Assembly (NCBI GenBank): GCA_902521075.1
Contig: CABYQM010000003.1
Span: 62,001-126,000, forward strand
Length of the DNA stretch: 64,000 nucleotides
Reading direction: 5' to 3'
From: an uncultured Pelagibacteraceae bacterium
Lineage (GTDB): Bacteria; Pseudomonadota; Alphaproteobacteria; Pelagibacterales; Pelagibacteraceae
In this document: positions 1 through 64,000 of the stretch, piece after piece
Numbering within the stretch: the stretch's first letter is position 1
How the letters are laid out: every line of letters begins with the position of its first letter
Notes under the pieces: generated by a model
The model's input: only the letters and a program-made list of their open reading frames with translations
Database searches by the model: none
What the model was told of the DNA's origin: nothing
Position numbers and translations under genes: made by a program

Positions 1-606
1 GATATTTATGCTGGTTATCTAGCAAAAAAACTTGGTCTTCCAATTGATAAACTTATTGTAGCTACTAATAAAAATGACATCCTTCATAGAGCAATTTCTG
101 GTGGGGACTATACTCAAAAGAAAGTTGAGGAAACAAATACTCCTAGCATGGATATCCAGATAGCAAGTAACTTTGAGAGACTTTTATACGATGTAAAAGA
201 CTGTAATTCAGAAGTTACAAAAGATGTAATGGATAAAATAAAAAATAATACTTATCAAATCGATAATAGTGATTTAGATGAAATAAAAAATAATTTCACA
301 TCTGAAATGTTAGATGAAAACGAAACTATCCAAATGATAAAAGATATAAATGAAGAATATAATGTTGTGGTGGATCCACATACTGCAGTTGGAATTGGTG
401 CTGCAAGAAAACTTGGACTAGAAGAAAATTGCGTTGTTTTATCTACAGCACACCCATGTAAATTTCCAAAAGCAATAAAGGATGCAATCTCAAAAACTGA
501 GAAATTACCAGATAGTCTTAAATATGTTTATGATAGAGATGAAAAATTTGAAGTTATATCAAATGATTTAAATAAAGTTAAAGAATACGTAATAAACTCA
601 ATATGA
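1..606 (+). CDS. thrC: Threonine synthase, C-terminal part (5' end outside window)
   Basis: Threonine synthase is a PLP enzyme that converts O-phosphohomoserine to threonine, the last step of the pathway. The frame is open from base 1, so the N-terminal part, including the PLP lysine, lies outside the window. The visible 201 residues start with DIYAGYLAKKLGLP, followed by VATNKNDILHRAISGGDY and a late VVVDPHTAVGIGAARK segment, all typical of the bacterial ThrC C-terminal half. Its stop TGA overlaps the next gene's ATG (ATGA), so the two are probably translationally coupled. A homoserine kinase gene, the preceding step, lies about 3 kb away on the other strand. Confidence 0.9.
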   Translation, partial: DIYAGYLAKKLGLPIDKLIVATNKNDILHRAISGGDYTQKKVEETNTPSMDIQIASNFERLLYDVKDCNSEVTKDVMDKIKNNTYQIDNSDLDEIKNNFTSEMLDENETIQMIKDINEEYNVVVDPHTAVGIGAARKLGLEENCVVLSTAHPCKFPKAIKDAISKTEKLPDSLKYVYDRDEKFEVISNDLNKVKEYVINSI

Positions 607-1088
607 AATTAAAAATAAAAGATCAAATCCCAGATATAGAAATTTTTCATCTATTAGATGGTGAGCCACAAACTAGTAAAATTAGAGATATTTTAGGAAA
701 TGGTAAAGTTGTTTTATTCGGATTGCCTGGTGCTTTTACTTCTACTTGTTCAAAACTCCATCTTCCTGGATATGTTGCTAATGCCGATAAAATAAAAGCT
801 AAAGGAATTAAGAATATATTTTGTTTATCTGTAAATGATCCTTTTGTTATGAATGCTTGGGGAGAAGCAAATAATGCAGCTGGTAAAATAACAATGCTAT
901 CTGATCCATATTTATTTTTTACAAAAGCAATTGGTGCAGAAGTAGATAGAAATTCAAAAGGAATGGGTATTAGATCAAATCGGTATGTAATGCTTATTGA
1001 AAATTTAAAAGTAGTGAATATCAGGGTAGAAAAAGAGACCAAACAATGCAATTTGTCTTCTGCAGATAGAATTTTAAATATTTTGTGA
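603..1088 (+). CDS. Peroxiredoxin, Prx5-like
   Basis: This is a 161-residue thiol peroxidase of the Prx5/redoxin family, expected to reduce H2O2 and alkyl hydroperoxides in the cytoplasm. The active-site stretch PGAFTSTC (residues 42-49) gives Cys49 as peroxidatic cysteine, followed by the family's HLPGYV. Cys74 and Cys149 are the only other cysteines and are candidates for resolving or glutathione/glutaredoxin-coupled chemistry. Length is normal for the family and there is no signal peptide. The start overlaps the thrC stop by 4 bases, and the stop overlaps the GTG start of the following acyltransferase, so the three genes look like one transcript. Confidence 0.88.
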   Translation: MKLKIKDQIPDIEIFHLLDGEPQTSKIRDILGNGKVVLFGLPGAFTSTCSKLHLPGYVANADKIKAKGIKNIFCLSVNDPFVMNAWGEANNAAGKITMLSDPYLFFTKAIGAEVDRNSKGMGIRSNRYVMLIENLKVVNIRVEKETKQCNLSSADRILNIL

Positions 1089-3085
1089 AACTTTTATATC
1101 GTCCAGAAATAGATGGTTTAAGAGCGATTGCTGTTCTTGCAGTCATTCTCTATCATGCTCAAATTACTGTTTTAGGCCATCAACCATTCCAAGGTGGATT
1201 TATCGGAGTTGATATATTTTTTGTTATCTCTGGTTATTTAATCACATCAATAATTTATAAAGAATTAATTGCCTCAAGTTCTTTTTCATTTAAATATTTT
1301 TACGAAAGAAGAATAAGACGAATACTTCCAATTTATCTTTTTATTGGATTTGTTACTATTTTATTATGCTATCTAATTCTCCCACATAAATTATTCAATT
1401 TTAACTTTTCATCATTCGTTTCTTCATTATTTTTTGTATCAAATTATTTTTTTTATAATGAAGCACTGCAATATAGTGCTTTAGGCAATACTGATATATT
1501 TTTACTTCATACTTGGTCGCTTTCAGTTGAGGAACAGTTTTACTTAATTTTTCCAATTTTATTTTTATTCATATTTAAAAAATTTAATTATAAATATTTT
1601 TTTATATCATTATTTATTTTTGGATTGATGGTGTCTATATATTTCTCGTTAACTAAACCTAACTTCTCTTTTTATTCATTACCTACAAGATTTTTTGAAC
1701 TTTTACTTGGTTCACTGGTATGTTTTTATGAAAAAGATATTAAAGAAAGATTTAACCAATACTCTAAATTATTCTGTTTTGTGGGATTTTTTTTAATTAT
1801 TTTTTCAATATTACTTTTTTCTCATGAAACATTGCATCCATCTCATCTAACCTTAATACCTTTATTTGGTACAATTTTAATAATCATTTTTTCTAATAAT
1901 AACGATTATTTAATTAAAATTATTTCAAGTAAAGTTATAGTTTTTATTGGGTTAATTTCTTATTCACTTTACCTTTGGCATTATCCAATTTTTCTTACAG
2001 TTAAATATTTTAATTTAGTAGAAGGATTACTTTATAAAAAACTTTTATTAATGGTTTTTATCTTTGTCATTTCTTATCTAAGTTACAGATTTATCGAAAA
2101 ACCATTTAGAAGATCGTATTCTTTTAAAACCGTTTTAATGTTTATTTTTTCATTAATAATTTTAAGTATGACAGTAGGTTATCTATCCAAATACCATAAA
2201 AATTTTTTATACCAGTCCAGTATATTTTTACCTCAAGATGAAAATAATAGCATTTATTGGGATGATGAAATTTGGCATATGTTAAAAGATGAAGATGGCA
2301 AAGAATGTTTTGATAGAAACGATGACTTTTGTGTATTTAACTCCAATGCTCAAAATAATATTTTGCTTGTTGGTAATAGTGTTATGGCAGCATATGCATA
2401 TAACATTAAAGAGAACTTAGAAAAAAATTATAAATTCACAACATCGACTGCTGGTGGTTGTATGTATATTGATAATTATTATAAGTGGTTTCATGACAAA
2501 GAAGCAATTAATGTTTGTGATTTAAGTTTTCAAAAAAATGTAAAAAATATTATAAACAAAAGTCAACCTGGTTTTGTAATTTATGGAGGAAATACACCAT
2601 TTACTGAAAACATTTACAACAAAATGTTAAAAAAAAATTCAAAAAAATTTAACAAGAAATTATTAATAGAAAATATAAAAAAAACGATATATTCTACCCT
2701 TAATAACAATATCGTTATTTTAGTATACCCATATCCGTATTCTCCATATGCTAATATTAATAAAGATTTACATTTAATGTACTTAAAAAAGAATTTTTCT
2801 AAATCATATAAGGAAGATATTTTAAAGTTAAATGAAAGTTCTTACATAAAACAATTTAGAGAAATCAGAAATTTATTTGATAGTATTGAGCATCCAAATT
2901 TATATAAAATAAAACCTATTAAAATTCTATGCAACGAAAAAAATTGCTCAAGTATCAAGGACAATAAATTTATTTTTTCAAATAATTCTCATCCAAGTTT
3001 TTATGGATCCGAAATAATTGTAAAAGAAATTCTTGCTATAATTGAAAATCATGATTTATCAAAAAAAAAACAATTAAATAAATAA
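1085..3085 (+). CDS. Acyltransferase-3 membrane protein with C-terminal SGNH-like domain
   Basis: This 666-residue OafA/YrhL-type protein probably O-acylates a cell-surface polysaccharide. It opens with YRPEIDGLRAIAVLAVILYH, the acyltransferase-3 signature, followed by about ten hydrophobic segments to about residue 375. A soluble C-terminal domain of about 290 residues follows, resembling the SGNH domains of O-acetyltransferases. In it, block I reads GNS instead of GDS, and the C-terminal block reads NNSH, where families usually have DxxH. The nucleophile Ser and the His are therefore kept but the Asp is not obvious. The start is GTG, overlapping the peroxiredoxin stop. Genes of this class are usually variable accessory genes; the target glycan is unknown. 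Confidence 0.8.
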   Translation: MKLLYRPEIDGLRAIAVLAVILYHAQITVLGHQPFQGGFIGVDIFFVISGYLITSIIYKELIASSSFSFKYFYERRIRRILPIYLFIGFVTILLCYLILPHKLFNFNFSSFVSSLFFVSNYFFYNEALQYSALGNTDIFLLHTWSLSVEEQFYLIFPILFLFIFKKFNYKYFFISLFIFGLMVSIYFSLTKPNFSFYSLPTRFFELLLGSLVCFYEKDIKERFNQYSKLFCFVGFFLIIFSILLFSHETLHPSHLTLIPLFGTILIIIFSNNNDYLIKIISSKVIVFIGLISYSLYLWHYPIFLTVKYFNLVEGLLYKKLLLMVFIFVISYLSYRFIEKPFRRSYSFKTVLMFIFSLIILSMTVGYLSKYHKNFLYQSSIFLPQDENNSIYWDDEIWHMLKDEDGKECFDRNDDFCVFNSNAQNNILLVGNSVMAAYAYNIKENLEKNYKFTTSTAGGCMYIDNYYKWFHDKEAINVCDLSFQKNVKNIINKSQPGFVIYGGNTPFTENIYNKMLKKNSKKFNKKLLIENIKKTIYSTLNNNIVILVYPYPYSPYANINKDLHLMYLKKNFSKSYKEDILKLNESSYIKQFREIRNLFDSIEHPNLYKIKPIKILCNEKNCSSIKDNKFIFSNNSHPSFYGSEIIVKEILAIIENHDLSKKKQLNK

Positions 3086-3155
3086 TTAGTTCCTTAAAAA
3101 TTATAAAAATTATCTAAAAAAAAATAATTTAATAAAAAATCTTCTTACGAAACTT

Positions 3156-3578
3156 TTATATATTTGCAGATGATCTTGCTAATAAATCCACTTCATTATT
3201 AAGTTTATCTGTTGAATGTGCCTTTACCCAGCTCCATTTAATATCAAAAGTATTTGATAGATTATCTAATTCAGTCCAAAGTACTTTATTCTTAACTTCT
3301 TTTTTATTTGCTGTTTTCCAACCATTTTTTTTCCAATTATGTATCCATTCAGTTATTCCAGATTTTACATATTTAGAATCTGTAAATATTTGAACCTTGC
3401 TTCCTTTTGGAATTTTTTTTAAAGCTTTGATCGGCGCAAGTAATTCCATTTGATTATTTGTTGTTTCTTTTTTGCTTCCTTTAATTTGAGTTTTCTTTCC
3501 ATTTTCAATAATAATTGCAGCCCAACCACCATTTCCTGGATTTCCAATGCAAGAACCATCTGTATAGATTTTAATCAT
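3156..3578 (-). CDS. rnhA: Ribonuclease HI
   Basis: This 140-residue enzyme cleaves the RNA strand of RNA-DNA hybrids, removing primers and R-loops. The N-terminus IYTDGSCIGNPGNGGWAAI carries the first catalytic Asp. NNQMELLAPIKAL gives the Glu, FTDSKYV the second Asp, and the C-terminal HSTDKLNNEVDLLA the last acidic residues, so the DEDD set looks intact. The gene abuts the thrB stop and forms the end of the ispH-thrB-rnhA run, an arrangement familiar in alphaproteobacteria. A 70-bp A/T-rich gap with no clear hairpin separates its end from the convergent acyltransferase gene. Confidence 0.93.
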   Translation of the reverse strand: MIKIYTDGSCIGNPGNGGWAAIIIENGKKTQIKGSKKETTNNQMELLAPIKALKKIPKGSKVQIFTDSKYVKSGITEWIHNWKKNGWKTANKKEVKNKVLWTELDNLSNTFDIKWSWVKAHSTDKLNNEVDLLARSSANI

Positions 3579-4543
3579 TAAGAATAATCCTTAAATGAAC
3601 TTAGATTTCTATGAAAATTTAACTTATCTATATACTCCTTTGGGTCTTTAATTTTAATGATAGCTTGTTTAGGAGTATTTAAATAATCATAAGATCTAGT
3701 TAAAAGATATCTTAAAGCTGATCCTCTACACAAAGTATTTAAATTTCTTTTTTCAATTTCACTTAATTTTCTAACAGATTGGTAGCCTTTTAATAAATTT
3801 GAGGATCTATTTTTATCTAAAATAAATTTTCTATTTTTTTTCCTAAAGCATAAAGCATTAATGCAAGTTGCTAATTCATAAGATAGAAAATCATTAGCTG
3901 AAAAATAAAAATCTATAAATCCATGAAATTTTCCTTTATAGAAAAAAATATTATCAATAAATAGATCACTATGAATTATTCCATTTGGCATTTTTTTAGG
4001 CCATTTTTTTTTGAGATCTTTCAAATCATCTTTCATTAAATCTTTTAGGTTTTTTGACAATTTATTAATTTTATTGTCTATTTTATTCAGAATTGATCCC
4101 CATGAATTAATCGATAGAGAATTTTTTCTATATAATTTTAATTTTTTTGAAGCCTCATGAAGTAATGCTGCATTTTTTCCAACTATAAAACAATCTTTAC
4201 TATTTAGTTGATCTTTATCTTTTCCTTCTAAGAAACTGACAATACAAGCTTTTTTATTTTTTAAATTAAATAAATATTTACCTCTTTTGTCTTTTATAGG
4301 AACTGGACATTTTACTTTTAATCTAGATAGACCAGACATAAGATTTACAAAAAATGGAAGATCCTTTTTCTGAACTCTTTTTTCGTAAATAGTTAAAATA
4401 TATTTATTTTTCTGTGTCTTCAAAAGGAAGTTGGTATTTTCGATACCTTTTTTTATACCTGAATATTTGTCTATTTTTCCAATATTATATTTCTTCTCGA
4501 TAAATTTTATGTGTTTATTATTAATTTTAGTATAAACAGCCAT
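3578..4543 (-). CDS. thrB: Homoserine kinase, ThrB type II (APH/choline-kinase fold)
   Basis: This 321-residue kinase phosphorylates homoserine to O-phosphohomoserine for threonine synthesis. It is not the GHMP-type ThrB of enterics. It shows the aminoglycoside-phosphotransferase-like fold: a glycine/asparagine-rich N-terminal loop (GIENTNFLL), the catalytic loop NGIIHSDLFIDNIFF (residues about 188-202), and the metal-binding GFIDFYFSANDF. It abuts ispH upstream and rnhA downstream with 1-base overlaps, implying one transcript. Its partner enzyme gene, thrC, sits at the window's left edge on the opposite strand. Confidence 0.9.
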   Translation of the reverse strand: MAVYTKINNKHIKFIEKKYNIGKIDKYSGIKKGIENTNFLLKTQKNKYILTIYEKRVQKKDLPFFVNLMSGLSRLKVKCPVPIKDKRGKYLFNLKNKKACIVSFLEGKDKDQLNSKDCFIVGKNAALLHEASKKLKLYRKNSLSINSWGSILNKIDNKINKLSKNLKDLMKDDLKDLKKKWPKKMPNGIIHSDLFIDNIFFYKGKFHGFIDFYFSANDFLSYELATCINALCFRKKNRKFILDKNRSSNLLKGYQSVRKLSEIEKRNLNTLCRGSALRYLLTRSYDYLNTPKQAIIKIKDPKEYIDKLNFHRNLSSFKDYS

Positions 4544-5487
4544 TAATTTAATTTTCCAGGAATTTTAAAAGTAATATTTTCTTTTACGATTTCTACTTCT
4601 TCTATGTTGACTGTAAATTGATCTTTTAACTCTGCTATAAATTTTTCAACAAGTATTTCTGGTGCTGAAGCACCTGAGGAGATTCCAATCGTATTACATC
4701 CTTTAATTTTATCTATAGGCACTGGACTTTCTGAATGTATTAACTCAGCAGAACTACAACCAGAGTTTTTAGCAACCTCAACTAATCTTACCGAGTTAGA
4801 TGAATTCCTACTTCCAATTACAAAAAACATATCACATTTATCTGCTATTTCTTTAACTGCCGATTGTCTATTTGTTGTTGCATAACATATGTCATCTTTT
4901 TTAGGCTCTTTAATATCTGGGTATTTAGATTTTAAAGCTGCTATTATATCTTTGGTATCATCTACAGAGAGTGTTGTTTGAGTTATGAAAGATAACTGTT
5001 TATTTGAGATATTTTCATACTCTTTTGCGTCCTCAATATTTTCAATCAAATCTATTGAACCTTTTGGTAATTGACCCATAGTTCCTATGACTTCTGGATG
5101 GTTTTTGTGTCCTATTAATAATATATGATGACCTTGTTTGTTTAAGTTTTCTGCTTCTCTATGAACTTTAGATACTAGAGGACACGTTGCATCTACAAAC
5201 ATCATATTTAAATTAGAAGCTTCCTCTGGGACAGATTTTGGCACTCCATGTGCTGAGAATATAACTGGTCTAGACTTGTCTTTGATTTCATCTAATTCTT
5301 CAACAAATATCGCTCCTATTTTTTTTAAATTTTCTACAACATGTTTGTTATGTACAATTTCGTGTCTCACATAAACTGGAGCACCAAATTTATCTATACT
5401 CTTTTTTACAATTTCAATTGCTCTATCAACTCCTGCACAAAATCCTCTTGGTGCAGCTAAATAAATTTTTAAATTTTTGTTACTCAT
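4543..5487 (-). CDS. ispH: 4-hydroxy-3-methylbut-2-enyl diphosphate reductase
   Basis: IspH (LytB) is the iron-sulfur enzyme that makes IPP and DMAPP from HMBPP, the final step of the MEP isoprenoid pathway. In 314 residues the three cluster cysteines are visible: Cys17 (PRGFCAGV), Cys102 (VDATCPLV) and Cys201 (DICYATTNRQ), along with the EEVHN-like segment RHEIVHNKHVV. Its start codon overlaps the stop of a 56-residue membrane protein, and it ends against thrB. Placement downstream of crtI-crtB-crtY-blh puts a precursor step of retinal synthesis in the same transcriptional direction. Confidence 0.95.
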   Translation of the reverse strand: MSNKNLKIYLAAPRGFCAGVDRAIEIVKKSIDKFGAPVYVRHEIVHNKHVVENLKKIGAIFVEELDEIKDKSRPVIFSAHGVPKSVPEEASNLNMMFVDATCPLVSKVHREAENLNKQGHHILLIGHKNHPEVIGTMGQLPKGSIDLIENIEDAKEYENISNKQLSFITQTTLSVDDTKDIIAALKSKYPDIKEPKKDDICYATTNRQSAVKEIADKCDMFFVIGSRNSSNSVRLVEVAKNSGCSSAELIHSESPVPIDKIKGCNTIGISSGASAPEILVEKFIAELKDQFTVNIEEVEIVKENITFKIPGKLN

Positions 5488-5650
5488 TTTCGTCCTTTTT
5501 AAAAAATGGAATTAAAAATATTATACAAGCAATAAAAAAAAACAGGCTTCCGAACATAGCCCAAAAACTTCCTACACTTGAGATGATGAAACCAATTGAA
5601 GATATAATGAACAATATCCATCCAATTAGATTTATAGTTTTATTTTTCAT
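5480..5650 (-). CDS. Small two-helix membrane protein between blh and ispH
   Basis: This 56-residue frame fills the gap between blh and ispH. It reads MKNKTINLIGWILFIISSIG at the start and ends in FFKKDENE. Two hydrophobic stretches (about residues 8-26 and 28-50) suggest a helical hairpin in the inner membrane with a charged C-terminal tail. Its ATG overlaps the blh stop (ATGA), and its TAA ends within the start region of ispH. Such double overlap, with no internal stop, supports a real translated gene. I do not recognise a family. It could assist the membrane enzyme Blh or simply be an uncharacterised small protein. Confidence 0.7.
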   Translation of the reverse strand: MKNKTINLIGWILFIISSIGFIISSVGSFWAMFGSLFFFIACIIFLIPFFKKDENE

Positions 5651-6540
5651 TTTTTTTCTACCATGAATTCAAGTAAAATATGAGGAAAGGTCAATGAAGC
5701 CAATCCAACAAATATTATTTTAATAATACTTTCATCTATACCAAATTTTTCTGAAATAAAATAAAAAACTATTAAATATATTATTGCTGTAATTACTGTA
5801 AGAGGAATAATTTTTCGTAAAAAAATAGGAAATCCTTTCATCAAATTTTTATTTATTTCACTAATTAAACTTAGTGAGTGTCTTATAGAATGAAGAAAGC
5901 AGAAATAAATTGTGAAAGCCAATATAGGGTTAAAAAAATAGTTTAAAATAATTATTGAAAAACTATCTAAAAAAAGAATTGATCTTAAATCATTATTATT
6001 ACCTCTATATATAAGAAAATTACTTAGCACTGATAATATAACTAAAGGAATTAAAAAATTATTAGCCACAATATTTTCGTCTATTGAAAAGTTTAACAAT
6101 TTAAAAATTTCGACTGTCTCAGCTTTATGAAACAGTAAGGGTGCTGAAATAACTAATGATCCTTTAAGGAAATAAAAAATTTCTAAAAAATTAGCATTTT
6201 TTGTCTCGATAAAGTCACTATCCTCTTTGCCAAAATGATATGCTGCAACTATTAAAAAAAGCGAAAGCAACAATATTGGACTTAAAATCCAAATTAAAAC
6301 AACAAAAATAGCAATACCTATATAAGTTATATAAAACACTTCTGTATTTTTAATTTTATAAATTTTTAAAAGTTTCTTACCCTTTTCATGATCCAGCGCA
6401 CCGTGAGAGATACCAATTGTAAGAATTAAAAAAAAACTAAAAAGTATAAACGAATTATTTCTCAATACCTCAAAGGCAGAAAAAAAAATACAGATATTAA
6501 AAAAAATAATAGAATGAAAAAAATTTATTTTGTTGATCAT
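5647..6540 (-). CDS. blh: Beta-carotene 15,15'-dioxygenase (Brp/Blh family)
   Basis: Blh cleaves beta-carotene to two retinals, the chromophore of microbial rhodopsins. The 297-residue protein is almost wholly hydrophobic, with about eight membrane segments. It carries the family's histidine motifs: ISHGALDHEKG (about residue 44), AAYHFGKED, FLHSIRHS and FPHILLEF near the C-terminus, which are expected to bind the active-site iron. The start ATG overlaps the stop of crtY, and the stop overlaps the small membrane protein, so it sits in the retinal operon. Presence of blh strongly implies a rhodopsin gene elsewhere in the genome. Confidence 0.92.
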   Translation of the reverse strand: MINKINFFHSIIFFNICIFFSAFEVLRNNSFILFSFFLILTIGISHGALDHEKGKKLLKIYKIKNTEVFYITYIGIAIFVVLIWILSPILLLSLFLIVAAYHFGKEDSDFIETKNANFLEIFYFLKGSLVISAPLLFHKAETVEIFKLLNFSIDENIVANNFLIPLVILSVLSNFLIYRGNNNDLRSILFLDSFSIIILNYFFNPILAFTIYFCFLHSIRHSLSLISEINKNLMKGFPIFLRKIIPLTVITAIIYLIVFYFISEKFGIDESIIKIIFVGLASLTFPHILLEFMVEKK

Positions 6541-7616
6541 TATTTAAATACAGCTTTAATAAAAATCCATTTTGGCATCTTTAATATAATGGATAAGTCC
6601 TCGAAAATATTACTTTTATTGGAAAGGAAATTTATTACTGTTTTTGACTTGCTTTTAAACATTTTGAAGAAAATATTTGGCATGATCTCTGGCTTTTCAG
6701 CCAGGACTTTCAAAAAAACATTATCTAAAAACTTATACTTACTTTTTATATTGAAAGCTCTAGTTTGGGTTATTTTATCAATGTTTTGCGTAATATATTC
6801 TGCTTGTTCTTGAATATTTAGGAAAGTATAGCCAGTACTTAAACGCGTCATACCTCCAGCAGTTCCAATATTAATCGTATTTTTGTCGTTTTTAAATTTT
6901 GGATAAAATAATGGTATGGCCCCAACTTCTTTATAATTAATTTTATATTTTTTTAATTTTAAAGTGTTTTCGATGTAATCAGTAATTTGTTTATCATAAT
7001 CTTTTTCACTATCATCTTCCATCTTTGAAAGCCACGTAGTTTCAATTAAAGCCGATTTTTTTGAATAGGGTAGTGTATAGAAAAAATGAACACTTTTTTT
7101 TTGATCACAATCAAAGTCCATTAAATTCATTATTTTATCATCAAAAAAATCTTTTTCGGTTTCAATCTCAACACCTTGAAAATGTTGCCATAAATTAGAA
7201 CCTTTATTCTCAAGATTTGGCAAACTGTTAAATAAAATTGCGTTTTCTGTATTTACTTCACTAATATCTTTAAAGAATTGAATATTTGGATTTTTATTGA
7301 TTTTATTTAAAATTTTTTTGTAGAATAGTCCACTATCAATACTTTCGTAAGGAGTTTCTTTACAATCTTTATATTCAACATTTCCTTTAAAATTGATTGT
7401 ATAATCTTTCCATTTTTTTTTTACACAGTCATCAAACTTGTGAGGTACAGTTTTCCAATATGACCAAGTTTTATCTCTTTTATATTCATCTCTTTTTTCA
7501 ATAATTGCTAAAGTCTTATTTTTAAGTTTATCGTGATACTCTAACTCATAAGCCAATGTTAAACCTGCACAGCCACCTCCAATAATTATGTAATCAAAAT
7601 CTTTCATTATACTCAA
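6540..7616 (-). CDS. crtY: Lycopene beta-cyclase
   Basis: CrtY cyclises both ends of lycopene to beta-carotene. The 358-residue protein opens with the dinucleotide-binding FDYIIIGGGCAGLTLAYEL, then the cyclase-typical KTWSYW (about residue 50) and IGTAGGMTRLSTGY near residue 270. The start shown overlaps the end of crtB by 23 bases. A second Met three codons in (MKDFDY, base 7607) is equally possible and would shorten that overlap. It is placed between crtB and blh in pathway order. No signal peptide is present; association with the membrane is expected from its lipid substrate. Confidence 0.92.
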   Translation of the reverse strand: MSIMKDFDYIIIGGGCAGLTLAYELEYHDKLKNKTLAIIEKRDEYKRDKTWSYWKTVPHKFDDCVKKKWKDYTINFKGNVEYKDCKETPYESIDSGLFYKKILNKINKNPNIQFFKDISEVNTENAILFNSLPNLENKGSNLWQHFQGVEIETEKDFFDDKIMNLMDFDCDQKKSVHFFYTLPYSKKSALIETTWLSKMEDDSEKDYDKQITDYIENTLKLKKYKINYKEVGAIPLFYPKFKNDKNTINIGTAGGMTRLSTGYTFLNIQEQAEYITQNIDKITQTRAFNIKSKYKFLDNVFLKVLAEKPEIMPNIFFKMFKSKSKTVINFLSNKSNIFEDLSIILKMPKWIFIKAVFK

Positions 7617-8445
7617 TATCTTGCATTATTATCTCATGCTCTTTTATTGTAAGTTTTTTATCTTCTTTTACAAAATATAATTTAATTAAATCACCAATAG
7701 ATAGCACTGTATGTAAGACTTTTCCCAAGTTGTTTACATAAATTTTTCCTGATTTATTATAATTTTCTAAGTTTCCTTTTTTTAAGATTTCATTTCCAAT
7801 TTGTCTATATACTCGTCTTGCAACCAAAATCGAAAATCTTAAAAAGAATGGAATTTTTTTAATTGATATAAAAGAATTACTATAAAATTTGTCAGCGATT
7901 TTTAGAATTCTTTTAATTTCATCAAAATTCTTTTTTATATAAAACCTATTATTGCTTTCATCTTCAATAACATCTCTTGAAATATTAGTTAATTGCATTG
8001 CAATGCCTAAGTCAATCGCTCCTAAAAGTGCTGATCTTTCTTTGACATTTAAAATTTTTGCCATCATTAATCCAACTGTTCCAGCTACTCTATATGAATA
8101 AACATATAGATCTTTGTCAGTGTTGATTTCTACTTTTGATTTTATATCAGCCTCTACGCCATCGAATAAATCATCAATTATTTTTTGTGATATTCCAAAT
8201 TTGTTTATTAAAGCCCACATATTTTTAATTATTTGGTTATTTTCATTTTTTAATTTGAAATCTTCTTTGAAAGTATTGAAATTTTTTAATTTCGTATCAA
8301 GATCACCTTTTTCATCTGCTATATTGTCTATGTATCTACAAAAATCGTACAAATTAGAGCAATCAGAGTAGACTTGTTTTGGTAAAAAGAAACCTGCCCA
8401 ATTAAAAGATTTAGCGTATTTCGACAAATAATTTTGTTCATTCAT
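7594..8445 (-). CDS. crtB: Phytoene synthase
   Basis: CrtB condenses two geranylgeranyl diphosphates to phytoene, the first committed carotenoid step. The 283-residue protein shows both aspartate-rich motifs of the squalene/phytoene synthase family: FCRYIDNIADEKGD (about residues 31-44) and LTNISRDVIEDESNNRFY (about residues 152-169). Its ATG shares a base with the crtI stop (TAATG), indicating coupling. No geranylgeranyl diphosphate synthase gene (crtE) is in the window, so the substrate must be made by a prenyl synthase encoded elsewhere. Confidence 0.93.
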   Translation of the reverse strand: MNEQNYLSKYAKSFNWAGFFLPKQVYSDCSNLYDFCRYIDNIADEKGDLDTKLKNFNTFKEDFKLKNENNQIIKNMWALINKFGISQKIIDDLFDGVEADIKSKVEINTDKDLYVYSYRVAGTVGLMMAKILNVKERSALLGAIDLGIAMQLTNISRDVIEDESNNRFYIKKNFDEIKRILKIADKFYSNSFISIKKIPFFLRFSILVARRVYRQIGNEILKKGNLENYNKSGKIYVNNLGKVLHTVLSIGDLIKLYFVKEDKKLTIKEHEIIMQDIEYNERF

Positions 8446-9902
8446 TACAAAATTTTATCTAAGACCTTAGCGGATGACAGGACTCCTGGAACACCAGCTC
8501 CAGGATGAGTGCCCGCTCCAACAAAATATAAACCGTCATAAACCTCAGATTTATTATGAAATCTAAAGTATGCTGATTGAGAAAATTTTGGCTGAATTGA
8601 AAAACCAGAGCCATATTTTGTGTTTAATTCATTCTCAAAATAATCAGGAGTTAAATAAAAATCATCTACAATATTTTCTCTTAAGTTAGGTAATAAACTT
8701 TTTTCCATTTTATCTATCACAAGTTTTTTTAGATTCTCTCCTTCGATTGACCAGTTTATTCCTGATTTATTATTAGGTACAGGCACTAATACATAAAAGC
8801 AATCATGGTCTTTTGGTGCCATACTTGAATCTGTTGCGGTAGGTCTATGTAGGTAATAGCTTATATCGTTATTTAATTTTTTGTTTACAAATATATCATC
8901 CAAGTGTTCTTTGTACTTATCGCCAAACTTTATAGTATGATGTTCAACATTTTCGTATTTTTTCTTTGTTCCAAAATAATAAACAAACAATCCCATTGAA
9001 TATTCCATTCTATTTATCTTCCAATTAAATAAGGTGTTATATTTTTGATAATTTAGCATTTTTGAATAAACACCAGGAGGATCTGCATTACAAATTACGT
9101 TATCTGCTTTAATTTCCTCATCTTCACTTGTCACAACCCCAACAACTCTTTTATTTTCTGTAAGCAAGTTTTTAACTTCTTTACCTTTGATAATTGTAAC
9201 ATCTTCTTCTAACATCAATTTCTCAAAACCTTTTATGATTTGTCCCGTTCCACCCATAGAATAATGAATTCCCCATTTTTTTTCTAAATACAAAATTAAT
9301 CCATATATAGAGGTTGTAGTAAAAGGGTTTCCACCCACCAATAATGGGTGCATACTAAATAGCCTTCTTAGTTTTTCATTTTCAATAAAACCACTAACCA
9401 AAGAATAAACAGATTTATAACTTTTTAAACTTAGCAATGCAGGAATTTGCTTAAACATAAATGAAGGTTTATCAAATGGCACATCTGATAATTCTGAATA
9501 ACCTTTATCAAATATTTTTTTTGTAAATTTAAGTAAATTTCTGTAACCCGCAACATCTTTATGATTAATTGTTGCAATCTGTTCTTCCATTTTCTTTTCA
9601 TCTGCTGAATAATCAAAATGCCTTCCATCTTCAAAAACAAATCTGTACCAAGTATCCAAATCTTTTATTTTTATGTAATCATCTGGATTTTTATTAAAAA
9701 GTTTAAAAATTTCATAAATTAAATAAGGAGCGGTTATTACAGTTGGTCCACCATCGTAAGTGAAACCGTTACTTTTAAATACTCTCGCTCTTCCACCTAA
9801 ATCTTTTTGTTTTTCAATTAAAGTGACTTTATGACCTTTTGCCCGAAGCCTAAGAGCTGCTGCTATGCCACCAAAACCTGATCCAATTACAATTGAATTC
9901 AT
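8445..9902 (-). CDS. crtI: Phytoene desaturase
   Basis: CrtI introduces four double bonds into phytoene to give lycopene, using FAD. The 485-residue protein begins with SIVIGSGFGGIAAALRLRAKG (Rossmann FAD motif), with DLGGRARVF and FTYDGGPTVITAPY next. It ends with YFVGAGTHPGAGVPGVL, the diagnostic C-terminal CrtI signature. It is first of the four retinal genes and follows atpF after 48 bases. A small hairpin overlapping the atpF stop may separate it from the ATP synthase transcript, but no clear promoter of its own was found. Confidence 0.94.
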   Translation of the reverse strand: MNSIVIGSGFGGIAAALRLRAKGHKVTLIEKQKDLGGRARVFKSNGFTYDGGPTVITAPYLIYEIFKLFNKNPDDYIKIKDLDTWYRFVFEDGRHFDYSADEKKMEEQIATINHKDVAGYRNLLKFTKKIFDKGYSELSDVPFDKPSFMFKQIPALLSLKSYKSVYSLVSGFIENEKLRRLFSMHPLLVGGNPFTTTSIYGLILYLEKKWGIHYSMGGTGQIIKGFEKLMLEEDVTIIKGKEVKNLLTENKRVVGVVTSEDEEIKADNVICNADPPGVYSKMLNYQKYNTLFNWKINRMEYSMGLFVYYFGTKKKYENVEHHTIKFGDKYKEHLDDIFVNKKLNNDISYYLHRPTATDSSMAPKDHDCFYVLVPVPNNKSGINWSIEGENLKKLVIDKMEKSLLPNLRENIVDDFYLTPDYFENELNTKYGSGFSIQPKFSQSAYFRFHNKSEVYDGLYFVGAGTHPGAGVPGVLSSAKVLDKIL

Positions 9903-9936
9903 ATTCCTTAATTTACATTATTTTTATAAAATTTGA

Positions 9937-9953
9937 TAAACTATCTTAGTTTA
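9937..9953 (-). terminator. Small hairpin at the atpF stop codon, possible weak terminator
   Basis: A perfect 7-bp inverted repeat with a 3-base loop (TAAACTA-TCT-TAGTTTA on the plus strand) includes the atpF stop codon. On the minus strand it is followed by TCAAATTTTAT. The stem has only one G-C pair and the U tract is broken, so at best it would attenuate transcription between the F0 operon and crtI. Confidence 0.35.
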
Positions 9954-10448
9954 AGAACTTATTTTCTTTAATTCTGTCTTTGTTTCTTCAAGATTTTTAT
10001 TAAACAAATTGTCAAGTTTAGACTTATCGACAGATGTTGTAATAATTTTTTTCACAGATTCTACAGCAATATTAATTGATGTATCTTTAATTTCTTTAAT
10101 GGCATTATCCTTCATTTGAGAAATTTTAGTTTCTGCTAGACTTTTCTTTAGTTCAGCCGATTTATGAAATTTATCATTCATTTCAATTACAAATCTTTCA
10201 GTTTCATCTTTTGACTGCTGCATAATCTTTTCACTCTCAATTTTTGCAGTATCTAGTTTCTTTTGCGCCTCATCCAATATTCTTTTAGATTCAGCTCGGA
10301 GTTTTTCACTTTCATCAATTTCATTTTTGATATCAGTAATCATTTTGCTCAATAAATTATTAACATTTTGAGGAACTTTTAAATAAATTAGCGCTCCAAA
10401 AAATATTACAAAAGAAACTGCTACCCAAAATGTTGCATCAAATGCCAT
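9951..10448 (-). CDS. atpF: ATP synthase F0 subunit b
   Basis: Subunit b is part of the peripheral stalk joining F0 to F1. I place the start at base 10448 (MAFDATFWVAVSFVIFFGAL), giving 165 residues. That start gives the normal short N-terminus before the single membrane helix and only an 11-base overlap with the preceding gene. An in-frame ATG 12 codons earlier (10484) would add a lysine-rich extension. After the helix the protein is a long charged coiled coil. It is the last gene of the F0 operon. F1 genes are absent here, the split layout usual in alphaproteobacteria. Confidence 0.9.
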   Translation of the reverse strand: MAFDATFWVAVSFVIFFGALIYLKVPQNVNNLLSKMITDIKNEIDESEKLRAESKRILDEAQKKLDTAKIESEKIMQQSKDETERFVIEMNDKFHKSAELKKSLAETKISQMKDNAIKEIKDTSINIAVESVKKIITTSVDKSKLDNLFNKNLEETKTELKKISS

Positions 10449-11028
10449 TATGTTTTTCCATTTCTTTTTTAGAAAGATCTTCAACTATGGCTGAAAGACT
10501 ACTTTTATTTATATCTTCACCAATTAATTGTTTAACTAGATCGGAGGATGTCTCAATTGCAATTTTAGTAATTTTCTCTTGAGAGGTTTTTTTTAATTGG
10601 TCTATTTCTTCTTCAGCTTTTATTATTTCTTTTTCGATATCCTTTTCTAAAGATAATCTTTTATTGTTTATATCGTCCAAAACTTTTTGTCTTTCACTAT
10701 TAAAGAAGTTTTTTGCTTCGACTTTTGTATCATGGATAATTTTATCAAATTCTTTAACTTTTTTTTCAGTTTCTTCCCGTTGTTTGTCTGCAGTTTCGAT
10801 ATTCTCTAAGATTTGTGATTTTCTGGTTTCAAGATTGTTACTAATCTTTGGTAATATGAACTTAGATAAAATTATAAACAATAATCCAAAAGTAAGTACT
10901 AACCAAAAAATTTGAGATATCCAAAACTCGGGATTAAGCTGGGGCATACCTCCACTCTCAGCGCTTTGAGCGCTATAAGTAAAGATAAGACTTAAAGCTA
11001 GAAATTGAAAAATTATCTTTTTCAACAT
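10438..11028 (-). CDS. atpG: ATP synthase F0 subunit b'
   Basis: This second, divergent b-type subunit (196 residues) pairs with subunit b as a heterodimeric peripheral stalk, as in alphaproteobacteria and cyanobacteria. A hydrophobic leader-like N-terminus (MLKKIIFQFLALSLIFTYSA) precedes MPQLNPEFWISQIFWLVLTF, the membrane helix with the b' signature. A long coiled coil runs to the C-terminus. The leader could be a cleaved signal or an extra hydrophobic segment. It lies 3 bases after atpE and overlaps atpF. In some annotations the symbol atpG denotes gamma; here it means b' (also written atpF2 or atpX). Confidence 0.9.
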   Translation of the reverse strand: MLKKIIFQFLALSLIFTYSAQSAESGGMPQLNPEFWISQIFWLVLTFGLLFIILSKFILPKISNNLETRKSQILENIETADKQREETEKKVKEFDKIIHDTKVEAKNFFNSERQKVLDDINNKRLSLEKDIEKEIIKAEEEIDQLKKTSQEKITKIAIETSSDLVKQLIGEDINKSSLSAIVEDLSKKEMEKHNGI

Positions 11029-11031
11029 TAA

Positions 11032-11259
11032 TTAAAACGCGAAAAGAATAATTAATGCAACAACTAATCCAAATAAACCAGTCGCTTCCGCCAATGCAAA
11101 GCCTAATAGCAAGTTTGGAAATTGCTTTTGAGCTGCAGATGGATTTCTCATTGCACCTGAAAGATAATTTCCAAAAATTATCCCAATTCCAACTCCTGCA
11201 CCTGCAAGCGCAATTGCTGCTAGTCCTGCTCCTATCATTTTTGCTGCTTCTAATTCCAT
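11032..11259 (-). CDS. atpE: ATP synthase F0 subunit c
   Basis: This 75-residue hairpin protein forms the c-ring. Helix 1 carries a glycine/alanine-rich GAGLAAIALAGAGVGIGIIFG. The polar loop has RNPSAAQKQ, and helix 2 has the ion-carrying Glu58 in LAEATGLFGLVVAL. I see no obvious extra carboxylate or glutamine in helix 1 of the kind seen in Na+-coupled rings, so proton coupling is the likely mode. It is preceded by a perfect AGGAGG ribosome-binding site, in keeping with the need for many c copies per enzyme. Confidence 0.96.
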   Translation of the reverse strand: MELEAAKMIGAGLAAIALAGAGVGIGIIFGNYLSGAMRNPSAAQKQFPNLLLGFALAEATGLFGLVVALIILFAF

Positions 11260-11264
11260 TATAT

Positions 11265-11270
11265 CCTCCT
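11265..11270 (-). promoter_or_regulatory. Perfect Shine-Dalgarno (AGGAGG) of atpE
   Basis: AGGAGG lies 5 bases before the atpE ATG. Most genes in this window have weak or no recognisable Shine-Dalgarno sequence, so this one stands out and fits the high translation needed for the c subunit. Confidence 0.8.
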
Positions 11271-11278
11271 TATGTTAA

Positions 11279-12010
11279 TTAATGGTGTAAATTTAATGCA
11301 TCATTCAAATAGATACATGTTAAAATTGCAAATACATATGCTTGAAGAAAAGCAACTAATATCTCCAAACCTGTTAATGCAACTGAAAAACCTAGTGGTA
11401 GCCACCCCCCAACAATTCCTAAGCTAACTACGAAACCTCCAAAAACTTTCATCATCGTATGGCCTGCCATCATATTTGCAAACAATCTGACTGATAAACT
11501 AATTGGTCTACTTAAGTATGAAATTATTTCTATAACAACTATTAATGGCAATAAAACCATTGGAACTCCACTTGGCACAAAAAGTTTTAAGTATCCTAGC
11601 CCATGTTTAATAAATCCAATTATTGTTACTCCTATAAATATAAATGCTGCTAATACAAAAGTTACAATGATGTGGCTAGTGACAGTAAAAGAGTATGGTA
11701 TCATCCCAAACATGTTACAAAATAATACAAACATGAATAAAGAAAATATGAAAGAAAAGTAAGGCTTAGCTTTCGATCCAGCAGTATCACTTATCATTTT
11801 TGAAATAAAAGAGTAACTGAGTTCCGAAAGTAATTGAATTTTATTTGGTATGATAGATCTCTTCGTGCCTAAATTAAAAATAATTAATATTGCTAGTGAA
11901 CTTATGACCATAAACAAACTCGCGTTTGTGAACGAAATATCTATGTTATTTATTTTAATTTCTGGACCAATTCGGTAAACGTTGAATTGGTACATTGGAT
12001 TTGCTGCCAT
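11279..12010 (-). CDS. atpB: ATP synthase F0 subunit a
   Basis: Subunit a provides the two proton half-channels next to the c-ring. The 243-residue protein has five to six hydrophobic helices and the diagnostic SLSVRLFANMMAGHTMM (about residues 172-188), which contains the essential Arg. The N-terminal YQFNVYRIGP and C-terminal LEILVAFLQAYVFAILTCIYLNDA are also family-typical. It lies 7 bases after atpI and 19 bases before atpE in a tight operon. Confidence 0.95.
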   Translation of the reverse strand: MAANPMYQFNVYRIGPEIKINNIDISFTNASLFMVISSLAILIIFNLGTKRSIIPNKIQLLSELSYSFISKMISDTAGSKAKPYFSFIFSLFMFVLFCNMFGMIPYSFTVTSHIIVTFVLAAFIFIGVTIIGFIKHGLGYLKLFVPSGVPMVLLPLIVVIEIISYLSRPISLSVRLFANMMAGHTMMKVFGGFVVSLGIVGGWLPLGFSVALTGLEILVAFLQAYVFAILTCIYLNDALNLHH

Positions 12011-12017
12011 TTGCCTA

Positions 12018-12293
12018 CTATTTTTGCATTTTTTTTGCTGATCTAATAACGTTCATAATTCCAGCTACTACACCAATAAAAAAAAATATTAAAATTAACC
12101 AAGGTTTAGTACCAAACCAATTGTCTAAAATAAACCCAATAATTGTCCCAACAGCTACTGCAGATACCAATTCCGTGCTCATTTTGAAGGCTGACCCCAT
12201 ACTTGAGCCTTTATTTCCCTCTTCAGATTTTTTGTCTTTGTCAGTTTTATTTTTTGCAATTTTTAGGCGAGTTTTAAACTGGTCTTCATCCAT
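12018..12293 (-). CDS. atpI: ATP synthase protein I
   Basis: AtpI is a small membrane protein thought to help assemble the c-ring. The 91-residue protein has a charged N-terminus (MDEDQFKTRLKIAKNK), then two membrane helices, AVGTIIGFILDNWFGTKPW and LILIFFFIGVVAGIMNVIR, matching the AtpI/AtpZ pattern with GxxxDxxxGT-like residues. It starts 2 bases after the smc stop, so smc and the F0 operon probably share a transcript. Confidence 0.88.
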   Translation of the reverse strand: MDEDQFKTRLKIAKNKTDKDKKSEEGNKGSSMGSAFKMSTELVSAVAVGTIIGFILDNWFGTKPWLILIFFFIGVVAGIMNVIRSAKKMQK

Positions 12294-12295
12294 TA

Positions 12296-14869
12296 TTAAG
12301 CAACCATACTCTCTGCTTTTTGAAGATCTACAGCAACTAGTTGGCTAATTCCTTTTTCTGGCATTGTTACGCCGTATAGTCTGTCCATTTTAGACATGGT
12401 TAGAGCGTGGTGAGTTACAATAATAAATCTTGTAGATGTAATTTTAGTTAGTTCCGTCAAAAGATTGCAAAATCTTGTTACATTCGCATCATCTAGAGGT
12501 GCGTCTACTTCATCAAGAACACATATTGGAGCTGGATTAGTAAGAAACACTGCAAAGATTAAAGATAAAGCAGTCAGGGCTTGTTCACCTCCAGATAATA
12601 AAGTTATTGATTGTAATCTTTTTCCCGGTGGACTTACCAACATTTCTAATCCTGCATCTAAAGGATCATCAGAGTCTACTAGCTCTAGTTTTGCACTACC
12701 TCCATTAAATAGTTTGGTATAAACTTCATTGAACTTTCTATTCACTTTTTCAAAAGCATCTAGAAGTCTTTCCCTACCTTTCTGATTGAGTTCAGTAATA
12801 CTTTCTTTTAACTTTATAATTGCAGTTACTAAATCTTGTCTATCTTTTTCCATTTTCTTGATTTCATCTTCATATTTTGAAGTCTCTTCGTCTGCTCTTA
12901 AGTTAACCGAGCCTAATTTTTCTCTTTCCCTTTTTCTTTCATCAAGCAATTCCTCTTGTGTTACTGTATCTGGATATTCATATACATCTTTTAAGTTTGA
13001 AAAATTCAGTATCTCTTCTTCTTTTAAATTAAGTTCTGTTGATACTCTTTCTAGCAAATCATTTCTTCTTTTATTCAAACCATCGATTGTTGCTCCAGAG
13101 CTTGCCTTTCGTTCTCTTATTTCAATAGATTCTTCTTTTGTTGTATTTAGATTACTTCTTAATTCGTTAATCTCTTTATCTAGCTCATCTATTAATATTT
13201 CGTTATCACTTTTTTCTTTTTCAGAAATTCTTAAACTTTCTGATATTTGCCCTTTTCTTTCAGCTTGTGTTTGAGGTTGTTTTTCAAGGCTATCTAATTT
13301 TTTTTGTTGAGTATTTTTTCTACTATTTAATTCATTAATCATTTTTTCAGAATTTACCAATAAGTTTTTCCAACTTTCTATCTCTTGATCAATTATTTTA
13401 ATTCTTTCACTTCTTTTTATTGACTCTTTTTTAATATTTTGATTTGTACTAAATGCTTCAGCGTATTCTTCTTGTAGACTTTTGATTTCTTCGTTTTTCT
13501 TAGTTACTGTTATCGCTAAATCGTTGTCATGCATTTCATTAATTTTCATTTTTAAAAATGATAGATTTATTTTGCATTCATCTATTAAATTAGTTGCACC
13601 ATTGATATTGTTCTCTGAGAGCATTTCTTTTGCTTTATCTAACTGCTCACTTGCTAAATCAATAGTTTCTGAGTTCTTTTTTAGAGTATCAAGGTTTAGA
13701 TTTTCTAGTATTCTCTCTAATTTATCTTGCTCATCTTTTAATTTTCCTTTTGCATTTACCAAATCTAAACCTGACAATTTTTCAGTTTCATAGTATTTGG
13801 AGTCAACTGTAATTAAATTTTCTTTTTCTTCTCTAAGTCTTTTTTCATTAGAGTTTGCATCAATGATTATGCTTTTTTCTCTTACAATATCCTCATCTAT
13901 TACACCTAAAGCCTTTCTGATTGATTGTATTTCATCATTAACCCTGTCTTTTTCCTCATCTAAACTTTTTAACTCTAGATTTAATCTTTGAATTTTTGAC
14001 AAGTTTTCTTGATTTTTTTCTCTTATAGGATTTACATTTTTATTCTTTTCAATAATTTTCATGCTTAAACCCTCTAATTTATCATTGAAGGACTTAACTT
14101 GATCATCAGCCTCATTATTGATCTCGTTTTCTACTTTAATTTCATTATCAATTTCTAAAAGACGTAAATAATATAAACCTGCCTCAACTTTTTTTATTTC
14201 TTCAGAAATAGATTTATATTTTGCAGCTTCTTCAGCTTGCTTTTGCAAATTTGCTAATTGTCTTTCCTGTTGTCTTCTTAATTCATCTGCCCTTTTTAAA
14301 TTATTTTCTGCAGCGCCTAATCGTAATTCTGCTTCGTGTCTTCTAACATGTAAACCTGCTATACCAGCTGCTTCTTCTAAGATAGCTCTTCGATCAGAAG
14401 GTTTTGCCGTGACCAATGCTCCAATTCTACCTTGACTAATAATCGAAGGTGAATGAGCACCTGTTGATAAGTCTGCAAAAAACATCTGAGCATCTTTAGC
14501 TCTAACTTCTTTCCCATTTATATAAAATTTTGAGCCTTTATCTTTTTCTATTTTTCTTCTTATTTCAATTTCATCTAGCTCATTATATTGTAGAGGACCA
14601 TCTTTATTGTCATTTGATAAGCTCACTAAAACTTCTGCAATATTTTTTGATGGTTTGTTTGAAGTTCCGGAAAATATAACGTCTTCCATTCCTGAACCTC
14701 TCATACTTTTTGCTGATGTCTCACCCATACACCATCGCAACGACTCCACTATATTTGATTTGCCGCAACCGTTTGGACCAACTATCCCAGTTAAACCTTC
14801 TTCAATCAGGAAATTAGTTTTTTCAGCAAAGGACTTAAATCCATTTAGTTGGATTTTTTTAAATTCCAT
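12296..14869 (-). CDS. smc: Chromosome segregation protein SMC, short form without visible hinge
   Basis: SMC ATPases compact and segregate chromosomes. Both halves of the ATPase head are in this one frame: Walker A GPNGCGKS (residues 31-38) after MEFKKIQLNGFKSFAEKT, the signature LLSGGEQ (about 757-763), and Walker B ICVLDEVDAPLDD (about 782-794). At 857 residues it is about 300 shorter than usual bacterial SMC. The central part (about 350-550) is charged, helical, coiled-coil-like sequence. I cannot find the glycine-rich globular hinge that normally dimerises SMC. There is no frameshift sign, since both head motifs are in one uninterrupted frame. It lies between a DsbA-like gene and atpI. 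Confidence 0.92.
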   Translation of the reverse strand: MEFKKIQLNGFKSFAEKTNFLIEEGLTGIVGPNGCGKSNIVESLRWCMGETSAKSMRGSGMEDVIFSGTSNKPSKNIAEVLVSLSNDNKDGPLQYNELDEIEIRRKIEKDKGSKFYINGKEVRAKDAQMFFADLSTGAHSPSIISQGRIGALVTAKPSDRRAILEEAAGIAGLHVRRHEAELRLGAAENNLKRADELRRQQERQLANLQKQAEEAAKYKSISEEIKKVEAGLYYLRLLEIDNEIKVENEINNEADDQVKSFNDKLEGLSMKIIEKNKNVNPIREKNQENLSKIQRLNLELKSLDEEKDRVNDEIQSIRKALGVIDEDIVREKSIIIDANSNEKRLREEKENLITVDSKYYETEKLSGLDLVNAKGKLKDEQDKLERILENLNLDTLKKNSETIDLASEQLDKAKEMLSENNINGATNLIDECKINLSFLKMKINEMHDNDLAITVTKKNEEIKSLQEEYAEAFSTNQNIKKESIKRSERIKIIDQEIESWKNLLVNSEKMINELNSRKNTQQKKLDSLEKQPQTQAERKGQISESLRISEKEKSDNEILIDELDKEINELRSNLNTTKEESIEIRERKASSGATIDGLNKRRNDLLERVSTELNLKEEEILNFSNLKDVYEYPDTVTQEELLDERKREREKLGSVNLRADEETSKYEDEIKKMEKDRQDLVTAIIKLKESITELNQKGRERLLDAFEKVNRKFNEVYTKLFNGGSAKLELVDSDDPLDAGLEMLVSPPGKRLQSITLLSGGEQALTALSLIFAVFLTNPAPICVLDEVDAPLDDANVTRFCNLLTELTKITSTRFIIVTHHALTMSKMDRLYGVTMPEKGISQLVAVDLQKAESMVA

Positions 14870-14877
14870 TCACTGAC

Positions 14878-15453
14878 TTATATCAGTTTTTCAATGTATT
14901 TTTTTAATTTTTTGTAGTTTGAGTGATTTTCAAACTTTTTTCCGTTAATTATGACTGTGGGGGTAGCATTCACTTTATACTTTTTAACACCTTCGATTCG
15001 GTCTTCTAAAATATGATCCTCTATTTTTTTATCCGCCAAGCACTTATCAAAATCAAGATTATATTCAGTATTATCAATAAATTTTTTCATTGCTTGATTT
15101 GCCTCTATTTCATTTTTTCCTTTTATCCACTTATCTTGATTTAAATATAAATGATGCAAAATTTCATGCTCGCCATCATTTCTACAATGCGCTAATTTAG
15201 TTGCATTAAATGCAATGATATCTAATGGAAAGCTTTTAAATTCTATTGAAATCAATCCTTTATCAATAAAATCTTCTTTTAATTTAGGATATATATTTTT
15301 ATGAAAATTTGCACAATGACTACAAGTTAAAGACTCAAAAACCATTAACTTAACTTTAGAGTCTGCACTTCCAACTAAAATTGGTTTAACTTCAGAATTA
15401 GCATTGATGAAATTAAAAAAAATTAAAATTGAGATAAAAATTATTTTTTTCAT
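14878..15453 (-). CDS. DsbA-family thiol:disulfide oxidoreductase, exported
   Basis: This 191-residue thioredoxin-fold protein begins with a signal peptide (MKKIIFISILIFFNFINANS). Its redox motif CSHC lies in FESLTCSHCANFHK (about residues 46-49), with a cis-Pro segment NATPTVIINGKKF near the C-terminus. It should oxidise or isomerise disulfides in the periplasm. The family resembles the DsbA-like proteins found beside smc in many alphaproteobacteria. It overlaps the upstream DciA-like gene by 4 bases and ends 8 bases before smc. Whether it works as oxidase or reductase cannot be decided from the sequence. Confidence 0.85.
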   Translation of the reverse strand: MKKIIFISILIFFNFINANSEVKPILVGSADSKVKLMVFESLTCSHCANFHKNIYPKLKEDFIDKGLISIEFKSFPLDIIAFNATKLAHCRNDGEHEILHHLYLNQDKWIKGKNEIEANQAMKKFIDNTEYNLDFDKCLADKKIEDHILEDRIEGVKKYKVNATPTVIINGKKFENHSNYKKLKKYIEKLI

Positions 15454-15932
15454 TTTATTTTAAAATGTTTACTTAGCTCTAAAAGTGAATTTTTTATTTT
15501 GTCATTTTTAATATTATTTATGCTCTTTATATGTTTATTTTTTGTCGCATTAATAGCTGTATTTTTATGGCTTTCTTCAATTTTTCCATCAAATGTATTC
15601 AATTTAATGTCATCTAAGACATGATAGCCAAAAAAAATATTAATTTTTTTTATTATTTCTTTTTTAGAATACTCAACGTCAACTTCATTTCCTCTCTTTA
15701 CTAAAATATTTAAACGACTTCCCGATAACTTGTTTGAACTTTTGTATGATTTAGGAAAGCTTACTTTAAATAGATCTTTACCCACTAAATATTTCCAATT
15801 GTCTAAAGTTTCGTTATAAATTTTACCTTTTTTACTAATTATTCTTTTTGCTTCTGTGGGTAAAGTATCTTTAAAAGATCTTAAACCTTGAATGGAATTA
15901 TATCTCTGCTTAGTATTATGTTTTTGACTCAT
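15450..15932 (-). CDS. DUF721 (DciA-like) protein
   Basis: This 160-residue protein resembles the DUF721/DciA family, whose members load the replicative helicase DnaB in bacteria lacking DnaC. The recognisable part is the centre (about residues 42-105): a WKYLVGKDLFKVSFPKSY segment followed by LNILVKRGNEVDVEYSKKEIIKKINIFFGY, the small KH-like domain. The C-terminal third is lysine/asparagine-rich. The start codon is immediately back-to-back with the mutY start (CAT|ATG). Family assignment is reasonable; a helicase-loading role is inferred. Confidence 0.7.
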   Translation of the reverse strand: MSQKHNTKQRYNSIQGLRSFKDTLPTEAKRIISKKGKIYNETLDNWKYLVGKDLFKVSFPKSYKSSNKLSGSRLNILVKRGNEVDVEYSKKEIIKKINIFFGYHVLDDIKLNTFDGKIEESHKNTAINATKNKHIKSINNIKNDKIKNSLLELSKHFKIK

Positions 15933-16925
15933 ATGAATAATAAAAACATACCAAATAAAATTCTACATTGGTACGATAATAATAAAAGAATTTTACCTTG
16001 GAGAAAAAAAGTTTCTCAGAGGCAAAAAGAATATTTTACGTTTGTTAGTGAATTTATGTTGCAGCAAACTCAAGTAAAAACTGTTATTCCTTATTTTGAA
16101 AAATTTGTAAAACAAATTCCAACCTTTCAATCATTGGCAGATGTTGATGAAAAAATCTTAATGAAATATTGGGAAGGCCTTGGTTATTATTCAAGAGCAA
16201 GAAATCTAAAAAAAAGTGCAATTAAAATTCTTAAAGATTTCAACGGTAAGTTGCCAAAATCTTATGAAAAGTTAATACAATTACCAGGTGTTGGTGAATA
16301 TACATCTAAAGCAATAATGTCTATAGCATTTAACATTAAAACTATCCCTTTAGATGGAAATGTAGAGAGAATTCTTAAAAGAACTCTCTATTTAAAAAAG
16401 CCAAATGAAATATCTAAAGATTCTCTAAAAACAAAAATTATTTTTTTTGGACTGTCCGATCGCGCTAGTGATTACTCACAAGCTATTATGGAGATAGGTG
16501 CTTTAATATGCAAACCAAAAAATCCAAGTTGCAAGGAATGTCCTTTAAATAAAAATTGTATATCTCTAAAAAAAAATGATTTTGAGTTAACTAAAATTAA
16601 TAAAGAAATAAAAACTAAATATTTCGAAGCGACTATTTACAAAAAACATAATAACTACTTATTAGTCAAAAATGATAAATTTAAATTTTTAAAAAATATG
16701 CCAATTTTTCCAATGACTGAAGTTCGACAAAGTAAGTATAATTATTCAAATAATAAAAAAATTAATATAAAATTATCTAATATGGAAATGAAAATTTTGT
16801 TAAATAACTCGAAAAGACCTCCAAAGATTAAAAATAAAATATTAATTAAAAAAGATAAATTAAGCTCAGAAATAATTCCATCATTTACTAAAAAAATATT
16901 TTATACCATCTCAAAATCTGAATGA
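15933..16925 (+). CDS. mutY: A/G-specific adenine glycosylase
   Basis: MutY removes adenine mispaired with 8-oxoguanine. I choose the ATG at 15933 (330 residues): it puts the conserved ILHWYDNNKRILPWR at the usual place, while earlier starts would run into the divergent gene. Visible are EFMLQQTQV (catalytic Glu), the helix-hairpin-helix LPGVGEYTSKAI, the catalytic Asp in LDGNVERIL, and the cluster pattern C-X6-C-X2-C-X5-C (CKPKNPSCKECPLNKNC). The C-terminal lesion-recognition domain is present but lysine-rich and short. Its stop overlaps the next ATG by 4 bases. Confidence 0.93.
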   Translation: MNNKNIPNKILHWYDNNKRILPWRKKVSQRQKEYFTFVSEFMLQQTQVKTVIPYFEKFVKQIPTFQSLADVDEKILMKYWEGLGYYSRARNLKKSAIKILKDFNGKLPKSYEKLIQLPGVGEYTSKAIMSIAFNIKTIPLDGNVERILKRTLYLKKPNEISKDSLKTKIIFFGLSDRASDYSQAIMEIGALICKPKNPSCKECPLNKNCISLKKNDFELTKINKEIKTKYFEATIYKKHNNYLLVKNDKFKFLKNMPIFPMTEVRQSKYNYSNNKKINIKLSNMEMKILLNNSKRPPKIKNKILIKKDKLSSEIIPSFTKKIFYTISKSE

Positions 16926-18046
16926 AAAAAGTTGCAATTGTAGGAGCTGGTATATCTGGTTTGTATCTTGCAAATGAATTAAACAAAAATACTGAAATAG
17001 ACTATAAAATCTTTGAAAAAAAAGATTATCTTAATTTAAATGAAGGTTATGGCATTCAACTTTCAGTTAATAGTATTAATTTGCTAAATAAAGTAGGATT
17101 TAAAAATATTTCAGCCTCAGATGTTTATTATCCGACAAAGGTTAATTTTTTCCAGGCTAAAAATATTAAAAAGATTTGTGAAATTGACTTAAAGCAATTC
17201 AATAATGTAAACGACCGTTACACAACACTTAAAAGATCAACATTAATAAAGTTTTTAATTGGCAATATACCTGAGGAAAAAATTCAATTTAAAGCCGATA
17301 TTCGAAATATCGAATATAATGAAAAAATAAAGATTTCTTGGAATAATAAGAATGAAAGTTTCGATTATATAGTAATTGCAGACGGTGTTTTTTCAAAATT
17401 AAAATCTCAAATATCAAATAATCATTTAAAACCAATTTTTAATGGGAACATTGCTTTAAGGGCGAATTTAAAACAACATGAAAAAGATAATATTTCTGTT
17501 TATATGGGGTCAAATTTTCACTATGTAACTTATCCTGTAAATCAAAAACTCGAATATAATTTCGTTGCTATAATCAAAAAAAAACTAACTACTCAAGAAA
17601 TTGAAGATAAAAATATTCTTAATTCTGAAACATTTATAAAATCTTTAAAAGATCTTATTTCAAAAAATTCTATTATAAATTTGGAGAGTTTAGTAAATTT
17701 AAAGTGTTTTCCTGTATTTGTGAGCACTGAACTACCCACATTAAAATATCAAAATACTTATTTGAGTGGTGATGCTTTGTTTGCTTTTCCACCTTCTTTT
17801 GCTCAAGGTGCTTCTCAAAGTATTGAAACAGCAAATGGTATTTTGGAAAATATTACAAATTCAAATAATATTTATAATGATAAGATAAGTAAAATATTAC
17901 TAGTAAATAAAAGATCAAAATTAAACCATTTTGCCTTCCATTTAACTAATCCAATAATAATATTAATTAGAAATATTATTTTGAAATTTTTATCAAAAAA
18001 TAAAAAATTTCTAGAGAGTTATCTAGGAAAAATTTATAGAAATTAA
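16922..18046 (+). CDS. FAD-dependent monooxygenase (UbiH/salicylate hydroxylase-like)
   Basis: This 374-residue flavoprotein belongs to the aromatic-ring hydroxylase family. The N-terminal VAIVGAGISGLYLANEL binds FAD. A DYIVIADGVFSKLK segment matches the DG motif, and YLSGDALFAFPPSFAQGASQSIETAN carries the second FAD contact (GD motif). Substrate is not evident: ubiquinone hydroxylases and aromatic catabolic enzymes share these features. It is coupled to mutY by an ATGA overlap and converges on ccrM with a 4-base overlap of stops. Confidence 0.8.
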   Translation: MKKVAIVGAGISGLYLANELNKNTEIDYKIFEKKDYLNLNEGYGIQLSVNSINLLNKVGFKNISASDVYYPTKVNFFQAKNIKKICEIDLKQFNNVNDRYTTLKRSTLIKFLIGNIPEEKIQFKADIRNIEYNEKIKISWNNKNESFDYIVIADGVFSKLKSQISNNHLKPIFNGNIALRANLKQHEKDNISVYMGSNFHYVTYPVNQKLEYNFVAIIKKKLTTQEIEDKNILNSETFIKSLKDLISKNSIINLESLVNLKCFPVFVSTELPTLKYQNTYLSGDALFAFPPSFAQGASQSIETANGILENITNSNNIYNDKISKILLVNKRSKLNHFAFHLTNPIIILIRNIILKFLSKNKKFLESYLGKIYRN

Positions 18047-19116
18047 GTAGTTGGCCTTAGTCTTTGCCTTAAATCATCAATTGGTTTGAGTGAATTACCT
18101 GATTTATAATACCAAAAAGTCCAACCGTTACAGCTCTCAGCACCTAATATTTGTGCAGCAACTTTATGAATTGATCCTTCTGATTTCCGATATTTTATAC
18201 TACCATCAATCATAATTTTCGCATTGATTTGTTTTTTTTGATCAAAAATTTCAGTACCAGGTTTAATAATTCCTAATTCAACCAAAGATCCAAATGGTAC
18301 TCTTGGTTTGGATCTATTATTTTTAATAGTATCTAAATATTCATCTTCTATAATTTTTGTATTTTTAATTCTTTTACTTGCAGCTTCAAAATAGTTTTTT
18401 TCTTTTTCTACCCCAAAATAATTTCTACCTAATTTTTTTGAAACTACAGCAGTTGTTCCCGTACCAAGAAACGGGTCCAATATTAAATCACCTTTATTTG
18501 AGGATGCTAATACAATTCTGTGCAATAAAGTCTCTGGCTTTTGCGTTGAGTGAACTTTATTACCATTATTTTTAAGTCTTTCTTTTCCATTACATATAGG
18601 TAAATTCCATGTAGATCTCATCTGCAGATCATCGTTTAAACATTTAAGTGATTGATAATTAAAAGTATATTTTGAGCCTTCACTTTTTGATGCCCATATA
18701 AGTGTTTCGTGCGCATTCGTAAAACGTGTTCCTCTAAAATTTGGCATAGGGTTATTTTTATTCCAAATCACATCATTTAGTATCCAAAAACCTAAATCTT
18801 GCATTTTTGAACCAACTCTAAAAATATTATGATAACTTCCTATGACCCATATAGATCCATTTTTTTTTAAAATTCTTTTACATTCTTTAAGCCATTGAAC
18901 TGAAAACTCATCATAACTTTTAAAACTATCAAATTTATCCCACGCATCGTCTACAGCATCAACTTTAGATCTATCAGGTCGACTTAATTCTTTTTTCAGT
19001 TGAAGGTTGTAAGGTGGATCTGCAAATATCAGATCAAAACTTTCAGCAGGAATTTTTTTTAATTCCTTAATACTATCTCCATTAATTATTTTATTTTTTA
19101 TGTCTGAAATGATCAT
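18043..19116 (-). CDS. ccrM: CcrM-type DNA adenine-N6 methyltransferase (GANTC)
   Basis: CcrM methylates adenine in GANTC and times the alphaproteobacterial cell cycle. The 357-residue protein has the beta-class order: catalytic DPPY (residues 33-36) before the SAM motif FLGTG (216-220). It also has the C-terminal domain typical of CcrM (FGSLVELGIIKPG near 274, then GWTFWYYKSG), which is absent from phage Dam-like enzymes. GANTC specificity is inferred from the family. No partner restriction enzyme is nearby; the neighbour rnhB matches other alphaproteobacteria. Its promoter contains two GANTC sites, suggesting control by its own product. Confidence 0.94.
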   Translation of the reverse strand: MIISDIKNKIINGDSIKELKKIPAESFDLIFADPPYNLQLKKELSRPDRSKVDAVDDAWDKFDSFKSYDEFSVQWLKECKRILKKNGSIWVIGSYHNIFRVGSKMQDLGFWILNDVIWNKNNPMPNFRGTRFTNAHETLIWASKSEGSKYTFNYQSLKCLNDDLQMRSTWNLPICNGKERLKNNGNKVHSTQKPETLLHRIVLASSNKGDLILDPFLGTGTTAVVSKKLGRNYFGVEKEKNYFEAASKRIKNTKIIEDEYLDTIKNNRSKPRVPFGSLVELGIIKPGTEIFDQKKQINAKIMIDGSIKYRKSEGSIHKVAAQILGAESCNGWTFWYYKSGNSLKPIDDLRQRLRPTT

Positions 19117-19129
19117 TTTATATTTTTCA

Positions 19130-19158
19130 ATTAGACTCCAGTCAGGAGTCTACGTCAA
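19130..19158 (-). promoter_or_regulatory. ccrM promoter with two GANTC sites in a palindrome
   Basis: Reading the minus strand, TTGACG (-35, bases 19158-19153) is followed after exactly 17 bases by TCTAAT (-10, bases 19135-19130), 13 bases before the ccrM ATG. Between and overlapping them is the perfect inverted repeat AGACTCC-N5-GGAGTCT (19133-19151). Each arm holds one CcrM target: GAGTC at 19146-19150 and GACTC at 19134-19138. Methylation state could therefore directly tune ccrM transcription, as known for Caulobacter ccrM. Promoter use is inferred. Confidence 0.7.
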
Positions 19159-19194
19159 CCTGTGATTGAATTTATTGATTGATAATTGTTATGA

Positions 19195-19770
19195 TTATTT
19201 TTTAAGACTCAATATCTTGTGTATTGGTTGGAAGGTTTTTCTATGAAATCTAGTCACTCCAAATTTTTTAATAGCTTTAATATGATCCTTAGTTCCATAA
19301 CCTGCATTATTATCCCAGCCATAATTTTTAAAAGAAAAAGACATCTTTTTCATTAGCTTATCTCTTTCAACTTTAGCAATAATCGATGCGGCTGAAATTT
19401 CAGGAATTTTTTCATCACCTTTTACAATAGTTTTAATAACATAATTTTTTAAGTCTGGTGGTTTATTACCATCTATTAAAACTTTTCTAGGTTTAAATTT
19501 GAGTTTCTTAATTGCTCTTTTCATCGAAAGTAGACTAGCATTTAAAATATTAATTTTTTCAATTTCCTTTATTGATGCAGACCCTAACGCCCAAACTGAA
19601 TTTTTTTTTATATATTTAGCTAAAGTTTCCCTCTGAATTTTGTTAAGTTTTTTTGAATCTTTAAGAATTTTTCTATTAATTTCTTTATTTAATATAACAG
19701 CCGCTGCATAAACTGGTCCTACAAGGCTTCCTCTTCCAACTTCATCAACACCAGCAATAATTTTTTTCAT
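19195..19770 (-). CDS. rnhB: Ribonuclease HII
   Basis: RNase HII removes single ribonucleotides and RNA from DNA. The 191-residue protein starts IIAGVDEVGRGSLVGPVYAAAV, which holds two catalytic acids. A third (VLIDGNKPP) and IPEISAASIIAKVERD, then AGYGTKDHIKAI, complete the family set. It lies 78 bases upstream of ccrM in the same direction, a synteny seen in other alphaproteobacteria. The 78-base gap holds the ccrM promoter, so the two are not simply one transcript. Confidence 0.95.
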   Translation of the reverse strand: MKKIIAGVDEVGRGSLVGPVYAAAVILNKEINRKILKDSKKLNKIQRETLAKYIKKNSVWALGSASIKEIEKINILNASLLSMKRAIKKLKFKPRKVLIDGNKPPDLKNYVIKTIVKGDEKIPEISAASIIAKVERDKLMKKMSFSFKNYGWDNNAGYGTKDHIKAIKKFGVTRFHRKTFQPIHKILSLKK

Positions 19771-19789
19771 ATAAAATATTATTAAAAAT

Positions 19790-20494
19790 TTAAATCTCTA
19801 AACCAGTTTCATCTATTTTTTTTCTAATTTCTTTAAGATCGGCCCAAGAATATTTTTTTTGCTCTGCTTGTCTTAGTAGATATGCTGGGTGAAAAGTTAT
19901 CATTGTTAAATATGTTTTATTATTAATTATTACTTCCTTCCATTTTCCTCTTTCTTTAGAGATTTTAATTTTATTCCCGAAGAGCGCTTCCATTGCTGTG
20001 CTTCCCATTAAAATAAGTATTTCTGGATTTATAATCGAAATATGTTTTCTTAAATATTCAGAGTATCTATTTATTTCTGATATTTCAGGCTTTCGGTTAT
20101 TTGGAGGTCTATAATTTACAACATTAGTAATATAAACGTTAGTTCTATCTAAATTAATAGCTTTTAACATTTTATTTAAAAGCATTCCTGCATCACCAAC
20201 AAAAGGTTTTCCTAATTCATCTTCTTTTTGTCCAGGTCCTTCACCCACAATCATTATTTTTGAAGATGAATTTCCATCACTGAAAACAAGATTTTTTGCA
20301 CTTTTTTTTAGTTCACAATCTTGAATCTTTTCTATTTCAACTCTAAGTTTTGCTAATTCTTCAGATTTATCCTCATTAGGAGCATTATTTTTAAATCTAT
20401 TTATTGGCTCATCACTAAATTCATACTCAATACCTAGTTCGTTCAATAAATCATTATCAAATATGTCATTTTGATTTTTTTCATTTAAAGTCAT
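19790..20494 (-). CDS. Uracil-DNA glycosylase, family 4-like, without the cluster cysteines
   Basis: This 234-residue protein shows the family 4/5 uracil-DNA glycosylase motifs: IMIVGEGPGQKEDELGKPFVG (about residues 80-100), a DNA-proximal ITNVVNYRPPNNRKP, and FHPAYLLR near residue 200. It should excise uracil arising from cytosine deamination. Family 4 enzymes normally bind a [4Fe-4S] cluster through four cysteines. Here the whole protein has a single cysteine (Cys60), so no such cluster can form. The N-terminal 50 residues are acidic and poorly conserved-looking. Only 10 bases separate its start from the divergent TPR gene. Confidence 0.85.
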   Translation of the reverse strand: MTLNEKNQNDIFDNDLLNELGIEYEFSDEPINRFKNNAPNEDKSEELAKLRVEIEKIQDCELKKSAKNLVFSDGNSSSKIMIVGEGPGQKEDELGKPFVGDAGMLLNKMLKAINLDRTNVYITNVVNYRPPNNRKPEISEINRYSEYLRKHISIINPEILILMGSTAMEALFGNKIKISKERGKWKEVIINNKTYLTMITFHPAYLLRQAEQKKYSWADLKEIRKKIDETGLEI

Positions 20495-20504
20495 AAAGTA
20501 AAAA

Positions 20505-22184
20505 ATGTTCTTAAAAATTTTTTGTTTTATAATATTAATTCTATACCAAACAAATCTCTATTCAAAAGCCGCGAATGAAAAAGAATTCAACCAGAAGTAT
20601 CTATCAAATTATCTTTCAGCATTATTATCATTTGATAACCAGAAAAATAACGATGCTCTTAAGTTTTTTGAAAATTCAAAAATATTAATTCAATCACATG
20701 ATAGTTTTTTGCAAGAATATGTATTTTCTTTACTTTTGGATGGACAGGTTAAAAAAGCAATTAAACAAGTAAAATATTCTAATTCCTCAATAGGAGGAGA
20801 TTTTTTTGAAGGAAATTTATTATTAATTTTAGATAGCATTAACAAGAAAAAGTTTAAACAAGCGGCTTTGAAGTTAAAAAAATTGGAAAAGTTCAAAGAG
20901 GACGACTCATACAAATTTATAATTTATTCTAGCTTAAAAAGTTACATTGATCTTTTTATATATAAAAAATCTGACATTGTTGAGCAATTTGGAAAATTAG
21001 ATTTGATAAACATGGCTTTTCAAAATTGTTATTTGAATTCCAAAAAAACTGAGCCTTATTTTTTAAATTTAATTAACGATCCTCAAAGTGATTACTCTAG
21101 ATATACTTTTTTTTATTTGAGTAACGAAGTGTCTAATAATGACTTTGCAACAGTAGATAATTTTGCTGATACAATAGATCCTTTAAGAAGTAGTTTGCTT
21201 ATTTCTCAAGTAAAAAAATGGATAGATGAAAAAAAATATAAAAAATTAACACAGCATTTTTCATGTCAAAATGAGAATGATATTTTGGCAGAATTCTTTT
21301 TCCTTATATCTAATTTTTATTCATCTCAAAGTAGATTTGATTATTCAAACATATATTTAAATATTTCAAATTATTTAAATCCAAAATTTTATTTTAATTT
21401 ATCACTAATAGCTGAAAACTATCAGTCTAATAATAATTATGATTTAGCAAAAAAAACTTTCGAAAAATTTGATGATAAGGATGAAATATTTTTTTGGTAC
21501 AAAACAAAGAAGATTGCAAGAATAATAGCAGAGGAAGAAAATTATGATGCAAGTTTGAATTATATATTAAAAAATCTTGAAAAATTTAATAATAAATCGA
21601 CAAAGATGATTTATGATTTGGCAAATATTTACAAAAACTTTAAAAAATATGATGAGGCTATTGATTATTATACTTTGGCCTTAAAAAATTTGGATAAAAA
21701 TTCTATGGCTTATGCAGATGTTCTTTATCGCAGAGGTGGAGCGTATGAAAGATTAAAAAATTATGATTTGGCGGATAAGGATTTGCTAAAATCAATTAAA
21801 ATTAGACCTGACGAACCGTATACACTTAATTATCTTGCTTATAGCTGGTTAGAAAGAGGATATAAAATTGAAGAAGCAATAGAAATGTTAAATCAAGCTT
21901 ACAAAGGTAAAGAAGAAGACCCTTACATAACAGACTCAGTTGGTTGGGGTTACTATTTGACGGGAAATTATATTGAAGCAGAAAAATATTTAAGAAAAGC
22001 TGTTGAATTGTTACCAAGCGATCCTGTTGCAAGTGATCATTATGGAGATGTTCTTTGGCAACTAAATAGAAAAATCCAAGCTAATTATTTTTGGAAAAGT
22101 GCTTTAAATAGCGATGAAGCAGATGAAGAATTAAAAATTAAAGTTAAGGAAAAATTATATAATGGCTTAAACAATAATTCTTAA
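20505..22184 (+). CDS. Exported TPR-repeat protein
   Basis: This 559-residue protein begins with a signal-like segment (MFLKIFCFIILILYQTNLYS). Tetratricopeptide repeats are clear in the C-terminal half, for example YDLANIYKNFKKYDEAIDYY, VLYRRGGAYERLKNYDLADK and DSVGWGYYLTGNYIEAEKYL. The N-terminal half is lower-complexity helical sequence, probably degenerate repeats. Such proteins act as periplasmic or outer-membrane-associated scaffolds; the partner is unknown. It runs directly into ispE (stop and ATG adjacent), a linkage seen for TPR-ispE pairs in alphaproteobacteria. Confidence 0.75.
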   Translation: MFLKIFCFIILILYQTNLYSKAANEKEFNQKYLSNYLSALLSFDNQKNNDALKFFENSKILIQSHDSFLQEYVFSLLLDGQVKKAIKQVKYSNSSIGGDFFEGNLLLILDSINKKKFKQAALKLKKLEKFKEDDSYKFIIYSSLKSYIDLFIYKKSDIVEQFGKLDLINMAFQNCYLNSKKTEPYFLNLINDPQSDYSRYTFFYLSNEVSNNDFATVDNFADTIDPLRSSLLISQVKKWIDEKKYKKLTQHFSCQNENDILAEFFFLISNFYSSQSRFDYSNIYLNISNYLNPKFYFNLSLIAENYQSNNNYDLAKKTFEKFDDKDEIFFWYKTKKIARIIAEEENYDASLNYILKNLEKFNNKSTKMIYDLANIYKNFKKYDEAIDYYTLALKNLDKNSMAYADVLYRRGGAYERLKNYDLADKDLLKSIKIRPDEPYTLNYLAYSWLERGYKIEEAIEMLNQAYKGKEEDPYITDSVGWGYYLTGNYIEAEKYLRKAVELLPSDPVASDHYGDVLWQLNRKIQANYFWKSALNSDEADEELKIKVKEKLYNGLNNNS

Positions 22185-23027
22185 ATGAAGTTTAATAAAA
22201 TAAAATCATTTGCAAAAGTAAACCTAACTTTAAAAATTCTAAATAAATACTCAAATGGTTATCATAAAATTGAAAGTTTAATATCTAAGATCAATTTGGC
22301 TGATGAGATTTTAATAAAAGAGATACAAGGTTCAAAAAATAGAATATCTTTTAGTGGGAAATTTTCCTCAAATATTTCAAATACAAATACAATTTCAAAA
22401 CTACTAAAAATCTTAAATAATCAAAATTATATTCAAAATAAAAAATTCAATATCAAAATAAAAAAAAATATACCCCAATCCTCTGGTATGGGAGGAGGAT
22501 CAATGAATGCAGCATCCATTTTGAACTATTTATTTAAAAAAAGAATAATTAAAATTACAAAAAATAATTTAATAAAAATTGCAAATAAAGTTGGTTCAGA
22601 TGTAATTTTGGGTCTTTATGAGAGTCCAATGATCCTACAAGGGAAAAATATAAGTAAAATTAATAAAAAATTAAATTTTCATTTATTAATAATTAAGCCT
22701 AATTTTGGATGTTCTACTAAGATGATTTATGCAAAACACAGAGGATTTTCAAAGAGCCTATTCAATAAATCAAACAAGATTGAAAGACAGGATTTATTAA
22801 AAGTTTCGAATAACGATTTAGAGAGAGCAGCCTTTAGTAGATATCCAATTTTAGGAAAGATCAAAAGTTACTTGCAAAATTTAGATAATATTTACTTTGC
22901 AAATATGACAGGTTCGGGTTCGACTATAATTGGTTATTTTTTAACCAAAAATGCGGCAATAAAAGCTCAAAAAAAATTAAAAAATAAATATAAAAACTAT
23001 TGGTGTATTTACTCTAAAACTATATAA
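22185..23027 (+). CDS. ispE: 4-diphosphocytidyl-2-C-methyl-D-erythritol kinase
   Basis: IspE is the GHMP kinase that phosphorylates CDP-ME in the MEP isoprenoid pathway. The 280-residue protein has SFAKVNLTLKIL at the N-terminus, the ATP loop IPQSSGMGGGSMNAASIL (about residues 96-113) and a C-terminal MTGSGSTIIGYF. In the ATP loop the usual GGGSSNAA reads GGGSMNAA, a mild substitution. It follows the TPR gene with no gap and precedes tRNA-Gln by 32 bases; read-through into the tRNA and cca is plausible. Confidence 0.92.
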   Translation: MKFNKIKSFAKVNLTLKILNKYSNGYHKIESLISKINLADEILIKEIQGSKNRISFSGKFSSNISNTNTISKLLKILNNQNYIQNKKFNIKIKKNIPQSSGMGGGSMNAASILNYLFKKRIIKITKNNLIKIANKVGSDVILGLYESPMILQGKNISKINKKLNFHLLIIKPNFGCSTKMIYAKHRGFSKSLFNKSNKIERQDLLKVSNNDLERAAFSRYPILGKIKSYLQNLDNIYFANMTGSGSTIIGYFLTKNAAIKAQKKLKNKYKNYWCIYSKTI

Positions 23028-23059
23028 AGCTTTTTTTTTGTGTTATACGAAAAACATCT

Positions 23060-23134
23060 TGGGGTGTAGCCAAGTGGTAAGGCAGCGGTTTTTGGTACCG
23101 CCATTCCTAGGTTCGAATCCTAGCACCCCAGCCA
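23060..23134 (+). tRNA. tRNA-Gln (anticodon TTG)
   Basis: A complete cloverleaf of 75 bases with encoded CCA. The acceptor TGGGGTG/CACCCCA pairs fully, the anticodon stem is GCGGT/ACCGC with loop TTTTGGT (anticodon TTG), and the T arm CTAGG-TTCGAAT-CCTAG is canonical. The discriminator is G. Only three bases (TTT) lie between the CCA end and the ATG of the CCA-adding enzyme gene. Confidence 0.96.
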
Positions 23135-23137
23135 TTT

Positions 23138-24409
23138 ATGAAAGCTTTACTTAAAAAAATTTTTCAAAACAAAAAAATTTCAAGCGATAAAGATCTCAAA
23201 TTTCAAGATTTAAAAAATAATAAGGGAGTATATAAAATATTTGGTGCAATAAATAACTACAATGAAACTAGCGAGATTAGATATGTTGGTGGTTGTGTAA
23301 GAAAAATTTTAAATGATGAAAAAACAGATGATATCGATCTTGCAACTAATTTAACTCCTGATCAGGTTAAGCAATGCTTAGATAAAAACCAAATAAAGTT
23401 TTTTGAAACAGGAATTGAACATGGCACAATCACAGCGGTGATTGATGATCAAAATTTTGAAATTACAACATTAAGAAAAGATGTAAAAACAGATGGAAGG
23501 CATGCTGTCGTAGAGTATACAACTAATTGGAAGGAAGATTCATTAAGGAGAGATTTTTCAATAAATTCAATATATTCAGATTTAGATGGGAATTTATATG
23601 ATCCAAATTCTGGTCATAAAGATTTAAATGTTGGAATAATTAAATTTATAGGTGATCCAGAAACTAGAATAAAAGAAGATTATTTAAGAATTATTAGATA
23701 TTTAAGATTTTATACTGAATATAGCAAAATCGATCATGAAATTAATATAATAAAAATCATTAAAAAAAATATAGAGGGTTTAGGAAAAATATCAAAAGAA
23801 AGACAATTCAATGAATTAAAAAAAATTCTCAAATTGGATAACTTTTTAAAGTTATTTAAAAATAAAACCTCTTGTGAATTATTTTCATTAATTTTCCCTC
23901 AATTAAAAAATTTTAAAAAATTGAGCAAGTTATCAAAACCACAAGAAAAGATATTGAAAAATAAAAGTTTAAATTTCGTAATTTCTTTTCTTGTAATCGA
24001 TGAAACCGACAATTCTGACTATTTTGTATATAAATATAATTTACCTAATGAATTAAAAGATAAAATTAATTTTCTAAAAAATAATTCGCTCAATAAAGAT
24101 AGTACTAAAATTTTTAACAAGAAATATTTACAAAAAATATTTTATTATGAGGGTAAATCTAGCACAATCGATTTAATTGATTTCAATTTGTTATATTTAA
24201 AACAAAGTAAAAAACTTTCAGAATTAAAAACTTACTTTGAAAAATTAGATACACAAGAATTTCCAATAAAAGCTCAGTTATTAATAAATGATTATGGATT
24301 AAAGGAGGGAAGGGAGTTAGGTCAAAAATTAAAAAATTTAGAAATGAAATGGATTGAAAATAATTTTAATTTATCAAAAAAAGATATGGAAAAAGTTTTA
24401 TCAAATTAA
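23138..24409 (+). CDS. cca: tRNA CCA-adding nucleotidyltransferase
   Basis: This 423-residue class II nucleotidyltransferase adds or repairs the CCA end of tRNAs. The catalytic head is clear: [24 protein letters not shown] (about residues 46-69, with the DxD acids) and the [10 protein letters not shown] motif (about residues 135-144), followed by the [15 protein letters not shown] neck region. A poly(A) polymerase is the alternative in this superfamily, but the alphaproteobacterial context favours CCA addition. Its start codon is 3 bases after a tRNA gene, leaving no room for a ribosome-binding site outside the tRNA. It converges on greA with a 4-base overlap. Confidence 0.88.
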
Positions 24410-24882
24410 ACGTATTTTACGTCTACAATCTCAAAATTTTTTGTCCCTGCTGGTGTATTTATCTCTACAAGATCGCCTTTATTTTTACCTATCAGGCCTT
24501 TTCCTATTGGTGATTGAAAATAAAGAAGCTTTTGTTTTAGATCTGCCTCGTCTTTACCAACAATTTTGTAATTTATTTTTTCATTTGTATCTAAATTTTG
24601 TAGGTAGACTGTTGATCCAAATATCACTTTTCCATCATTACTAATCTTGGTGATATCAATTACATTTGCTCTTGCAATTAAATCCTCAACTTCTTGAATT
24701 CTTCCCTCGTTATGTGATTGCTGTTCTTTTGCAGCATGATACTCAGCATTTTCCTTCAAATCTCCATGCGATCTTGCTTCAGCAATAGCTGCAACAATTT
24801 CGGGTCTCTTTTTTTCTTTCAAAAAAATTAATTCACTCTTTAATTTTTCTAATCCTTCAGTCGTAATTGGTTCTTTATCCAT
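24406..24882 (-). CDS. greA: Transcription elongation factor GreA
   Basis: GreA rescues backtracked RNA polymerase by stimulating transcript cleavage. The 158-residue protein has the N-terminal coiled coil ([44 protein letters not shown]) with the acidic tip and the C-terminal FKBP-like domain ([18 protein letters not shown]). Length is normal. It starts 3 bases after hemF ends on the same strand upstream side, so the two may be cotranscribed. Confidence 0.95.
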
Positions 24883-24885
24883 AAT

Positions 24886-25710
24886 TTACCATTTAGCAGT
24901 TGGTGGCAATGACATAAGTATAGCTTCAACATTTCCACCAGTTTGTAAACCAAATTTTGTCCCCCTATCATGTAATAAATTAAATTCAACATATCTACCT
25001 CTTTTTTTGTATTGAATTTCTTTATCTTTAATTGACCATTTTAATTTATTTTTTTTCTCAATTATTTCATTAGAAATGTTTTTAAAACTTATTCCTACCT
25101 CTCTAACAAAGGAAAAATCTTTTTCCCAATTTTTTTTTTTATAATCAAAAAAAATTCCGCCAATACCTCTTGGCTCCTTCCTATGAGGTAAATAAAAATA
25201 TTCATCACACCATTTTTTATATTTTTTATAATAATTTTTGTTATGTTTATCACACGATTTTTTTAGTTCTGAATGAAACCAATTTTCTAATTTCTTATCT
25301 TTTATACAAGGTGTAACATCCATACCACCTCCAAACCAACCAAATGAAGTGACTATATACCTCGTATTAAAATGCATCGCAGGCACATGAGGATTTTTCA
25401 TATGCATAACAACAGATATTCCAGATGCCCAAAATTTAGAGCTCTTTTTTGTACCTGGAACTTTATTTTTAAATTCGTTTGAAAATTTTCCATAAACTTC
25501 TGAAAAATTTACTCCAACTTTATCAAAAATTTTACCGTTTTCTAAAATTCTGTATTGTCCTCCACCTTCATCATTACTTTTACTTCTATTCCAATTTGTA
25601 ATTTTAAATTTGGTTTTTTTGCTCTCTTTTTCCTCTATTTCTCTACAAAGTACTTCTTGCAAAGTTTTAAACCAATTTCTTGCTAATTTGTTTTTTATGT
25701 ATTGATCCAT
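24886..25710 (-). CDS. hemF: Oxygen-dependent coproporphyrinogen III oxidase
   Basis: HemF decarboxylates coproporphyrinogen III to protoporphyrinogen IX using oxygen, for heme synthesis. The 274-residue protein carries the family stretches GISVVMHMKNPHVPAMHFNTRY, WFGGGMDVTPC, RGIGGIFFDY and EFNLLHDRGTKFGLQTGGNVEAILMSLPP. It is an aerobic-only route, consistent with an oxygen-respiring surface-ocean bacterium. It abuts trmL with no gap. The heme produced also feeds the adjacent cytochrome bc1 genes. Confidence 0.95.
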   Translation of the reverse strand: MDQYIKNKLARNWFKTLQEVLCREIEEKESKKTKFKITNWNRSKSNDEGGGQYRILENGKIFDKVGVNFSEVYGKFSNEFKNKVPGTKKSSKFWASGISVVMHMKNPHVPAMHFNTRYIVTSFGWFGGGMDVTPCIKDKKLENWFHSELKKSCDKHNKNYYKKYKKWCDEYFYLPHRKEPRGIGGIFFDYKKKNWEKDFSFVREVGISFKNISNEIIEKKNKLKWSIKDKEIQYKKRGRYVEFNLLHDRGTKFGLQTGGNVEAILMSLPPTAKW

Positions 25711-26187
25711 TTAACCTAACTGTCTTATAAATTCTGAAGCACCTATGGCCACTGATATTGAAATGTTTAAAGATCTTTTATTTTTAAGCATCGGAATTTT
25801 AATTCTTTCATTAACCTTAGAATGCACATCTTCTGGAACGCCTGCACTTTCTCTGCCAAAGAGCAATATATCATCACGCTTAAATTTAAATTTTGTATAA
25901 ATTTTGCTAGCTTTTGTCGTCATTAAAACTACTCTATTTTTACTATTTTCATCAAAGAATTCTTTAGGGCTCTTGTAAAATTTTATTTCACTGTAATCTA
26001 AATAATCCATAACAACTCTCTTGAACCTTTTATCGCTAAATAAAAACCCACAAGGTTCAATGATTTCTAAACTAGCCCCAAGGCAAGAACAAGTTCGAAT
26101 TATTGAAGCTGTATTTTGAGGAATATCTGGCTGATATAAAGCTACTTTTGGACCGTGTTTTAAAGGTTTCTGTGTCATTGTTACCAT
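25711..26187 (-). CDS. trmL: tRNA (cytidine/uridine-34 2'-O)-methyltransferase
   Basis: TrmL is a SPOUT-family enzyme that methylates the ribose of the wobble base in certain leucine tRNAs. The 158-residue protein has [19 protein letters not shown] at the N-terminus and the knot motifs [17 protein letters not shown] and [15 protein letters not shown]. Length matches the minimal SPOUT enzymes. It is divergent from petA across 60 bases and runs directly into hemF. Confidence 0.92.
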
Positions 26188-26206
26188 AGAAATATCTCTT
26201 TTTTAT

Positions 26207-26222
26207 TATATGAAATCATATA
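26207..26222. repeat. Palindrome between trmL and petA
   Basis: TATATGA-AA-TCATATA is a perfect inverted repeat with 7-bp arms and a 2-base centre in the 60-base divergent gap, 26 bases before the petA ATG. It could be an operator, but A/T-only arms are easy to obtain by chance in this genome. Confidence 0.3.
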
Positions 26223-26247
26223 TTACCAAAGATATAAAATATTAAAG

Positions 26248-26769
26248 ATGTCAGACCAAAAAGACGAAAAAAAGACCAACAGAAGAGATTTCTTGTTTAC
26301 CGCTACAGCCGCCGCTGGTGCAGTTGGAGTAGGTGCTGCTGTTTGGCCATTAGTAGACCAAATGAACCCAGATGCTTCTGTAAAAGCATTAGCAAGCACA
26401 GAAGTAGATGTGAGTTCAATGCAACCTGGACAGTCTTTAACAGTACTTTGGAGAGGTAAACCAGTTTTTATTAAAAGAAGAACTGAAGACGAAATTAAAA
26501 AAGCGAGAACAGTTGATATTAATGATCTTAAGCATCCTGAAAAAGACGAAGATAGAGCAAAAAATCCTGAATGGTTAGTGATGCTTGGAATTTGTACTCA
26601 TCTTGGATGTGTACCATTAACAGATAAAGGTGATTATGATGGTTGGTTTTGTCCTTGTCATGGTTCTCATTATGATACATCTGGTAGAATTAGAAAAGGA
26701 CCAGCTCCAACTAATATGGAGATACCTAAATACGAATTTGTAAATACTAACACGATTAAGATTGGATAA
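26248..26769 (+). CDS. petA: Ubiquinol-cytochrome c reductase Rieske iron-sulfur subunit
   Basis: The Rieske protein passes electrons from ubiquinol to cytochrome c1 in the bc1 complex. The 173-residue protein has a twin-arginine export motif (NRRDFLF, residues 11-17) and a membrane anchor rich in alanine. The [2Fe-2S] ligands are in CTHLGC (about 112-117) and CPCHGSHY (about 131-138). It is first in the petA-petB-petC operon, with petB starting 2 bases after its stop. Confidence 0.97.
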
Positions 26770-26771
26770 AT

Positions 26772-28043
26772 ATGAGTGATCACGAATACACACCTAGTTC
26801 AAAATTTGGTAAATGGTTTAATGATAGACTACCTTTGCTTACATTGGCAAATCACTTAACAGATTACCCTACACCAAAAAATTTAAATTACTGGTGGACA
26901 TTTGGTGGGATATTAACTTTTTGCTTAATTACCCAAATAGTTACAGGATTAGTTTTGGCTATGCATTACATTGCTCATGCAGATATGGCATTCAGCAGTG
27001 TTGAACATATAATGAGAGATGTGAATTATGGATGGTTGTTAAGATATGTTCACGCAAATGGTGCTTCTATGTTTTTCCTTGCAGTTTATATTCATATTTT
27101 TAGATCTTTATTTTACGGATCATATAAATCTCCTAGAGAAATAATTTGGATACTTGGAATTATAATTTATCTGCTAATGATGGCAGCTGCTTTTATGGGA
27201 TATGTTCTCCCTTGGGGGCAAATGAGTTTTTGGGGAGCAACAGTAATAACCAATTTATTTAGTGCAATCCCGCTTGTGGGGGAGAGTATAACAACTTGGT
27301 TATGGGGTGGTTACTCAGTTGACAATCCGACTTTAACAAGATTTTTTACTCTTCATTACTTGATACCATTCTTAATACTAGGGCTTGTAGTACTTCACAT
27401 ATGGGCATTACATGTTCCTGGAAATAATAATCCAGTTGGTATTGATATTAAAAAACCTTCTAAAGATACAGTTCCATTTCATCCATACATTGTAATTAAA
27501 GATGCTTTTGCGTTATTAATGTTTTGTATAGTTTTTGCATTGTTTGTATTTTATCAACCAAATATTTTAGGACATGCTGATAACTATATCGAGGCAGACC
27601 CACTTGTAACTCCAGCTCACATAGTTCCCGAGTGGTACTTGTTACCTTTTTATGCGATCTTAAGATCAGTTCCTGATAAGCTTATGGGTGTTGTCGCCAT
27701 GTTATCAGCAATTTTAATTTTAGCTGCTTTACCATGGTTGGATACTTCAAAAGTTAGATCAGCAGTATTCAGACCATTATTTAGACAGTTCTACTGGATC
27801 TTAGTAGCTGATGTTTTAATTCTAGGATATGTAGGGGCGATGCCAGCTGAAGGATTGTATTTGTTAATCGCAAGAGTTGCTACAGCGTATTACTTTGCGC
27901 ATTTTTTAATTATTCTTCCAGTTTTAGGATGGAAAGAAAAAACTACCCCGCTGCCTTTGAGTATTACCGAACCAGTTTTAGGAGGTTCGCCAAATTTAGC
28001 TGCGGCAAGGAGTGATGAAAAAATAGAAAAAACAATAAAGTGA
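26772..28043 (+). CDS. petB: Cytochrome b of the bc1 complex
   Basis: Cytochrome b is the quinol-oxidising and quinone-reducing membrane core of complex III. The 423-residue protein has eight or nine helices and the heme-binding histidine pairs (for example [17 protein letters not shown], and [21 protein letters not shown]). The Qo-site PEWY sequence is in [18 protein letters not shown]-terminal extension of about 20 mostly charged residues follows the last helix. Its stop overlaps the GTG start of petC. Confidence 0.97.
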
Positions 28044-28822
28044 GTAAGTTAAAAAATATTTTATTTGTATTAATATTCTCTATTATCGTACTAAATTCAT
28101 CTAACTCTGCTGAAAAATCACCTCCTTTTTTAGAGACTAAGTGGACTTTCAAAGGTCTCTTTGGAAAATTCGATAGAGCATCCCTGCAAAGGGGTTATCA
28201 AGTGTATACAGAAGTATGTGCATCTTGTCATTCTATGAAATATTTAACCTATAGAAATTTAGCAGAAAAGGGTGGACCAGAATTTTCTGAAGCAGAGGCT
28301 AAAGCAATAGCTGCAAGTTTTGAGGTAACAGATGGCCCGGACAGCACTGGAGAAATGTTTGTAAGACCAGCTAAATTATCTGACAAATTCGTGATGCCAT
28401 ATGCTAATGAACAAGAAGCAAAAGCTGCTAATGGTGGTGCTTATCCACCAGATATGTCAGTTCTAGTTAAGGCAAGAAAGGGCGGAGCAGATTATATTTA
28501 TTCCTTATTGTTAGGTTATTCTGAACCACCAGAAGGCGTAGAGCTTGATGATGGTGTTTATTACAATAAGTATATGTATGGTAATAAAATTAAAATGCCA
28601 GCTCCTTTGTCCGATGATTTAATTGAATATACAGATGGAACAAAAGCTACAGCTGAGCAAATGTCTAAAGATGTTACAAATTTTCTGATGTGGTCAGCAG
28701 AACCACATTTAGAGCAAAGACATAAAACAGGATTTAGAGTTATAGCTTATTTGATAATATTGACTATATTGGTTTACTTTACAATGAAGAAGATATGGTC
28801 ACGTGTTGAACCTAAAGTTTAG
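28040..28822 (+). CDS. petC: Cytochrome c1
   Basis: Cytochrome c1 takes electrons from the Rieske centre and passes them to cytochrome c. The 260-residue protein has a signal peptide ([20 protein letters not shown]), heme motif CASCH (residues 60-64), a likely axial-Met region ([12 protein letters not shown]) and a C-terminal membrane anchor ([20 protein letters not shown]). The start is GTG within the petB stop (GTGA). Its last 24 bases overlap the end of ychF on the opposite strand, so the final codons of both proteins share DNA. Confidence 0.96.
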
Positions 28823-29872
28823 AACATCCCCATCTTTAACGATATAATCTTTACCTTCTAATCTCATTTTACCATTTTCTCTAGATTTTAACCAACCCCC
28901 ATTACGAACGAAATCTTCATAAGACACAGTTTCTGCTCTTATAAAACCTTTTTCAAAATCTGTATGGATTATTCCTGCTGCTTGAGGTGCCATACAATTT
29001 TTGTTAATTGTCCAAGCCCTAGTCTCCTCAACTCCCGAAGTAAAAAAAGTCTCTAAAGATAAAAGATCATATCCTTTTTTTATTAATAAATTTAATCCGG
29101 TATCATCAACATTAATCATTTTCATATAGTTTTTTCTTTCTTCATTTTCTAGTTCATTTAATTGATTTTCTATTTCAGCTGAAATAGTTAGGGTATTTTT
29201 AGAACCATATTTTTCAATAAAACTTTTTGTATAATCGTTGCCTTTATCAATGCTATTTTCATCAACATTACAAACATACAATTTAGGCTTTATTGACAAT
29301 AATCCTGACGATTTAACATCCTTTTTATCAAATTCATCATATAATTTATTTAAATCATCGTTATCGTTAATTAAATTCTGCGCTCTTTCTAGAATTTGGT
29401 TTTGATTTTCATCAATATTTTTTTTATTTTTCTTATCCAGTCTTTTTTGAATGGATTCCAAATCTGCCAAAGACATTTCTGTTTCGATTATTTCTAAATC
29501 CCTAATTGGATCAACTGTTGGATTTACATTCTGAATATCATCTGAGTCAAAACATCTAATTAAATGGATAACAGCATCTACTTCTCTTATATGGGATAAG
29601 AATTTGTTACCTAAACCTTCACCTTTAGAGGCTCCCTCTACTAATCCCGCTATATCAACAAAAGATATTGTAGTATTTATTTTTTTTTTTGAATTTGAAA
29701 TTTTAACTAATTCATCTAACCTATAATCAGGTACAGGAACTACCCCTATATTTGGATCTATCGTACAAAAAGGAAAATTTGCTGCTTGGGCTTTACTTGA
29801 ATTTGTAAGTGCATTAAATAACGTAGATTTACCAACGTTTGGTAAACCAACTATACCACACTTAAAACCCAT
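28799..29872 (-). CDS. ychF: Redox-regulated ATPase / Obg-like GTPase YchF
   Basis: YchF is an Obg-family nucleotidase (preferring ATP) associated with ribosomes and stress responses. The 357-residue protein has the P-loop GLPNVGKSTLFNALT (about residues 8-22), the switch FVDIAGLVEGASKGEGLGN, and a C-terminal TGS domain ending in [15 protein letters not shown]. It is downstream of pth in the prs-rplY-pth-ychF order, a widely conserved bacterial arrangement, and converges on petC with a 24-base overlap. Confidence 0.95.
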   Translation of the reverse strand: MGFKCGIVGLPNVGKSTLFNALTNSSKAQAANFPFCTIDPNIGVVPVPDYRLDELVKISNSKKKINTTISFVDIAGLVEGASKGEGLGNKFLSHIREVDAVIHLIRCFDSDDIQNVNPTVDPIRDLEIIETEMSLADLESIQKRLDKKNKKNIDENQNQILERAQNLINDNDDLNKLYDEFDKKDVKSSGLLSIKPKLYVCNVDENSIDKGNDYTKSFIEKYGSKNTLTISAEIENQLNELENEERKNYMKMINVDDTGLNLLIKKGYDLLSLETFFTSGVEETRAWTINKNCMAPQAAGIIHTDFEKGFIRAETVSYEDFVRNGGWLKSRENGKMRLEGKDYIVKDGDVLNFRFNT

Positions 29873-30433
29873 TTAATTATTGTTAACTTTGCTTGAGAAT
29901 AAATCTAATTTTTTATCTATTAAAATAGCAATAGAGTCTATTATGTTGTGAGTAATTTTTTCTAAGTGTTCTTGTTCATCATCAGAAAAATCATTTAAAA
30001 CAAAGTCTGATACAGACATTTTATTCTCTGGCTTTCCAATCCCGATTCTTACTCTTGAATAGTCTTTTCCAATAAATTTATCAATTGAAGCAACTCCATT
30101 GTGACCTGCACTTGACCCACCAAATTTTGCCTTTATTTTTCCGAACTCTACATCTAGATCATCGTGAAAAACAATGACATCTTCTGCATCTATTTTGAAA
30201 TATTCAAGCAACTCTCTTATACATATTCCCGAGTTGTTCATGAAAGTCAGAGGCTTGATAGCATAAATTTTCTTTTCCCCAATATTACCTGTTGTAAGTA
30301 AACCCTTAAATTTTGGCTTTTGCTTTGAAAGACCAAATTTTTGATTTATAGCATCTACAACTTTAAAACCTATATTATGTCTATTATTATGACTGTTTGG
30401 TGTCGGATTGCCCAAACCTACGAGTAACAACAT
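29873..30433 (-). CDS. pth: Peptidyl-tRNA hydrolase
   Basis: Pth recycles peptidyl-tRNAs released from stalled ribosomes. The 186-residue protein has LLVGLGNPTPNSHNNRHNIGF at the N-terminus, including the catalytic His, then PLTFMNNSG, VFHDDLDVEFGKIKAKFGGSSAGHNGVASI and RVRIGIGKPENK. It abuts ychF and follows rplY after 28 bases, consistent with cotranscription. Confidence 0.95.
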   Translation of the reverse strand: MLLLVGLGNPTPNSHNNRHNIGFKVVDAINQKFGLSKQKPKFKGLLTTGNIGEKKIYAIKPLTFMNNSGICIRELLEYFKIDAEDVIVFHDDLDVEFGKIKAKFGGSSAGHNGVASIDKFIGKDYSRVRIGIGKPENKMSVSDFVLNDFSDDEQEHLEKITHNIIDSIAILIDKKLDLFSSKVNNN

Positions 30434-30461
30434 TTTATTTTATTATTATTTTCACAGATTA

Positions 30462-31178
30462 TTATTTTTTCTCTGCTGGAGCTTTTCCTTCTTCTTTTCC
30501 TTTATCACCATCTACAGCTTTTTCTGTACCTTCTTCAGGTTTAGCGTCTCCATCCGCAGCTGCCTCCGCAGTTTCTCCACCTTCTCCCTCAGCTTCTGCT
30601 GGTTTTTCAGGTTCTTTAACAACTGTTGGTGCTGCTACTGTCGCGATTACAAAATCTCTTCCTTGAATTGTAGGTGTTACATTTTCAGGTAAATTTATAA
30701 AAGATATTTTAATACTTGCTCCAATATCTAAGTTATTTAAATCCACAACTAACTCTGTTGGTATATTTTCTGTAGGACATCTCAATTCAACTTTTCGTCT
30801 TACTATATTCAAAACTCCACCTCTTTTTAATCCTGGTGACAAATCATGGTTTATAAATTTAACTGGAATTTCTAAAATTACTTTTGCACCTTTAACAATT
30901 CTTAAAAAATCTAAATGTATAGGCTCATCTGTAACTGTATCAAAATCAATAACTCTTGGTAAAACTTTTTGTTCTTTCCCATCAATATTAATTAAAATTA
31001 TATTTGATAAAATATTTTCTTTATTTAATAAATTTTTTACTTCTTTAACAGAGACAGAGATTTTTTGATTTGGCTCCTCTCCGCCATAAATTATTCCTGG
31101 AACCATACCTTTACTTCTAAGAGATTTAACTTCACCCTTAGTTTTTGTTTCTCTTATTGTGGCTGCTAATAAACTCAT
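30462..31178 (-). CDS. rplY: 50S ribosomal protein L25 (CTC form) with acidic tail
   Basis: L25 binds 5S rRNA in the large subunit. The 238-residue protein is the long CTC type: an N-terminal 5S-binding domain (IRETKTKGEVKSLRSKGMVPGIIYG), the HLDFLRI segment, then the TL5-type C-terminal domain (VELRCPTENIP). The last ~50 residues, from about residue 188, are a low-complexity tail rich in Glu, Ala, Gly, Pro and Lys. The DNA for this tail is noticeably more G/C-rich than its surroundings. Its place between prs and pth is typical. Confidence 0.93.
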   Translation of the reverse strand: MSLLAATIRETKTKGEVKSLRSKGMVPGIIYGGEEPNQKISVSVKEVKNLLNKENILSNIILINIDGKEQKVLPRVIDFDTVTDEPIHLDFLRIVKGAKVILEIPVKFINHDLSPGLKRGGVLNIVRRKVELRCPTENIPTELVVDLNNLDIGASIKISFINLPENVTPTIQGRDFVIATVAAPTVVKEPEKPAEAEGEGGETAEAAADGDAKPEEGTEKAVDGDKGKEEGKAPAEKK

Positions 31179-31223
31179 AAAGTGTCGGGTTTTTAACTTA
31201 TGAAACTAAATTTTACAAGTAAA

Positions 31224-32156
31224 TTATTTAAATAGATCTGATACTGAAGTGGAATTCGATATCCTTTTAATAGCTTCTCCAACTAAATTAGAGATTGTTA
31301 ATACCTCAATATTCTTAGCTTTTTTAACTTTCATTGAATTATCAATTGTATCAGTTACAACTAAGTTTTTTATCGAAGATTTCTTAATTTTTTCAACAGC
31401 ATTACCACTTAATACACCATGTGTTACATACACATGAACATCTTTAGCTCCCCTTTTTTTTAATTCAGAAGCTGCATTTACAATTGTTCCACCAGAGTCG
31501 ATTATATCATCAACTAATATACAAGTTTTATTTTTTACATTTCCAATTACATTCATTACTTCAGACTTTCCTGGAGCAGGTCTTCTTTTATCTACTATTG
31601 CTAAATCTACATTTAACAATTTTCCTAAAGCCCTTGCCCTTGCGGTACCACCGACATCTGGAGCAACACAGATTATATTATTTTTTTTTAATTTCTTTTT
31701 TATGTGTCTAGCAAATATTGGAGTTGCAAATAAGTTATCAACTGGAATATCAAAAAATCCTTGAATTTGTCCAGAATGTAAATCAACTGTAACTACTCTA
31801 TCTGCCCCTGCTTTTGCAATAAGATTGGATACAAGTTTTGCAGATATAGATGTTCTAGGCACTACTTTTCTATCTTGTCTTGCATAACCAAAATATGGGA
31901 TCACAGCAGTTATGTTTTTGGCCGATGATCTTTTTAAAGCATCAATGGATAATAACAATTCCATTAAATTGTCGTTCGCAGGAGATGAAACAGATTGAAT
32001 TAAAAAAATACTATTACCTCTAATATTTTCATTAATTTCAATATAAATTTCTCCATCTGCAAATTTTCTTATGTTTGAATTCACTAGTCTATTTTTCAAA
32101 AATTTGGATATTTTTTGACTGAGATGTTTATTGCTGTTTCCTGTGAGAATTTTCAT
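31224..32156 (-). CDS. prs: Ribose-phosphate pyrophosphokinase
   Basis: Prs makes PRPP from ribose 5-phosphate and ATP for nucleotide, histidine and tryptophan synthesis. The 310-residue protein has FADGEIYIEINENIRG, IPYFGYARQDRK (catalytic and ATP region), VTVDLHSGQIQGFF and the PRPP-binding ILVDDIIDSGGTI (about residues 213-225). It begins the prs-rplY-pth-ychF run, 10 bases downstream of pgeF. Confidence 0.96.
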   Translation of the reverse strand: MKILTGNSNKHLSQKISKFLKNRLVNSNIRKFADGEIYIEINENIRGNSIFLIQSVSSPANDNLMELLLSIDALKRSSAKNITAVIPYFGYARQDRKVVPRTSISAKLVSNLIAKAGADRVVTVDLHSGQIQGFFDIPVDNLFATPIFARHIKKKLKKNNIICVAPDVGGTARARALGKLLNVDLAIVDKRRPAPGKSEVMNVIGNVKNKTCILVDDIIDSGGTIVNAASELKKRGAKDVHVYVTHGVLSGNAVEKIKKSSIKNLVVTDTIDNSMKVKKAKNIEVLTISNLVGEAIKRISNSTSVSDLFK

Positions 32157-32166
32157 CCGCGATATC

Positions 32167-32919
32167 CTATTTAATCATAATTGCAGAAATATTTCTACCA
32201 TAATCGTTATGCTTATTTTTTTTTGATCTCCTTGAACTAAAAAAGTTATTTTCTAGACTGAAGGTATCTTTTCTTATTATATCTATTTTTTTAACTCCAT
32301 TTTCATAAAATTGAGATTTTATATATTTGCTTAAATCAAAAAAAATTTTTTTCTTTTTAAATGTGAAGAAATTCACATTTTTTTTATTTTTGCCCTGAAA
32401 CAATTTAAAAAAATCATTTTTTACTTCATAGCTGTTTTTTTTTATACATGGCCCAATGCAAGCAATCATATCTTTCTCTGAGCATCCATTTTTTTTTAAA
32501 AGTTGAATTGTGTTCTTTACTATTCCTTTAAAAGCACCTTTCCATCCAGCATGAATTGCACCAACAAATTTTTGCTTTTTTTCTATAATTAGAATTGGTG
32601 CACAGTCTGCAGTGAGTATACTAATCGCTATATTTTGTTTATTTGTAATCATTGCATCTCCGGTCATTTTTTTTTTTGGAATTCTACTGATTTTATAAAC
32701 CTTATTGCTGTGAATTTGATTAAGAGAAACTAGATTTTCACTATTACAGCCTATTCTCTTTGAAACTATTTTTAAATTTTTATTTATATTAGCAATTTTA
32801 TCTTTTGACCCCTTTCCACAATTTAAACTTTTGTAGATTCCTTTTGAGGTACCGCCTAATCTATTAAAAAAATAGTGCGAAACGTATTTTTGATTTCTTA
32901 AAATTTTTGACTTAATCAC
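32167..32919 (-). CDS. pgeF: Purine nucleoside phosphorylase / peptidoglycan editing factor PgeF-like
   Basis: This 250-residue protein belongs to the YfiH/laccase-domain family, now assigned to editing of peptidoglycan precursors and to purine nucleoside hydrolysis. Family motifs are LNQIHSNKVYKI, GDAMITNKQNIAISILTADCAPILI and FVGAIHAGWKGAFKGIV, with a late IGPCIKKNSYEV. The zinc ligands (His in NQIHS, Cys in TADC, His in AIHAG) are present. It overlaps the upstream MidA-like gene by 4 bases. Choice among the reported activities is open. Confidence 0.88.
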   Translation of the reverse strand: MIKSKILRNQKYVSHYFFNRLGGTSKGIYKSLNCGKGSKDKIANINKNLKIVSKRIGCNSENLVSLNQIHSNKVYKISRIPKKKMTGDAMITNKQNIAISILTADCAPILIIEKKQKFVGAIHAGWKGAFKGIVKNTIQLLKKNGCSEKDMIACIGPCIKKNSYEVKNDFFKLFQGKNKKNVNFFTFKKKKIFFDLSKYIKSQFYENGVKKIDIIRKDTFSLENNFFSSRRSKKNKHNDYGRNISAIMIK

Positions 32920-33956
32920 TTAAAACCCAAATTAAAATTATTTTTGGATTTGCTTACAAATAATACTTTAAACAAAGAGCCCATATGTTTTGCATCAATT
33001 AATCTTTTTATTCTATAAAATATGTCAGCTTTCTTACTAAATTGTAAATTTTTACTTATTATCTCAGCTCTTTTCAATATTCCTAATTTAATTAAAAAAT
33101 TACCTTGGGTTGTTATTAAAGATTTTAAGTTAGAATTTGCAAACTCTTTCTTATACATTTTAAAATTTATTAAATGAGTAATATCTGAATTATATGGATT
33201 TTCTAAAAAACTAATTTTTCTATGCTTCTCAACACTTTGTAAAGTATTTTTCATTTTTCCACTGGTAAAGCCATAGTCTATCATTAATAAACCACCATTA
33301 TTTTTAAAAATAAAATTCGCTATTTCGTTAACAAATTTCATTGCTGAAGGTGAATATTCAACAAACTTTTCTTTTTTTATATCCTTACCTAAATATTTCT
33401 CAATTATTTTTGACGATACTTTTTGATCACAAACTTCAAACTTATTTTTTTTGTATGCTACATATTTTTCATACCAATTATTGTTTTTCATTAAAAACTG
33501 TTTAATAGGAAAAGCATCAAAAAACTCATTAGCCAAGAATATAGTTGGAGCCTTTGGAATTTCTTTTAAATTCTTAATCCAACTTACTTTTTTTTTGTCT
33601 ATTTTAGTCTTCTGAATTTTTATTAGCAATGGACTTTTTTCTAAAATTAAGAAATTGGCAGATAAATTAATTTCACTAAAATTATTTAAAGTTTTTATAA
33701 TTTGTGACATCATTTCACCGTTGCCTGCACCTAGTTCGATAATATTTATTTTTTTTGGCTTTTTTAAATTCTCCCAAAAAGAAATTAACCAAATAGATAT
33801 CATTTCTGAAAAAAGAACAGAAACATTGGGAGATGTTATGAAGTCACCTTTTTTTCCAAAAGGATTTTTTTTAATATAATAACCATTATCTTTGTCATAC
33901 AAAGATTTGTAAATAAATCTATCCAATGAGATTTTTTTATTGTGTCCTATTAGCAT
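32916..33956 (-). CDS. MidA/NDUFAF7-family SAM-dependent methyltransferase
   Basis: This 346-residue protein resembles the MidA/NDUFAF7 family. In mitochondria its relative dimethylates an arginine of complex I subunit NDUFS2. Visible motifs are GDFITSPNVSVLFSEMI (about residues 36-52), the SAM-binding IIELGAGNGEMMSQI and FLANEFFDAFPIKQF, and GGLLMIDYGFTSG. It lies between lgt and pgeF with overlaps at both ends. Its substrate here is inferred; alphaproteobacterial complex I is the best guess. Confidence 0.82.
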   Translation of the reverse strand: MLIGHNKKISLDRFIYKSLYDKDNGYYIKKNPFGKKGDFITSPNVSVLFSEMISIWLISFWENLKKPKKINIIELGAGNGEMMSQIIKTLNNFSEINLSANFLILEKSPLLIKIQKTKIDKKKVSWIKNLKEIPKAPTIFLANEFFDAFPIKQFLMKNNNWYEKYVAYKKNKFEVCDQKVSSKIIEKYLGKDIKKEKFVEYSPSAMKFVNEIANFIFKNNGGLLMIDYGFTSGKMKNTLQSVEKHRKISFLENPYNSDITHLINFKMYKKEFANSNLKSLITTQGNFLIKLGILKRAEIISKNLQFSKKADIFYRIKRLIDAKHMGSLFKVLFVSKSKNNFNLGFK

Positions 33957-34713
33957 TTTTATAATAGATGATAATTAATCCGCAGGTTAGCGCTATACAA
34001 CTTATTATTTGCCCCATACTCAAGTTGAAAAATAAATAACCTAGTTGTTGATCAGGTTCTCTGAAGAACTCGATAACAAATCTAAAAAATGAGTATAAAA
34101 TTAAAAAATACCCCGAAATAATCCCAGGTATGTTCCTTAATCTATTAAACATCAAACTTAAAATAATAAATAGAATAACTCCCTCAAATATTGCCTCATA
34201 AATTTGTGAAGGATGTCGATTTAAATCATCAATTTTTACAAATTTTACCGACCATGGTACATTTGTTTCTATGCCATAAAGTTCTGAGTTTATGAAATTT
34301 GATATTCTTCCTAAAAAAATTCCTACAGGAGAACAAACAGCAACCACATCTAAATAAATAAAAATATTTTGATTTCTATTTTTGCAGAAAAAATAAGTTC
34401 CAATAATAATTCCAATTAGCGCACCGTGAAAAGACATACCTCCTTGCCAAATTTTTATAATCTCAACTGGATTACTAATAAAATAAATTGGGTCATAAAT
34501 AATTACATATCCAAGTCTTCCACCAAGGATGATACTTATGATCAAATAAGTTATATAATCGTCAAAATATTCTTTTTGAGTGCTATCTTTAATTAGTTTG
34601 TTCTTTGCAAAATACCAACCAAATACTAAGCCAATTATATAAGACAAGGAATACCATCTAATTTCTAATGAAAAGATCTCAAAAGCGACTGGGTCAAAAT
34701 TATTAATAAACAT
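33937..34713 (-). CDS. lgt: Prolipoprotein diacylglyceryl transferase
   Basis: Lgt attaches diacylglycerol to the lipobox cysteine of prelipoproteins in the inner membrane. The 258-residue protein has seven hydrophobic helices and the motifs GGMSFHGALIGIIIG, FLGRISNFINSELYG (the Lgt signature, about residues 134-148) and HPSQIYEAIFEG. The start is 48 bases from the divergent ubiK. It overlaps the MidA-like gene by 20 bases. Confidence 0.94.
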   Translation of the reverse strand: MFINNFDPVAFEIFSLEIRWYSLSYIIGLVFGWYFAKNKLIKDSTQKEYFDDYITYLIISIILGGRLGYVIIYDPIYFISNPVEIIKIWQGGMSFHGALIGIIIGTYFFCKNRNQNIFIYLDVVAVCSPVGIFLGRISNFINSELYGIETNVPWSVKFVKIDDLNRHPSQIYEAIFEGVILFIILSLMFNRLRNIPGIISGYFLILYSFFRFVIEFFREPDQQLGYLFFNLSMGQIISCIALTCGLIIIYYKNANRTQ

Positions 34714-34719
34714 TTAATT

Positions 34720-34738
34720 GTAATATTATAAATATTAC
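34720..34738. repeat. Palindrome between lgt and ubiK
   Basis: GTAATATT-ATA-AATATTAC is a perfect inverted repeat with 8-bp arms and a 3-base centre. It lies in the 48-base divergent gap, starting 7 bases upstream of the lgt start and ending 23 bases before the ubiK ATG. It may be an operator or simply overlapping -10-like A/T sequence for the two promoters. Confidence 0.35.
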
Positions 34739-34761
34739 TTAAACTTTGATAAGAAATTATT

Positions 34762-35004
34762 ATGTCAAAATCAAGATTCGTATTTGATAAATTTGCAAAA
34801 TTTTTGGAAGAAGGACTGGTCAATTACAAAGATTTTAGTGACGAGGTTGTAAATATTTTACGATCAAAAAAAGAGGAAATTATTCTTAAAATGAATTTAG
34901 TAAGTAAAGATGAAATCGATATATTAAATAAAAGAATTGAAAAATTAGAAAAAAAAATTGCTGAAAAAAAAATAAAAAAAAAAACTAAACGGGCAAAGAA
35001 ATAA
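34762..35004 (+). CDS. ubiK: UbiK/BMFP-type coiled-coil accessory protein
   Basis: This 80-residue protein resembles the UbiK (YqiC, BMFP) family, which helps the aerobic ubiquinone-biosynthesis complex at the membrane surface. It has an amphipathic N-terminal half and a C-terminal coiled coil containing MNLVSKDEIDILNKRIEKLE, the family's most recognisable part. It finishes in a lysine-rich tail (KKIAEKKIKKKTKRAKK). Its last 20 bases overlap the end of the convergent sensor kinase gene. Recognition rests mostly on the C-terminal motif and size. Confidence 0.75.
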   Translation: MSKSRFVFDKFAKFLEEGLVNYKDFSDEVVNILRSKKEEIILKMNLVSKDEIDILNKRIEKLEKKIAEKKIKKKTKRAKK

Positions 35005-36307
35005 TAACTTTTAATCCACCTAAACTAGACTTATCAAATTTAAGATCTCCCCCATGTGATTTTATGACATCTGACGATATAGCTAAGCCAAGACCAACAC
35101 TTGATTTTGTTTCTGATCTACTTTTGTCAATTTTATAAAATGGCTTCAAAACATTTTGATGTTCTTTCAATGGTATTCCTGGACCATCATCCTCTATTGA
35201 AATACTAATAGTTGATCTTCCTTTTTTTAGATACAATTCAACATTGTCAGCAAATTTTAGAGAATTATCTATAAGGTTATTAATACACCTACTAATTAAA
35301 TTCTTTCTTCCATCAAAATAAATCCTCTCTTTTAAGAAATATTTTATATTTGGTTTCTCATATTTTTTACAAATATCTTCAAGAAGAACAGAAATATCAA
35401 ACGTTTCAGTCTTATCTTTTGCCCCTGATCTTGCGAATTGAAGATATTCATTTAACATTTTTTCCATTTCATCAACATCTCTTGAGAGTTTTTCAGCAAC
35501 ACTCTTATCTTTAATCATTGCTATTTGAAGTTTTATCCTTGTCAAAGGAGTTCTTAAATCGTGGCTGATACCGGATAGCATCTCTGATCTTTGGTTAAGA
35601 TGTCTAATTATTCTTTTTCTCATTTTGTCAAACTCTAAACCAGCTTTTCGGATTTCGAGTGCTCCAGAAGGTCTAAATTCGTCAATATCTTCTCCTCGAC
35701 CGAATCTTTCAGATGCCTCTGCAAGTTTAGTTATGGGTCTAGTTTGATTCTTCAAAAAAATTATTGCTACAGCTATCATTAACAATGCTGGCAATGTTAT
35801 CCAAAGACCAAATAGTCTAGCCGAACTCGTAGTTAGTCTATCCCTTGGAATATAAAATTGAAAATATCCTTTTGAATATCCTATTTTTAAATCAACAACT
35901 TCTTTGAAGTTTGTTGTATCAAACCAATAGGTTAAATTTTTTTTCTTTAATTCTCTTCTTAGTGATCGATCCACTGGACTGAACCATCTTTCTGGTATTT
36001 TATTTGGCAAGATTTTATCTTTTTCATACTTAATGTTAAAACCCAAATGTTCTTTGAATAAAATTATTATAAAATCTTTGTTGGTTTCATCGTTATCATA
36101 GGCGTCTACAAAAGTTTTGACTTCAGAAACTAATGCTCTTGTCATTCCAGAATTAGTTTTGATCCATAGACTATCAAAAAAAACTAACGAAATAGTGATT
36201 TGCATAACAACTATTGGAACAGCAACTATGAGTAGACCTCTATAAAAAAGTCTTTTAGGTAAAATATTTTTTATATATCTACTCAATCCATAAAACATAA
36301 CCTTCAC
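34985..36307 (-). CDS. Two-component sensor histidine kinase (EnvZ-like)
   Basis: This 440-residue membrane kinase pairs with the upstream OmpR-type regulator. Two membrane helices (about residues 22-46 and 165-186) flank a periplasmic sensor domain of about 120 residues. A HAMP linker follows, then the phospho-acceptor SGISHDLRTPLTRIKLQIAM (about residues 244-263) and an ATPase domain with NLIDNSLKFA, DDGPGIP and GLGLAIS. Architecture and pairing match EnvZ. The signal it senses is unknown. It overlaps the regulator gene by 29 bases. Confidence 0.88.
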   Translation of the reverse strand: MKVMFYGLSRYIKNILPKRLFYRGLLIVAVPIVVMQITISLVFFDSLWIKTNSGMTRALVSEVKTFVDAYDNDETNKDFIIILFKEHLGFNIKYEKDKILPNKIPERWFSPVDRSLRRELKKKNLTYWFDTTNFKEVVDLKIGYSKGYFQFYIPRDRLTTSSARLFGLWITLPALLMIAVAIIFLKNQTRPITKLAEASERFGRGEDIDEFRPSGALEIRKAGLEFDKMRKRIIRHLNQRSEMLSGISHDLRTPLTRIKLQIAMIKDKSVAEKLSRDVDEMEKMLNEYLQFARSGAKDKTETFDISVLLEDICKKYEKPNIKYFLKERIYFDGRKNLISRCINNLIDNSLKFADNVELYLKKGRSTISISIEDDGPGIPLKEHQNVLKPFYKIDKSRSETKSSVGLGLAISSDVIKSHGGDLKFDKSSLGGLKVIISLPV

Positions 36308-36956
36308 CTCTTATTGTTTGTAAGTAATTTGGGCTTTTAGGGTTTTCTTCAATTTTCTTCCTAAGTCTTGTAATGATTACGTCAACTGATCTTTCTTTAT
36401 CAATTTTTATAAGATTTCCAATCTCTTCTCTTTTAAAAATTTTTCCAGGAGAGTTAACCATTTTATCCAAAATAATTTTTTCTGTATTATTGATTTTTAT
36501 TGATTTATCATTTTTCAAAATAAATTGTTTGTTAAGATCTATTTCAATTTTACCAAATTTAAATTTTCTCTTTGTATTTCTATATTTTGTTTTATTTAAG
36601 ATATTATTAATTCTAAGTATTAATTCTTTAGGCTCAAAAGGTTTTGGAAGGTAATCGTCTGCACCAATATCTAAACCCTCTATTCTTTCCGATGCTTCAC
36701 CTTTCGCTGTTAAAAGAATTATTGGGGTTGAAATTTTGTCTTTATTTTCTTTTGTAAATTCTAAACCACTTTTGCCTGGCATCATTATATCAAGCACTAT
36801 TAAATCAAATTTTATAACTTTAACTTTTTCAAGAGCATCTTCGGCGCTATTTGAGCTAGTTACTAGATAATTATTTTGAGAAAGATATTCTTTTACTAAT
36901 TCTCTTATACCATCATCATCATCTACAACTAAAATATGTGCTTTAAATTTTTCCAT
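36279..36956 (-). CDS. OmpR-family response regulator
   Basis: This 225-residue regulator has a receiver domain with acidic pocket VVDDDDG, phospho-acceptor Asp in LIVLDIMMPGKSGLEF (about residue 56), and conserved Thr/Lys in LLTAKGE and DYLPKPFEPKEL. A winged-helix DNA-binding domain ends in SVDVIITRLRKKIEENPKSP and IRGEGYVL. It sits between a MarR-type regulator (14-base overlap) and the sensor kinase. The MarR-OmpR order recalls petP-petR of Rhodobacter. Confidence 0.9.
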   Translation of the reverse strand: MEKFKAHILVVDDDDGIRELVKEYLSQNNYLVTSSNSAEDALEKVKVIKFDLIVLDIMMPGKSGLEFTKENKDKISTPIILLTAKGEASERIEGLDIGADDYLPKPFEPKELILRINNILNKTKYRNTKRKFKFGKIEIDLNKQFILKNDKSIKINNTEKIILDKMVNSPGKIFKREEIGNLIKIDKERSVDVIITRLRKKIEENPKSPNYLQTIRGEGYVLWIE

Positions 36957-37386
36957 TAATTATTTTTTTTAAAACATTGTCAAAACTGACAACCTCATTT
37001 GCTTTTGATGCGGAGAATGCTTGATAAATTCTTTTCTTTTGAGCAGAGAAAATTTCGTTAAATAATTTCTCTCCCTCTTCTGTTAAGTAGACATGCTTTA
37101 TTCTTGTATCTACTTGGTCTTTTTCATATTTTATAGCTTTTAGATTTATTAAATCTTTCAAAACTCTATTCAAACTTTGTTTTGTAACTTTCAACTTTCT
37201 TAAGAGGTCTGATATTGTAATACCCTCATATAATGAAATTAAGTGAATAACCTTATTATGTGCGACACCTATGGAGTATTTATTCAATACATTTTTAGCA
37301 TCTGAGACTGTCTCTCTGTAGCCAAGAAATATTTTTTCAATATATTGTTTGAGATCTTCATCTTTTAAATATAAAAGTTTTTTCAT
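36943..37386 (-). CDS. MarR-family transcriptional regulator
   Basis: This 147-residue protein has the MarR winged helix: a recognition-helix region ITISDLLRKLKVTKQSLNRVLKDL (shown in part; about residues 58-80), followed by the wing with the DTRIKHVYLTEEGEKLF motif. It is divergent from ilvE across 59 bases and coupled to the OmpR regulator by overlap. The arrangement resembles PetP (MarR) with PetR (OmpR) in Rhodobacter capsulatus. No ligand is evident. Confidence 0.85.
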   Translation of the reverse strand: MKKLLYLKDEDLKQYIEKIFLGYRETVSDAKNVLNKYSIGVAHNKVIHLISLYEGITISDLLRKLKVTKQSLNRVLKDLINLKAIKYEKDQVDTRIKHVYLTEEGEKLFNEIFSAQKKRIYQAFSASKANEVVSFDNVLKKIINGKI

Positions 37387-37400
37387 ATTGGTAAGTTATA

Positions 37401-37429
37401 TTGACATATTATATATACAAATATATTTT
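37401..37429 (+). promoter_or_regulatory. ilvE: Probable ilvE promoter
   Basis: TTGACA at 37401-37406 is followed after 17 bases by TATTTT at 37424-37429, 17 bases before the ilvE ATG. The -35 is a perfect sigma-70 match and the -10 is moderate. A TTG...CAA imperfect dyad lies across the same stretch, which could be bound by the divergent MarR regulator. Confidence 0.45.
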
Positions 37430-37445
37430 TTTATAAAATTAAATA

Positions 37446-38327
37446 ATGATACCTTTCGATAAACGATCAGGAAAAATTTGGTACAATAATGAGCTTGTTG
37501 AATGGCAAGATGCAAAATGCCATGTAATCAGTCATGGACTTCACTATGCAAGTTTAGTTTTTGAAGGTGAAAGAGTATACGACGGAGAAATATTTAAGCT
37601 AGAAGAGCATACAGATAGATTATTTTATTCTGCAAAAAGATTAGACATTAACATTCCTTATACAAAAGACGAAATAAATGAAGCCTCTAAAAAAATAGTA
37701 GCGGTTCAAAATATTCAAAATGGATATGTAAGACCATTTGCGTGGAGAGGAAGCGAGATGATGGGTGTGTCTGCACAGAAAACTTCGATTAATGTAGCAA
37801 TAGCAACATGGGAATGGCCTGCATATTTTGATCCAAAATTAAAAGCTGAAGGAATAAGATTAAATATTTCTAAATGGCGAAGACCAGCTCCAAATACTAT
37901 TCCTTGGGATGCAAAAGCAGCTGGATTGTATATGATTTGTACTCTTTCAAAACACGAAGCTGAACAACAAGGGTATTCTGAATCATTAATGTTAGATTTT
38001 GAAGGTAATGTTGCAGAAGGAACAAGTGCAAACATTTTTTTTAAAGATAAAAATAATGAATTACATACACCAACACCAGATTCCTTTTTAAATGGTATTA
38101 CAAGACAAGCTGTAATTGAATTAGCCAAATCAAAAAATATTAAAGTTCATGAAAGAAAAATTTCTCCAGATGAACTAGGTAATTTTCATGGATGTTTCTT
38201 AACTGGTACAGCAGCCGAAATAACACCTGTTGCAAGCATAGCAGATCATAAATACAAAATTTGTGATGTTATATTAGGATTATCAAAAAGCTTTGATCAG
38301 TTGGTTAGACAAAAAAAAGCTGCTTAA
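37446..38327 (+). CDS. ilvE: Branched-chain amino acid aminotransferase (class IV)
   Basis: IlvE transaminates the keto acids of leucine, isoleucine and valine with PLP. The 293-residue fold-type IV protein shows HGLHYASLVFEGERVYDG (about residues 31-48), the PLP lysine in IPWDAKAAGLYMICTLSKHEA, DFEGNVAEGTSANIFF and GCFLTGTAAEITPV. It ends convergent with pgsA, sharing 4 bases. A D-amino-acid transaminase of the same fold is the alternative, but the motifs fit IlvE better. Confidence 0.9.
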   Translation: MIPFDKRSGKIWYNNELVEWQDAKCHVISHGLHYASLVFEGERVYDGEIFKLEEHTDRLFYSAKRLDINIPYTKDEINEASKKIVAVQNIQNGYVRPFAWRGSEMMGVSAQKTSINVAIATWEWPAYFDPKLKAEGIRLNISKWRRPAPNTIPWDAKAAGLYMICTLSKHEAEQQGYSESLMLDFEGNVAEGTSANIFFKDKNNELHTPTPDSFLNGITRQAVIELAKSKNIKVHERKISPDELGNFHGCFLTGTAAEITPVASIADHKYKICDVILGLSKSFDQLVRQKKAA

Positions 38328-38908
38328 TCTTTATTATCTTCAGATATTGCATGGTCTATTCCTTTTCTAAGATAATCATATCCAGTATAAAGTGTTAAAA
38401 ACGCGGATAACCATAAAATAATTATGCCAATTGTTTGAGCATTATAATCTTGAAAATTTATTAATTTATTTCCCGTTTCCCCAGTCAGAAGTATTGCTAT
38501 CGAAAACATCTGCAAGAAAGTTTTAAGTTTTGCTAAATTAGATACAGGAAGCTTTATTTTTCCTATCGCTAGAAATTCTCTTAAACCTGAAATTAGTATT
38601 TCCCTTGTAAGAATTATAATAGCTGCAATAACTTCGTAATTTTTTATTGTTTGGTCCATAACTAATAAAATTAATGCAGTTGCAACAATAATCTTATCAG
38701 CTATTGGATCTAAAAGTTCTCCAAGTTTTGACTCCTCTTTAAACATCCTTGCCAAAAGGCCGTCTAAAAAATCTGTAAATGAGGCAATTAAAAAAAGAGC
38801 AAATGGTATTACGTCTCCATAAAACCCGGGAAGGTAGAACGTAAAAACAAATATGGGAACAATTATTATTCGTCCAATTGTTAAATAATTAGGTATTTTA
38901 AATTTCAT
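38324..38908 (-). CDS. pgsA: CDP-diacylglycerol-glycerol-3-phosphate 3-phosphatidyltransferase
   Basis: PgsA makes phosphatidylglycerophosphate, the first committed step to phosphatidylglycerol. The 194-residue integral membrane protein carries the CDP-alcohol phosphotransferase motif in [19 protein letters not shown], continuing into [10 protein letters not shown] (about residues 44-72, with its four aspartates). [13 protein letters not shown] at the N-terminus is family-typical. It overlaps uvrC by 4 bases; this uvrC-pgsA pair is common in alphaproteobacteria. Confidence 0.93.
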
Positions 38909-40740
38909 TCGTGAAAGAAGTTATATATTTTTTTTGCAACTTTTTCCTCAACTCCATCGACTGATTTTATTTCATCTAAACTAGCCGATTCCACAGCTCT
39001 AGCTGAACCAAAATGATTTAATAATGCCCTTTTTCTAATAGATCCAATACCATCAATCTGATCTAATAATGACTTGCTTATACCTTTTTTTCTCTTTGCT
39101 CTATGAGCACTTATAGCAAATCGATGAGACTCATCTCTTAATCTTTGTAAAAAGAATAATGTTGGATCATTTTTCTCGAATTTGAACTCTTTTCCATTAT
39201 GAAAAAATGTTTCATTTCCACTGTTTCTCATTTTACCCTTGGCTATTGCTACAATCGGAATTTCATGTAAACCAAGCTCATTCATCGCTTCTCTTGCCAC
39301 TGAATATTGACCTTTCCCTCCATCAATTAAGACTAAATCAGGAAAAGTTAGATAGTTATCTTTCTCTTGAACTGCTCTTTTAAATCTTCTGTTAAGAACT
39401 TCTTTCATCATTCCATAATCATCTTGAGCATTTTTTTGAATTTTTATATTAAATTTTCTATACCTTTTTTTAACAAACCCTTCATCTCCATAAGTAATTA
39501 AAGCGCCCACACTATTTGTACCTTGAATATGGCTATTATCATAAACCTCAACTAAATTAATATTAGTTTCAAGATTGAATTTTTTTGATACTGCATCGAA
39601 AAGATCTCTATTATTCTGACTCTCATATAGTTTTCTATTCAAACTATCTTTTGCATTATTTATTGCTTGATTTATAACTTTTAGTTTTGTCCCTTTTTTC
39701 GCAACAGTAATTGTGATTTGCTTTCCTTCTTTTTGTGTAAGTGTTTTTTCAATTAATTCTTTTTCTTTAATTTCATTTGATAAAATTATTGAAGATGGTA
39801 CGCTTTTGTTTTCATAAAATTGAGAGACAAAAGAATTAATGATATCACTTAGATTTTCTTCTGGATCATGCTTTGGAAAAAAAGCTTGATTACCCCAATT
39901 TTGTTTTGACCTATAAAAAAAAACTTGAATACAAGTTTTTCCAGATTCTTTATATCCCGCGATAACATCTGCTTCGACTAAATTTGCTTCATTAATTCTT
40001 TGAGAAGATTGGATAATATTTAATGATTTAATTCGATCTCTTAATATTGCTGCTTTTTCAAAGTCTAAATCCTCACTAGCCTTTTCCATTTGATTAGATA
40101 AGCTTTTCTGAATTTTTCTAGATTTGCCTGACACAAACTCAATTGCATCATCAACAGTTTGTTTATAGTCACTCTCAGTTACGTAACCAACACAAGGTCC
40201 TGAGCACCTTTTAATTTGATAAAGTATGCAGGGTCTTTCTCTATTTTTGAAAACAGTATCATCACAAATTCTGAGATGAAATATTTTTTGGATCATTTTT
40301 ATAGTCCAATTTGCAGATCCAGCTGATGCAAATGGTCCAAAATAAAATCCTTCTTTGCCTTTTTTCCCTCTGTGCCTTTTGATTTGTGGCCATTTATCTT
40401 TGTCGCCTATAAAAATAAAAGGAAAGGATTTATCATCTCTTAGTAAAATATTAAATTTTGGTTTAAACTTTTTAATTAAATTTGCCTCTAAAAGTAAAGC
40501 CTCACTTTCATTTGAAGTAGTAGTAATTTCGAGTCTTTTTGTTTGAGAGAGCATTCTCTCAGTCCTAATGATATGACTTTTCTCTGATACATAACTTTTA
40601 AGTCTGTTTGGAAGGTTTTTTGCTTTACCCACATAAAGAATTTCTCCTTTTGAATTTAGCATCCTATAAACACCTGGCAACTTAGGAACCAAGGGCAATT
40701 CTTTTTTAATTACTTCTTTACCTATATCAGAGCTGATCAT
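38905..40740 (-). CDS. uvrC: UvrABC system protein C
   Basis: UvrC makes the two incisions in nucleotide excision repair. It has the GIY-YIG nuclease [21 protein letters not shown], a Cys-rich segment ([19 protein letters not shown]), a UVR motif ([18 protein letters not shown]), the RNase H-like nuclease ([29 protein letters not shown]) and C-terminal helix-hairpin-helix repeats. I prefer the start at 40740 (MISSDIGKE, 611 residues) because it overlaps folB by only 14 bases; an ATG at 40770 would add ten residues. UvrB is encoded two genes away. Confidence 0.94.
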
Positions 40741-41152
40741 GGCTTCTTTTTTTAGAAATTTGGATCCCAACTGAGCTGCAGTCCTTCATTATTTCTAATT
40801 TTTCGATTTGAAGAGTAATTTTATCTATTCTTTTATCTTTGAATAGCTCATCAAAAACATCTTCTGCCAATGTTTCAAGAAAATTGTAATGTTTGTTTTT
40901 TACTAGTTTTTTAATTAATTTTACTATTTTAGCATAATTCACTATCGATTTAATATCTTTATCATTCGATGGCTGTTTATCTTGATAATTTACTTCTAAA
41001 TTAAATTTTACTTTTTGAGGTTTTTCTTTTTCAAAATCAAAATAACCAAGTTTTAATCCCAGTATTAATTCTTTTATTAAAACTTTTTTTTCGTAATTAA
41101 ATAAGCTCTTTGTTTTATTTATTTTAACAATCTTTAAGTTATTCTTTTTCAT
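40727..41152 (-). CDS. folB: Dihydroneopterin aldolase family protein
   Basis: FolB cleaves dihydroneopterin to 6-hydroxymethyl-dihydropterin in folate synthesis. The 141-residue protein has the tunnelling fold: [24 protein letters not shown] with the substrate Glu, a central [29 protein letters not shown] with the second Glu, and a C-terminal [20 protein letters not shown] with the catalytic-type Lys. It is coupled by a 4-base overlap to a pteridine-reductase-like SDR gene, supporting a pterin role. Confidence 0.8.
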
Positions 41153-41904
41153 TCCTTACCACCCATTATATCTGGAGTTTGCCAGTTTAAGTTTTGGCCA
41201 CTATCAATTGCTAAAACTTGACCGGTAATAGATCTATTTTTAATAAAAAAGTCAACAGCATTGCAGATTTCTTCTACATTTGTCTGTCTTTTAAGAGGTG
41301 TTGCCATGTATTGTTTTTTAAAGTGCTTGTCAGACTGTCTTTTATTTTTAATAGTTGGACCCGGAGCAATTCCATTCACTCTTATATTCGGAGCAAGGCT
41401 CATGGCGCTAGTTTTGGTTAAAGTATAAAGACCAGATTTACTTAATGTATATGAAAAAAAATATGGAGTTAACTTGAATACTCTTTGATCAATTATATTA
41501 ATAATATTATTGTTTTTGCCTCTAGCATTTTTCGCAAAACCCTTTGATAATAAAGCTGGCGCTTTTAAATTAGCTTTTAAATGGCTTTCCCAACTTTTTG
41601 TTGTGAAATTTTCAAGTTTATCGTTCTCAAATAATGAAGCATTATTAATTAAACAATCAAAATACTTCAACTTTGATTTTGAAAATTTAAGCATTCTTTC
41701 TATTTCTTTTTCTTTAGTTAAATCTGCTTTTGCTAAATAAATTTTCGTACCACTTTTAATTAAATCTTTTTTAAGATTTTCTGCTTTGGACTTAGATTTG
41801 TTATAATGGATAACAATTTCAATATTAGGTCCAGATAATTTTTTAGCTATTGCAGCCCCCATTCGAGTTGCTGCTCCAGTAATTATTATCTTTCGTGCTT
41901 CCAT
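41149..41904 (-). CDS. SDR reductase, FolM/pteridine-reductase-like
   Basis: This 251-residue short-chain dehydrogenase has the NAD(P)-binding [18 protein letters not shown] and an NNAS motif (LINNASLF). The active-site segment [17 protein letters not shown] places Asp where most SDRs have Ser, before YTLSKSG (YxxxK). That Asp is typical of pteridine reductases (PTR1, FolM). With folB immediately downstream, reduction of dihydropterin/dihydrofolate is likely. It could partly replace a DHFR, whose gene is not in the window. It overlaps the end of uvrB by 19 bases. Confidence 0.78.
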
Positions 41905-44060
41905 TTTTTATCTCTTTTTTTTGTAACTCTTGTTCCTGGCATACCTAATGTAGATCTACCTTTAGGATAAATTTTATTTTTAACATCGTACTGTCTAATT
42001 TTGGGGTTTAAAGTAATTTCTAATTCAGTACTTTGAAGTTTTCTCATCTCATCTCTAATTTTAGCAGCTTCCTCAAATTCCAAATTAGATGCAGCCTCTT
42101 TCATCTTTTTGTCTAATCCTTTTAAATGTTTTTTAAGGTTACCGCCAATATTGGAACCTTCGCTTATTTTGACGTAATCTTTCTCGTAAACACTTTCTAA
42201 AATATCACTTATTTCTTTTTTTACAGATTTAGCGTCGATTTTATTTTTCTTATTGTACTCTAATTGAATCTTTCTTCTTCTCTCAGTTTCTTTAATTGCT
42301 TTCTTTATACTTTTTGTTTCCTTATCGGCATAAAGAATAACTTTTCCATCTACGTTTCTTGCGGCTCTTCCTATTGTTTGAATCAGTGAAGTTTCTGATC
42401 GCAAAAATCCTTCCTTATCAGCATCTAGTATTCCAACTAATGCACATTCTGGAATATCTAAACCTTCTCTTAATAAATTTATTCCAACTAGAACATCAAA
42501 TACACCCATTCTGAGATCTCTCATAATCTCTATTCTCTCAAGTGTATCTATATCAGAATGAAGGTATCTTACTTTTATCCCATTTTCATGAAGATACTCA
42601 GTTAAATCCTCTGCCATTTTTTTTGTAAGTGTTGTAACCAAAACTCTATAATTATTTTCAACTACTTTTTTACATTCGTGCATAAGATCATCTACTTGAT
42701 TTTTAGCTGGTCTAATCTCAACTGGTGGATCAATTAAGCCTGTAGGCCTTATGACTTGATCAATAAACTTACCTTTAGTCTGTTCCAATTCCCACGGGCC
42801 AGGAGTTGCTGAAACAAATACAGTTTGTGTTCTCATCAAATCCCACTCTTCAAATTTTAAAGGTCTGTTATCCATACAAGAAGGCAATCTAAAACCATAC
42901 TCAGCCAACGTGCTTTTTCGAGATCTATCTCCCTTAAACATCCCATTAAGTTGGGGAACTGTAACATGAGACTCATCTACAAAAACTAATGTGTTATCAG
43001 GAAAATATTCAAAAAGAGTAGGTGGTGGCTCTCCTGGTTTTCTACCAGATAAAAATCTTGAATAATTTTCAATTCCCGCACAAGATCCAGTTGCCTCAAT
43101 CATTTCTAAATCAAATTTAGTTCTCTCCTCTAATCGTTGCGCCTCTAATAATTTGTTTTCTGCTTTGTGTTTTTTTAAAGTTTCCTCTAATTCTTTTCTT
43201 ATTTTTATAATTGCTTGCTCTACAGTTGGTTTGGGAGTGATGTAATGAGAATTAGCATAAACTTTTACTAGACTAAGATCTCTAACCTGATCACCTGTCA
43301 AAGGATCAAATTCCTCAATCTTCTCAAGTTTATCACCAAATAAACTTAGTCTCCATGCTCTATCCTCTAGATGAGATGGAAATATTTCTAAATATTCTCC
43401 CCTTGCCCTAAATGTTCCTCTAAAAAAATTTTGATCATTTCTCTTGTACTGAAGGGCAACAAGAGATTTTATTATTTGTTCTCTATTATATTCATAGTTT
43501 TTCTGAAGAGTTAAAGTCATTTTGCTGTAAGCTTCAACTGATCCCAAACCATAAATACAAGAAACACTTGCGACTATCAAAACATCGTCTCTTTCAAGAA
43601 GAGATCTTGTTGCTGAGTGTCTCATTCTATCAATTTGTTCGTTTATTGATGCTTCTTTTTCGATGTATGTGTCTGATCTTGGTACGTAAGCTTCTGGAGT
43701 GTAATAATCATAGTAAGATACAAAATACTCAACAGCATTATCAGGAAAAAAAGTTTTCATCTCACCGTAAAGTTGAGCTGCTAAAGTTTTATTTGGTGCC
43801 AATATTAACGCTGGTCTATTCGTAGCTTCTATAACTTTTGCCATTGTAAAAGTTTTTCCAGATCCAGTTACTCCCAATAATACTTGATTAAACTCATTTT
43901 TTTTAGCTCCTTGGACAAGCCTTTTAATTGCATCTGGCTGGTCACCAGCTGGGGTAAAATCTGACTTTATTTTGAATTTTTTTCCACCTTCAAGTTTTCC
44001 ACCGATTTTTGGGTTTTTACTCTGAATGTCTGTAATTAGGTCTTGATATGTATTCTCCAT
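41886..44060 (-). CDS. uvrB: UvrABC system protein B
   Basis: UvrB is the damage-verifying helicase-like subunit of nucleotide excision repair. The 724-residue protein has Walker [15 protein letters not shown] (about residues 61-74), the beta-hairpin region [18 protein letters not shown], a DEAD-like VFVDESHVT, helicase motifs [19 protein letters not shown] and QTIGRAARN, and a C-terminal UVR motif ([17 protein letters not shown]) that contacts UvrC. A lysine-rich tail follows. It is divergent from an aspartate aminotransferase gene over 36 bases. Confidence 0.96.
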
Positions 44061-44096
44061 ATATTAAACAACGTAATTGAATAATTTCATAATTCA

Positions 44097-45284
44097 ATGA
44101 GCATAATATCTAATAATTTAAAAAGAATTAAACCATCCCCAACTATTGCAGTTACTCAAAAGGCAAGAGAATTAAGAGCTGAAGGAAAAGATGTAGTTGG
44201 ACTTGGGGCAGGGGAACCAGATTTTGATACTCCTATCAATGTTAAAAATGCAGCTATTAAAGCAATAAGAGACGGAGATACAAAGTACACAGCAGTTGAT
44301 GGAACTCCAGCATTAAAAAAAGCAATTTTAAAAAAGTTTAAAAGAGAAAATAAACTAAATTATAAACTAGATGAAATAACAGTTGGAACTGGAGGGAAGC
44401 AAGTTCTCTATAACACTTTTATGGCAACTTTAAATAAAGGAGATGAAGTTATTATTCCAGCTCCATTCTGGGTTTCATATCCAGATATGGTTCTCTTGGC
44501 AGGAGGAAAACCAAAAATAGTAAAATGTGATGAAAAAGATGGATTTAAAATTACACCTGCAAAATTAAAAACTGCAATTACAAAAAGAACGAAATGGATA
44601 ATCCTTAACTCACCATCTAATCCAACTGGATCTGGATACAGCAAATCAGAAATTCAAAAATTAGCAAAGGTTTTAATAAAAAACAAAAAAGTTCACATTT
44701 TGAGCGATGATATTTATGAGCATGTTAAATATGATAATTTTAAATTTTTTACTATTGCACAAATTTCAAAATTAAAATCTCGAACATTAACAATGAATGG
44801 GGTGAGTAAGTCATATGCAATGACTGGGTGGAGAATTGGTTATGCAGCTGGACCAAAAGAAATAATTTCTGCAATTAGAAAAATTCAGTCTCAGTCTACT
44901 TCGAATCCATCATCAATTAGTCAAGCAGCAGCTGTTGAAGCTTTAAATGGAAAACAAGACTTTATTAAGAAAAGAGCAAAATCATTTAAAGAAAGAAGAG
45001 ATTTTGTTGTAAAAAGTTTAAATAATATTGATGGTATTAGCTGCTTGAAACCTAATGGTGCATTTTACGTATTTCCGAATTGTAAAAAACTTTTAAATAA
45101 AAGAACTAAACTTAAAAAAGATACTGATTTTGTCCAAAAGCTTTTAGAAAAACAAAATGTTGCCGCTGTTCAGGGTTCAGCATTTGGTTTAGATGGATAT
45201 TTTAGAATTTCATATGCAACTTCAATGGCAAAACTTAAAATAGCAATGTCTAGAATTAAAAAGTTTTGTGAGGATTTAGGATAA
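44097..45284 (+). CDS. Aspartate aminotransferase, class I
   Basis: This 395-residue fold-type I PLP enzyme resembles the AatA/AspC family of alphaproteobacteria. It shows VVGLGAGEPDFDTP, GTGGKQVLYNTFMATLNKGDEV, NSPSNPTGSGYS and the PLP lysine in NGVSKSYAMTGWRIGYAAGP (about residues 236-255), and a C-terminal FRISYATS with the substrate Arg. It should interconvert aspartate/oxaloacetate and glutamate/2-oxoglutarate; some relatives also act on prephenate. It stands alone between divergent uvrB and convergent psiE-like genes. Confidence 0.9.
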   Translation: MSIISNNLKRIKPSPTIAVTQKARELRAEGKDVVGLGAGEPDFDTPINVKNAAIKAIRDGDTKYTAVDGTPALKKAILKKFKRENKLNYKLDEITVGTGGKQVLYNTFMATLNKGDEVIIPAPFWVSYPDMVLLAGGKPKIVKCDEKDGFKITPAKLKTAITKRTKWIILNSPSNPTGSGYSKSEIQKLAKVLIKNKKVHILSDDIYEHVKYDNFKFFTIAQISKLKSRTLTMNGVSKSYAMTGWRIGYAAGPKEIISAIRKIQSQSTSNPSSISQAAAVEALNGKQDFIKKRAKSFKERRDFVVKSLNNIDGISCLKPNGAFYVFPNCKKLLNKRTKLKKDTDFVQKLLEKQNVAAVQGSAFGLDGYFRISYATSMAKLKIAMSRIKKFCEDLG

Positions 45285-45286
45285 AC

Positions 45287-45661
45287 TTATTTTTTTTTAT
45301 TTAGTCCAATTAGAGAAGAATTTCTAAATCTTAAAATTACAATTGCTAAAGCAATTAAAACAATCGCACCAGCTTCATATAGTAATATCTCTGGATTTAG
45401 AGATTTTCCTTGTAAAATAATAAATCTAGCAAGTGCAGTTATGGCAATAAATAACGGCAGTGTAATTTGAATTGATTGGCTTTCCCAAAATACCCTAACC
45501 ATTGCAAGCACTTCAAGATATAGAAAAAGTAAAAGCAGATCTGCCAAAGTAACCCTTTGCACGAGTATCATCTGATACATCTCTTGCCCAAAAGCAATCA
45601 CTGTACTAACTAAAATGATTACTAATGCTACAAGCTGGATTTGCTTTACAATGTTTTCCAT
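45287..45661 (-). CDS. PsiE-like membrane protein
   Basis: This 124-residue protein has four hydrophobic segments: about residues 8-24, 37-58, 66-84 and 92-109. The second contains LADLLLLFLYLEVLAMVRVFWES and the third LPLFIAITALARFIILQ, which match the phosphate-starvation-inducible PsiE family (DUF family of unknown biochemical role). Nothing in the upstream 66-base gap looks like a pho box that I can identify. Function is unknown. Confidence 0.75.
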   Translation of the reverse strand: MENIVKQIQLVALVIILVSTVIAFGQEMYQMILVQRVTLADLLLLFLYLEVLAMVRVFWESQSIQITLPLFIAITALARFIILQGKSLNPEILLYEAGAIVLIALAIVILRFRNSSLIGLNKKK

Positions 45662-45727
45662 TTACATTCTTTTATAATTTAAAATAACTTTTTATTCTAT
45701 ACTGAAATAGCTTTTAAATTATTGATA

Positions 45728-46747
45728 TTATACTAATCCAAGTCTAACTACTGATTTTGCTGCATCCTCAATACATCCTCTAGCCGGCTGAAATTTAAAT
45801 CCCAATAAATCTTCAGCATACGAAGCATCAGTTTGCATTTGTATCCCTAAATCTGGAACCATCATTTTTGCACTCGTATCCAGATGACTAATTATTCTCA
45901 CTAAAAAGTTTGGCAACACTCTTTTTGGAAGTTTTTTTGAATATTTAGGTAATACTTCAGCCATAATATTAGAAAAATCTATCATTCTTTTGACCTCAGA
46001 GCCAATTATTAGTCGTCTTCCACCAACATCAGGTCTTGTTAAAGAATTGATGTGAGCTTTCACTACATCTTTCATATCTGAGACTAAAATACTAAAATCC
46101 GGAGCACCTGGATATTTACCTTCTAGAAATAATTTAACATAACTTATCGAAGTTTTTTCTTTAGTATCTAAAGCGTCTCCAAAGACACCTCCAGGACATA
46201 TACATACCAACTTATTCTTTAAACCTTTATTCTCCATAAATTCCCAAGCTGCTTTTTCAGCCTTGATTTTTGAAACAAAGTAATCATTACAACCTTTCCA
46301 ATTAGCATCACTCCAATCATTTTCACCAAATGTATATGGATTTGTCCTATTAGGTTTTCTAAACATTGTTGCAATTGAAGAAGTTTTAATAATACGTTCA
46401 ACTCCAGCATTAACAGCAGCTTTTAAAACTCTTATAGTTCCATCTTTAGCTGTTGGAACAAGACTTTCACGATCTCTAGAGGTCTTTAAAGGGAAAGGAG
46501 AAGCCACATGCATTACATACTTACAGCCTTTTAATGCCTCATCCCAACCTTCGTCTTTCAAAAGATCTAATTCGACAAATGATAATTTATCAATTGATGC
46601 ATATTCATTTATGGTTTTTTTTGTTTGCTCTATTAAACCAGAATCTCTAACAGTGCCTAAAACTTTATATCCCGATTTTAATAATTCAATTGCAGTGTGT
46701 TTAGCGATCCATCCACTTATACCCGTTAACAATACTGTTTCATTCAT
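45728..46747 (-). CDS. NAD(P)-dependent epimerase/aldehyde reductase (dihydroflavonol-reductase-like)
   Basis: This 339-residue extended SDR starts VLLTGISGWIAKHTAIELLKSG, with a glycine-rich cofactor loop. YVMHVASPFP follows, then the catalytic NDYFVSKIKAEKAAWEF (YxxxK, about residues 162-178). It resembles the dihydroflavonol-4-reductase/Gre2-type aldehyde and ketone reductases. The substrate is not inferable. It lies immediately downstream of trxB (stop to start with no gap), so it may be cotranscribed with it. Confidence 0.8.
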   Translation of the reverse strand: MNETVLLTGISGWIAKHTAIELLKSGYKVLGTVRDSGLIEQTKKTINEYASIDKLSFVELDLLKDEGWDEALKGCKYVMHVASPFPLKTSRDRESLVPTAKDGTIRVLKAAVNAGVERIIKTSSIATMFRKPNRTNPYTFGENDWSDANWKGCNDYFVSKIKAEKAAWEFMENKGLKNKLVCICPGGVFGDALDTKEKTSISYVKLFLEGKYPGAPDFSILVSDMKDVVKAHINSLTRPDVGGRRLIIGSEVKRMIDFSNIMAEVLPKYSKKLPKRVLPNFLVRIISHLDTSAKMMVPDLGIQMQTDASYAEDLLGFKFQPARGCIEDAAKSVVRLGLV

Positions 46748-47692
46748 TTATTCGGATAAATGTTTTTCAGCCTCTAATGCTGCCATACATCCCATACCAG
46801 CTGCTGTAACTGCCTGTCTAAATACTTTATCTTTCACATCACCAGCAGCAAAAACTCCTGGTATATTTGTTTCTGTAGACTCTGGTTTTGTTATTAAATA
46901 ACCCTCATTATCCATTTCTAACTGATCTTTAAATAATGAAGTTGCTGGATCATGTCCTATAGCTATAAACAATCCATCAATTTTCAGTTCATCTATTTTA
47001 TTTGTTTTAACATTTTTAATTTTTAATCCAGTTACGTTTTTAGGATCATTATCCCCAATAACTTCATCAACAACAGAGTCCCAAATTATTTCAATTTTTT
47101 TATTTTCCATTAATTTTTTTTGAAGTAATTTTTCTGCTCTTAGACTATCTCGTCTGTGTATAAGTTGAACCTTTGAGGCAAATTTTGTTAAAAACATAGC
47201 CTCTTCGACCGCAGCATTTCCACCCCCAACAACTGCTACAGTTTTGTCTTTAAAGAAAAATCCATCACATGTCGCGCACGCAGACACACCAAAACCTCTA
47301 AAGCTTTGTTCTGAATCAATATTTAACCATCTAGCTTGAGCTCCAGTTGAAATGATAATTGACTCTGCTTCATAAATTTGGCCGCTATCTCCAACAGCCT
47401 TAAATGGCTTAGATTTTAAGTCCACTGACGCTATATGATCTTGAATCATTTCAGTTCCAACTACTTCTGCCTGACCTTTCATTTGATCCATAAGCCATGG
47501 GCCCTGTATTACATCTTTAAATCCAGGAAAATTTTCGACATCAGTTGTAGTTGTCAGTTGGCCACCAGGTTCCATACCATGAACTAATATTGGTTTTAAC
47601 ATTGCTCTTGCAGCATAAATTGCTGCTGTATATCCAGCAGGACCTGACCCAATTATTAACACTTTTGTGTGTTTAGTTGGATTTTCACTCAT
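46748..47692 (-). CDS. trxB: Thioredoxin reductase
   Basis: TrxB is the NADPH-dependent flavoprotein that reduces thioredoxin. The 314-residue protein has the FAD motif LIIGSGPAGYTAAIYAARA, the redox-active CATC in VSACATCDGFFF (about residues 140-143), the NADPH-binding VAVVGGGNAAVEEAMFL and a C-terminal GVFAAGDVKDKVFRQAVTAAG. All catalytic parts are present at normal length. It is divergent from an ELM1-like gene across 21 bases. Confidence 0.96.
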   Translation of the reverse strand: MSENPTKHTKVLIIGSGPAGYTAAIYAARAMLKPILVHGMEPGGQLTTTTDVENFPGFKDVIQGPWLMDQMKGQAEVVGTEMIQDHIASVDLKSKPFKAVGDSGQIYEAESIIISTGAQARWLNIDSEQSFRGFGVSACATCDGFFFKDKTVAVVGGGNAAVEEAMFLTKFASKVQLIHRRDSLRAEKLLQKKLMENKKIEIIWDSVVDEVIGDNDPKNVTGLKIKNVKTNKIDELKIDGLFIAIGHDPATSLFKDQLEMDNEGYLITKPESTETNIPGVFAAGDVKDKVFRQAVTAAGMGCMAALEAEKHLSE

Positions 47693-47713
47693 ATGAAAGC
47701 TATATAATGATTA

Positions 47714-48661
47714 ATGACTAAATTGAAAGGTATATTATTAACAGAAGGTATGCATGGGATGATTAGTCAAGTAGAAGGTTTGGCTAAAGCTTTAGATATA
47801 AATTATTCTCACCACACAGTTGAAACAAAAGGTTTCTGGAAAGTTATACCACCAAAATTTACTCCAATATCCGACTCAGTTTTTAAAAAAATTGAATGCG
47901 AAGATGTTGATTTAATTATTTCATGTGGGAGAAAAAGTATTATTCCATCATTATTCTTAAAAAAAAATTCAAAGAAAAAAGTATTTAACATTCATATTCA
48001 AAATCCAAAGATAAAACTAGACAATTTTGATCTAGTTGTAGTGCCTGAGCACGACAATCTTGATGGACATAACGTATTAAAAACAAAAGGAGCTATTCAT
48101 TATTTGACAAGTGAAGAAATTGAAAAAGACAAAGAATATTTGTTTAGTATTTCAAGTAAATTGAAGGATAAAAATATAATTTCATTAATAATTGGTGGTC
48201 CTACCCAGTATTATGATTATTCAGATAGAAATATTCAAGAAATTTTTTCAAAAGTAAATTATTTAGTTAAAGAAAATAATCTTAATTTAGTAGTCATCCC
48301 TTCTATGAGAACGCCAAAGGGAACTATAGAACATGCAAAAATATATTTTGGAAATGATCATTTAGTATTAGATGGTGTTGATAAAAAAGCCTATTTAAGT
48401 GCTCTTTCACAATCAAAACATCTGGTTATTACCTGCGATTCAAGCTCTATGATTTCAGAGGCAGCTTTAACAGGTAAGCCAATTTATATTGCCACTATTC
48501 CACCTAAAAAAAGCGATAAAAGATTTAAAAATTTTAGAAAATTATTTCAAGAAATGAAAATTGTTAGAGAATTAGGAGAAAAATTAGAAAATTGGAACTA
48601 TGAAAAATTAGATGAAACGAATAGAGTAGCAAATATCATTAAAGATAAAATTCAATTATAA
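47714..48661 (+). CDS. ELM1/DUF1022-family protein (glycosyltransferase-like fold)
   Basis: This 315-residue protein resembles the mitochondrial-fission ELM1 (DUF1022) family. Members look like GT-B glycosyltransferases but lack an assigned bacterial function. Recognisable parts are LTEGMHGMISQVEGLAKAL at the N-terminus, LIISCGRKSIIPS, the dense VVVPEHDNLDG and a C-terminal TCDSSSMISEAALTGKPIYIA like a nucleotide-sugar site. It shares one base with the following oxygenase-like gene (TAATG). A TATAAT box ending 5 bases before its ATG suggests a nearly leaderless transcript. Confidence 0.75.
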   Translation: MTKLKGILLTEGMHGMISQVEGLAKALDINYSHHTVETKGFWKVIPPKFTPISDSVFKKIECEDVDLIISCGRKSIIPSLFLKKNSKKKVFNIHIQNPKIKLDNFDLVVVPEHDNLDGHNVLKTKGAIHYLTSEEIEKDKEYLFSISSKLKDKNIISLIIGGPTQYYDYSDRNIQEIFSKVNYLVKENNLNLVVIPSMRTPKGTIEHAKIYFGNDHLVLDGVDKKAYLSALSQSKHLVITCDSSSMISEAALTGKPIYIATIPPKKSDKRFKNFRKLFQEMKIVRELGEKLENWNYEKLDETNRVANIIKDKIQL

Positions 48662-49323
48662 TGGCATTTTTAAATTCAATATTAAAAAATTCATCAAATC
48701 ACAAAACTCCTTTTGAACATTGGGAATTAAATCAACCATTAACTGACGGCCAAGTTCAGGAAATTGTAAACGCTGATATAGCTAATCCGATAGAACATAA
48801 TTTAAACTATGATGGCACAAGAGCAATTGATGGAGGTGAAGGTAAGTTTAGAGAAGGTATATCAGACGGAGGCAAAGCATTAAAATTTAGATGTTTTGTG
48901 ACAAAAGAAAATTCAAATCAATTTCCTAATCTTGTTGATTTTATTAAAGAACTTCAAAATCCATCAACTTATAAAAAAATTTCTGAAATGATAAATAAAG
49001 ATCTTTCAAATTCATATGTAAGAGTTGAAGTTATCTGTGATAGAAAAGGGTTCTGGTTAAAACCACATTGCGATATTAAAGAGAAACTGATGTCATGTTT
49101 ATTATTCGTAAATAAGCATAATGAAAAAGAAGATTTAGGTACAGATTTTTATGATGAAAATCTAAAATTAGCAAAAACTGTTCCTTATAAGGATAATTAT
49201 GGCTATTTCTTTTCAAGTGGCCCTAACACTTGGCATGGTATGGAAAAAAAAGAAATTGTAAAAGAGAGAAGATGTCTTCAAGTAAATTATGTTACATTTG
49301 AGACCGATTGGAAAGTCAATTAA
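48661..49323 (+). CDS. 2-oxoglutarate/Fe(II) oxygenase-like protein
   Basis: This 220-residue protein has a late double-stranded beta-helix pattern: KGFWLKPHCDIKEKLMSCLL (HxD, about residues 139-141), then SSGPNTWHGMEKKEI with the distal His, and ERRCLQVNYV with the Arg that would bind 2-oxoglutarate. It resembles prolyl-hydroxylase-like 2OG oxygenases that act on proteins or cell-surface sugars. Coupled to an ELM1-like gene by a 1-base overlap, it may act in the same glycan-related process. Substrate is unknown. Confidence 0.65.
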   Translation: MAFLNSILKNSSNHKTPFEHWELNQPLTDGQVQEIVNADIANPIEHNLNYDGTRAIDGGEGKFREGISDGGKALKFRCFVTKENSNQFPNLVDFIKELQNPSTYKKISEMINKDLSNSYVRVEVICDRKGFWLKPHCDIKEKLMSCLLFVNKHNEKEDLGTDFYDENLKLAKTVPYKDNYGYFFSSGPNTWHGMEKKEIVKERRCLQVNYVTFETDWKVN

Positions 49324-49325
49324 AA

Positions 49326-52300
49326 TCAATTATCTTGCAAAGATTTGACTCTTAATTTTGTAGTTTTTAAAGATTTTATTGCTTCCAAGAATGAATAGGC
49401 TGTAGACATATTAGTACAATAAGGGATTTTGTTTGCAAGAGTTCCTCTTCTTAATGCTCTTGCATCACTAATTCTGTGCTCAGAGTTTCCACCTCCAGTA
49501 TTTATTACCAAAGATATTTTTTTAGAATTTAAAACATCTACTATATGTGGTCTACCACTGCTCACTTTATTAATTTTTTTACATTTCATTCCATTTTGTT
49601 TTAAAATCTCTGAAGTTCCTTTGGTTGCAGAAAGTGTGAATCCAAGTTTTATTAATCTTTGTGCAACACCGATTATTTCTTGTTTATGCGAGTCTTTTAC
49701 TGATAAGAATGCCATACCCTTAGTTGGCAATGAATTTGAAGCAGCAATTTGACTTTTTGCAACAGCCATTCCAAAATCATCATCAAAACCCATTACCTCA
49801 CCAGTAGACTTCATCTCAGGACCAAGTAATAAATCACTATCTGGAAATTTATTAAATGGAAATACTGCTTCCTTAACAGCAAATTTTTTATTGGTTTTAT
49901 ATTTTAATTTATATTTACTTAACTTTTCCCCAGACATTATTCTTGATGCAATTTTTGCAAGTGGAATACCATTTGCTTTTGAAACGAAAGGAACAGTTCT
50001 GCTTGCTCTAGGATTAACTTCAATGACAAAAATTTCATCATTTTTAATTGCGAATTGAATATTTAAAAATCCTTTGACTTTTAAAGCCAAAGCCAATTTT
50101 CTTGTTTGTATTTTTAATTCTCTTAAAAGGTTCGCTTTTATTGATACTGGTGGCAAGCAACAAGCAGAATCTCCAGAATGAATCCCAGCTTCTTCAATAT
50201 GTTGCATTATTCCAGCAACATAAACGTCTTTACCGTCAGAAATTGCATCTACGTCCACTTCCATTGCATTGTCGATAAATTTATCAATTAAGATTGGATT
50301 TTGTTCTGATGCTTTGAAGGCTTCATCAATAAATTGTTTCAATTGACTTTTGTCATGAACAATTTCCATAGCCCTTCCTCCCAAAACATAAGAAGGTCGC
50401 ACAACTACTGGTAATCCGATTTTTTCAGCAACATTAATAGCTTGATCGAATTTGTAGGCTATTCCACTTTCAGCTTGTTTTAATTTAAGCTTTATAAGTA
50501 ACTCTCTAAATCTGTCTCTATCTTCCGCAAGATCAATCGATTTATATTGTGTCCCTAAAATAGGTAATTTATTTTCATCTAAAAATTTAGCTAATCTGAT
50601 AGGAGTTTGGCCTCCAAATTGCGTAATAATCCCAATTAGATTTCCTTTTGATTTTTCTTTTAAAATTATATTCTCAACATACTCTTCAATTAAAGGCTCA
50701 AAATATAATCTATCACTTGTATCATAATCTGTAGAAACAGTTTCTGGGTTACAATTTATCATTATTGTTTCAAAACCTCCTTCTTTTAAAGAAAAGCTAG
50801 CTTGACAACAGCAATAATCAAACTCTATACCTTGGCCAATTCTATTTGGTCCTCCACCTAAAATAATTATTTTCTTTTTATTACTTGGATCAGCTTCACA
50901 TTCAGTTTTAATAGAAAAATTTCTTTGATACGTAGAATACATATACGGTGTAAAAGATTTAAATTCAGCAGCACAGGTATCAACTTTCTTAAAAACAGGC
51001 ATAACTTTTAGCGCTTTTCTTCTTGATTTGACGATTGTTTCTTTTTGACCAGTCAATTGTGAGATCTTTTTGTCAGAAAAACCTATTGATTTTATTCTAT
51101 TAAATTCCCCAAAAGTTTTGGGCAGCCCTTTTGAATTTAATATTTTTTCTTCATCAACTATTTCCTTAATTTGATTTATAAACCAAGGATCTACCTTTGA
51201 TAATTTACATATAATATCTAAAGAAATTTTTTTTCTAAAAGCCTCAGCAATAAGAAGTAATTTGTTCGGAATATTGATTTTTAAATTTTTGAGTATTTCT
51301 TTTTTTGAATAGTTAAAAATATTATCTAATCCTGACAAACCAGTTTCAAGTGAAACAAGAGCTTTTTGAAAAGATTCTTTGAAGTTTCTTCCAATTGCCA
51401 TTGCTTCGCCAACTGATCTCATCGATGTTCCTAAAATTGCATCTGTGTCTGAAAATTTTTCAAATGTAAATCTAGGAATTTTTGTTACCACGTAATCAAT
51501 TGTTGGTTCAAAAGAAGCTGGTGTTACTTTTGTTATTTCATTTTGTAGTTCATCTAAAGTGTAACCAACAGCTAATTTTGCTGCCACTTTTGCTATTGGA
51601 AATCCTGTTGCTTTTGAAGCTAAAGCAGATGACCTTGAAACTCTAGGGTTCATTTCAATAATTACCATCCTTCCATTTTTAGGATTTATAGCAAACTGAA
51701 CATTGGAACCACCTGTTTCAACACCTATTTTTCTTAAGCAAGCAATGGATGCGTTCCTCATTACCTGATACTCTTTATCTGTCAAAGTTAAAGCTGGAGC
51801 TATAGTAACAGAGTCACCCGTGTGAGTCCCCATTGGATCAACATTTTCTATTGAACAGATAATTATACAATTGTCGTTTTTATCTCTAACAACCTCCATC
51901 TCAAATTCTTTCCATCCATCTAAACATTCTTCAACCAAAACTTGATTTTGAGGAGACTCACTCATTCCCTCTTTAACAATTTTAAAAAAATCTTTTGATG
52001 TTCTGGCAATTCCTCCACCCAATCCTCCTAAAGTAAAAGAAGGTCTAATAATTGCAGGAAGACCAATTTTGTTTAAACATTTTTTTGCGTTTGAAAATTT
52101 ACTAAGAACTTCTGATTTTGGTAAATCAATACCAATGTCTGACATATTTTTTCTAAATTTTTTTCTATCTTCTGCATTTGCTATTGCTTTGGATTTTGCT
52201 CCAATAAGTTCAATTTTATACTTTTTAAGCAAACCAATTTTTTCTGCATTAATTGCAAGATTTAATGCTGTCTGTCCACCCATTGTAGGCAGAATAGCAT

Positions 52301-52550
52301 CAGGCCTTTCTTTTTTGATAACCTCCTCTAGCACTTCCAGTGATATTGGTTCGATATAAGTTTTATCAGCAACACCAGGATCAGTCATTATTGTTGCTGG
52401 ATTTGAATTGATTAATATTACTTTATAACCTTCATCTTTTAATGCTTTGCATGCTTGTGTTCCTGAATAATCAAATTCACAAGCTTGACCAATAATAATT
52501 GGACCAGCTCCAATAACCAAAATTTTTTTAATGTCTTTTCTTTTTGGCAT
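49326..52550 (-). CDS. carB: Carbamoyl-phosphate synthase large subunit
   Basis: CarB makes carbamoyl phosphate from glutamine-derived ammonia, bicarbonate and two ATP. The 1074-residue protein has the two homologous halves: first [21 protein letters not shown], then [20 protein letters not shown] (about residues 558-577), each with its own ATP-grasp ([38 protein letters not shown]). The C-terminal allosteric domain (from about 940) contains [19 protein letters not shown]. It overlaps carA by 23 bases. Confidence 0.97.
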
Positions 52551-53721
52551 ATTTTTTTATTTCTCTAATAAAGTTACTAAATAAATATTTACTATCTTGT
52601 GGTCCAGGATTAGCTTCAGGATGATACTGGACTGAGAAAACTGGTTTATTTTTTAATCTTATTCCCTCTATTGAATTATCGAACAATGATAGGTGAGTTA
52701 TTTCTGTATTTTTTTTTAAGCTTTGTTTAATAACTTCAAATCCATGATTTTGACTTGTAATTTCAACTTTCTTTGTAATTAAATTTTTTACTGGATGATT
52801 TGCACCCCTATGTCCTAATTTCATCTTTTTGGTTTTTGCATCTAAAGCTAAAGCTAATATTTGATGACCCAAACATATCCCAAATAATGGAATATTTTTT
52901 TTTATTAAATTTTTTACAACTTTAATTGCATACTTTCCTGTTGCAGCAGGATCCCCAGGACCATTTGACAAAAAAATTCCATGAGGTTTTAGATTAAGTA
53001 TATTATTTGCATTTTCCTTGCAGGAAACAACTTTAACTTCACAATCAAAATCAGAAAAATACCTAAGTATATTTTTTTTAATTCCATAATCTATAGCCAC
53101 AACCCTAAATTTCTTCTTATTATTTTTTTCATAGCCCTTATTTTTTTTCCAAGTTTTATATCCTTTCCAAATATAAGTTTTATTAGTTGTGACCTCTTGA
53201 GCAAGATCCATTCCGTTTAAACCAGGCCATTTTATTGATTTATTTATTAGTTTATTAATATTAAATTTACCATTTTTATTGTTTGATATTGTTCCTTTTG
53301 GAGCCCCTTTATCTCTTATGAAATTTGTTAAACTTCTAGTATCTAGACCAGTAATGCCCACTATTTTATTTTTTTTAAGCCATTTATCTAAATTTTGCAG
53401 AGATCTATAATTAGAAGGACTTGTTATCTCTGAATTAAAAATAACTCCCCTTGTCCATATTTTATCAGACTCTATATCTTCTTTATTAGCCCCAACGTTT
53501 CCAATGTGTGGAAATGTAAAATTTATTATCTGTCCTGCATACGATGGATCAGATATGATTTCTTGATAACCAGTTAAAGAAGTATTAAAGCATACCTCTC
53601 CGGTTGCTTCTCCTATATATCCCAGTCCAATACCTTTAAATACTGATTTATTTTCAAGAGCTAAAATAGCTGTGTTAAAATTAGAGAGATGTGAAGTTTT
53701 GTTTTTTCGTTTTAAAGTCAA
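52528..53721 (-). CDS. carA: Carbamoyl-phosphate synthase small subunit
   Basis: CarA is the glutaminase subunit. The 397-residue protein has the N-terminal domain ([38 protein letters not shown]) and a class I amidotransferase with the nucleophile Cys in [16 protein letters not shown] (about residue 285) and a His-Glu pair in [13 protein letters not shown]. The best start is TTG at 53721: an in-frame TAA lies directly upstream and no ATG appears early enough. It is divergent from yqeY over 122 bases and coupled to carB by a 23-base overlap. Confidence 0.94.
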
Positions 53722-53843
53722 TTACAACTCATGAGTTAAAGGTTAATACAATAAAACGTATTTATCCGCAACAGATCTATAATAATATTTTAAAAATACA
53801 ATTTTTTCTTTTGAACAATTTTGTCTATGAAGTACATTCTAAT

Positions 53844-54305
53844 ATGTCCTTAAGAGATAAAATTGATAACGATTACAAAAATGCTTTAAAATCAAAAGAT
53901 AAAAATAAGATATCAACTTATAGGTTAATTTTATCTGGAGTTAAGGACTTAGATATTAACAACAGATCTGGCCCAAATAAAAAGGAGACAGACGATGAGG
54001 ATATTAAAAAACTCTTAAAAAAAATGATCAAACAAAGATCCGAATCAATTGAAATATATAAAAAAAATGACAGGTCAGATTTATTAGAAATTGAACAAGG
54101 GGAGCTTGATGTTTTATCCGAATATTTACCTAAGCAATTATCTGAGGCAGATACAAAAAAGATATGTGAAGAAATTATAAAAAGTTCTGGAGCGTCTTCA
54201 ATTAAGGATATGGGTAAAGTCATGGGTGAATTGAAAAAAAACCATGCTGATACAATTGATTTTTCGAAGGCAGGTCAGATTATTAAAAATTTACTTAATA
54301 GCTAA
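53844..54305 (+). CDS. GatB/YqeY-domain protein
   Basis: This 153-residue protein resembles the YqeY family, related to the tail of GatB and thought to bind tRNA. The start at 53844 (MSLRDKIDNDYKNALKSKDK) is chosen because the frame upstream of it encodes only A/T-rich non-conserved sequence. Other motifs are TYRLILSGVKDLDIN, MIKQRSESIEIYKKNDRSDL, EIEQGELDVLSEYLPKQL and MGKVMGELKK. Its stop shares a base with the dnaG ATG. YqeY-dnaG-rpoD is a common bacterial order. Exact function is unknown. Confidence 0.88.
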   Translation: MSLRDKIDNDYKNALKSKDKNKISTYRLILSGVKDLDINNRSGPNKKETDDEDIKKLLKKMIKQRSESIEIYKKNDRSDLLEIEQGELDVLSEYLPKQLSEADTKKICEEIIKSSGASSIKDMGKVMGELKKNHADTIDFSKAGQIIKNLLNS

Positions 54306-56080
54306 TGAAATATCCAAAAGAATATTTAGACGAAATTAAAACTAGATTAAAAGTCTCAACAGTTGTTTCAAAAACTGTTAAACTTAAAAAAAGAGGTAAG
54401 GAGTTCGTTGGTTTGTCACCTTTTAAAACAGAGAAAACTCCATCATTTACAGTTAATGATGAAAAAGAATTTTACCATTGTTTTAGCACAAGTGAGCACG
54501 GAAATATTTTTGATTTTGTAATGAAAACCCAAAACCTTAGATTTGGTGAGGCAGTCAAAATGCTTTCAAATCTTGCAGGTATGCAACCTTATACGTTTTC
54601 AAAACAAGATGAGGAAAGAGAGAATAAATGGAAATTATATAAATCTATATGTAGTAATTTTTCTGAATTTTATAAAAAAGAACTATTTAAAAATGAGAAT
54701 TCAATTAACGCAAAAAATTATCTTAAATCAAGAGGAATATCTGGTGTTGAGGTTAAAAATTTCAATCTTGGTTTTGTAACGGAAGATTTAGATTATTATG
54801 AAATTCTAAAAAAAGATTTTGATGAAGAAATTATTAAAGATACAGGCCTATTTTATTTTGATGAAAAGAAAAAAAAATATATTTCAAGATTTAGAAACAG
54901 AATAATTTTTCCAATAAAAAATATATCAGGAAATATAATAGGTTTTGGAGGAAGAATTGTAGACGATAATAAAAATTTAGCTAAATATATTAATTCACCT
55001 GAGACACCTTTTTTTAAAAAGGGATCAAGCTTATATAATCTTGATAAAGCAAGAAAGTTATCAAATAAATTAGAAAATGTTTATTTGGTTGAGGGCTATA
55101 TGGATGTTATTGGTTTATCAAAAAATGGAATAGAAAATACCGTTGCAAATCTAGGAACTGCTTTAACAAGTAAACAAATACAAATTTTAAATCAATTCTA
55201 TAATCATATAATTATATGCTTTGATGGCGACCAAAGCGGTTATAAAGCTGCATTGAGAGCAGCAGAGAATATTATCGATGAATTAAAACCTGATAAAAAA
55301 ATCTCATTTCTACTTTTAGAAGATAATTTAGATCCAGATAATTACATAAATAAATTTGGTAAAAATAAATTTTTAGAAATTTCAAGTCAAAAATCTATAC
55401 CTATACATAAATTTATTTTTGAACATTATATAGGTCAAACAACTGAAAGTCCTAGCTCGCGAGCAATCTTTGAAAAAAAACTAAGAGAAATTGCATCAAA
55501 TATTAAAGACAGTCTTGTAAAAAAATATACACTAGAGTATTTTCTTGAAAAAGTTTCAGAGTTAACTCCAAATATTAATTCAAAATTTAATAAAAATTAT
55601 AAAATATTTCCAAAATCACTTGCAAAAACAAAAAGTTATTATAATGAGACGAAATCATTAAAATCGTTTGAAATTAAAGAATTTTCATTTTTATATATAT
55701 TACTCACTAAACCAAAATTAATTCATGAAAACTTTCATATAATAGATAACGTCAAATTATATAGTGATGAGAATAAACAATTATTTGCTGAAATTTTAAA
55801 CCAATCGGAAAATTTATTAAACCTAGACTTACAAAAATTAAATGTAGATAAAATTCTAGTTAGCAGAGTTATGAATTATGCTTCAATTAAACATATTATT
55901 TCAAAGAACTTAAATGATGATGAAAAAATTTTAGAAATTCTGACTGAGATTATACAAGATCTTAAAAATTATGAATTAGAGCAAAGAATATCTGAATTAG
56001 AGTCGAAGTTTTCAAAAGATATGAGCGAAAGCACATTTAATGAGATAAAAGAGTTAAAAAAGCAACAAAAAATCAACTAA
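54305..56080 (+). CDS. dnaG: DNA primase with degenerate zinc site
   Basis: DnaG makes RNA primers for replication. The 591-residue protein has the N-terminal primer-binding domain, the TOPRIM core (VYLVEGYMDVIGLSKNG, ICFDGDQSGYKAALRA, LDPDNYI) and a helical C-terminal helicase-binding region. The zinc ligands are largely gone: the usual Cys38, His41, Cys59 and Cys62 read Ser, Lys, Cys and Thr (GLSPFKTEK, YHCFST). As I recall, such loss also occurs in other alphaproteobacterial primases. It shares a base with yqeY and is 66 bases upstream of rpoD. Confidence 0.94.
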   Translation: MKYPKEYLDEIKTRLKVSTVVSKTVKLKKRGKEFVGLSPFKTEKTPSFTVNDEKEFYHCFSTSEHGNIFDFVMKTQNLRFGEAVKMLSNLAGMQPYTFSKQDEERENKWKLYKSICSNFSEFYKKELFKNENSINAKNYLKSRGISGVEVKNFNLGFVTEDLDYYEILKKDFDEEIIKDTGLFYFDEKKKKYISRFRNRIIFPIKNISGNIIGFGGRIVDDNKNLAKYINSPETPFFKKGSSLYNLDKARKLSNKLENVYLVEGYMDVIGLSKNGIENTVANLGTALTSKQIQILNQFYNHIIICFDGDQSGYKAALRAAENIIDELKPDKKISFLLLEDNLDPDNYINKFGKNKFLEISSQKSIPIHKFIFEHYIGQTTESPSSRAIFEKKLREIASNIKDSLVKKYTLEYFLEKVSELTPNINSKFNKNYKIFPKSLAKTKSYYNETKSLKSFEIKEFSFLYILLTKPKLIHENFHIIDNVKLYSDENKQLFAEILNQSENLLNLDLQKLNVDKILVSRVMNYASIKHIISKNLNDDEKILEILTEIIQDLKNYELEQRISELESKFSKDMSESTFNEIKELKKQQKIN

Positions 56081-56085
56081 ATTAA

Positions 56086-56108
56086 AAAAAAATCACATAG
56101 ATTTTTTT
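56086..56108 (+). terminator. A/T hairpin after dnaG, possible attenuator
   Basis: A perfect stem of 9 bp with a 5-base loop (AAAAAAATC-ACATA-GATTTTTTT) begins 5 bases after the dnaG stop. The descending arm is itself the T tract. It may be a weak terminator between dnaG and rpoD; its low G/C content makes strong termination unlikely. Confidence 0.4.
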
Positions 56109-56146
56109 GTATTAGACATTATATAAGACCTTCAAACTTTTAAACT

Positions 56147-57970
56147 GTGGAAAGAATTATTACAAAATCATTTGCAAGATTAATGGGTCGGGGTATCCAT
56201 AGAGGATTTATTACTCATGAGGAATTAAATAAATCATTAGGGAAAAGAAATTTATCTAGTGATAACCTTGCACAAGCATTTATGCATATTCTTGACGAGA
56301 ATATTGTGCTCGTTGAAAAAAAGTCTGATTATAAAATATTAAGAAAAAAAGATGCTTCTTCAAAAGAGGAGGGAAAAACTTTAGAAAAAAGTGATGATCC
56401 CATAAGAATGTATCTTAGAGAGATGGGTGGAGTTGAGCTATTATCTAGAGAAGGTGAAATAGCTATAGCAAAAAGAATAGAAGCTGGAAAAGATGTAATG
56501 CTTAATGCACTGTCCCAAAGTCCTATAACTGCACAACAATTTTTTGAATGGGATACTAAACTTCAAAATGACGAAATACTAGTTAGAGAAATAATAGATA
56601 TTGATACTAACTATATGGATGACGACGAGAATAACAATAGTTCGAAACAAAAAAAAACAGATGATGAACAGTCCACTGATGAAGCAAATAGTTCAGATGA
56701 TGAGTTTAACCCAACTTTGGCGGCAATGGAGACAGAAATTAAACCAAAAGTTCTGGAAACTGTGCATACATTAACAAAAGAATACAATAAACTTATAAAA
56801 TATCAAAAAGAGAAACTTGAGTGTGTATTAAATTCAAAAAAATTTTCGTCTTCAAAAGAAAAAAACTATAAAAAAATTGTTGATGATATTCTCGAGAATA
56901 TTAAATCACTACAATTATCTCCGTCGGTATTAGAGGAATTAGTTCAGAAACATTATTCTGAAAATAAAAAAATTATTTCTCTTGAAGGTAATCTTCTTAG
57001 ACTTGCCATTGAATCAAAAATATCTAGAGATGAATTTATAAAATTTTATATTGGCAATGAGATTAACCCAAATTTAAAAGAATTTTTAGATACAAATGAC
57101 GTTTGGAAAAAATTTTTTCAAAAAAATAAAAATGAATTTAAAAATATTAGAGACAGATTAGTAGAAATAAGTAATAAACTTGGAATTTCGGTTACAGAAT
57201 ACAAGAAGCTTGTAAGTCGTGTGCAAAAAGGCGAAAAAGAGTCTAGGATTGCAAAAAAAGAGATGGTTGAAGCTAATCTAAGATTAGTAATTTCAATAGC
57301 GAAAAAATATACTAATAGAGGTCTTCAGTTTTTAGATTTAATACAAGAAGGAAACATCGGATTGATGAAAGCTGTCGATAAATTTGAGTACAGAAGAGGT
57401 TACAAGTTTTCAACTTATGCTACTTGGTGGATAAGGCAAGCAATAACTAGATCTATAGCAGATCAAGCAAGAACTATCAGAATTCCAGTTCATATGATTG
57501 AAACTATAAACAAAATTGTTAGAACCCAAAGATTAATACTTAGTGAATTTGGTAGAGAAGCAACACCAGAAGAGCTAGCTAATAAATTACGTATGCCTTT
57601 AGAGAAGGTTAGAAAAGTTTTAAAAATTTCAAAAGAGCCAGTGTCTCTAGAGAAGCCAGTTGGAGATGAAGAAGATAGTAGTTTAGGAGATTTTATCGAA
57701 GATACAAAAGCATTGGCTCCACTTGAACAAGCAATTAAATCAAATTTAAGTGAGGCAACTACTAAAATATTATCTACTCTAACTCCAAGAGAAGAAAGAG
57801 TTCTAAGAATGAGGTTTGGAGTTGGTATGAATACCGATCATACATTAGAGGAAGTTGGGCTGCAATTTTCTGTAACAAGAGAAAGAATTAGACAAATAGA
57901 GGCAAAAGCTCTAAGAAAATTAAAACATCCAAGTAGATCCAAACAATTAAAAAGTTTTCTAGAAAGTTAG
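56147..57970 (+). CDS. rpoD: RNA polymerase primary sigma factor (sigma-70)
   Basis: This 607-residue primary sigma factor has region 1.1 at the start ([20 protein letters not shown]). Region 1.2 follows ([21 protein letters not shown]), then a charged non-conserved region (about 150-330), region 2 ([37 protein letters not shown]) and region 4 ([20 protein letters not shown], helix-turn-helix). The start is GTG. The stop codon TAG ends at 57970, and that final G is also the first base of the following tRNA-Val, so mRNA and tRNA overlap by one base. Confidence 0.97.
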
Positions 57971-58044
57971 GGCCGTTAGCTCAATAGTAGAGTACTGCAT
58001 TGACATTGCAGGGGTAGTTGGAGCGTAACCAACACGGCCCACCA
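57970..58044 (+). tRNA. tRNA-Val (anticodon GAC) with atypical D and T loops
   Basis: A 75-base cloverleaf with encoded CCA. Acceptor GGGCCGT/ACGGCCC pairs fully, the anticodon stem is CTGCA/TGCAG with loop TTGACAT (anticodon GAC, Val), and the T stem is GTTGG/CCAAC. The T loop reads AGCGTAA instead of the usual TTCRANY, and the D loop AATAGTA lacks the GG pair that normally contacts it. Stems are intact, so a working though unusual tRNA is plausible. It starts on the last base of the rpoD stop codon. Confidence 0.8.
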
Positions 58045-58062
58045 TTTCAAGATTATCTTTAA

Positions 58063-58089
58063 TTGATAACACAAAAAAAATGGTATAAT
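58063..58089 (+). promoter_or_regulatory. Probable promoter of the CAT-anticodon tRNA
   Basis: TTGATA (58063-58068) and a perfect TATAAT (58084-58089) are separated by 15 bases, a little short. The tRNA begins 16 bases after the -10, leaving a short leader. The tRNA could therefore be transcribed independently of the rpoD transcript. Confidence 0.5.
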
Positions 58090-58104
58090 TAAGTGTTCAA
58101 TTTT

Positions 58105-58181
58105 GGGCCTGTAGCTCAGTTGGTTAGAGCAGTACACTCATAATGTATTGGTCCCAGGTTCGAGTCCTGGCGGGCCCACCA
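58105..58181 (+). tRNA. tRNA with CAT anticodon (probably tRNA-Ile2, or elongator Met)
   Basis: A 77-base canonical cloverleaf with encoded CCA: acceptor GGGCCTG/CGGGCCC (one G-T pair), D arm GCTC-AGTTGGTTA-GAGC, anticodon loop CTCATAA, T arm CCAGG-TTCGAGT-CCTGG. The anticodon stem begins with a G-T pair and the variable loop is TGGTC, as in E. coli tRNA-Ile2 whose C34 is modified to lysidine. Elongator Met shares the anticodon loop, so the identity is not certain. Confidence 0.9.
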
Positions 58182-58257
58182 AATCAAGTAAATTTAATGT
58201 TTATAAATTATAGTTTTTTAACAATTAATTAAAAACTGTATTATCATTACAAATAAA

Positions 58258-58713
58258 ATGAAGTTTAAAATAAAAATTAAACCTAAAATATCATATTATG
58301 TTTCAATATTTGTCTCTTTTACTATTCTTCTTTACTTTGCTTATAAAGGTGTTGTTGCATATCTAATTCATCGAGAGTTATATGGAGGTGGACTAGATAC
58401 ATTGGTATTGTTGCGTGCATCTATCTCGGGAATAATGCTTCTTTTAATACTTTTATTTATACAGTTTATAAAAATACCTGATCTAAAAAGTCATCGTACA
58501 ATTTTAAGAGGAATATTTATTGGATGGACAAGTGTTTTTATAATACTTGTAATTGTTAATTTGAGCTCAATTTATTTTATTTTATTAACTGGTTTAGTGT
58601 CTTTTTTTTCATTAATTACTTTGTTTAGTTTAGAGGACCAAATTAAAGAGGAAAAAAATTCCCTTACAGAAAAAGAAATTTATCTTCTTCAACAACTTGC
58701 AAAAAAAAAGTAG
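58258..58713 (+). CDS. Membrane protein of unknown function
   Basis: This 151-residue protein has four hydrophobic segments (about residues 12-32, 49-67, 84-101 and 104-123), a basic N-terminus (MKFKIKIKPKISYY) and a charged C-terminal tail (EEKNSLTEKEIYLLQQLAKKK). I recognise no family. It is followed within 7 bases by a CIA30-like exported protein gene, so the two may be cotranscribed. The upstream 76-base gap after the tRNA is A/T-rich with no clear promoter. Confidence 0.65.
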   Translation: MKFKIKIKPKISYYVSIFVSFTILLYFAYKGVVAYLIHRELYGGGLDTLVLLRASISGIMLLLILLFIQFIKIPDLKSHRTILRGIFIGWTSVFIILVIVNLSSIYFILLTGLVSFFSLITLFSLEDQIKEEKNSLTEKEIYLLQQLAKKK

Positions 58714-58720
58714 CTCTGTT

Positions 58721-59281
58721 TTGAAAAAAAAAATATTTTTAATTTTATTTTTATTATATCAAGGCAATACTTTTTCTAATGATATGATTTTAGATAGATT
58801 AAAAAACCCCAAAATAACAAATCAATCCCAAAATTGGAATTTTATTACAGATCAAGTCATGGGAGGTGTATCAACAGGAAAATTTACAGTTGAGAAAGTT
58901 GATGGAGTACCGTGCTATAGAATGACAGGAGATGTATCCACTAAAAATAATGGTGGATTTATACAAATTAGAACAAAATTAAGTCCTGAAATTAATAGTA
59001 AAGACTATGATGGAGTATATGTAAAAGTTTATGGTAATGAAAAAAAATATAACCTTCATTTAAGAACTGGATTAACCTTAGCTCCATGGCAATATTATAG
59101 CTATACTTTTACCACAACAAAAAATTGGATTGAAATTCATGCTCCATTTGAACAATTTAAAAAATCTAATTTCTATCAACCTAAAAGTATATTGGGACAA
59201 AGTATAAAATCAGTTGGGTTAGTTGCGGGTTTTGATAATTTTAAATCAGATATTTGCTTAGGTGAAATTGGATTTTACTAA
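58721..59281 (+). CDS. CIA30-family exported protein
   Basis: This protein of about 186 residues resembles the CIA30 family (complex I intermediate-associated protein 30), a beta-sandwich carbohydrate-binding-like domain. The family pattern is WNFITDQVMGGVSTGKFTVE (about residues 38-57), GGFIQIRTKL, and a closing VAGFDNFKSDICLGEIGFY. The start is non-ATG: TTG at 58721 gives a clean signal peptide (MKKKIFLILFLLYQGNTFS), while TTG at 58697 would overlap the previous gene. A role in complex I assembly is known for the mitochondrial relative but is not shown for this exported form. Confidence 0.75.
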   Translation: MKKKIFLILFLLYQGNTFSNDMILDRLKNPKITNQSQNWNFITDQVMGGVSTGKFTVEKVDGVPCYRMTGDVSTKNNGGFIQIRTKLSPEINSKDYDGVYVKVYGNEKKYNLHLRTGLTLAPWQYYSYTFTTTKNWIEIHAPFEQFKKSNFYQPKSILGQSIKSVGLVAGFDNFKSDICLGEIGFY

Positions 59282-59872
59282 TTATTTAATTAAAAATTCC
59301 TCAAGTGTTTTAAATAATGCATTTATATCACCATCATTATTTTGGATTATAGAATTAAACTCTTCTTTTTGAGTTCTTGCTAAACTTAATCCTTCAACAA
59401 TTAAATCTCTTATCAAAGGTCTCTCTGGATTTTTTGTATAAATTCTCCAATCTATTTTTACCTGAGGTCTTTTTGATGTTGCCTCTAATACACTATTAAC
59501 AATTGTATATTTATCATTTATTTTTTTCTGCGAAACTACATTAATTCTTGGATTTGTATAATCAACTAATCTGCTTGAAAAACTTTTTAAAAAATAACTT
59601 TTAAATAATTTTTGATATTTAGCTTTTTGTTCTTCATTAATAGATTTTCTATATTTTCCTAAAGTGTACATACCTATTCCATTTATATCTACACTTCTTT
59701 CTGCAATAGCATTTAATTTAATTATTTTTGACTCGACAGGATCATCGCTAGATAATACTGATGCAGCTTCATCAACAATTTCATTGATTAAAGCGCTAGG
59801 ATCTTTTGAAAAAGAAACATTAGAGAAATTCGTAAAAAATAAAAATATAATTAAATATTTAAGGAATTTCAT
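59282..59872 (-). CDS. mlaC: MlaC/Ttg2D-like phospholipid transport protein
   Basis: This 196-residue periplasmic protein belongs to the MlaC (ABC toluene tolerance, Ttg2D) family, which shuttles phospholipids between outer and inner membranes. A signal peptide (MKFLKYLIIFLFFTNFSNVSFS) precedes the helical N-terminal part. The core contains YTLGKYRKSINEEQKAKYQKLFKSYFLKSFSS (residues about 82-113), then KIDWRIYTKN and RPLIRDLIVEGLSLARTQKEEF. It follows mlaA by 10 bases on the same strand. Confidence 0.85.
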   Translation of the reverse strand: MKFLKYLIIFLFFTNFSNVSFSKDPSALINEIVDEAASVLSSDDPVESKIIKLNAIAERSVDINGIGMYTLGKYRKSINEEQKAKYQKLFKSYFLKSFSSRLVDYTNPRINVVSQKKINDKYTIVNSVLEATSKRPQVKIDWRIYTKNPERPLIRDLIVEGLSLARTQKEEFNSIIQNNDGDINALFKTLEEFLIK

Positions 59873-59882
59873 CTGATGAAAG

Positions 59883-60683
59883 TTATTGAGTATCTAGTTC
59901 TTCCCAGTCGTCGTCGCTTAGTGTATCGGTAGTTTTATCTATATTTCTAACTTTTCTATATCTGTCTTGTAAATAAAGACTTCTTACTGATGCATACAGA
60001 TCAACAGAACTATTTTCAAGACTATCAAATGACTCTAAATTTTTTGCTCTAAAATCAACTCCACTTAATAATCTTGATGCATAGTAATCTGCTTCAGAAA
60101 AATATTGAGTATCATTAGCTACAGTAACATTATACCACGCATCTCCACCAATAATATTAACTACTGATCCAATTGAGTCTCTTACAGTAGTCGGGCCCAA
60201 AACTGGCAAAACAAAATAACAACCAGGTCCTGCACCCCAAACACCCAATGTTTGTCCATAGTCTTCTTTATCACGTTTTTTTATACCGTAATATGAAGCA
60301 ACATCAAATATTCCTGCAATTCCAAGAGTTGAGTTAATAACAAATCTGGCAGAATTTAATCCCGCATCTTTAAATTGTCCTTGAAGTACATTGTTAGGTA
60401 TAGTTACAACATTACCAAGATTGCTTAATGCATTGCTTGTGCCTGATCTAATAGGTTGAGGAAACACTCTGTATCCTTTTGCCAGTGGTTTAAAAATTAC
60501 TTTATCTAATGTTTGGTTGAATGCAAAAATTCCTCTATTAACTTTTTCAAAACAATCTTTAACTTCTACATACCCATTATCTGCTTTTCCATTTAACTTG
60601 ATTTTACCATCATCCCCCGAGTATGCTGGATTACTTATAGATGAAATTACTAGAATTAAGAAAATTGAAAGAAATTTGTTCAT
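59883..60683 (-). CDS. mlaA: MlaA-like phospholipid transport protein
   Basis: MlaA (VacJ) extracts misplaced phospholipids from the outer leaflet of the outer membrane. The 266-residue protein has CFEKVNRGIFAFNQTLDKVIFKPLAKGYR (about residues 43-71), TLGIAGIFDVA and YGQTLGVWGAGPGCYFVLPVLGPTTVRDSIG, all diagnostic. Usually it is a lipoprotein. Here the signal peptide (MNKFLSIFLILVISSISNPAYS) has no lipobox cysteine, so it may be released by a different peptidase. It leads an mlaA-mlaC pair and is divergent from an amidase gene. Confidence 0.9.
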   Translation of the reverse strand: MNKFLSIFLILVISSISNPAYSGDDGKIKLNGKADNGYVEVKDCFEKVNRGIFAFNQTLDKVIFKPLAKGYRVFPQPIRSGTSNALSNLGNVVTIPNNVLQGQFKDAGLNSARFVINSTLGIAGIFDVASYYGIKKRDKEDYGQTLGVWGAGPGCYFVLPVLGPTTVRDSIGSVVNIIGGDAWYNVTVANDTQYFSEADYYASRLLSGVDFRAKNLESFDSLENSSVDLYASVRSLYLQDRYRKVRNIDKTTDTLSDDDWEELDTQ

Positions 60684-60735
60684 AAAACACTTATAGTATA
60701 ATTAGTATTAATATAAAGATAAATTGTTTTAATTA

Positions 60736-61455
60736 ATGCCAAAAAATGTTGGAAAAATGTCGATAAATTACTCCCCAAATTTTAATTTAAGAAAAAGAAG
60801 TTTTTCAAAAGTAAAGTACCTAATTTTTCATTACACAGGAATGAAATCTGAGAAAGGAGCTATAAAAAGGCTTACAAATAAAAATACTGAAGTAAGCTGT
60901 CATTATTTTATTAAGAGAAACGGCAAAATAATTAAAATTGTTCCTGATTTGTACGTTGCTTGGCACGCTGGAATTTCATCATGGAAAAAAGATAACTTCC
61001 TAAATTTAAATTCAATAGGTATAGAGATATCTAATCCGGGGCATGAATATGGATATAAAGATTTTAGTCCAAGTCAAATTAAATCAGTTATCAGTTTATC
61101 AAAAAAGTTAAAAAGAAAATATAAAATAAAAAAAGAAAATATTTTAGGGCATTCAGATATCGCTCCTTTAAGAAAAAAGGATCCTGGAGAAAAATTCCCT
61201 TGGAAACTTTTGCATAAAAATAAAATTTGCTTGTGGCATAATATAAGTGAAAAAAACTGCAAGGAATTAAGAAAGATTAAATTAAATGACAGCAAAAAGT
61301 TTTATAAAATGTTATTTAAGTTTGGTTATAAATCAACAAATAAACCGTTCGAAAGGATTAAAATTTATAAAAATTTTCAAAGAAGATTTAGACCGCAAAT
61401 TATTAGTCGAATAGTTGATCAAGAAACTTACGCGATTCTAAAATCCTTGATTTAA
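60736..61455 (+). CDS. N-acetylmuramoyl-L-alanine amidase (AmiD/Amidase_2 family)
   Basis: This 239-residue amidase cleaves the bond between muramic acid and the peptide stem. Zinc-binding and catalytic motifs are LIFHYTGM, YVAWHAGISSW, NSIGIEISNPGHEYGY and ILGHSDIAPLRKKDPGEKFPW. A helical C-terminal extension (about residues 190-239) resembles a peptidoglycan-binding domain. No signal peptide or lipobox is visible. A second Met seven residues in is an alternative start. Lack of a signal suggests cytoplasmic recycling of anhydro-muropeptides (AmpD-like role) or an unusual export. Confidence 0.85.
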   Translation: MPKNVGKMSINYSPNFNLRKRSFSKVKYLIFHYTGMKSEKGAIKRLTNKNTEVSCHYFIKRNGKIIKIVPDLYVAWHAGISSWKKDNFLNLNSIGIEISNPGHEYGYKDFSPSQIKSVISLSKKLKRKYKIKKENILGHSDIAPLRKKDPGEKFPWKLLHKNKICLWHNISEKNCKELRKIKLNDSKKFYKMLFKFGYKSTNKPFERIKIYKNFQRRFRPQIISRIVDQETYAILKSLI

Positions 61456-61470
61456 TTGAGTTAAAAATTC

Positions 61471-61498
61471 TTGAAATTTAGTAAAAAAAGAATATCTC
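61471..61498 (+). promoter_or_regulatory. Probable rnpB promoter
   Basis: TTGAAA (61471-61476) and TATCTC (61493-61498) are separated by 16 bases. The RNase P RNA helix P1 begins 6 bases after the -10, the position expected for a transcription start. Confidence 0.55.
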
Positions 61499-61503
61499 TT
61501 TGC

Positions 61504-61863
61504 ATGCCAGATAAATGACTTATCGCTTTAATTTGTTAAAGAGGAAAGTCCGGGCTCTACAAAGACACAGTGCCAGTTAATTGCTGGCGGGGGAAACCCT
61601 AGGGATAGTGCCACAGAAAATAAACCGCCTTATCAAGGCAAGGGTGAAAAGGTGTGGTAAGAGCACACCGGCTAAGTTGGCAACAACTAGCGCATGGAAA
61701 ACCCCACTGGGAGCAAGACTGAGTAGAGATGACATTGTTAGAAATAACTAAAAGCAGTCTTTGGCTAGTCATCAGGGTTAGTTGCTTGAGCTTTAAAGTG
61801 ATTTAAAGCCTAGATAAATGATAAGTTTAAATGACAGAACCCGGCTTATAGTTTGTCTGGCAT
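61504..61863 (+). ncRNA. rnpB: RNase P RNA (type A)
   Basis: The catalytic RNA of RNase P, which matures tRNA 5' ends. Helix P1 arms ATGCCAGA and TCTGGCAT bound the gene. Universally conserved cores are present: GAGGAAAGTCCGGGCTC (61541-61557), GGGATAGTGCCACAGAAA, AAGGGTGAAA, GGTAAGAGCACACCG and CAGAACCCGGCTTATAG (61835-61851). Total is about 360 bases, normal for alphaproteobacteria. Ends are estimated from P1 pairing. Confidence 0.95.
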
Positions 61864-61876
61864 TAAAAAATTATCT

Positions 61877-61918
61877 CAAATATTCACCAAATCTTAAAAA
61901 ATGACAAGATAATATTTG
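61877..61918 (+). repeat. Hairpin-forming sequence between rnpB and the mraZ promoter
   Basis: CAAATATT (61877-61884) pairs with AATATTTG (61911-61918), with a further ATCTT/AAGAT pair inside (61891-61895 and 61906-61910). It lies between rnpB and the -35 of mraZ. It may help end or process the RNase P transcript, or be coincidental in this A/T-rich sequence. Confidence 0.35.
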
Positions 61919-61921
61919 CTA

Positions 61922-61950
61922 TTGACGCCCAGTTATAAAACCCATAATAT
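61922..61950 (+). promoter_or_regulatory. mraZ promoter
   Basis: TTGACG (61922-61927), a spacer of exactly 17 bases, and TATAAT-like TAATAT (61945-61950) make a strong sigma-70 promoter. It would start transcription about 28 bases before the mraZ ATG. It is overlaid by the CCCA repeats listed next. Confidence 0.8.
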
Positions 61951-61964
61951 CCCATAAAAACCCA
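61928..61964 (+). promoter_or_regulatory. MraZ operator: four CCCA repeats
   Basis: CCCA occurs at 61928, 61941, 61951 and 61961, that is with steps of 13, 10 and 10 bases. On the other strand this is TGGG at one-helical-turn spacing, matching the TGGGN repeats with 5-base spacers bound by E. coli MraZ. The first lies next to the -35, the second abuts the -10, and the last two are at and after the start site. MraZ therefore likely represses its own operon. Confidence 0.75.
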
Positions 61965-61984
61965 AATTTAGGATTATATGGTTT

Positions 61985-62440
61985 ATGTTTTTATCAACTT
62001 ACGAAAACAAATTGGACAAAAAGGGAAGGGTTTCAGTGCCTGCATCATATAGATCTTATTTATCAAATATTGGCTATAATGGTATAATTTGTTATCCATC
62101 TTTTAATAATCAGTGTATTGAGGCATGGCCTCAAGATCGAATAGAAAAAATTTCAAATGCAATTGACTCTCTCAACCCTTTTGAAGAAAAAAAAGATTAT
62201 TTTGCAACTTCTATATTATCTGAAAGTACAAACTTACAATTTGATAGTGAAGGAAGAGTACAAATAACTCCAAAACTATTAAAACATGCAAAAATTAAGA
62301 ATAGCATGTTATTTGTTGGTCAAGGTAAAACATTTCAAATCTGGGAACCAACACTTTTTGAAAAATTTAGGGCAAACGCTAGAAAAAAATCAAATATTAA
62401 CAGAGCAAGTCTTAAATGGGAAAAACAATTTAATAACTAA
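61985..62440 (+). CDS. mraZ: Transcriptional regulator MraZ
   Basis: MraZ is an AbrB-like DNA-binding ring protein that regulates the division and cell-wall cluster. The 151-residue protein has the two SpoVT/AbrB-type repeats: N-terminal [21 protein letters not shown] and a central [21 protein letters not shown], with [13 protein letters not shown] in the second half. It follows a strong promoter carrying CCCA (TGGG) repeats. The next gene is ftsZ (11 bases downstream), not the rsmH that normally follows mraZ. Confidence 0.93.
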
Positions 62441-62451
62441 AAGGGGAGAAA

Positions 62452-63897
62452 ATGACAATAAACTTTAAAACACCAGATATAAAAGAACTTAAACCACGAA
62501 TTCTAGTATTAGGCGTAGGGGGAGCTGGAGGAAATGCAATAAATGGAATGATTGATGCTGGTCTTCAGGGTGTAGAGTTTATTGCAGTTAATACAGATGC
62601 TCAAGATTTAAGATTAAGCAAGGCGCATACTAAAATACAAATGGGATTAAATTTAACAAAAGGTTTAGGTGCTGGAGCAAAATTAGATATTGGTCAAGCT
62701 GCTGCAGATGAATCATTAAATGAAATAGTTAATGTACTTCAAGGTGCAAATATGGTTTTCATAACTGCAGGAATGGGAGGCGGAACAGGCACAGGATCTG
62801 CTCATGTTATCGCTAGAGCAGCAAAAGAATTAAATATTTTAACAGTTGGGGTTATAACACTTCCATTTTTATACGAAGGTCCATCTAGAATGAGAAAAGC
62901 TCAACAAGGACTAGAGGAACTTAGAAAACATGTTGACACTATTATTGTTGTTCCAAACCAAAATTTATTTAAAATAGCTAGTGAGCAGACAACTTTTGAA
63001 GAATCTTTTGAATTATCAAATGATGTTTTACTGCATGGAGTCCAAAGTATTACAGATTTGATGGTCAGACCAGGTCTCATCAATTTAGATTTTGCTGATG
63101 TTGAAACTGTTATGAGCTCAATGGGTAAAGCCATGATGGGAACAGGTCAAGCAGAGGGTGAAGGGAGAGCGGTTAAAGCAGCAGAGTCTGCAATAAACAA
63201 TCCTTTAATTGATGATTATTCATTAAAAGGGGCTAAAGGACTTTTAGTGAATATAACCGGAGGTAAGGATTTAAAATTATTTGAAGTTGATGAAGCAGTT
63301 AACAAAGTTAGAGCAGAGGTTGACCCAGAAGCAGAGTTAATTATCGGAGCTATTACAGATGAAAGTTTAGATGGATTAATGAGAGTTTCAATTGTTGCAA
63401 CAGCGTTAGATGGTCAGCAACCTGAGCCAAAGTCTGTGATAAATATGGTTCATAGAATTCAAAATAGAAATCCAGGCTATTCCGAATTCTCAAATTCTGG
63501 ATCTACACAATCATTTCAATTTACAAATAACAGTAATTCGATAATTACTAATGGAGCAAATGCACTTAAAATAGAAGACGAAGTACAAAAAGAAGAATTA
63601 GCTTCCAACGGTGTAGATAGTAGTGATTTAAATGAAATATCAAGTACTTTAAAAAGCGAGACTTTAGAGCAAACGGAAGTTCCTTCAGTAAATGAAGATA
63701 ATGTTAGTATTGAAAGTAAGGCTGAAGAACAAATTTCAGAGAACAATGGCCTAGAGAATTTTGAATTAAGTGATGATGATACACCTGAACTATTTAATTC
63801 AGATACTAAAGAAGAATTATTAAATAATTCAGAAGATTCAAATTCAGAAGAAGAAGATTTAGAAATCCCAGCATTTTTGAGAAGACAAAAAAATTAA
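62452..63897 (+). CDS. ftsZ: Cell division protein FtsZ
   Basis: FtsZ is the tubulin-like GTPase that forms the division ring. The 481-residue protein has [15 protein letters not shown], the tubulin signature [13 protein letters not shown] (about residues 107-119), the T7 loop region [11 protein letters not shown], and a long acidic, disordered linker (about 340-465). The C-terminal peptide [11 protein letters not shown] binds FtsA/ZipA-type partners. It is complete and has a GGGGAG ribosome-binding site. Its place directly after mraZ and before rsmH is unusual. Confidence 0.97.
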
Positions 63898-63915
63898 TGG
63901 TCTTCAAAAAAATAA

Positions 63916-64000
63916 ATGAATGCCACCATAAATCTGGAAAAACATTTTCCAGTATTACTAAATGAACTAGTTAGTATTATTTCCCCTCTTTATGGTGGCA
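63916..64000 (+). CDS. rsmH: 16S rRNA (cytosine-1402 N4)-methyltransferase RsmH, N-terminal fragment (runs off window)
   Basis: RsmH (MraW) methylates cytosine 1402 of 16S rRNA. Only 28 codons are inside the window. After MNATINLEK comes HFPVLLNELVSIISPLYGG, matching the RsmH start HxPVLLxExxxxLxPxxGG, which leads to the SAM-binding loop. It begins 18 bases after the ftsZ stop. The first codons coincide with the nested inverted repeats at 63921-64000. Unusually many codons here end in C or G (GCC, ACC, CTG) for this A/T-rich gene set. Confidence 0.85.
   Translation, partial: MNATINLEKHFPVLLNELVSIISPLYGG
63921..64000 (+). promoter_or_regulatory. Nested inverted repeats at the rsmH start (possible three-way junction)
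   Basis: TGCCACCATAAA (63921-63932) is the exact reverse complement of TTTATGGTGGCA (63989-64000), a perfect 12-bp outer stem. Inside it lie two more hairpins: CTGGAAAA-ACA-TTTTCCAG (63934-63952, 8 bp) and TACTAA-N9-TTAGTA (63956-63976, 6 bp). As RNA this could be a three-way junction covering rsmH codons just after the start. The right arm reaches the last base of the window, so the stem could be longer. The role is not known. Confidence 0.65.

Follow-up and report, generated by a model that had tools for sequence, protein, structure and literature searches.

The start of rsmH in the Pelagibacteraceae genome studied here lies in a conserved RNA structure, the reality of which is regarded as practically certain, and this element probably acts on rsmH translation. 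In the preferred reading, to which a probability of about 0.5 is given, it is a cis-acting element of the ftsZ-rsmH mRNA that would set the level of RsmH, and in which a short ORF starting on the ftsZ stop codon (the relay ORF) and the predicted fold would tie rsmH translation to the ribosomes leaving ftsZ. The element was found at the right edge of the window, meaning the whole stretch of 64,000 nt that was analysed, and it continues past that edge (Table 1). The structure had been noticed in a first-pass annotation; the out-of-frame ORF on the ftsZ stop and the family-wide spread of the element are new relative to it.

Gene context and the fold at the rsmH start

The gene order is mraZ, ftsZ, rsmH. 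Usually mraZ and rsmH (also called mraW) are adjacent, and here ftsZ sits between them. RsmH is the N4-methyltransferase of C1402 in 16S rRNA. In the gene models of the window and its continuation, MraZ, FtsZ and RsmH each scored above their own NCBIfam cut-off (RsmH, TIGR00006, 262.6 bits against a cut-off of 154.3, with assignment to the Pfam MraW methylase family), and 3' of rsmH a weak FtsL match below its cut-off is followed by a penicillin-binding transpeptidase. FtsZ was found directly 5' of rsmH in 110/110 same-genus and 59/59 other-genus loci. An RNase P RNA (RF00010) lies at 61507-61864, upstream of mraZ (L002 13-441) and ftsZ.

Table 1. Positions of the genes, the candidate relay ORF and the parts of the predicted fold at the ftsZ-rsmH junction.
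Feature	Position	Strand	Remarks
ftsZ, upstream gene	62452..63897	+	TAA stop 63895-63897; ORF and NCBIfam TIGR00065 FtsZ, 383.1 bits against a cut-off of 295.2
Candidate relay ORF, 22 codons	63897..63965	+	ATG on third base of ftsZ stop (TAATG); out of frame with rsmH
ftsZ-rsmH spacer, 18 nt	63898..63915	+	Length identical in 110/110 same-genus loci
P1b 5' strand, contains AUG (TAAATG)	63913..63918	+	Partner CATTTA 64001-64006, outside the window (L002 2002-2007); 96.9% of cells paired, 91 distinct sequences
rsmH start, ATG 63916-63918	63916..64000	+	330 codons, runs past window edge
P1 5' strand, outer stem, TGCCACCATAAA	63921..63932	+	97.4% of cells paired
P2 hairpin	63934..63952	+	Part also present in genera without P1 and P3; 82.5% of cells paired
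P3 hairpin	63956..63976	+	97.1% of cells paired
Unpaired joining strand with invariant CCCCT	63977..63988	+	C72-C75 and T76 invariant, 91 distinct sequences
P1 3' strand, outer stem, TTTATGGTGGCA	63989..64000	+	Encodes YGG of RsmH

The nested repeats described earlier were reproduced base by base. TGCCACCATAAA is the exact reverse complement of TTTATGGTGGCA, CTGGAAAA (63934-63941) pairs with TTTTCCAG (63945-63952) in 8 bp with a 3-nt loop, and TACTAA (63956-63961) pairs with TTAGTA (63971-63976) in 6 bp with a 9-nt loop. The outer arm begins 2 bases after the rsmH ATG. An extension beyond the window edge had been considered possible and was found in the following bases, where a 2-nt bulge (two A) is followed by 6 more pairs taking in the rsmH AUG, and the suggested three-way junction is also predicted by folding, as a three-helix junction over the first 30 rsmH codons. 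The codons that had been called rare are rare indeed: counted over ftsZ, the penicillin-binding-protein gene and the remainder of rsmH, GCC, ACC and CTG have shares of 0.04, 0.08 and 0.06 among the codons of the respective amino acid.

For the 85-nt RNA a folding energy of -25.6 kcal/mol was computed, compared with -11.2 (sd 2.6) in dinucleotide shuffles, none of which was as stable (0/200). Folding of the junction together with the following bases, as had been recommended, gave a z of -3.8 for a 211-nt piece, with 1/200 shuffles as stable. Of the 66 ORF starts in the window plus its continuation, that of rsmH has the lowest folding z (-5.2), and its AUG is predicted to be unpaired with a probability of 0.01, against a median of 0.51. 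Energy alone is not unique to the element: in a scan of 8534 sliding 99-nt pieces, the lowest 15 range from -32.4 to -29.2, and several of them fall in tRNA or RNase P genes or their antisense. The second-lowest folding z of the 66 starts (-4.8) belongs to the ORF 10438-11028 (-), with a hairpin around AGCGCTCAAAGCGCT; this ORF matches ATP synthase subunit B/B' models, above the cut-off for Pfam ATP-synt_B and below it for NCBIfam.

Conservation and spread of the structure

RsmH was detected in 114 of 151 same-genus genomes, own genome included, and 5' ends were taken from 110 of them (30 loci from the search and 80 by place), omitting four in which the match was partial, broken or weak (G036, G090, G113, G148). 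A strict element pattern was found at 107 of the 110 rsmH starts of this genus (g1), and a wider one, fitted to L031, L044 and L051, covers all 110. The printed sequences of these three were read by eye. L044 keeps P1 through a change of A-U to G-C, L051 is damaged by two mismatches, and L031 (2300-2560, -) keeps P1 through a change of C-G to U-A at the expense of the RsmH YGG, which becomes YSG, as if RNA outweighed protein there.

Selection for the structure, suggested earlier from codon use, is borne out by two-sided changes in all helices, by stability beyond that of synonymous recodings and by family-wide presence. In the 91 distinct sequences, 92.2% of cells are paired. Cells with two-sided change number 136, compared with 51 (sd 5) after shuffling (0/500 as many) and 5-30 in slid registers. 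Weaker measures of covariation were pairs with two-sided change (10 against 7.9, reached by 15/500 shuffles) and pair types (33 against 30.4, 28/500). The alignment of junctions and test for compensatory change that had been called for was also carried out with unit-cost parsimony on a tree built from some 165 nt of coding DNA further downstream in 109 of the 110 loci. It gave 29 two-sided pair changes (P1b 1, P1 5, P2 14, P3 9), along with 74 one-sided changes with pairing kept, 96 with a pair lost (59 in P2) and 16 with a pair regained. RNAalifold without guidance returned nine P1 pairs only, with a covariation term of -0.18. None of 2000 synonymous recodings of the window's element was as stable, and the 91 sequences showed a mean z of -5.0 against their recodings, with 5/18200 as stable.

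A covariance model built on the sense strand reached 103.9 bits on that strand of the own genome, against 25.9 on the antisense, with no other match up to E 10 among 150 candidates scored. Counts of G-U versus A-C were 13:1 in the P1 core, 30:4 in P3, 6:3 in P1b and 70:52 in P2, in total 121:78, with the reverse (2:18) at the P1 pair adjoining P2.

In a search of the family with this model, 91 of 197 genomes matched (56/77 near-complete ones), in 11 of 14 genera. Matches of at least 70 bits were obtained in g1, g3, g6, g8, g10, g11 and g13, and weak ones of 25-40 bits in g4, g7, g9 and g12. All of the 40 other-genus matches inspected (about 20 weak and 20 strong) sit at the rsmH start, so that seven genera have strong matches and four a reduced hairpin. 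The weak matches are made up largely of the P2 hairpin, whose stem contains or adjoins the start codon in g9 and g12. Genus g5 gave no model match, yet has a longer near-perfect hairpin at the rsmH start, and g2 is without P2, but its AUG is predicted to pair with another strand (unpaired below 0.2 in 3/3). A mostly open first AUG is predicted in g3, g11 and g13, where the fold covers the codons that follow and another in-frame AUG corresponding to the start in g9 and g12. The N-terminal extension MNAT may have supplied the P1 5' strand later.

Thirty genomes, 25 of them without a model match, were searched again, and rsmH was present in 19; it was not matched in five same-genus genomes of 90-97% completeness (G086, G334, G141, G078, G056), reflecting an assembly gap or real loss. 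In a sample of 197 genomes of the order, all 118 matching ones belong to the same family; 59 non-matching entries have no family listed. An exact 19-base pattern gave at least 120 matches in named genomes, and all 80 of the matches listed carry the title Pelagibacter, Pelagibacteraceae or Pelagibacterales; an exact 17-mer had three matches in viral contigs. In a search of the class, RsmH was found in 92 genomes of other families, and in the best 28 of these 92 loci the model found nothing at rsmH, with one 16.3-bit match elsewhere. Among these same loci of other alphaproteobacterial families, 0/27 parsed starts had z < -3 (mean +0.25, lowest -2.3; starts were assigned to the ATG closest to the motif, which is sometimes not the real start), compared with 94/108 parsed same-genus starts.

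The candidate relay ORF and proposed coupling to ftsZ

The overlap of the ftsZ stop with an ATG (TAATG) was found in 110/110 same-genus loci, each with the 18-nt spacer. In this genus the ORF passes the rsmH AUG out of frame and ends within the element after 13-27 codons, in the window within the loop of the third hairpin (P3). Further loci, partly from the same genomes as the 110, showed TAATG in 39/39, in 78 of 79 parsed (80 given) and in 38 of 38 parsed (40 given); in the second set L310 has TAATTG and two loci are of the 22-nt g3 kind, and in the third one locus has a later ATG as in g8. Among 59 loci of other genera, 40 have an ORF beginning with ATG that runs across the rsmH start, or 37 of 54 when five duplicates are counted once (g3 13/13, g4 12/15, g6 2/2, g8 2/2, g9 7/7, g10 1/1, g11 2/2, g13 1/1). 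Despite differing spacer sequence and length, the ATG-to-ATG distances there are 7, 19, 22, 25 and 28 nt, all 1 mod 3 (that of L167 measured from its later in-frame ATG), and crossings in the other frame are short TTG ones only (L157, L175, L176, L203). Three g4 loci have only a TTG. Against a relay, no such ATG-started ORF was present in g2 (0/3), g5 (0/4) or g7 (0/2), and in g12 the ORF starts with GTG in four loci and with TTG in one, and is absent from two.

No comparable ORF was found at 53 other junctions with gaps of 10-45 nt on 80 SAR11 contigs, using simple ORF calls from the first ATG; the 53 are what was left of 56 after removing three with an ORF that proved to be rsmH junctions. 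As a separate possibility, a +1 frameshift carrying ribosomes out of the relay ORF and into rsmH was set aside, since the rsmH ATG itself is kept in all 110 g1 loci, which were located with a pattern that requires an ATG there.

In the proposed mechanism, ribosomes finishing ftsZ would re-start at the overlapping ATG and translate the relay ORF, and the relay ribosome would melt the fold in passing. A following or backing-up ribosome could then use the rsmH AUG. RsmH would be made in step with ftsZ translation, at a lower rate, and independent starts on rsmH by free 30S subunits would be rare. That the relay ORF is translated, and the sign of its effect, we infer.

Folding predictions place the AUG below an unpaired probability of 0.2 in 96 of the 110 g1 loci, i.e., the start would be buried in the window's genus. 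Besides g2 above, values below 0.2 were obtained in g5 (3/4), g6 (1/2), g8 (1/1), g9 (4/5), g10 (1/1) and g12 (6/6). However, the start is not predicted to be buried in all carriers (g3 1/12, g4 5/14, g7 0/2, g11 0/2, g13 0/1), which counts against the relay. When ribosome footprints were masked in the window, a terminating ftsZ ribosome left the AUG at a predicted 0.01, and a relay ribosome gave 0.41 at codon 1, covered the AUG at codons 2-12, and gave 0.40 at codon 13 and 0.19 at codon 14. Past codon 14 the stem is predicted to close behind the relay ribosome, again unfavourable to the relay. In L038 the relay stop lies 23 nt after the AUG, which reaches a predicted 0.56 with the ribosome at the last codon.

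Predictions for the eight loci modelled were mixed. The g9 locus L213 would open (0.44-0.85 behind the ribosome), and the g6 locus L168 early and late. Contrary to the relay, in the g4 locus L157 the ftsZ ribosome would cause opening (0.38 to 0.74) and the relay ribosome none (0.30-0.35), and the g3 locus L199 would be open throughout. Where predicted, the opening lasts only briefly, as would befit a low-yield relay and also a decoy. As a decoy or insulator, the relay ORF would lead ribosomes coming from ftsZ out of frame across the rsmH start, the fold would bar free ribosomes, and together they would hold RsmH low beside the highly made FtsZ. The anatomy fits this equally, including the predicted covering of the AUG by a relay ribosome at codons 2-12 in the window. 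However, the fold alone would suffice to keep RsmH low, and an extra ORF that opened it would work against that; a decoy is considered unlikely.

Of the three uses originally proposed for the element, the translational one fits best, an RNase site is kept as a rival and a DNA cruciform is disfavoured. SAR11 bacteria belong to the most numerous cells in the oceans and are regarded as carrying little regulation. If the relay reading is true, cell division, ribosome modification and translation would be linked in a very small genome, and elements inside coding starts, such as this one, would escape screens limited to intergenic DNA.

Known systems and alternative readings

The tap-repA control of plasmid R1 relies on a leader peptide, a small ORF whose translation unfolds the structure over the following start; the SAR11 case differs in having no antisense RNA or replication gene. 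Coupling through RNA unfolding and ribosome-delivering short ORFs are described in the available part of a review (PMC12548453). As there, the downstream start would be buried in RNA structure, and upstream translation with a stop-start overlap could expose this start or bring a ribosome to it. The SAR11 arrangement differs from the coupling described there by a third, out-of-frame ORF between the two genes, overlapping the start it would open, and by a fold within the coding region conserved over the family.

Two structured-RNA reports come close by gene or by organism. The mraW RNA motif (RF01746, Actinomycetales, PMC2864571, as far as its available text goes) is named after the same gene, but belongs to another phylum; it was absent among the element's Rfam matches at E up to 5 and, at gathering score, from the window, which holds the element without its last 6 bases. 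A 2009 screen in Pelagibacter (PMC2704228) dealt with conserved structured RNAs of the same organisms; the part available ranks intergenic regions >100 bp, and mraW and ftsZ do not occur in its main text. In titles and abstracts of the open-licence literature (the best-ranked part of longer lists, with subscription papers mostly outside), no RNA element or relay ORF at the SAR11 ftsZ-rsmH junction was found.

A protein or ligand might instead bind the junction with the unpaired CCCCUC and hold the start closed or open, as autogenous or metabolite control. The fixed CCCCUC strand is not explained by unfolding alone, which counts against the relay. CCCCT is invariant in 91/91 distinct sequences though the codon before Pro switches between Ser and Thr (TCC, ACC), with GCC in the g3 locus L175, and TCC makes up only 0.05 of the Ser codons in the three genes used above for codon counts. 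On the other hand, Rfam matches at E up to 5 were all far below their cut-offs, with none over the element, none near it above chance level and no known aptamer reaching its cut-off. The reduced forms in g5, g7, g9 and g12 are without the CCCCUC strand, and a local match to 16S rRNA, the substrate of RsmH, was no better than chance; binding seems about as unlikely as a decoy. UUUCCCCUC of the joining strand could also pair with the ftsZ ribosome-binding site (GGGGA); GGGG is present in this site in many g1 loci and absent in L019 and L030.

Autogenous circuits with the ribosome as sensor are known for IF3 and RF2, by other means. In the B. subtilis work of a 2026 preprint (PMC13317604, available part), mRNAs whose early codons are occluded (cmpA, isp, yukJ) are reported to be translated less efficiently by ribosomes without the MraW/RsmH mark, a dependence said to be reduced by breaking the stem. 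Stem-loops over the start or early codons are likewise predicted in SAR11 rsmH; the targets described there are other genes, whereas in SAR11 the occluded message would be RsmH's own. Since RsmH methylates the ribosomal P-site and unmarked ribosomes are reported there to be poorer at occluded starts, rsmH translation might depend on methylation of the ribosome pool, with the ribosome itself as sensor. The string "Autoregulat" does not occur in the text available of that preprint. Such a circuit is judged quite unlikely; tuning of occluded-start translation by RsmH would be a new claim that can be tested on RsmH's own message. A different candidate, autoregulation of RsmH by mimicry of 16S h44 (the C1402 region), was rejected, as h44/h45 matches were equalled in 166, 230 and 199 of 300 shuffles for three elements, and whole-16S matches in 279, 261 and 246 of 300.

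An RNase III or RNase E site separating the ftsZ mRNA from the rsmH mRNA would agree with the long, near-continuous helix (P1b, P1, P2), the AU-rich single strand beside the stems and the long near-perfect hairpin of g5. This is held improbable: a cut inside the rsmH coding start would destroy that message, and many mismatches are tolerated in P2 (82.5% paired). In a dual-coding reading, the out-of-frame ORF would be a small protein under selection that freezes rsmH bases, and its similar ends (PSTWWH.Y and close variants, about 40 codons) in g3, g6, g8, g10, g11 and g13 are in line with this. It is very improbable, however, as g1 ORF ends vary while the fold persists, two-sided changes follow the fold, and first codons differ widely among g3 loci. 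A DNA cruciform or DNA-binding site, for which the long inverted repeat could be cited, or no function at all, has almost no chance, because the model scores far higher on the sense strand and G-U exceeds A-C in the best-aligned helices (P1 core and P3), and the recoding test also stands against it.

Two smaller features were recorded alongside. A candidate hairpin surrounds the ftsZ stop (GAAGAC/GTCTTC), its inner pair being variable among same-genus loci, and a bablM sRNA match of Rfam lies at 19113-19181 (-), with 50 bits against a cut-off of 38.
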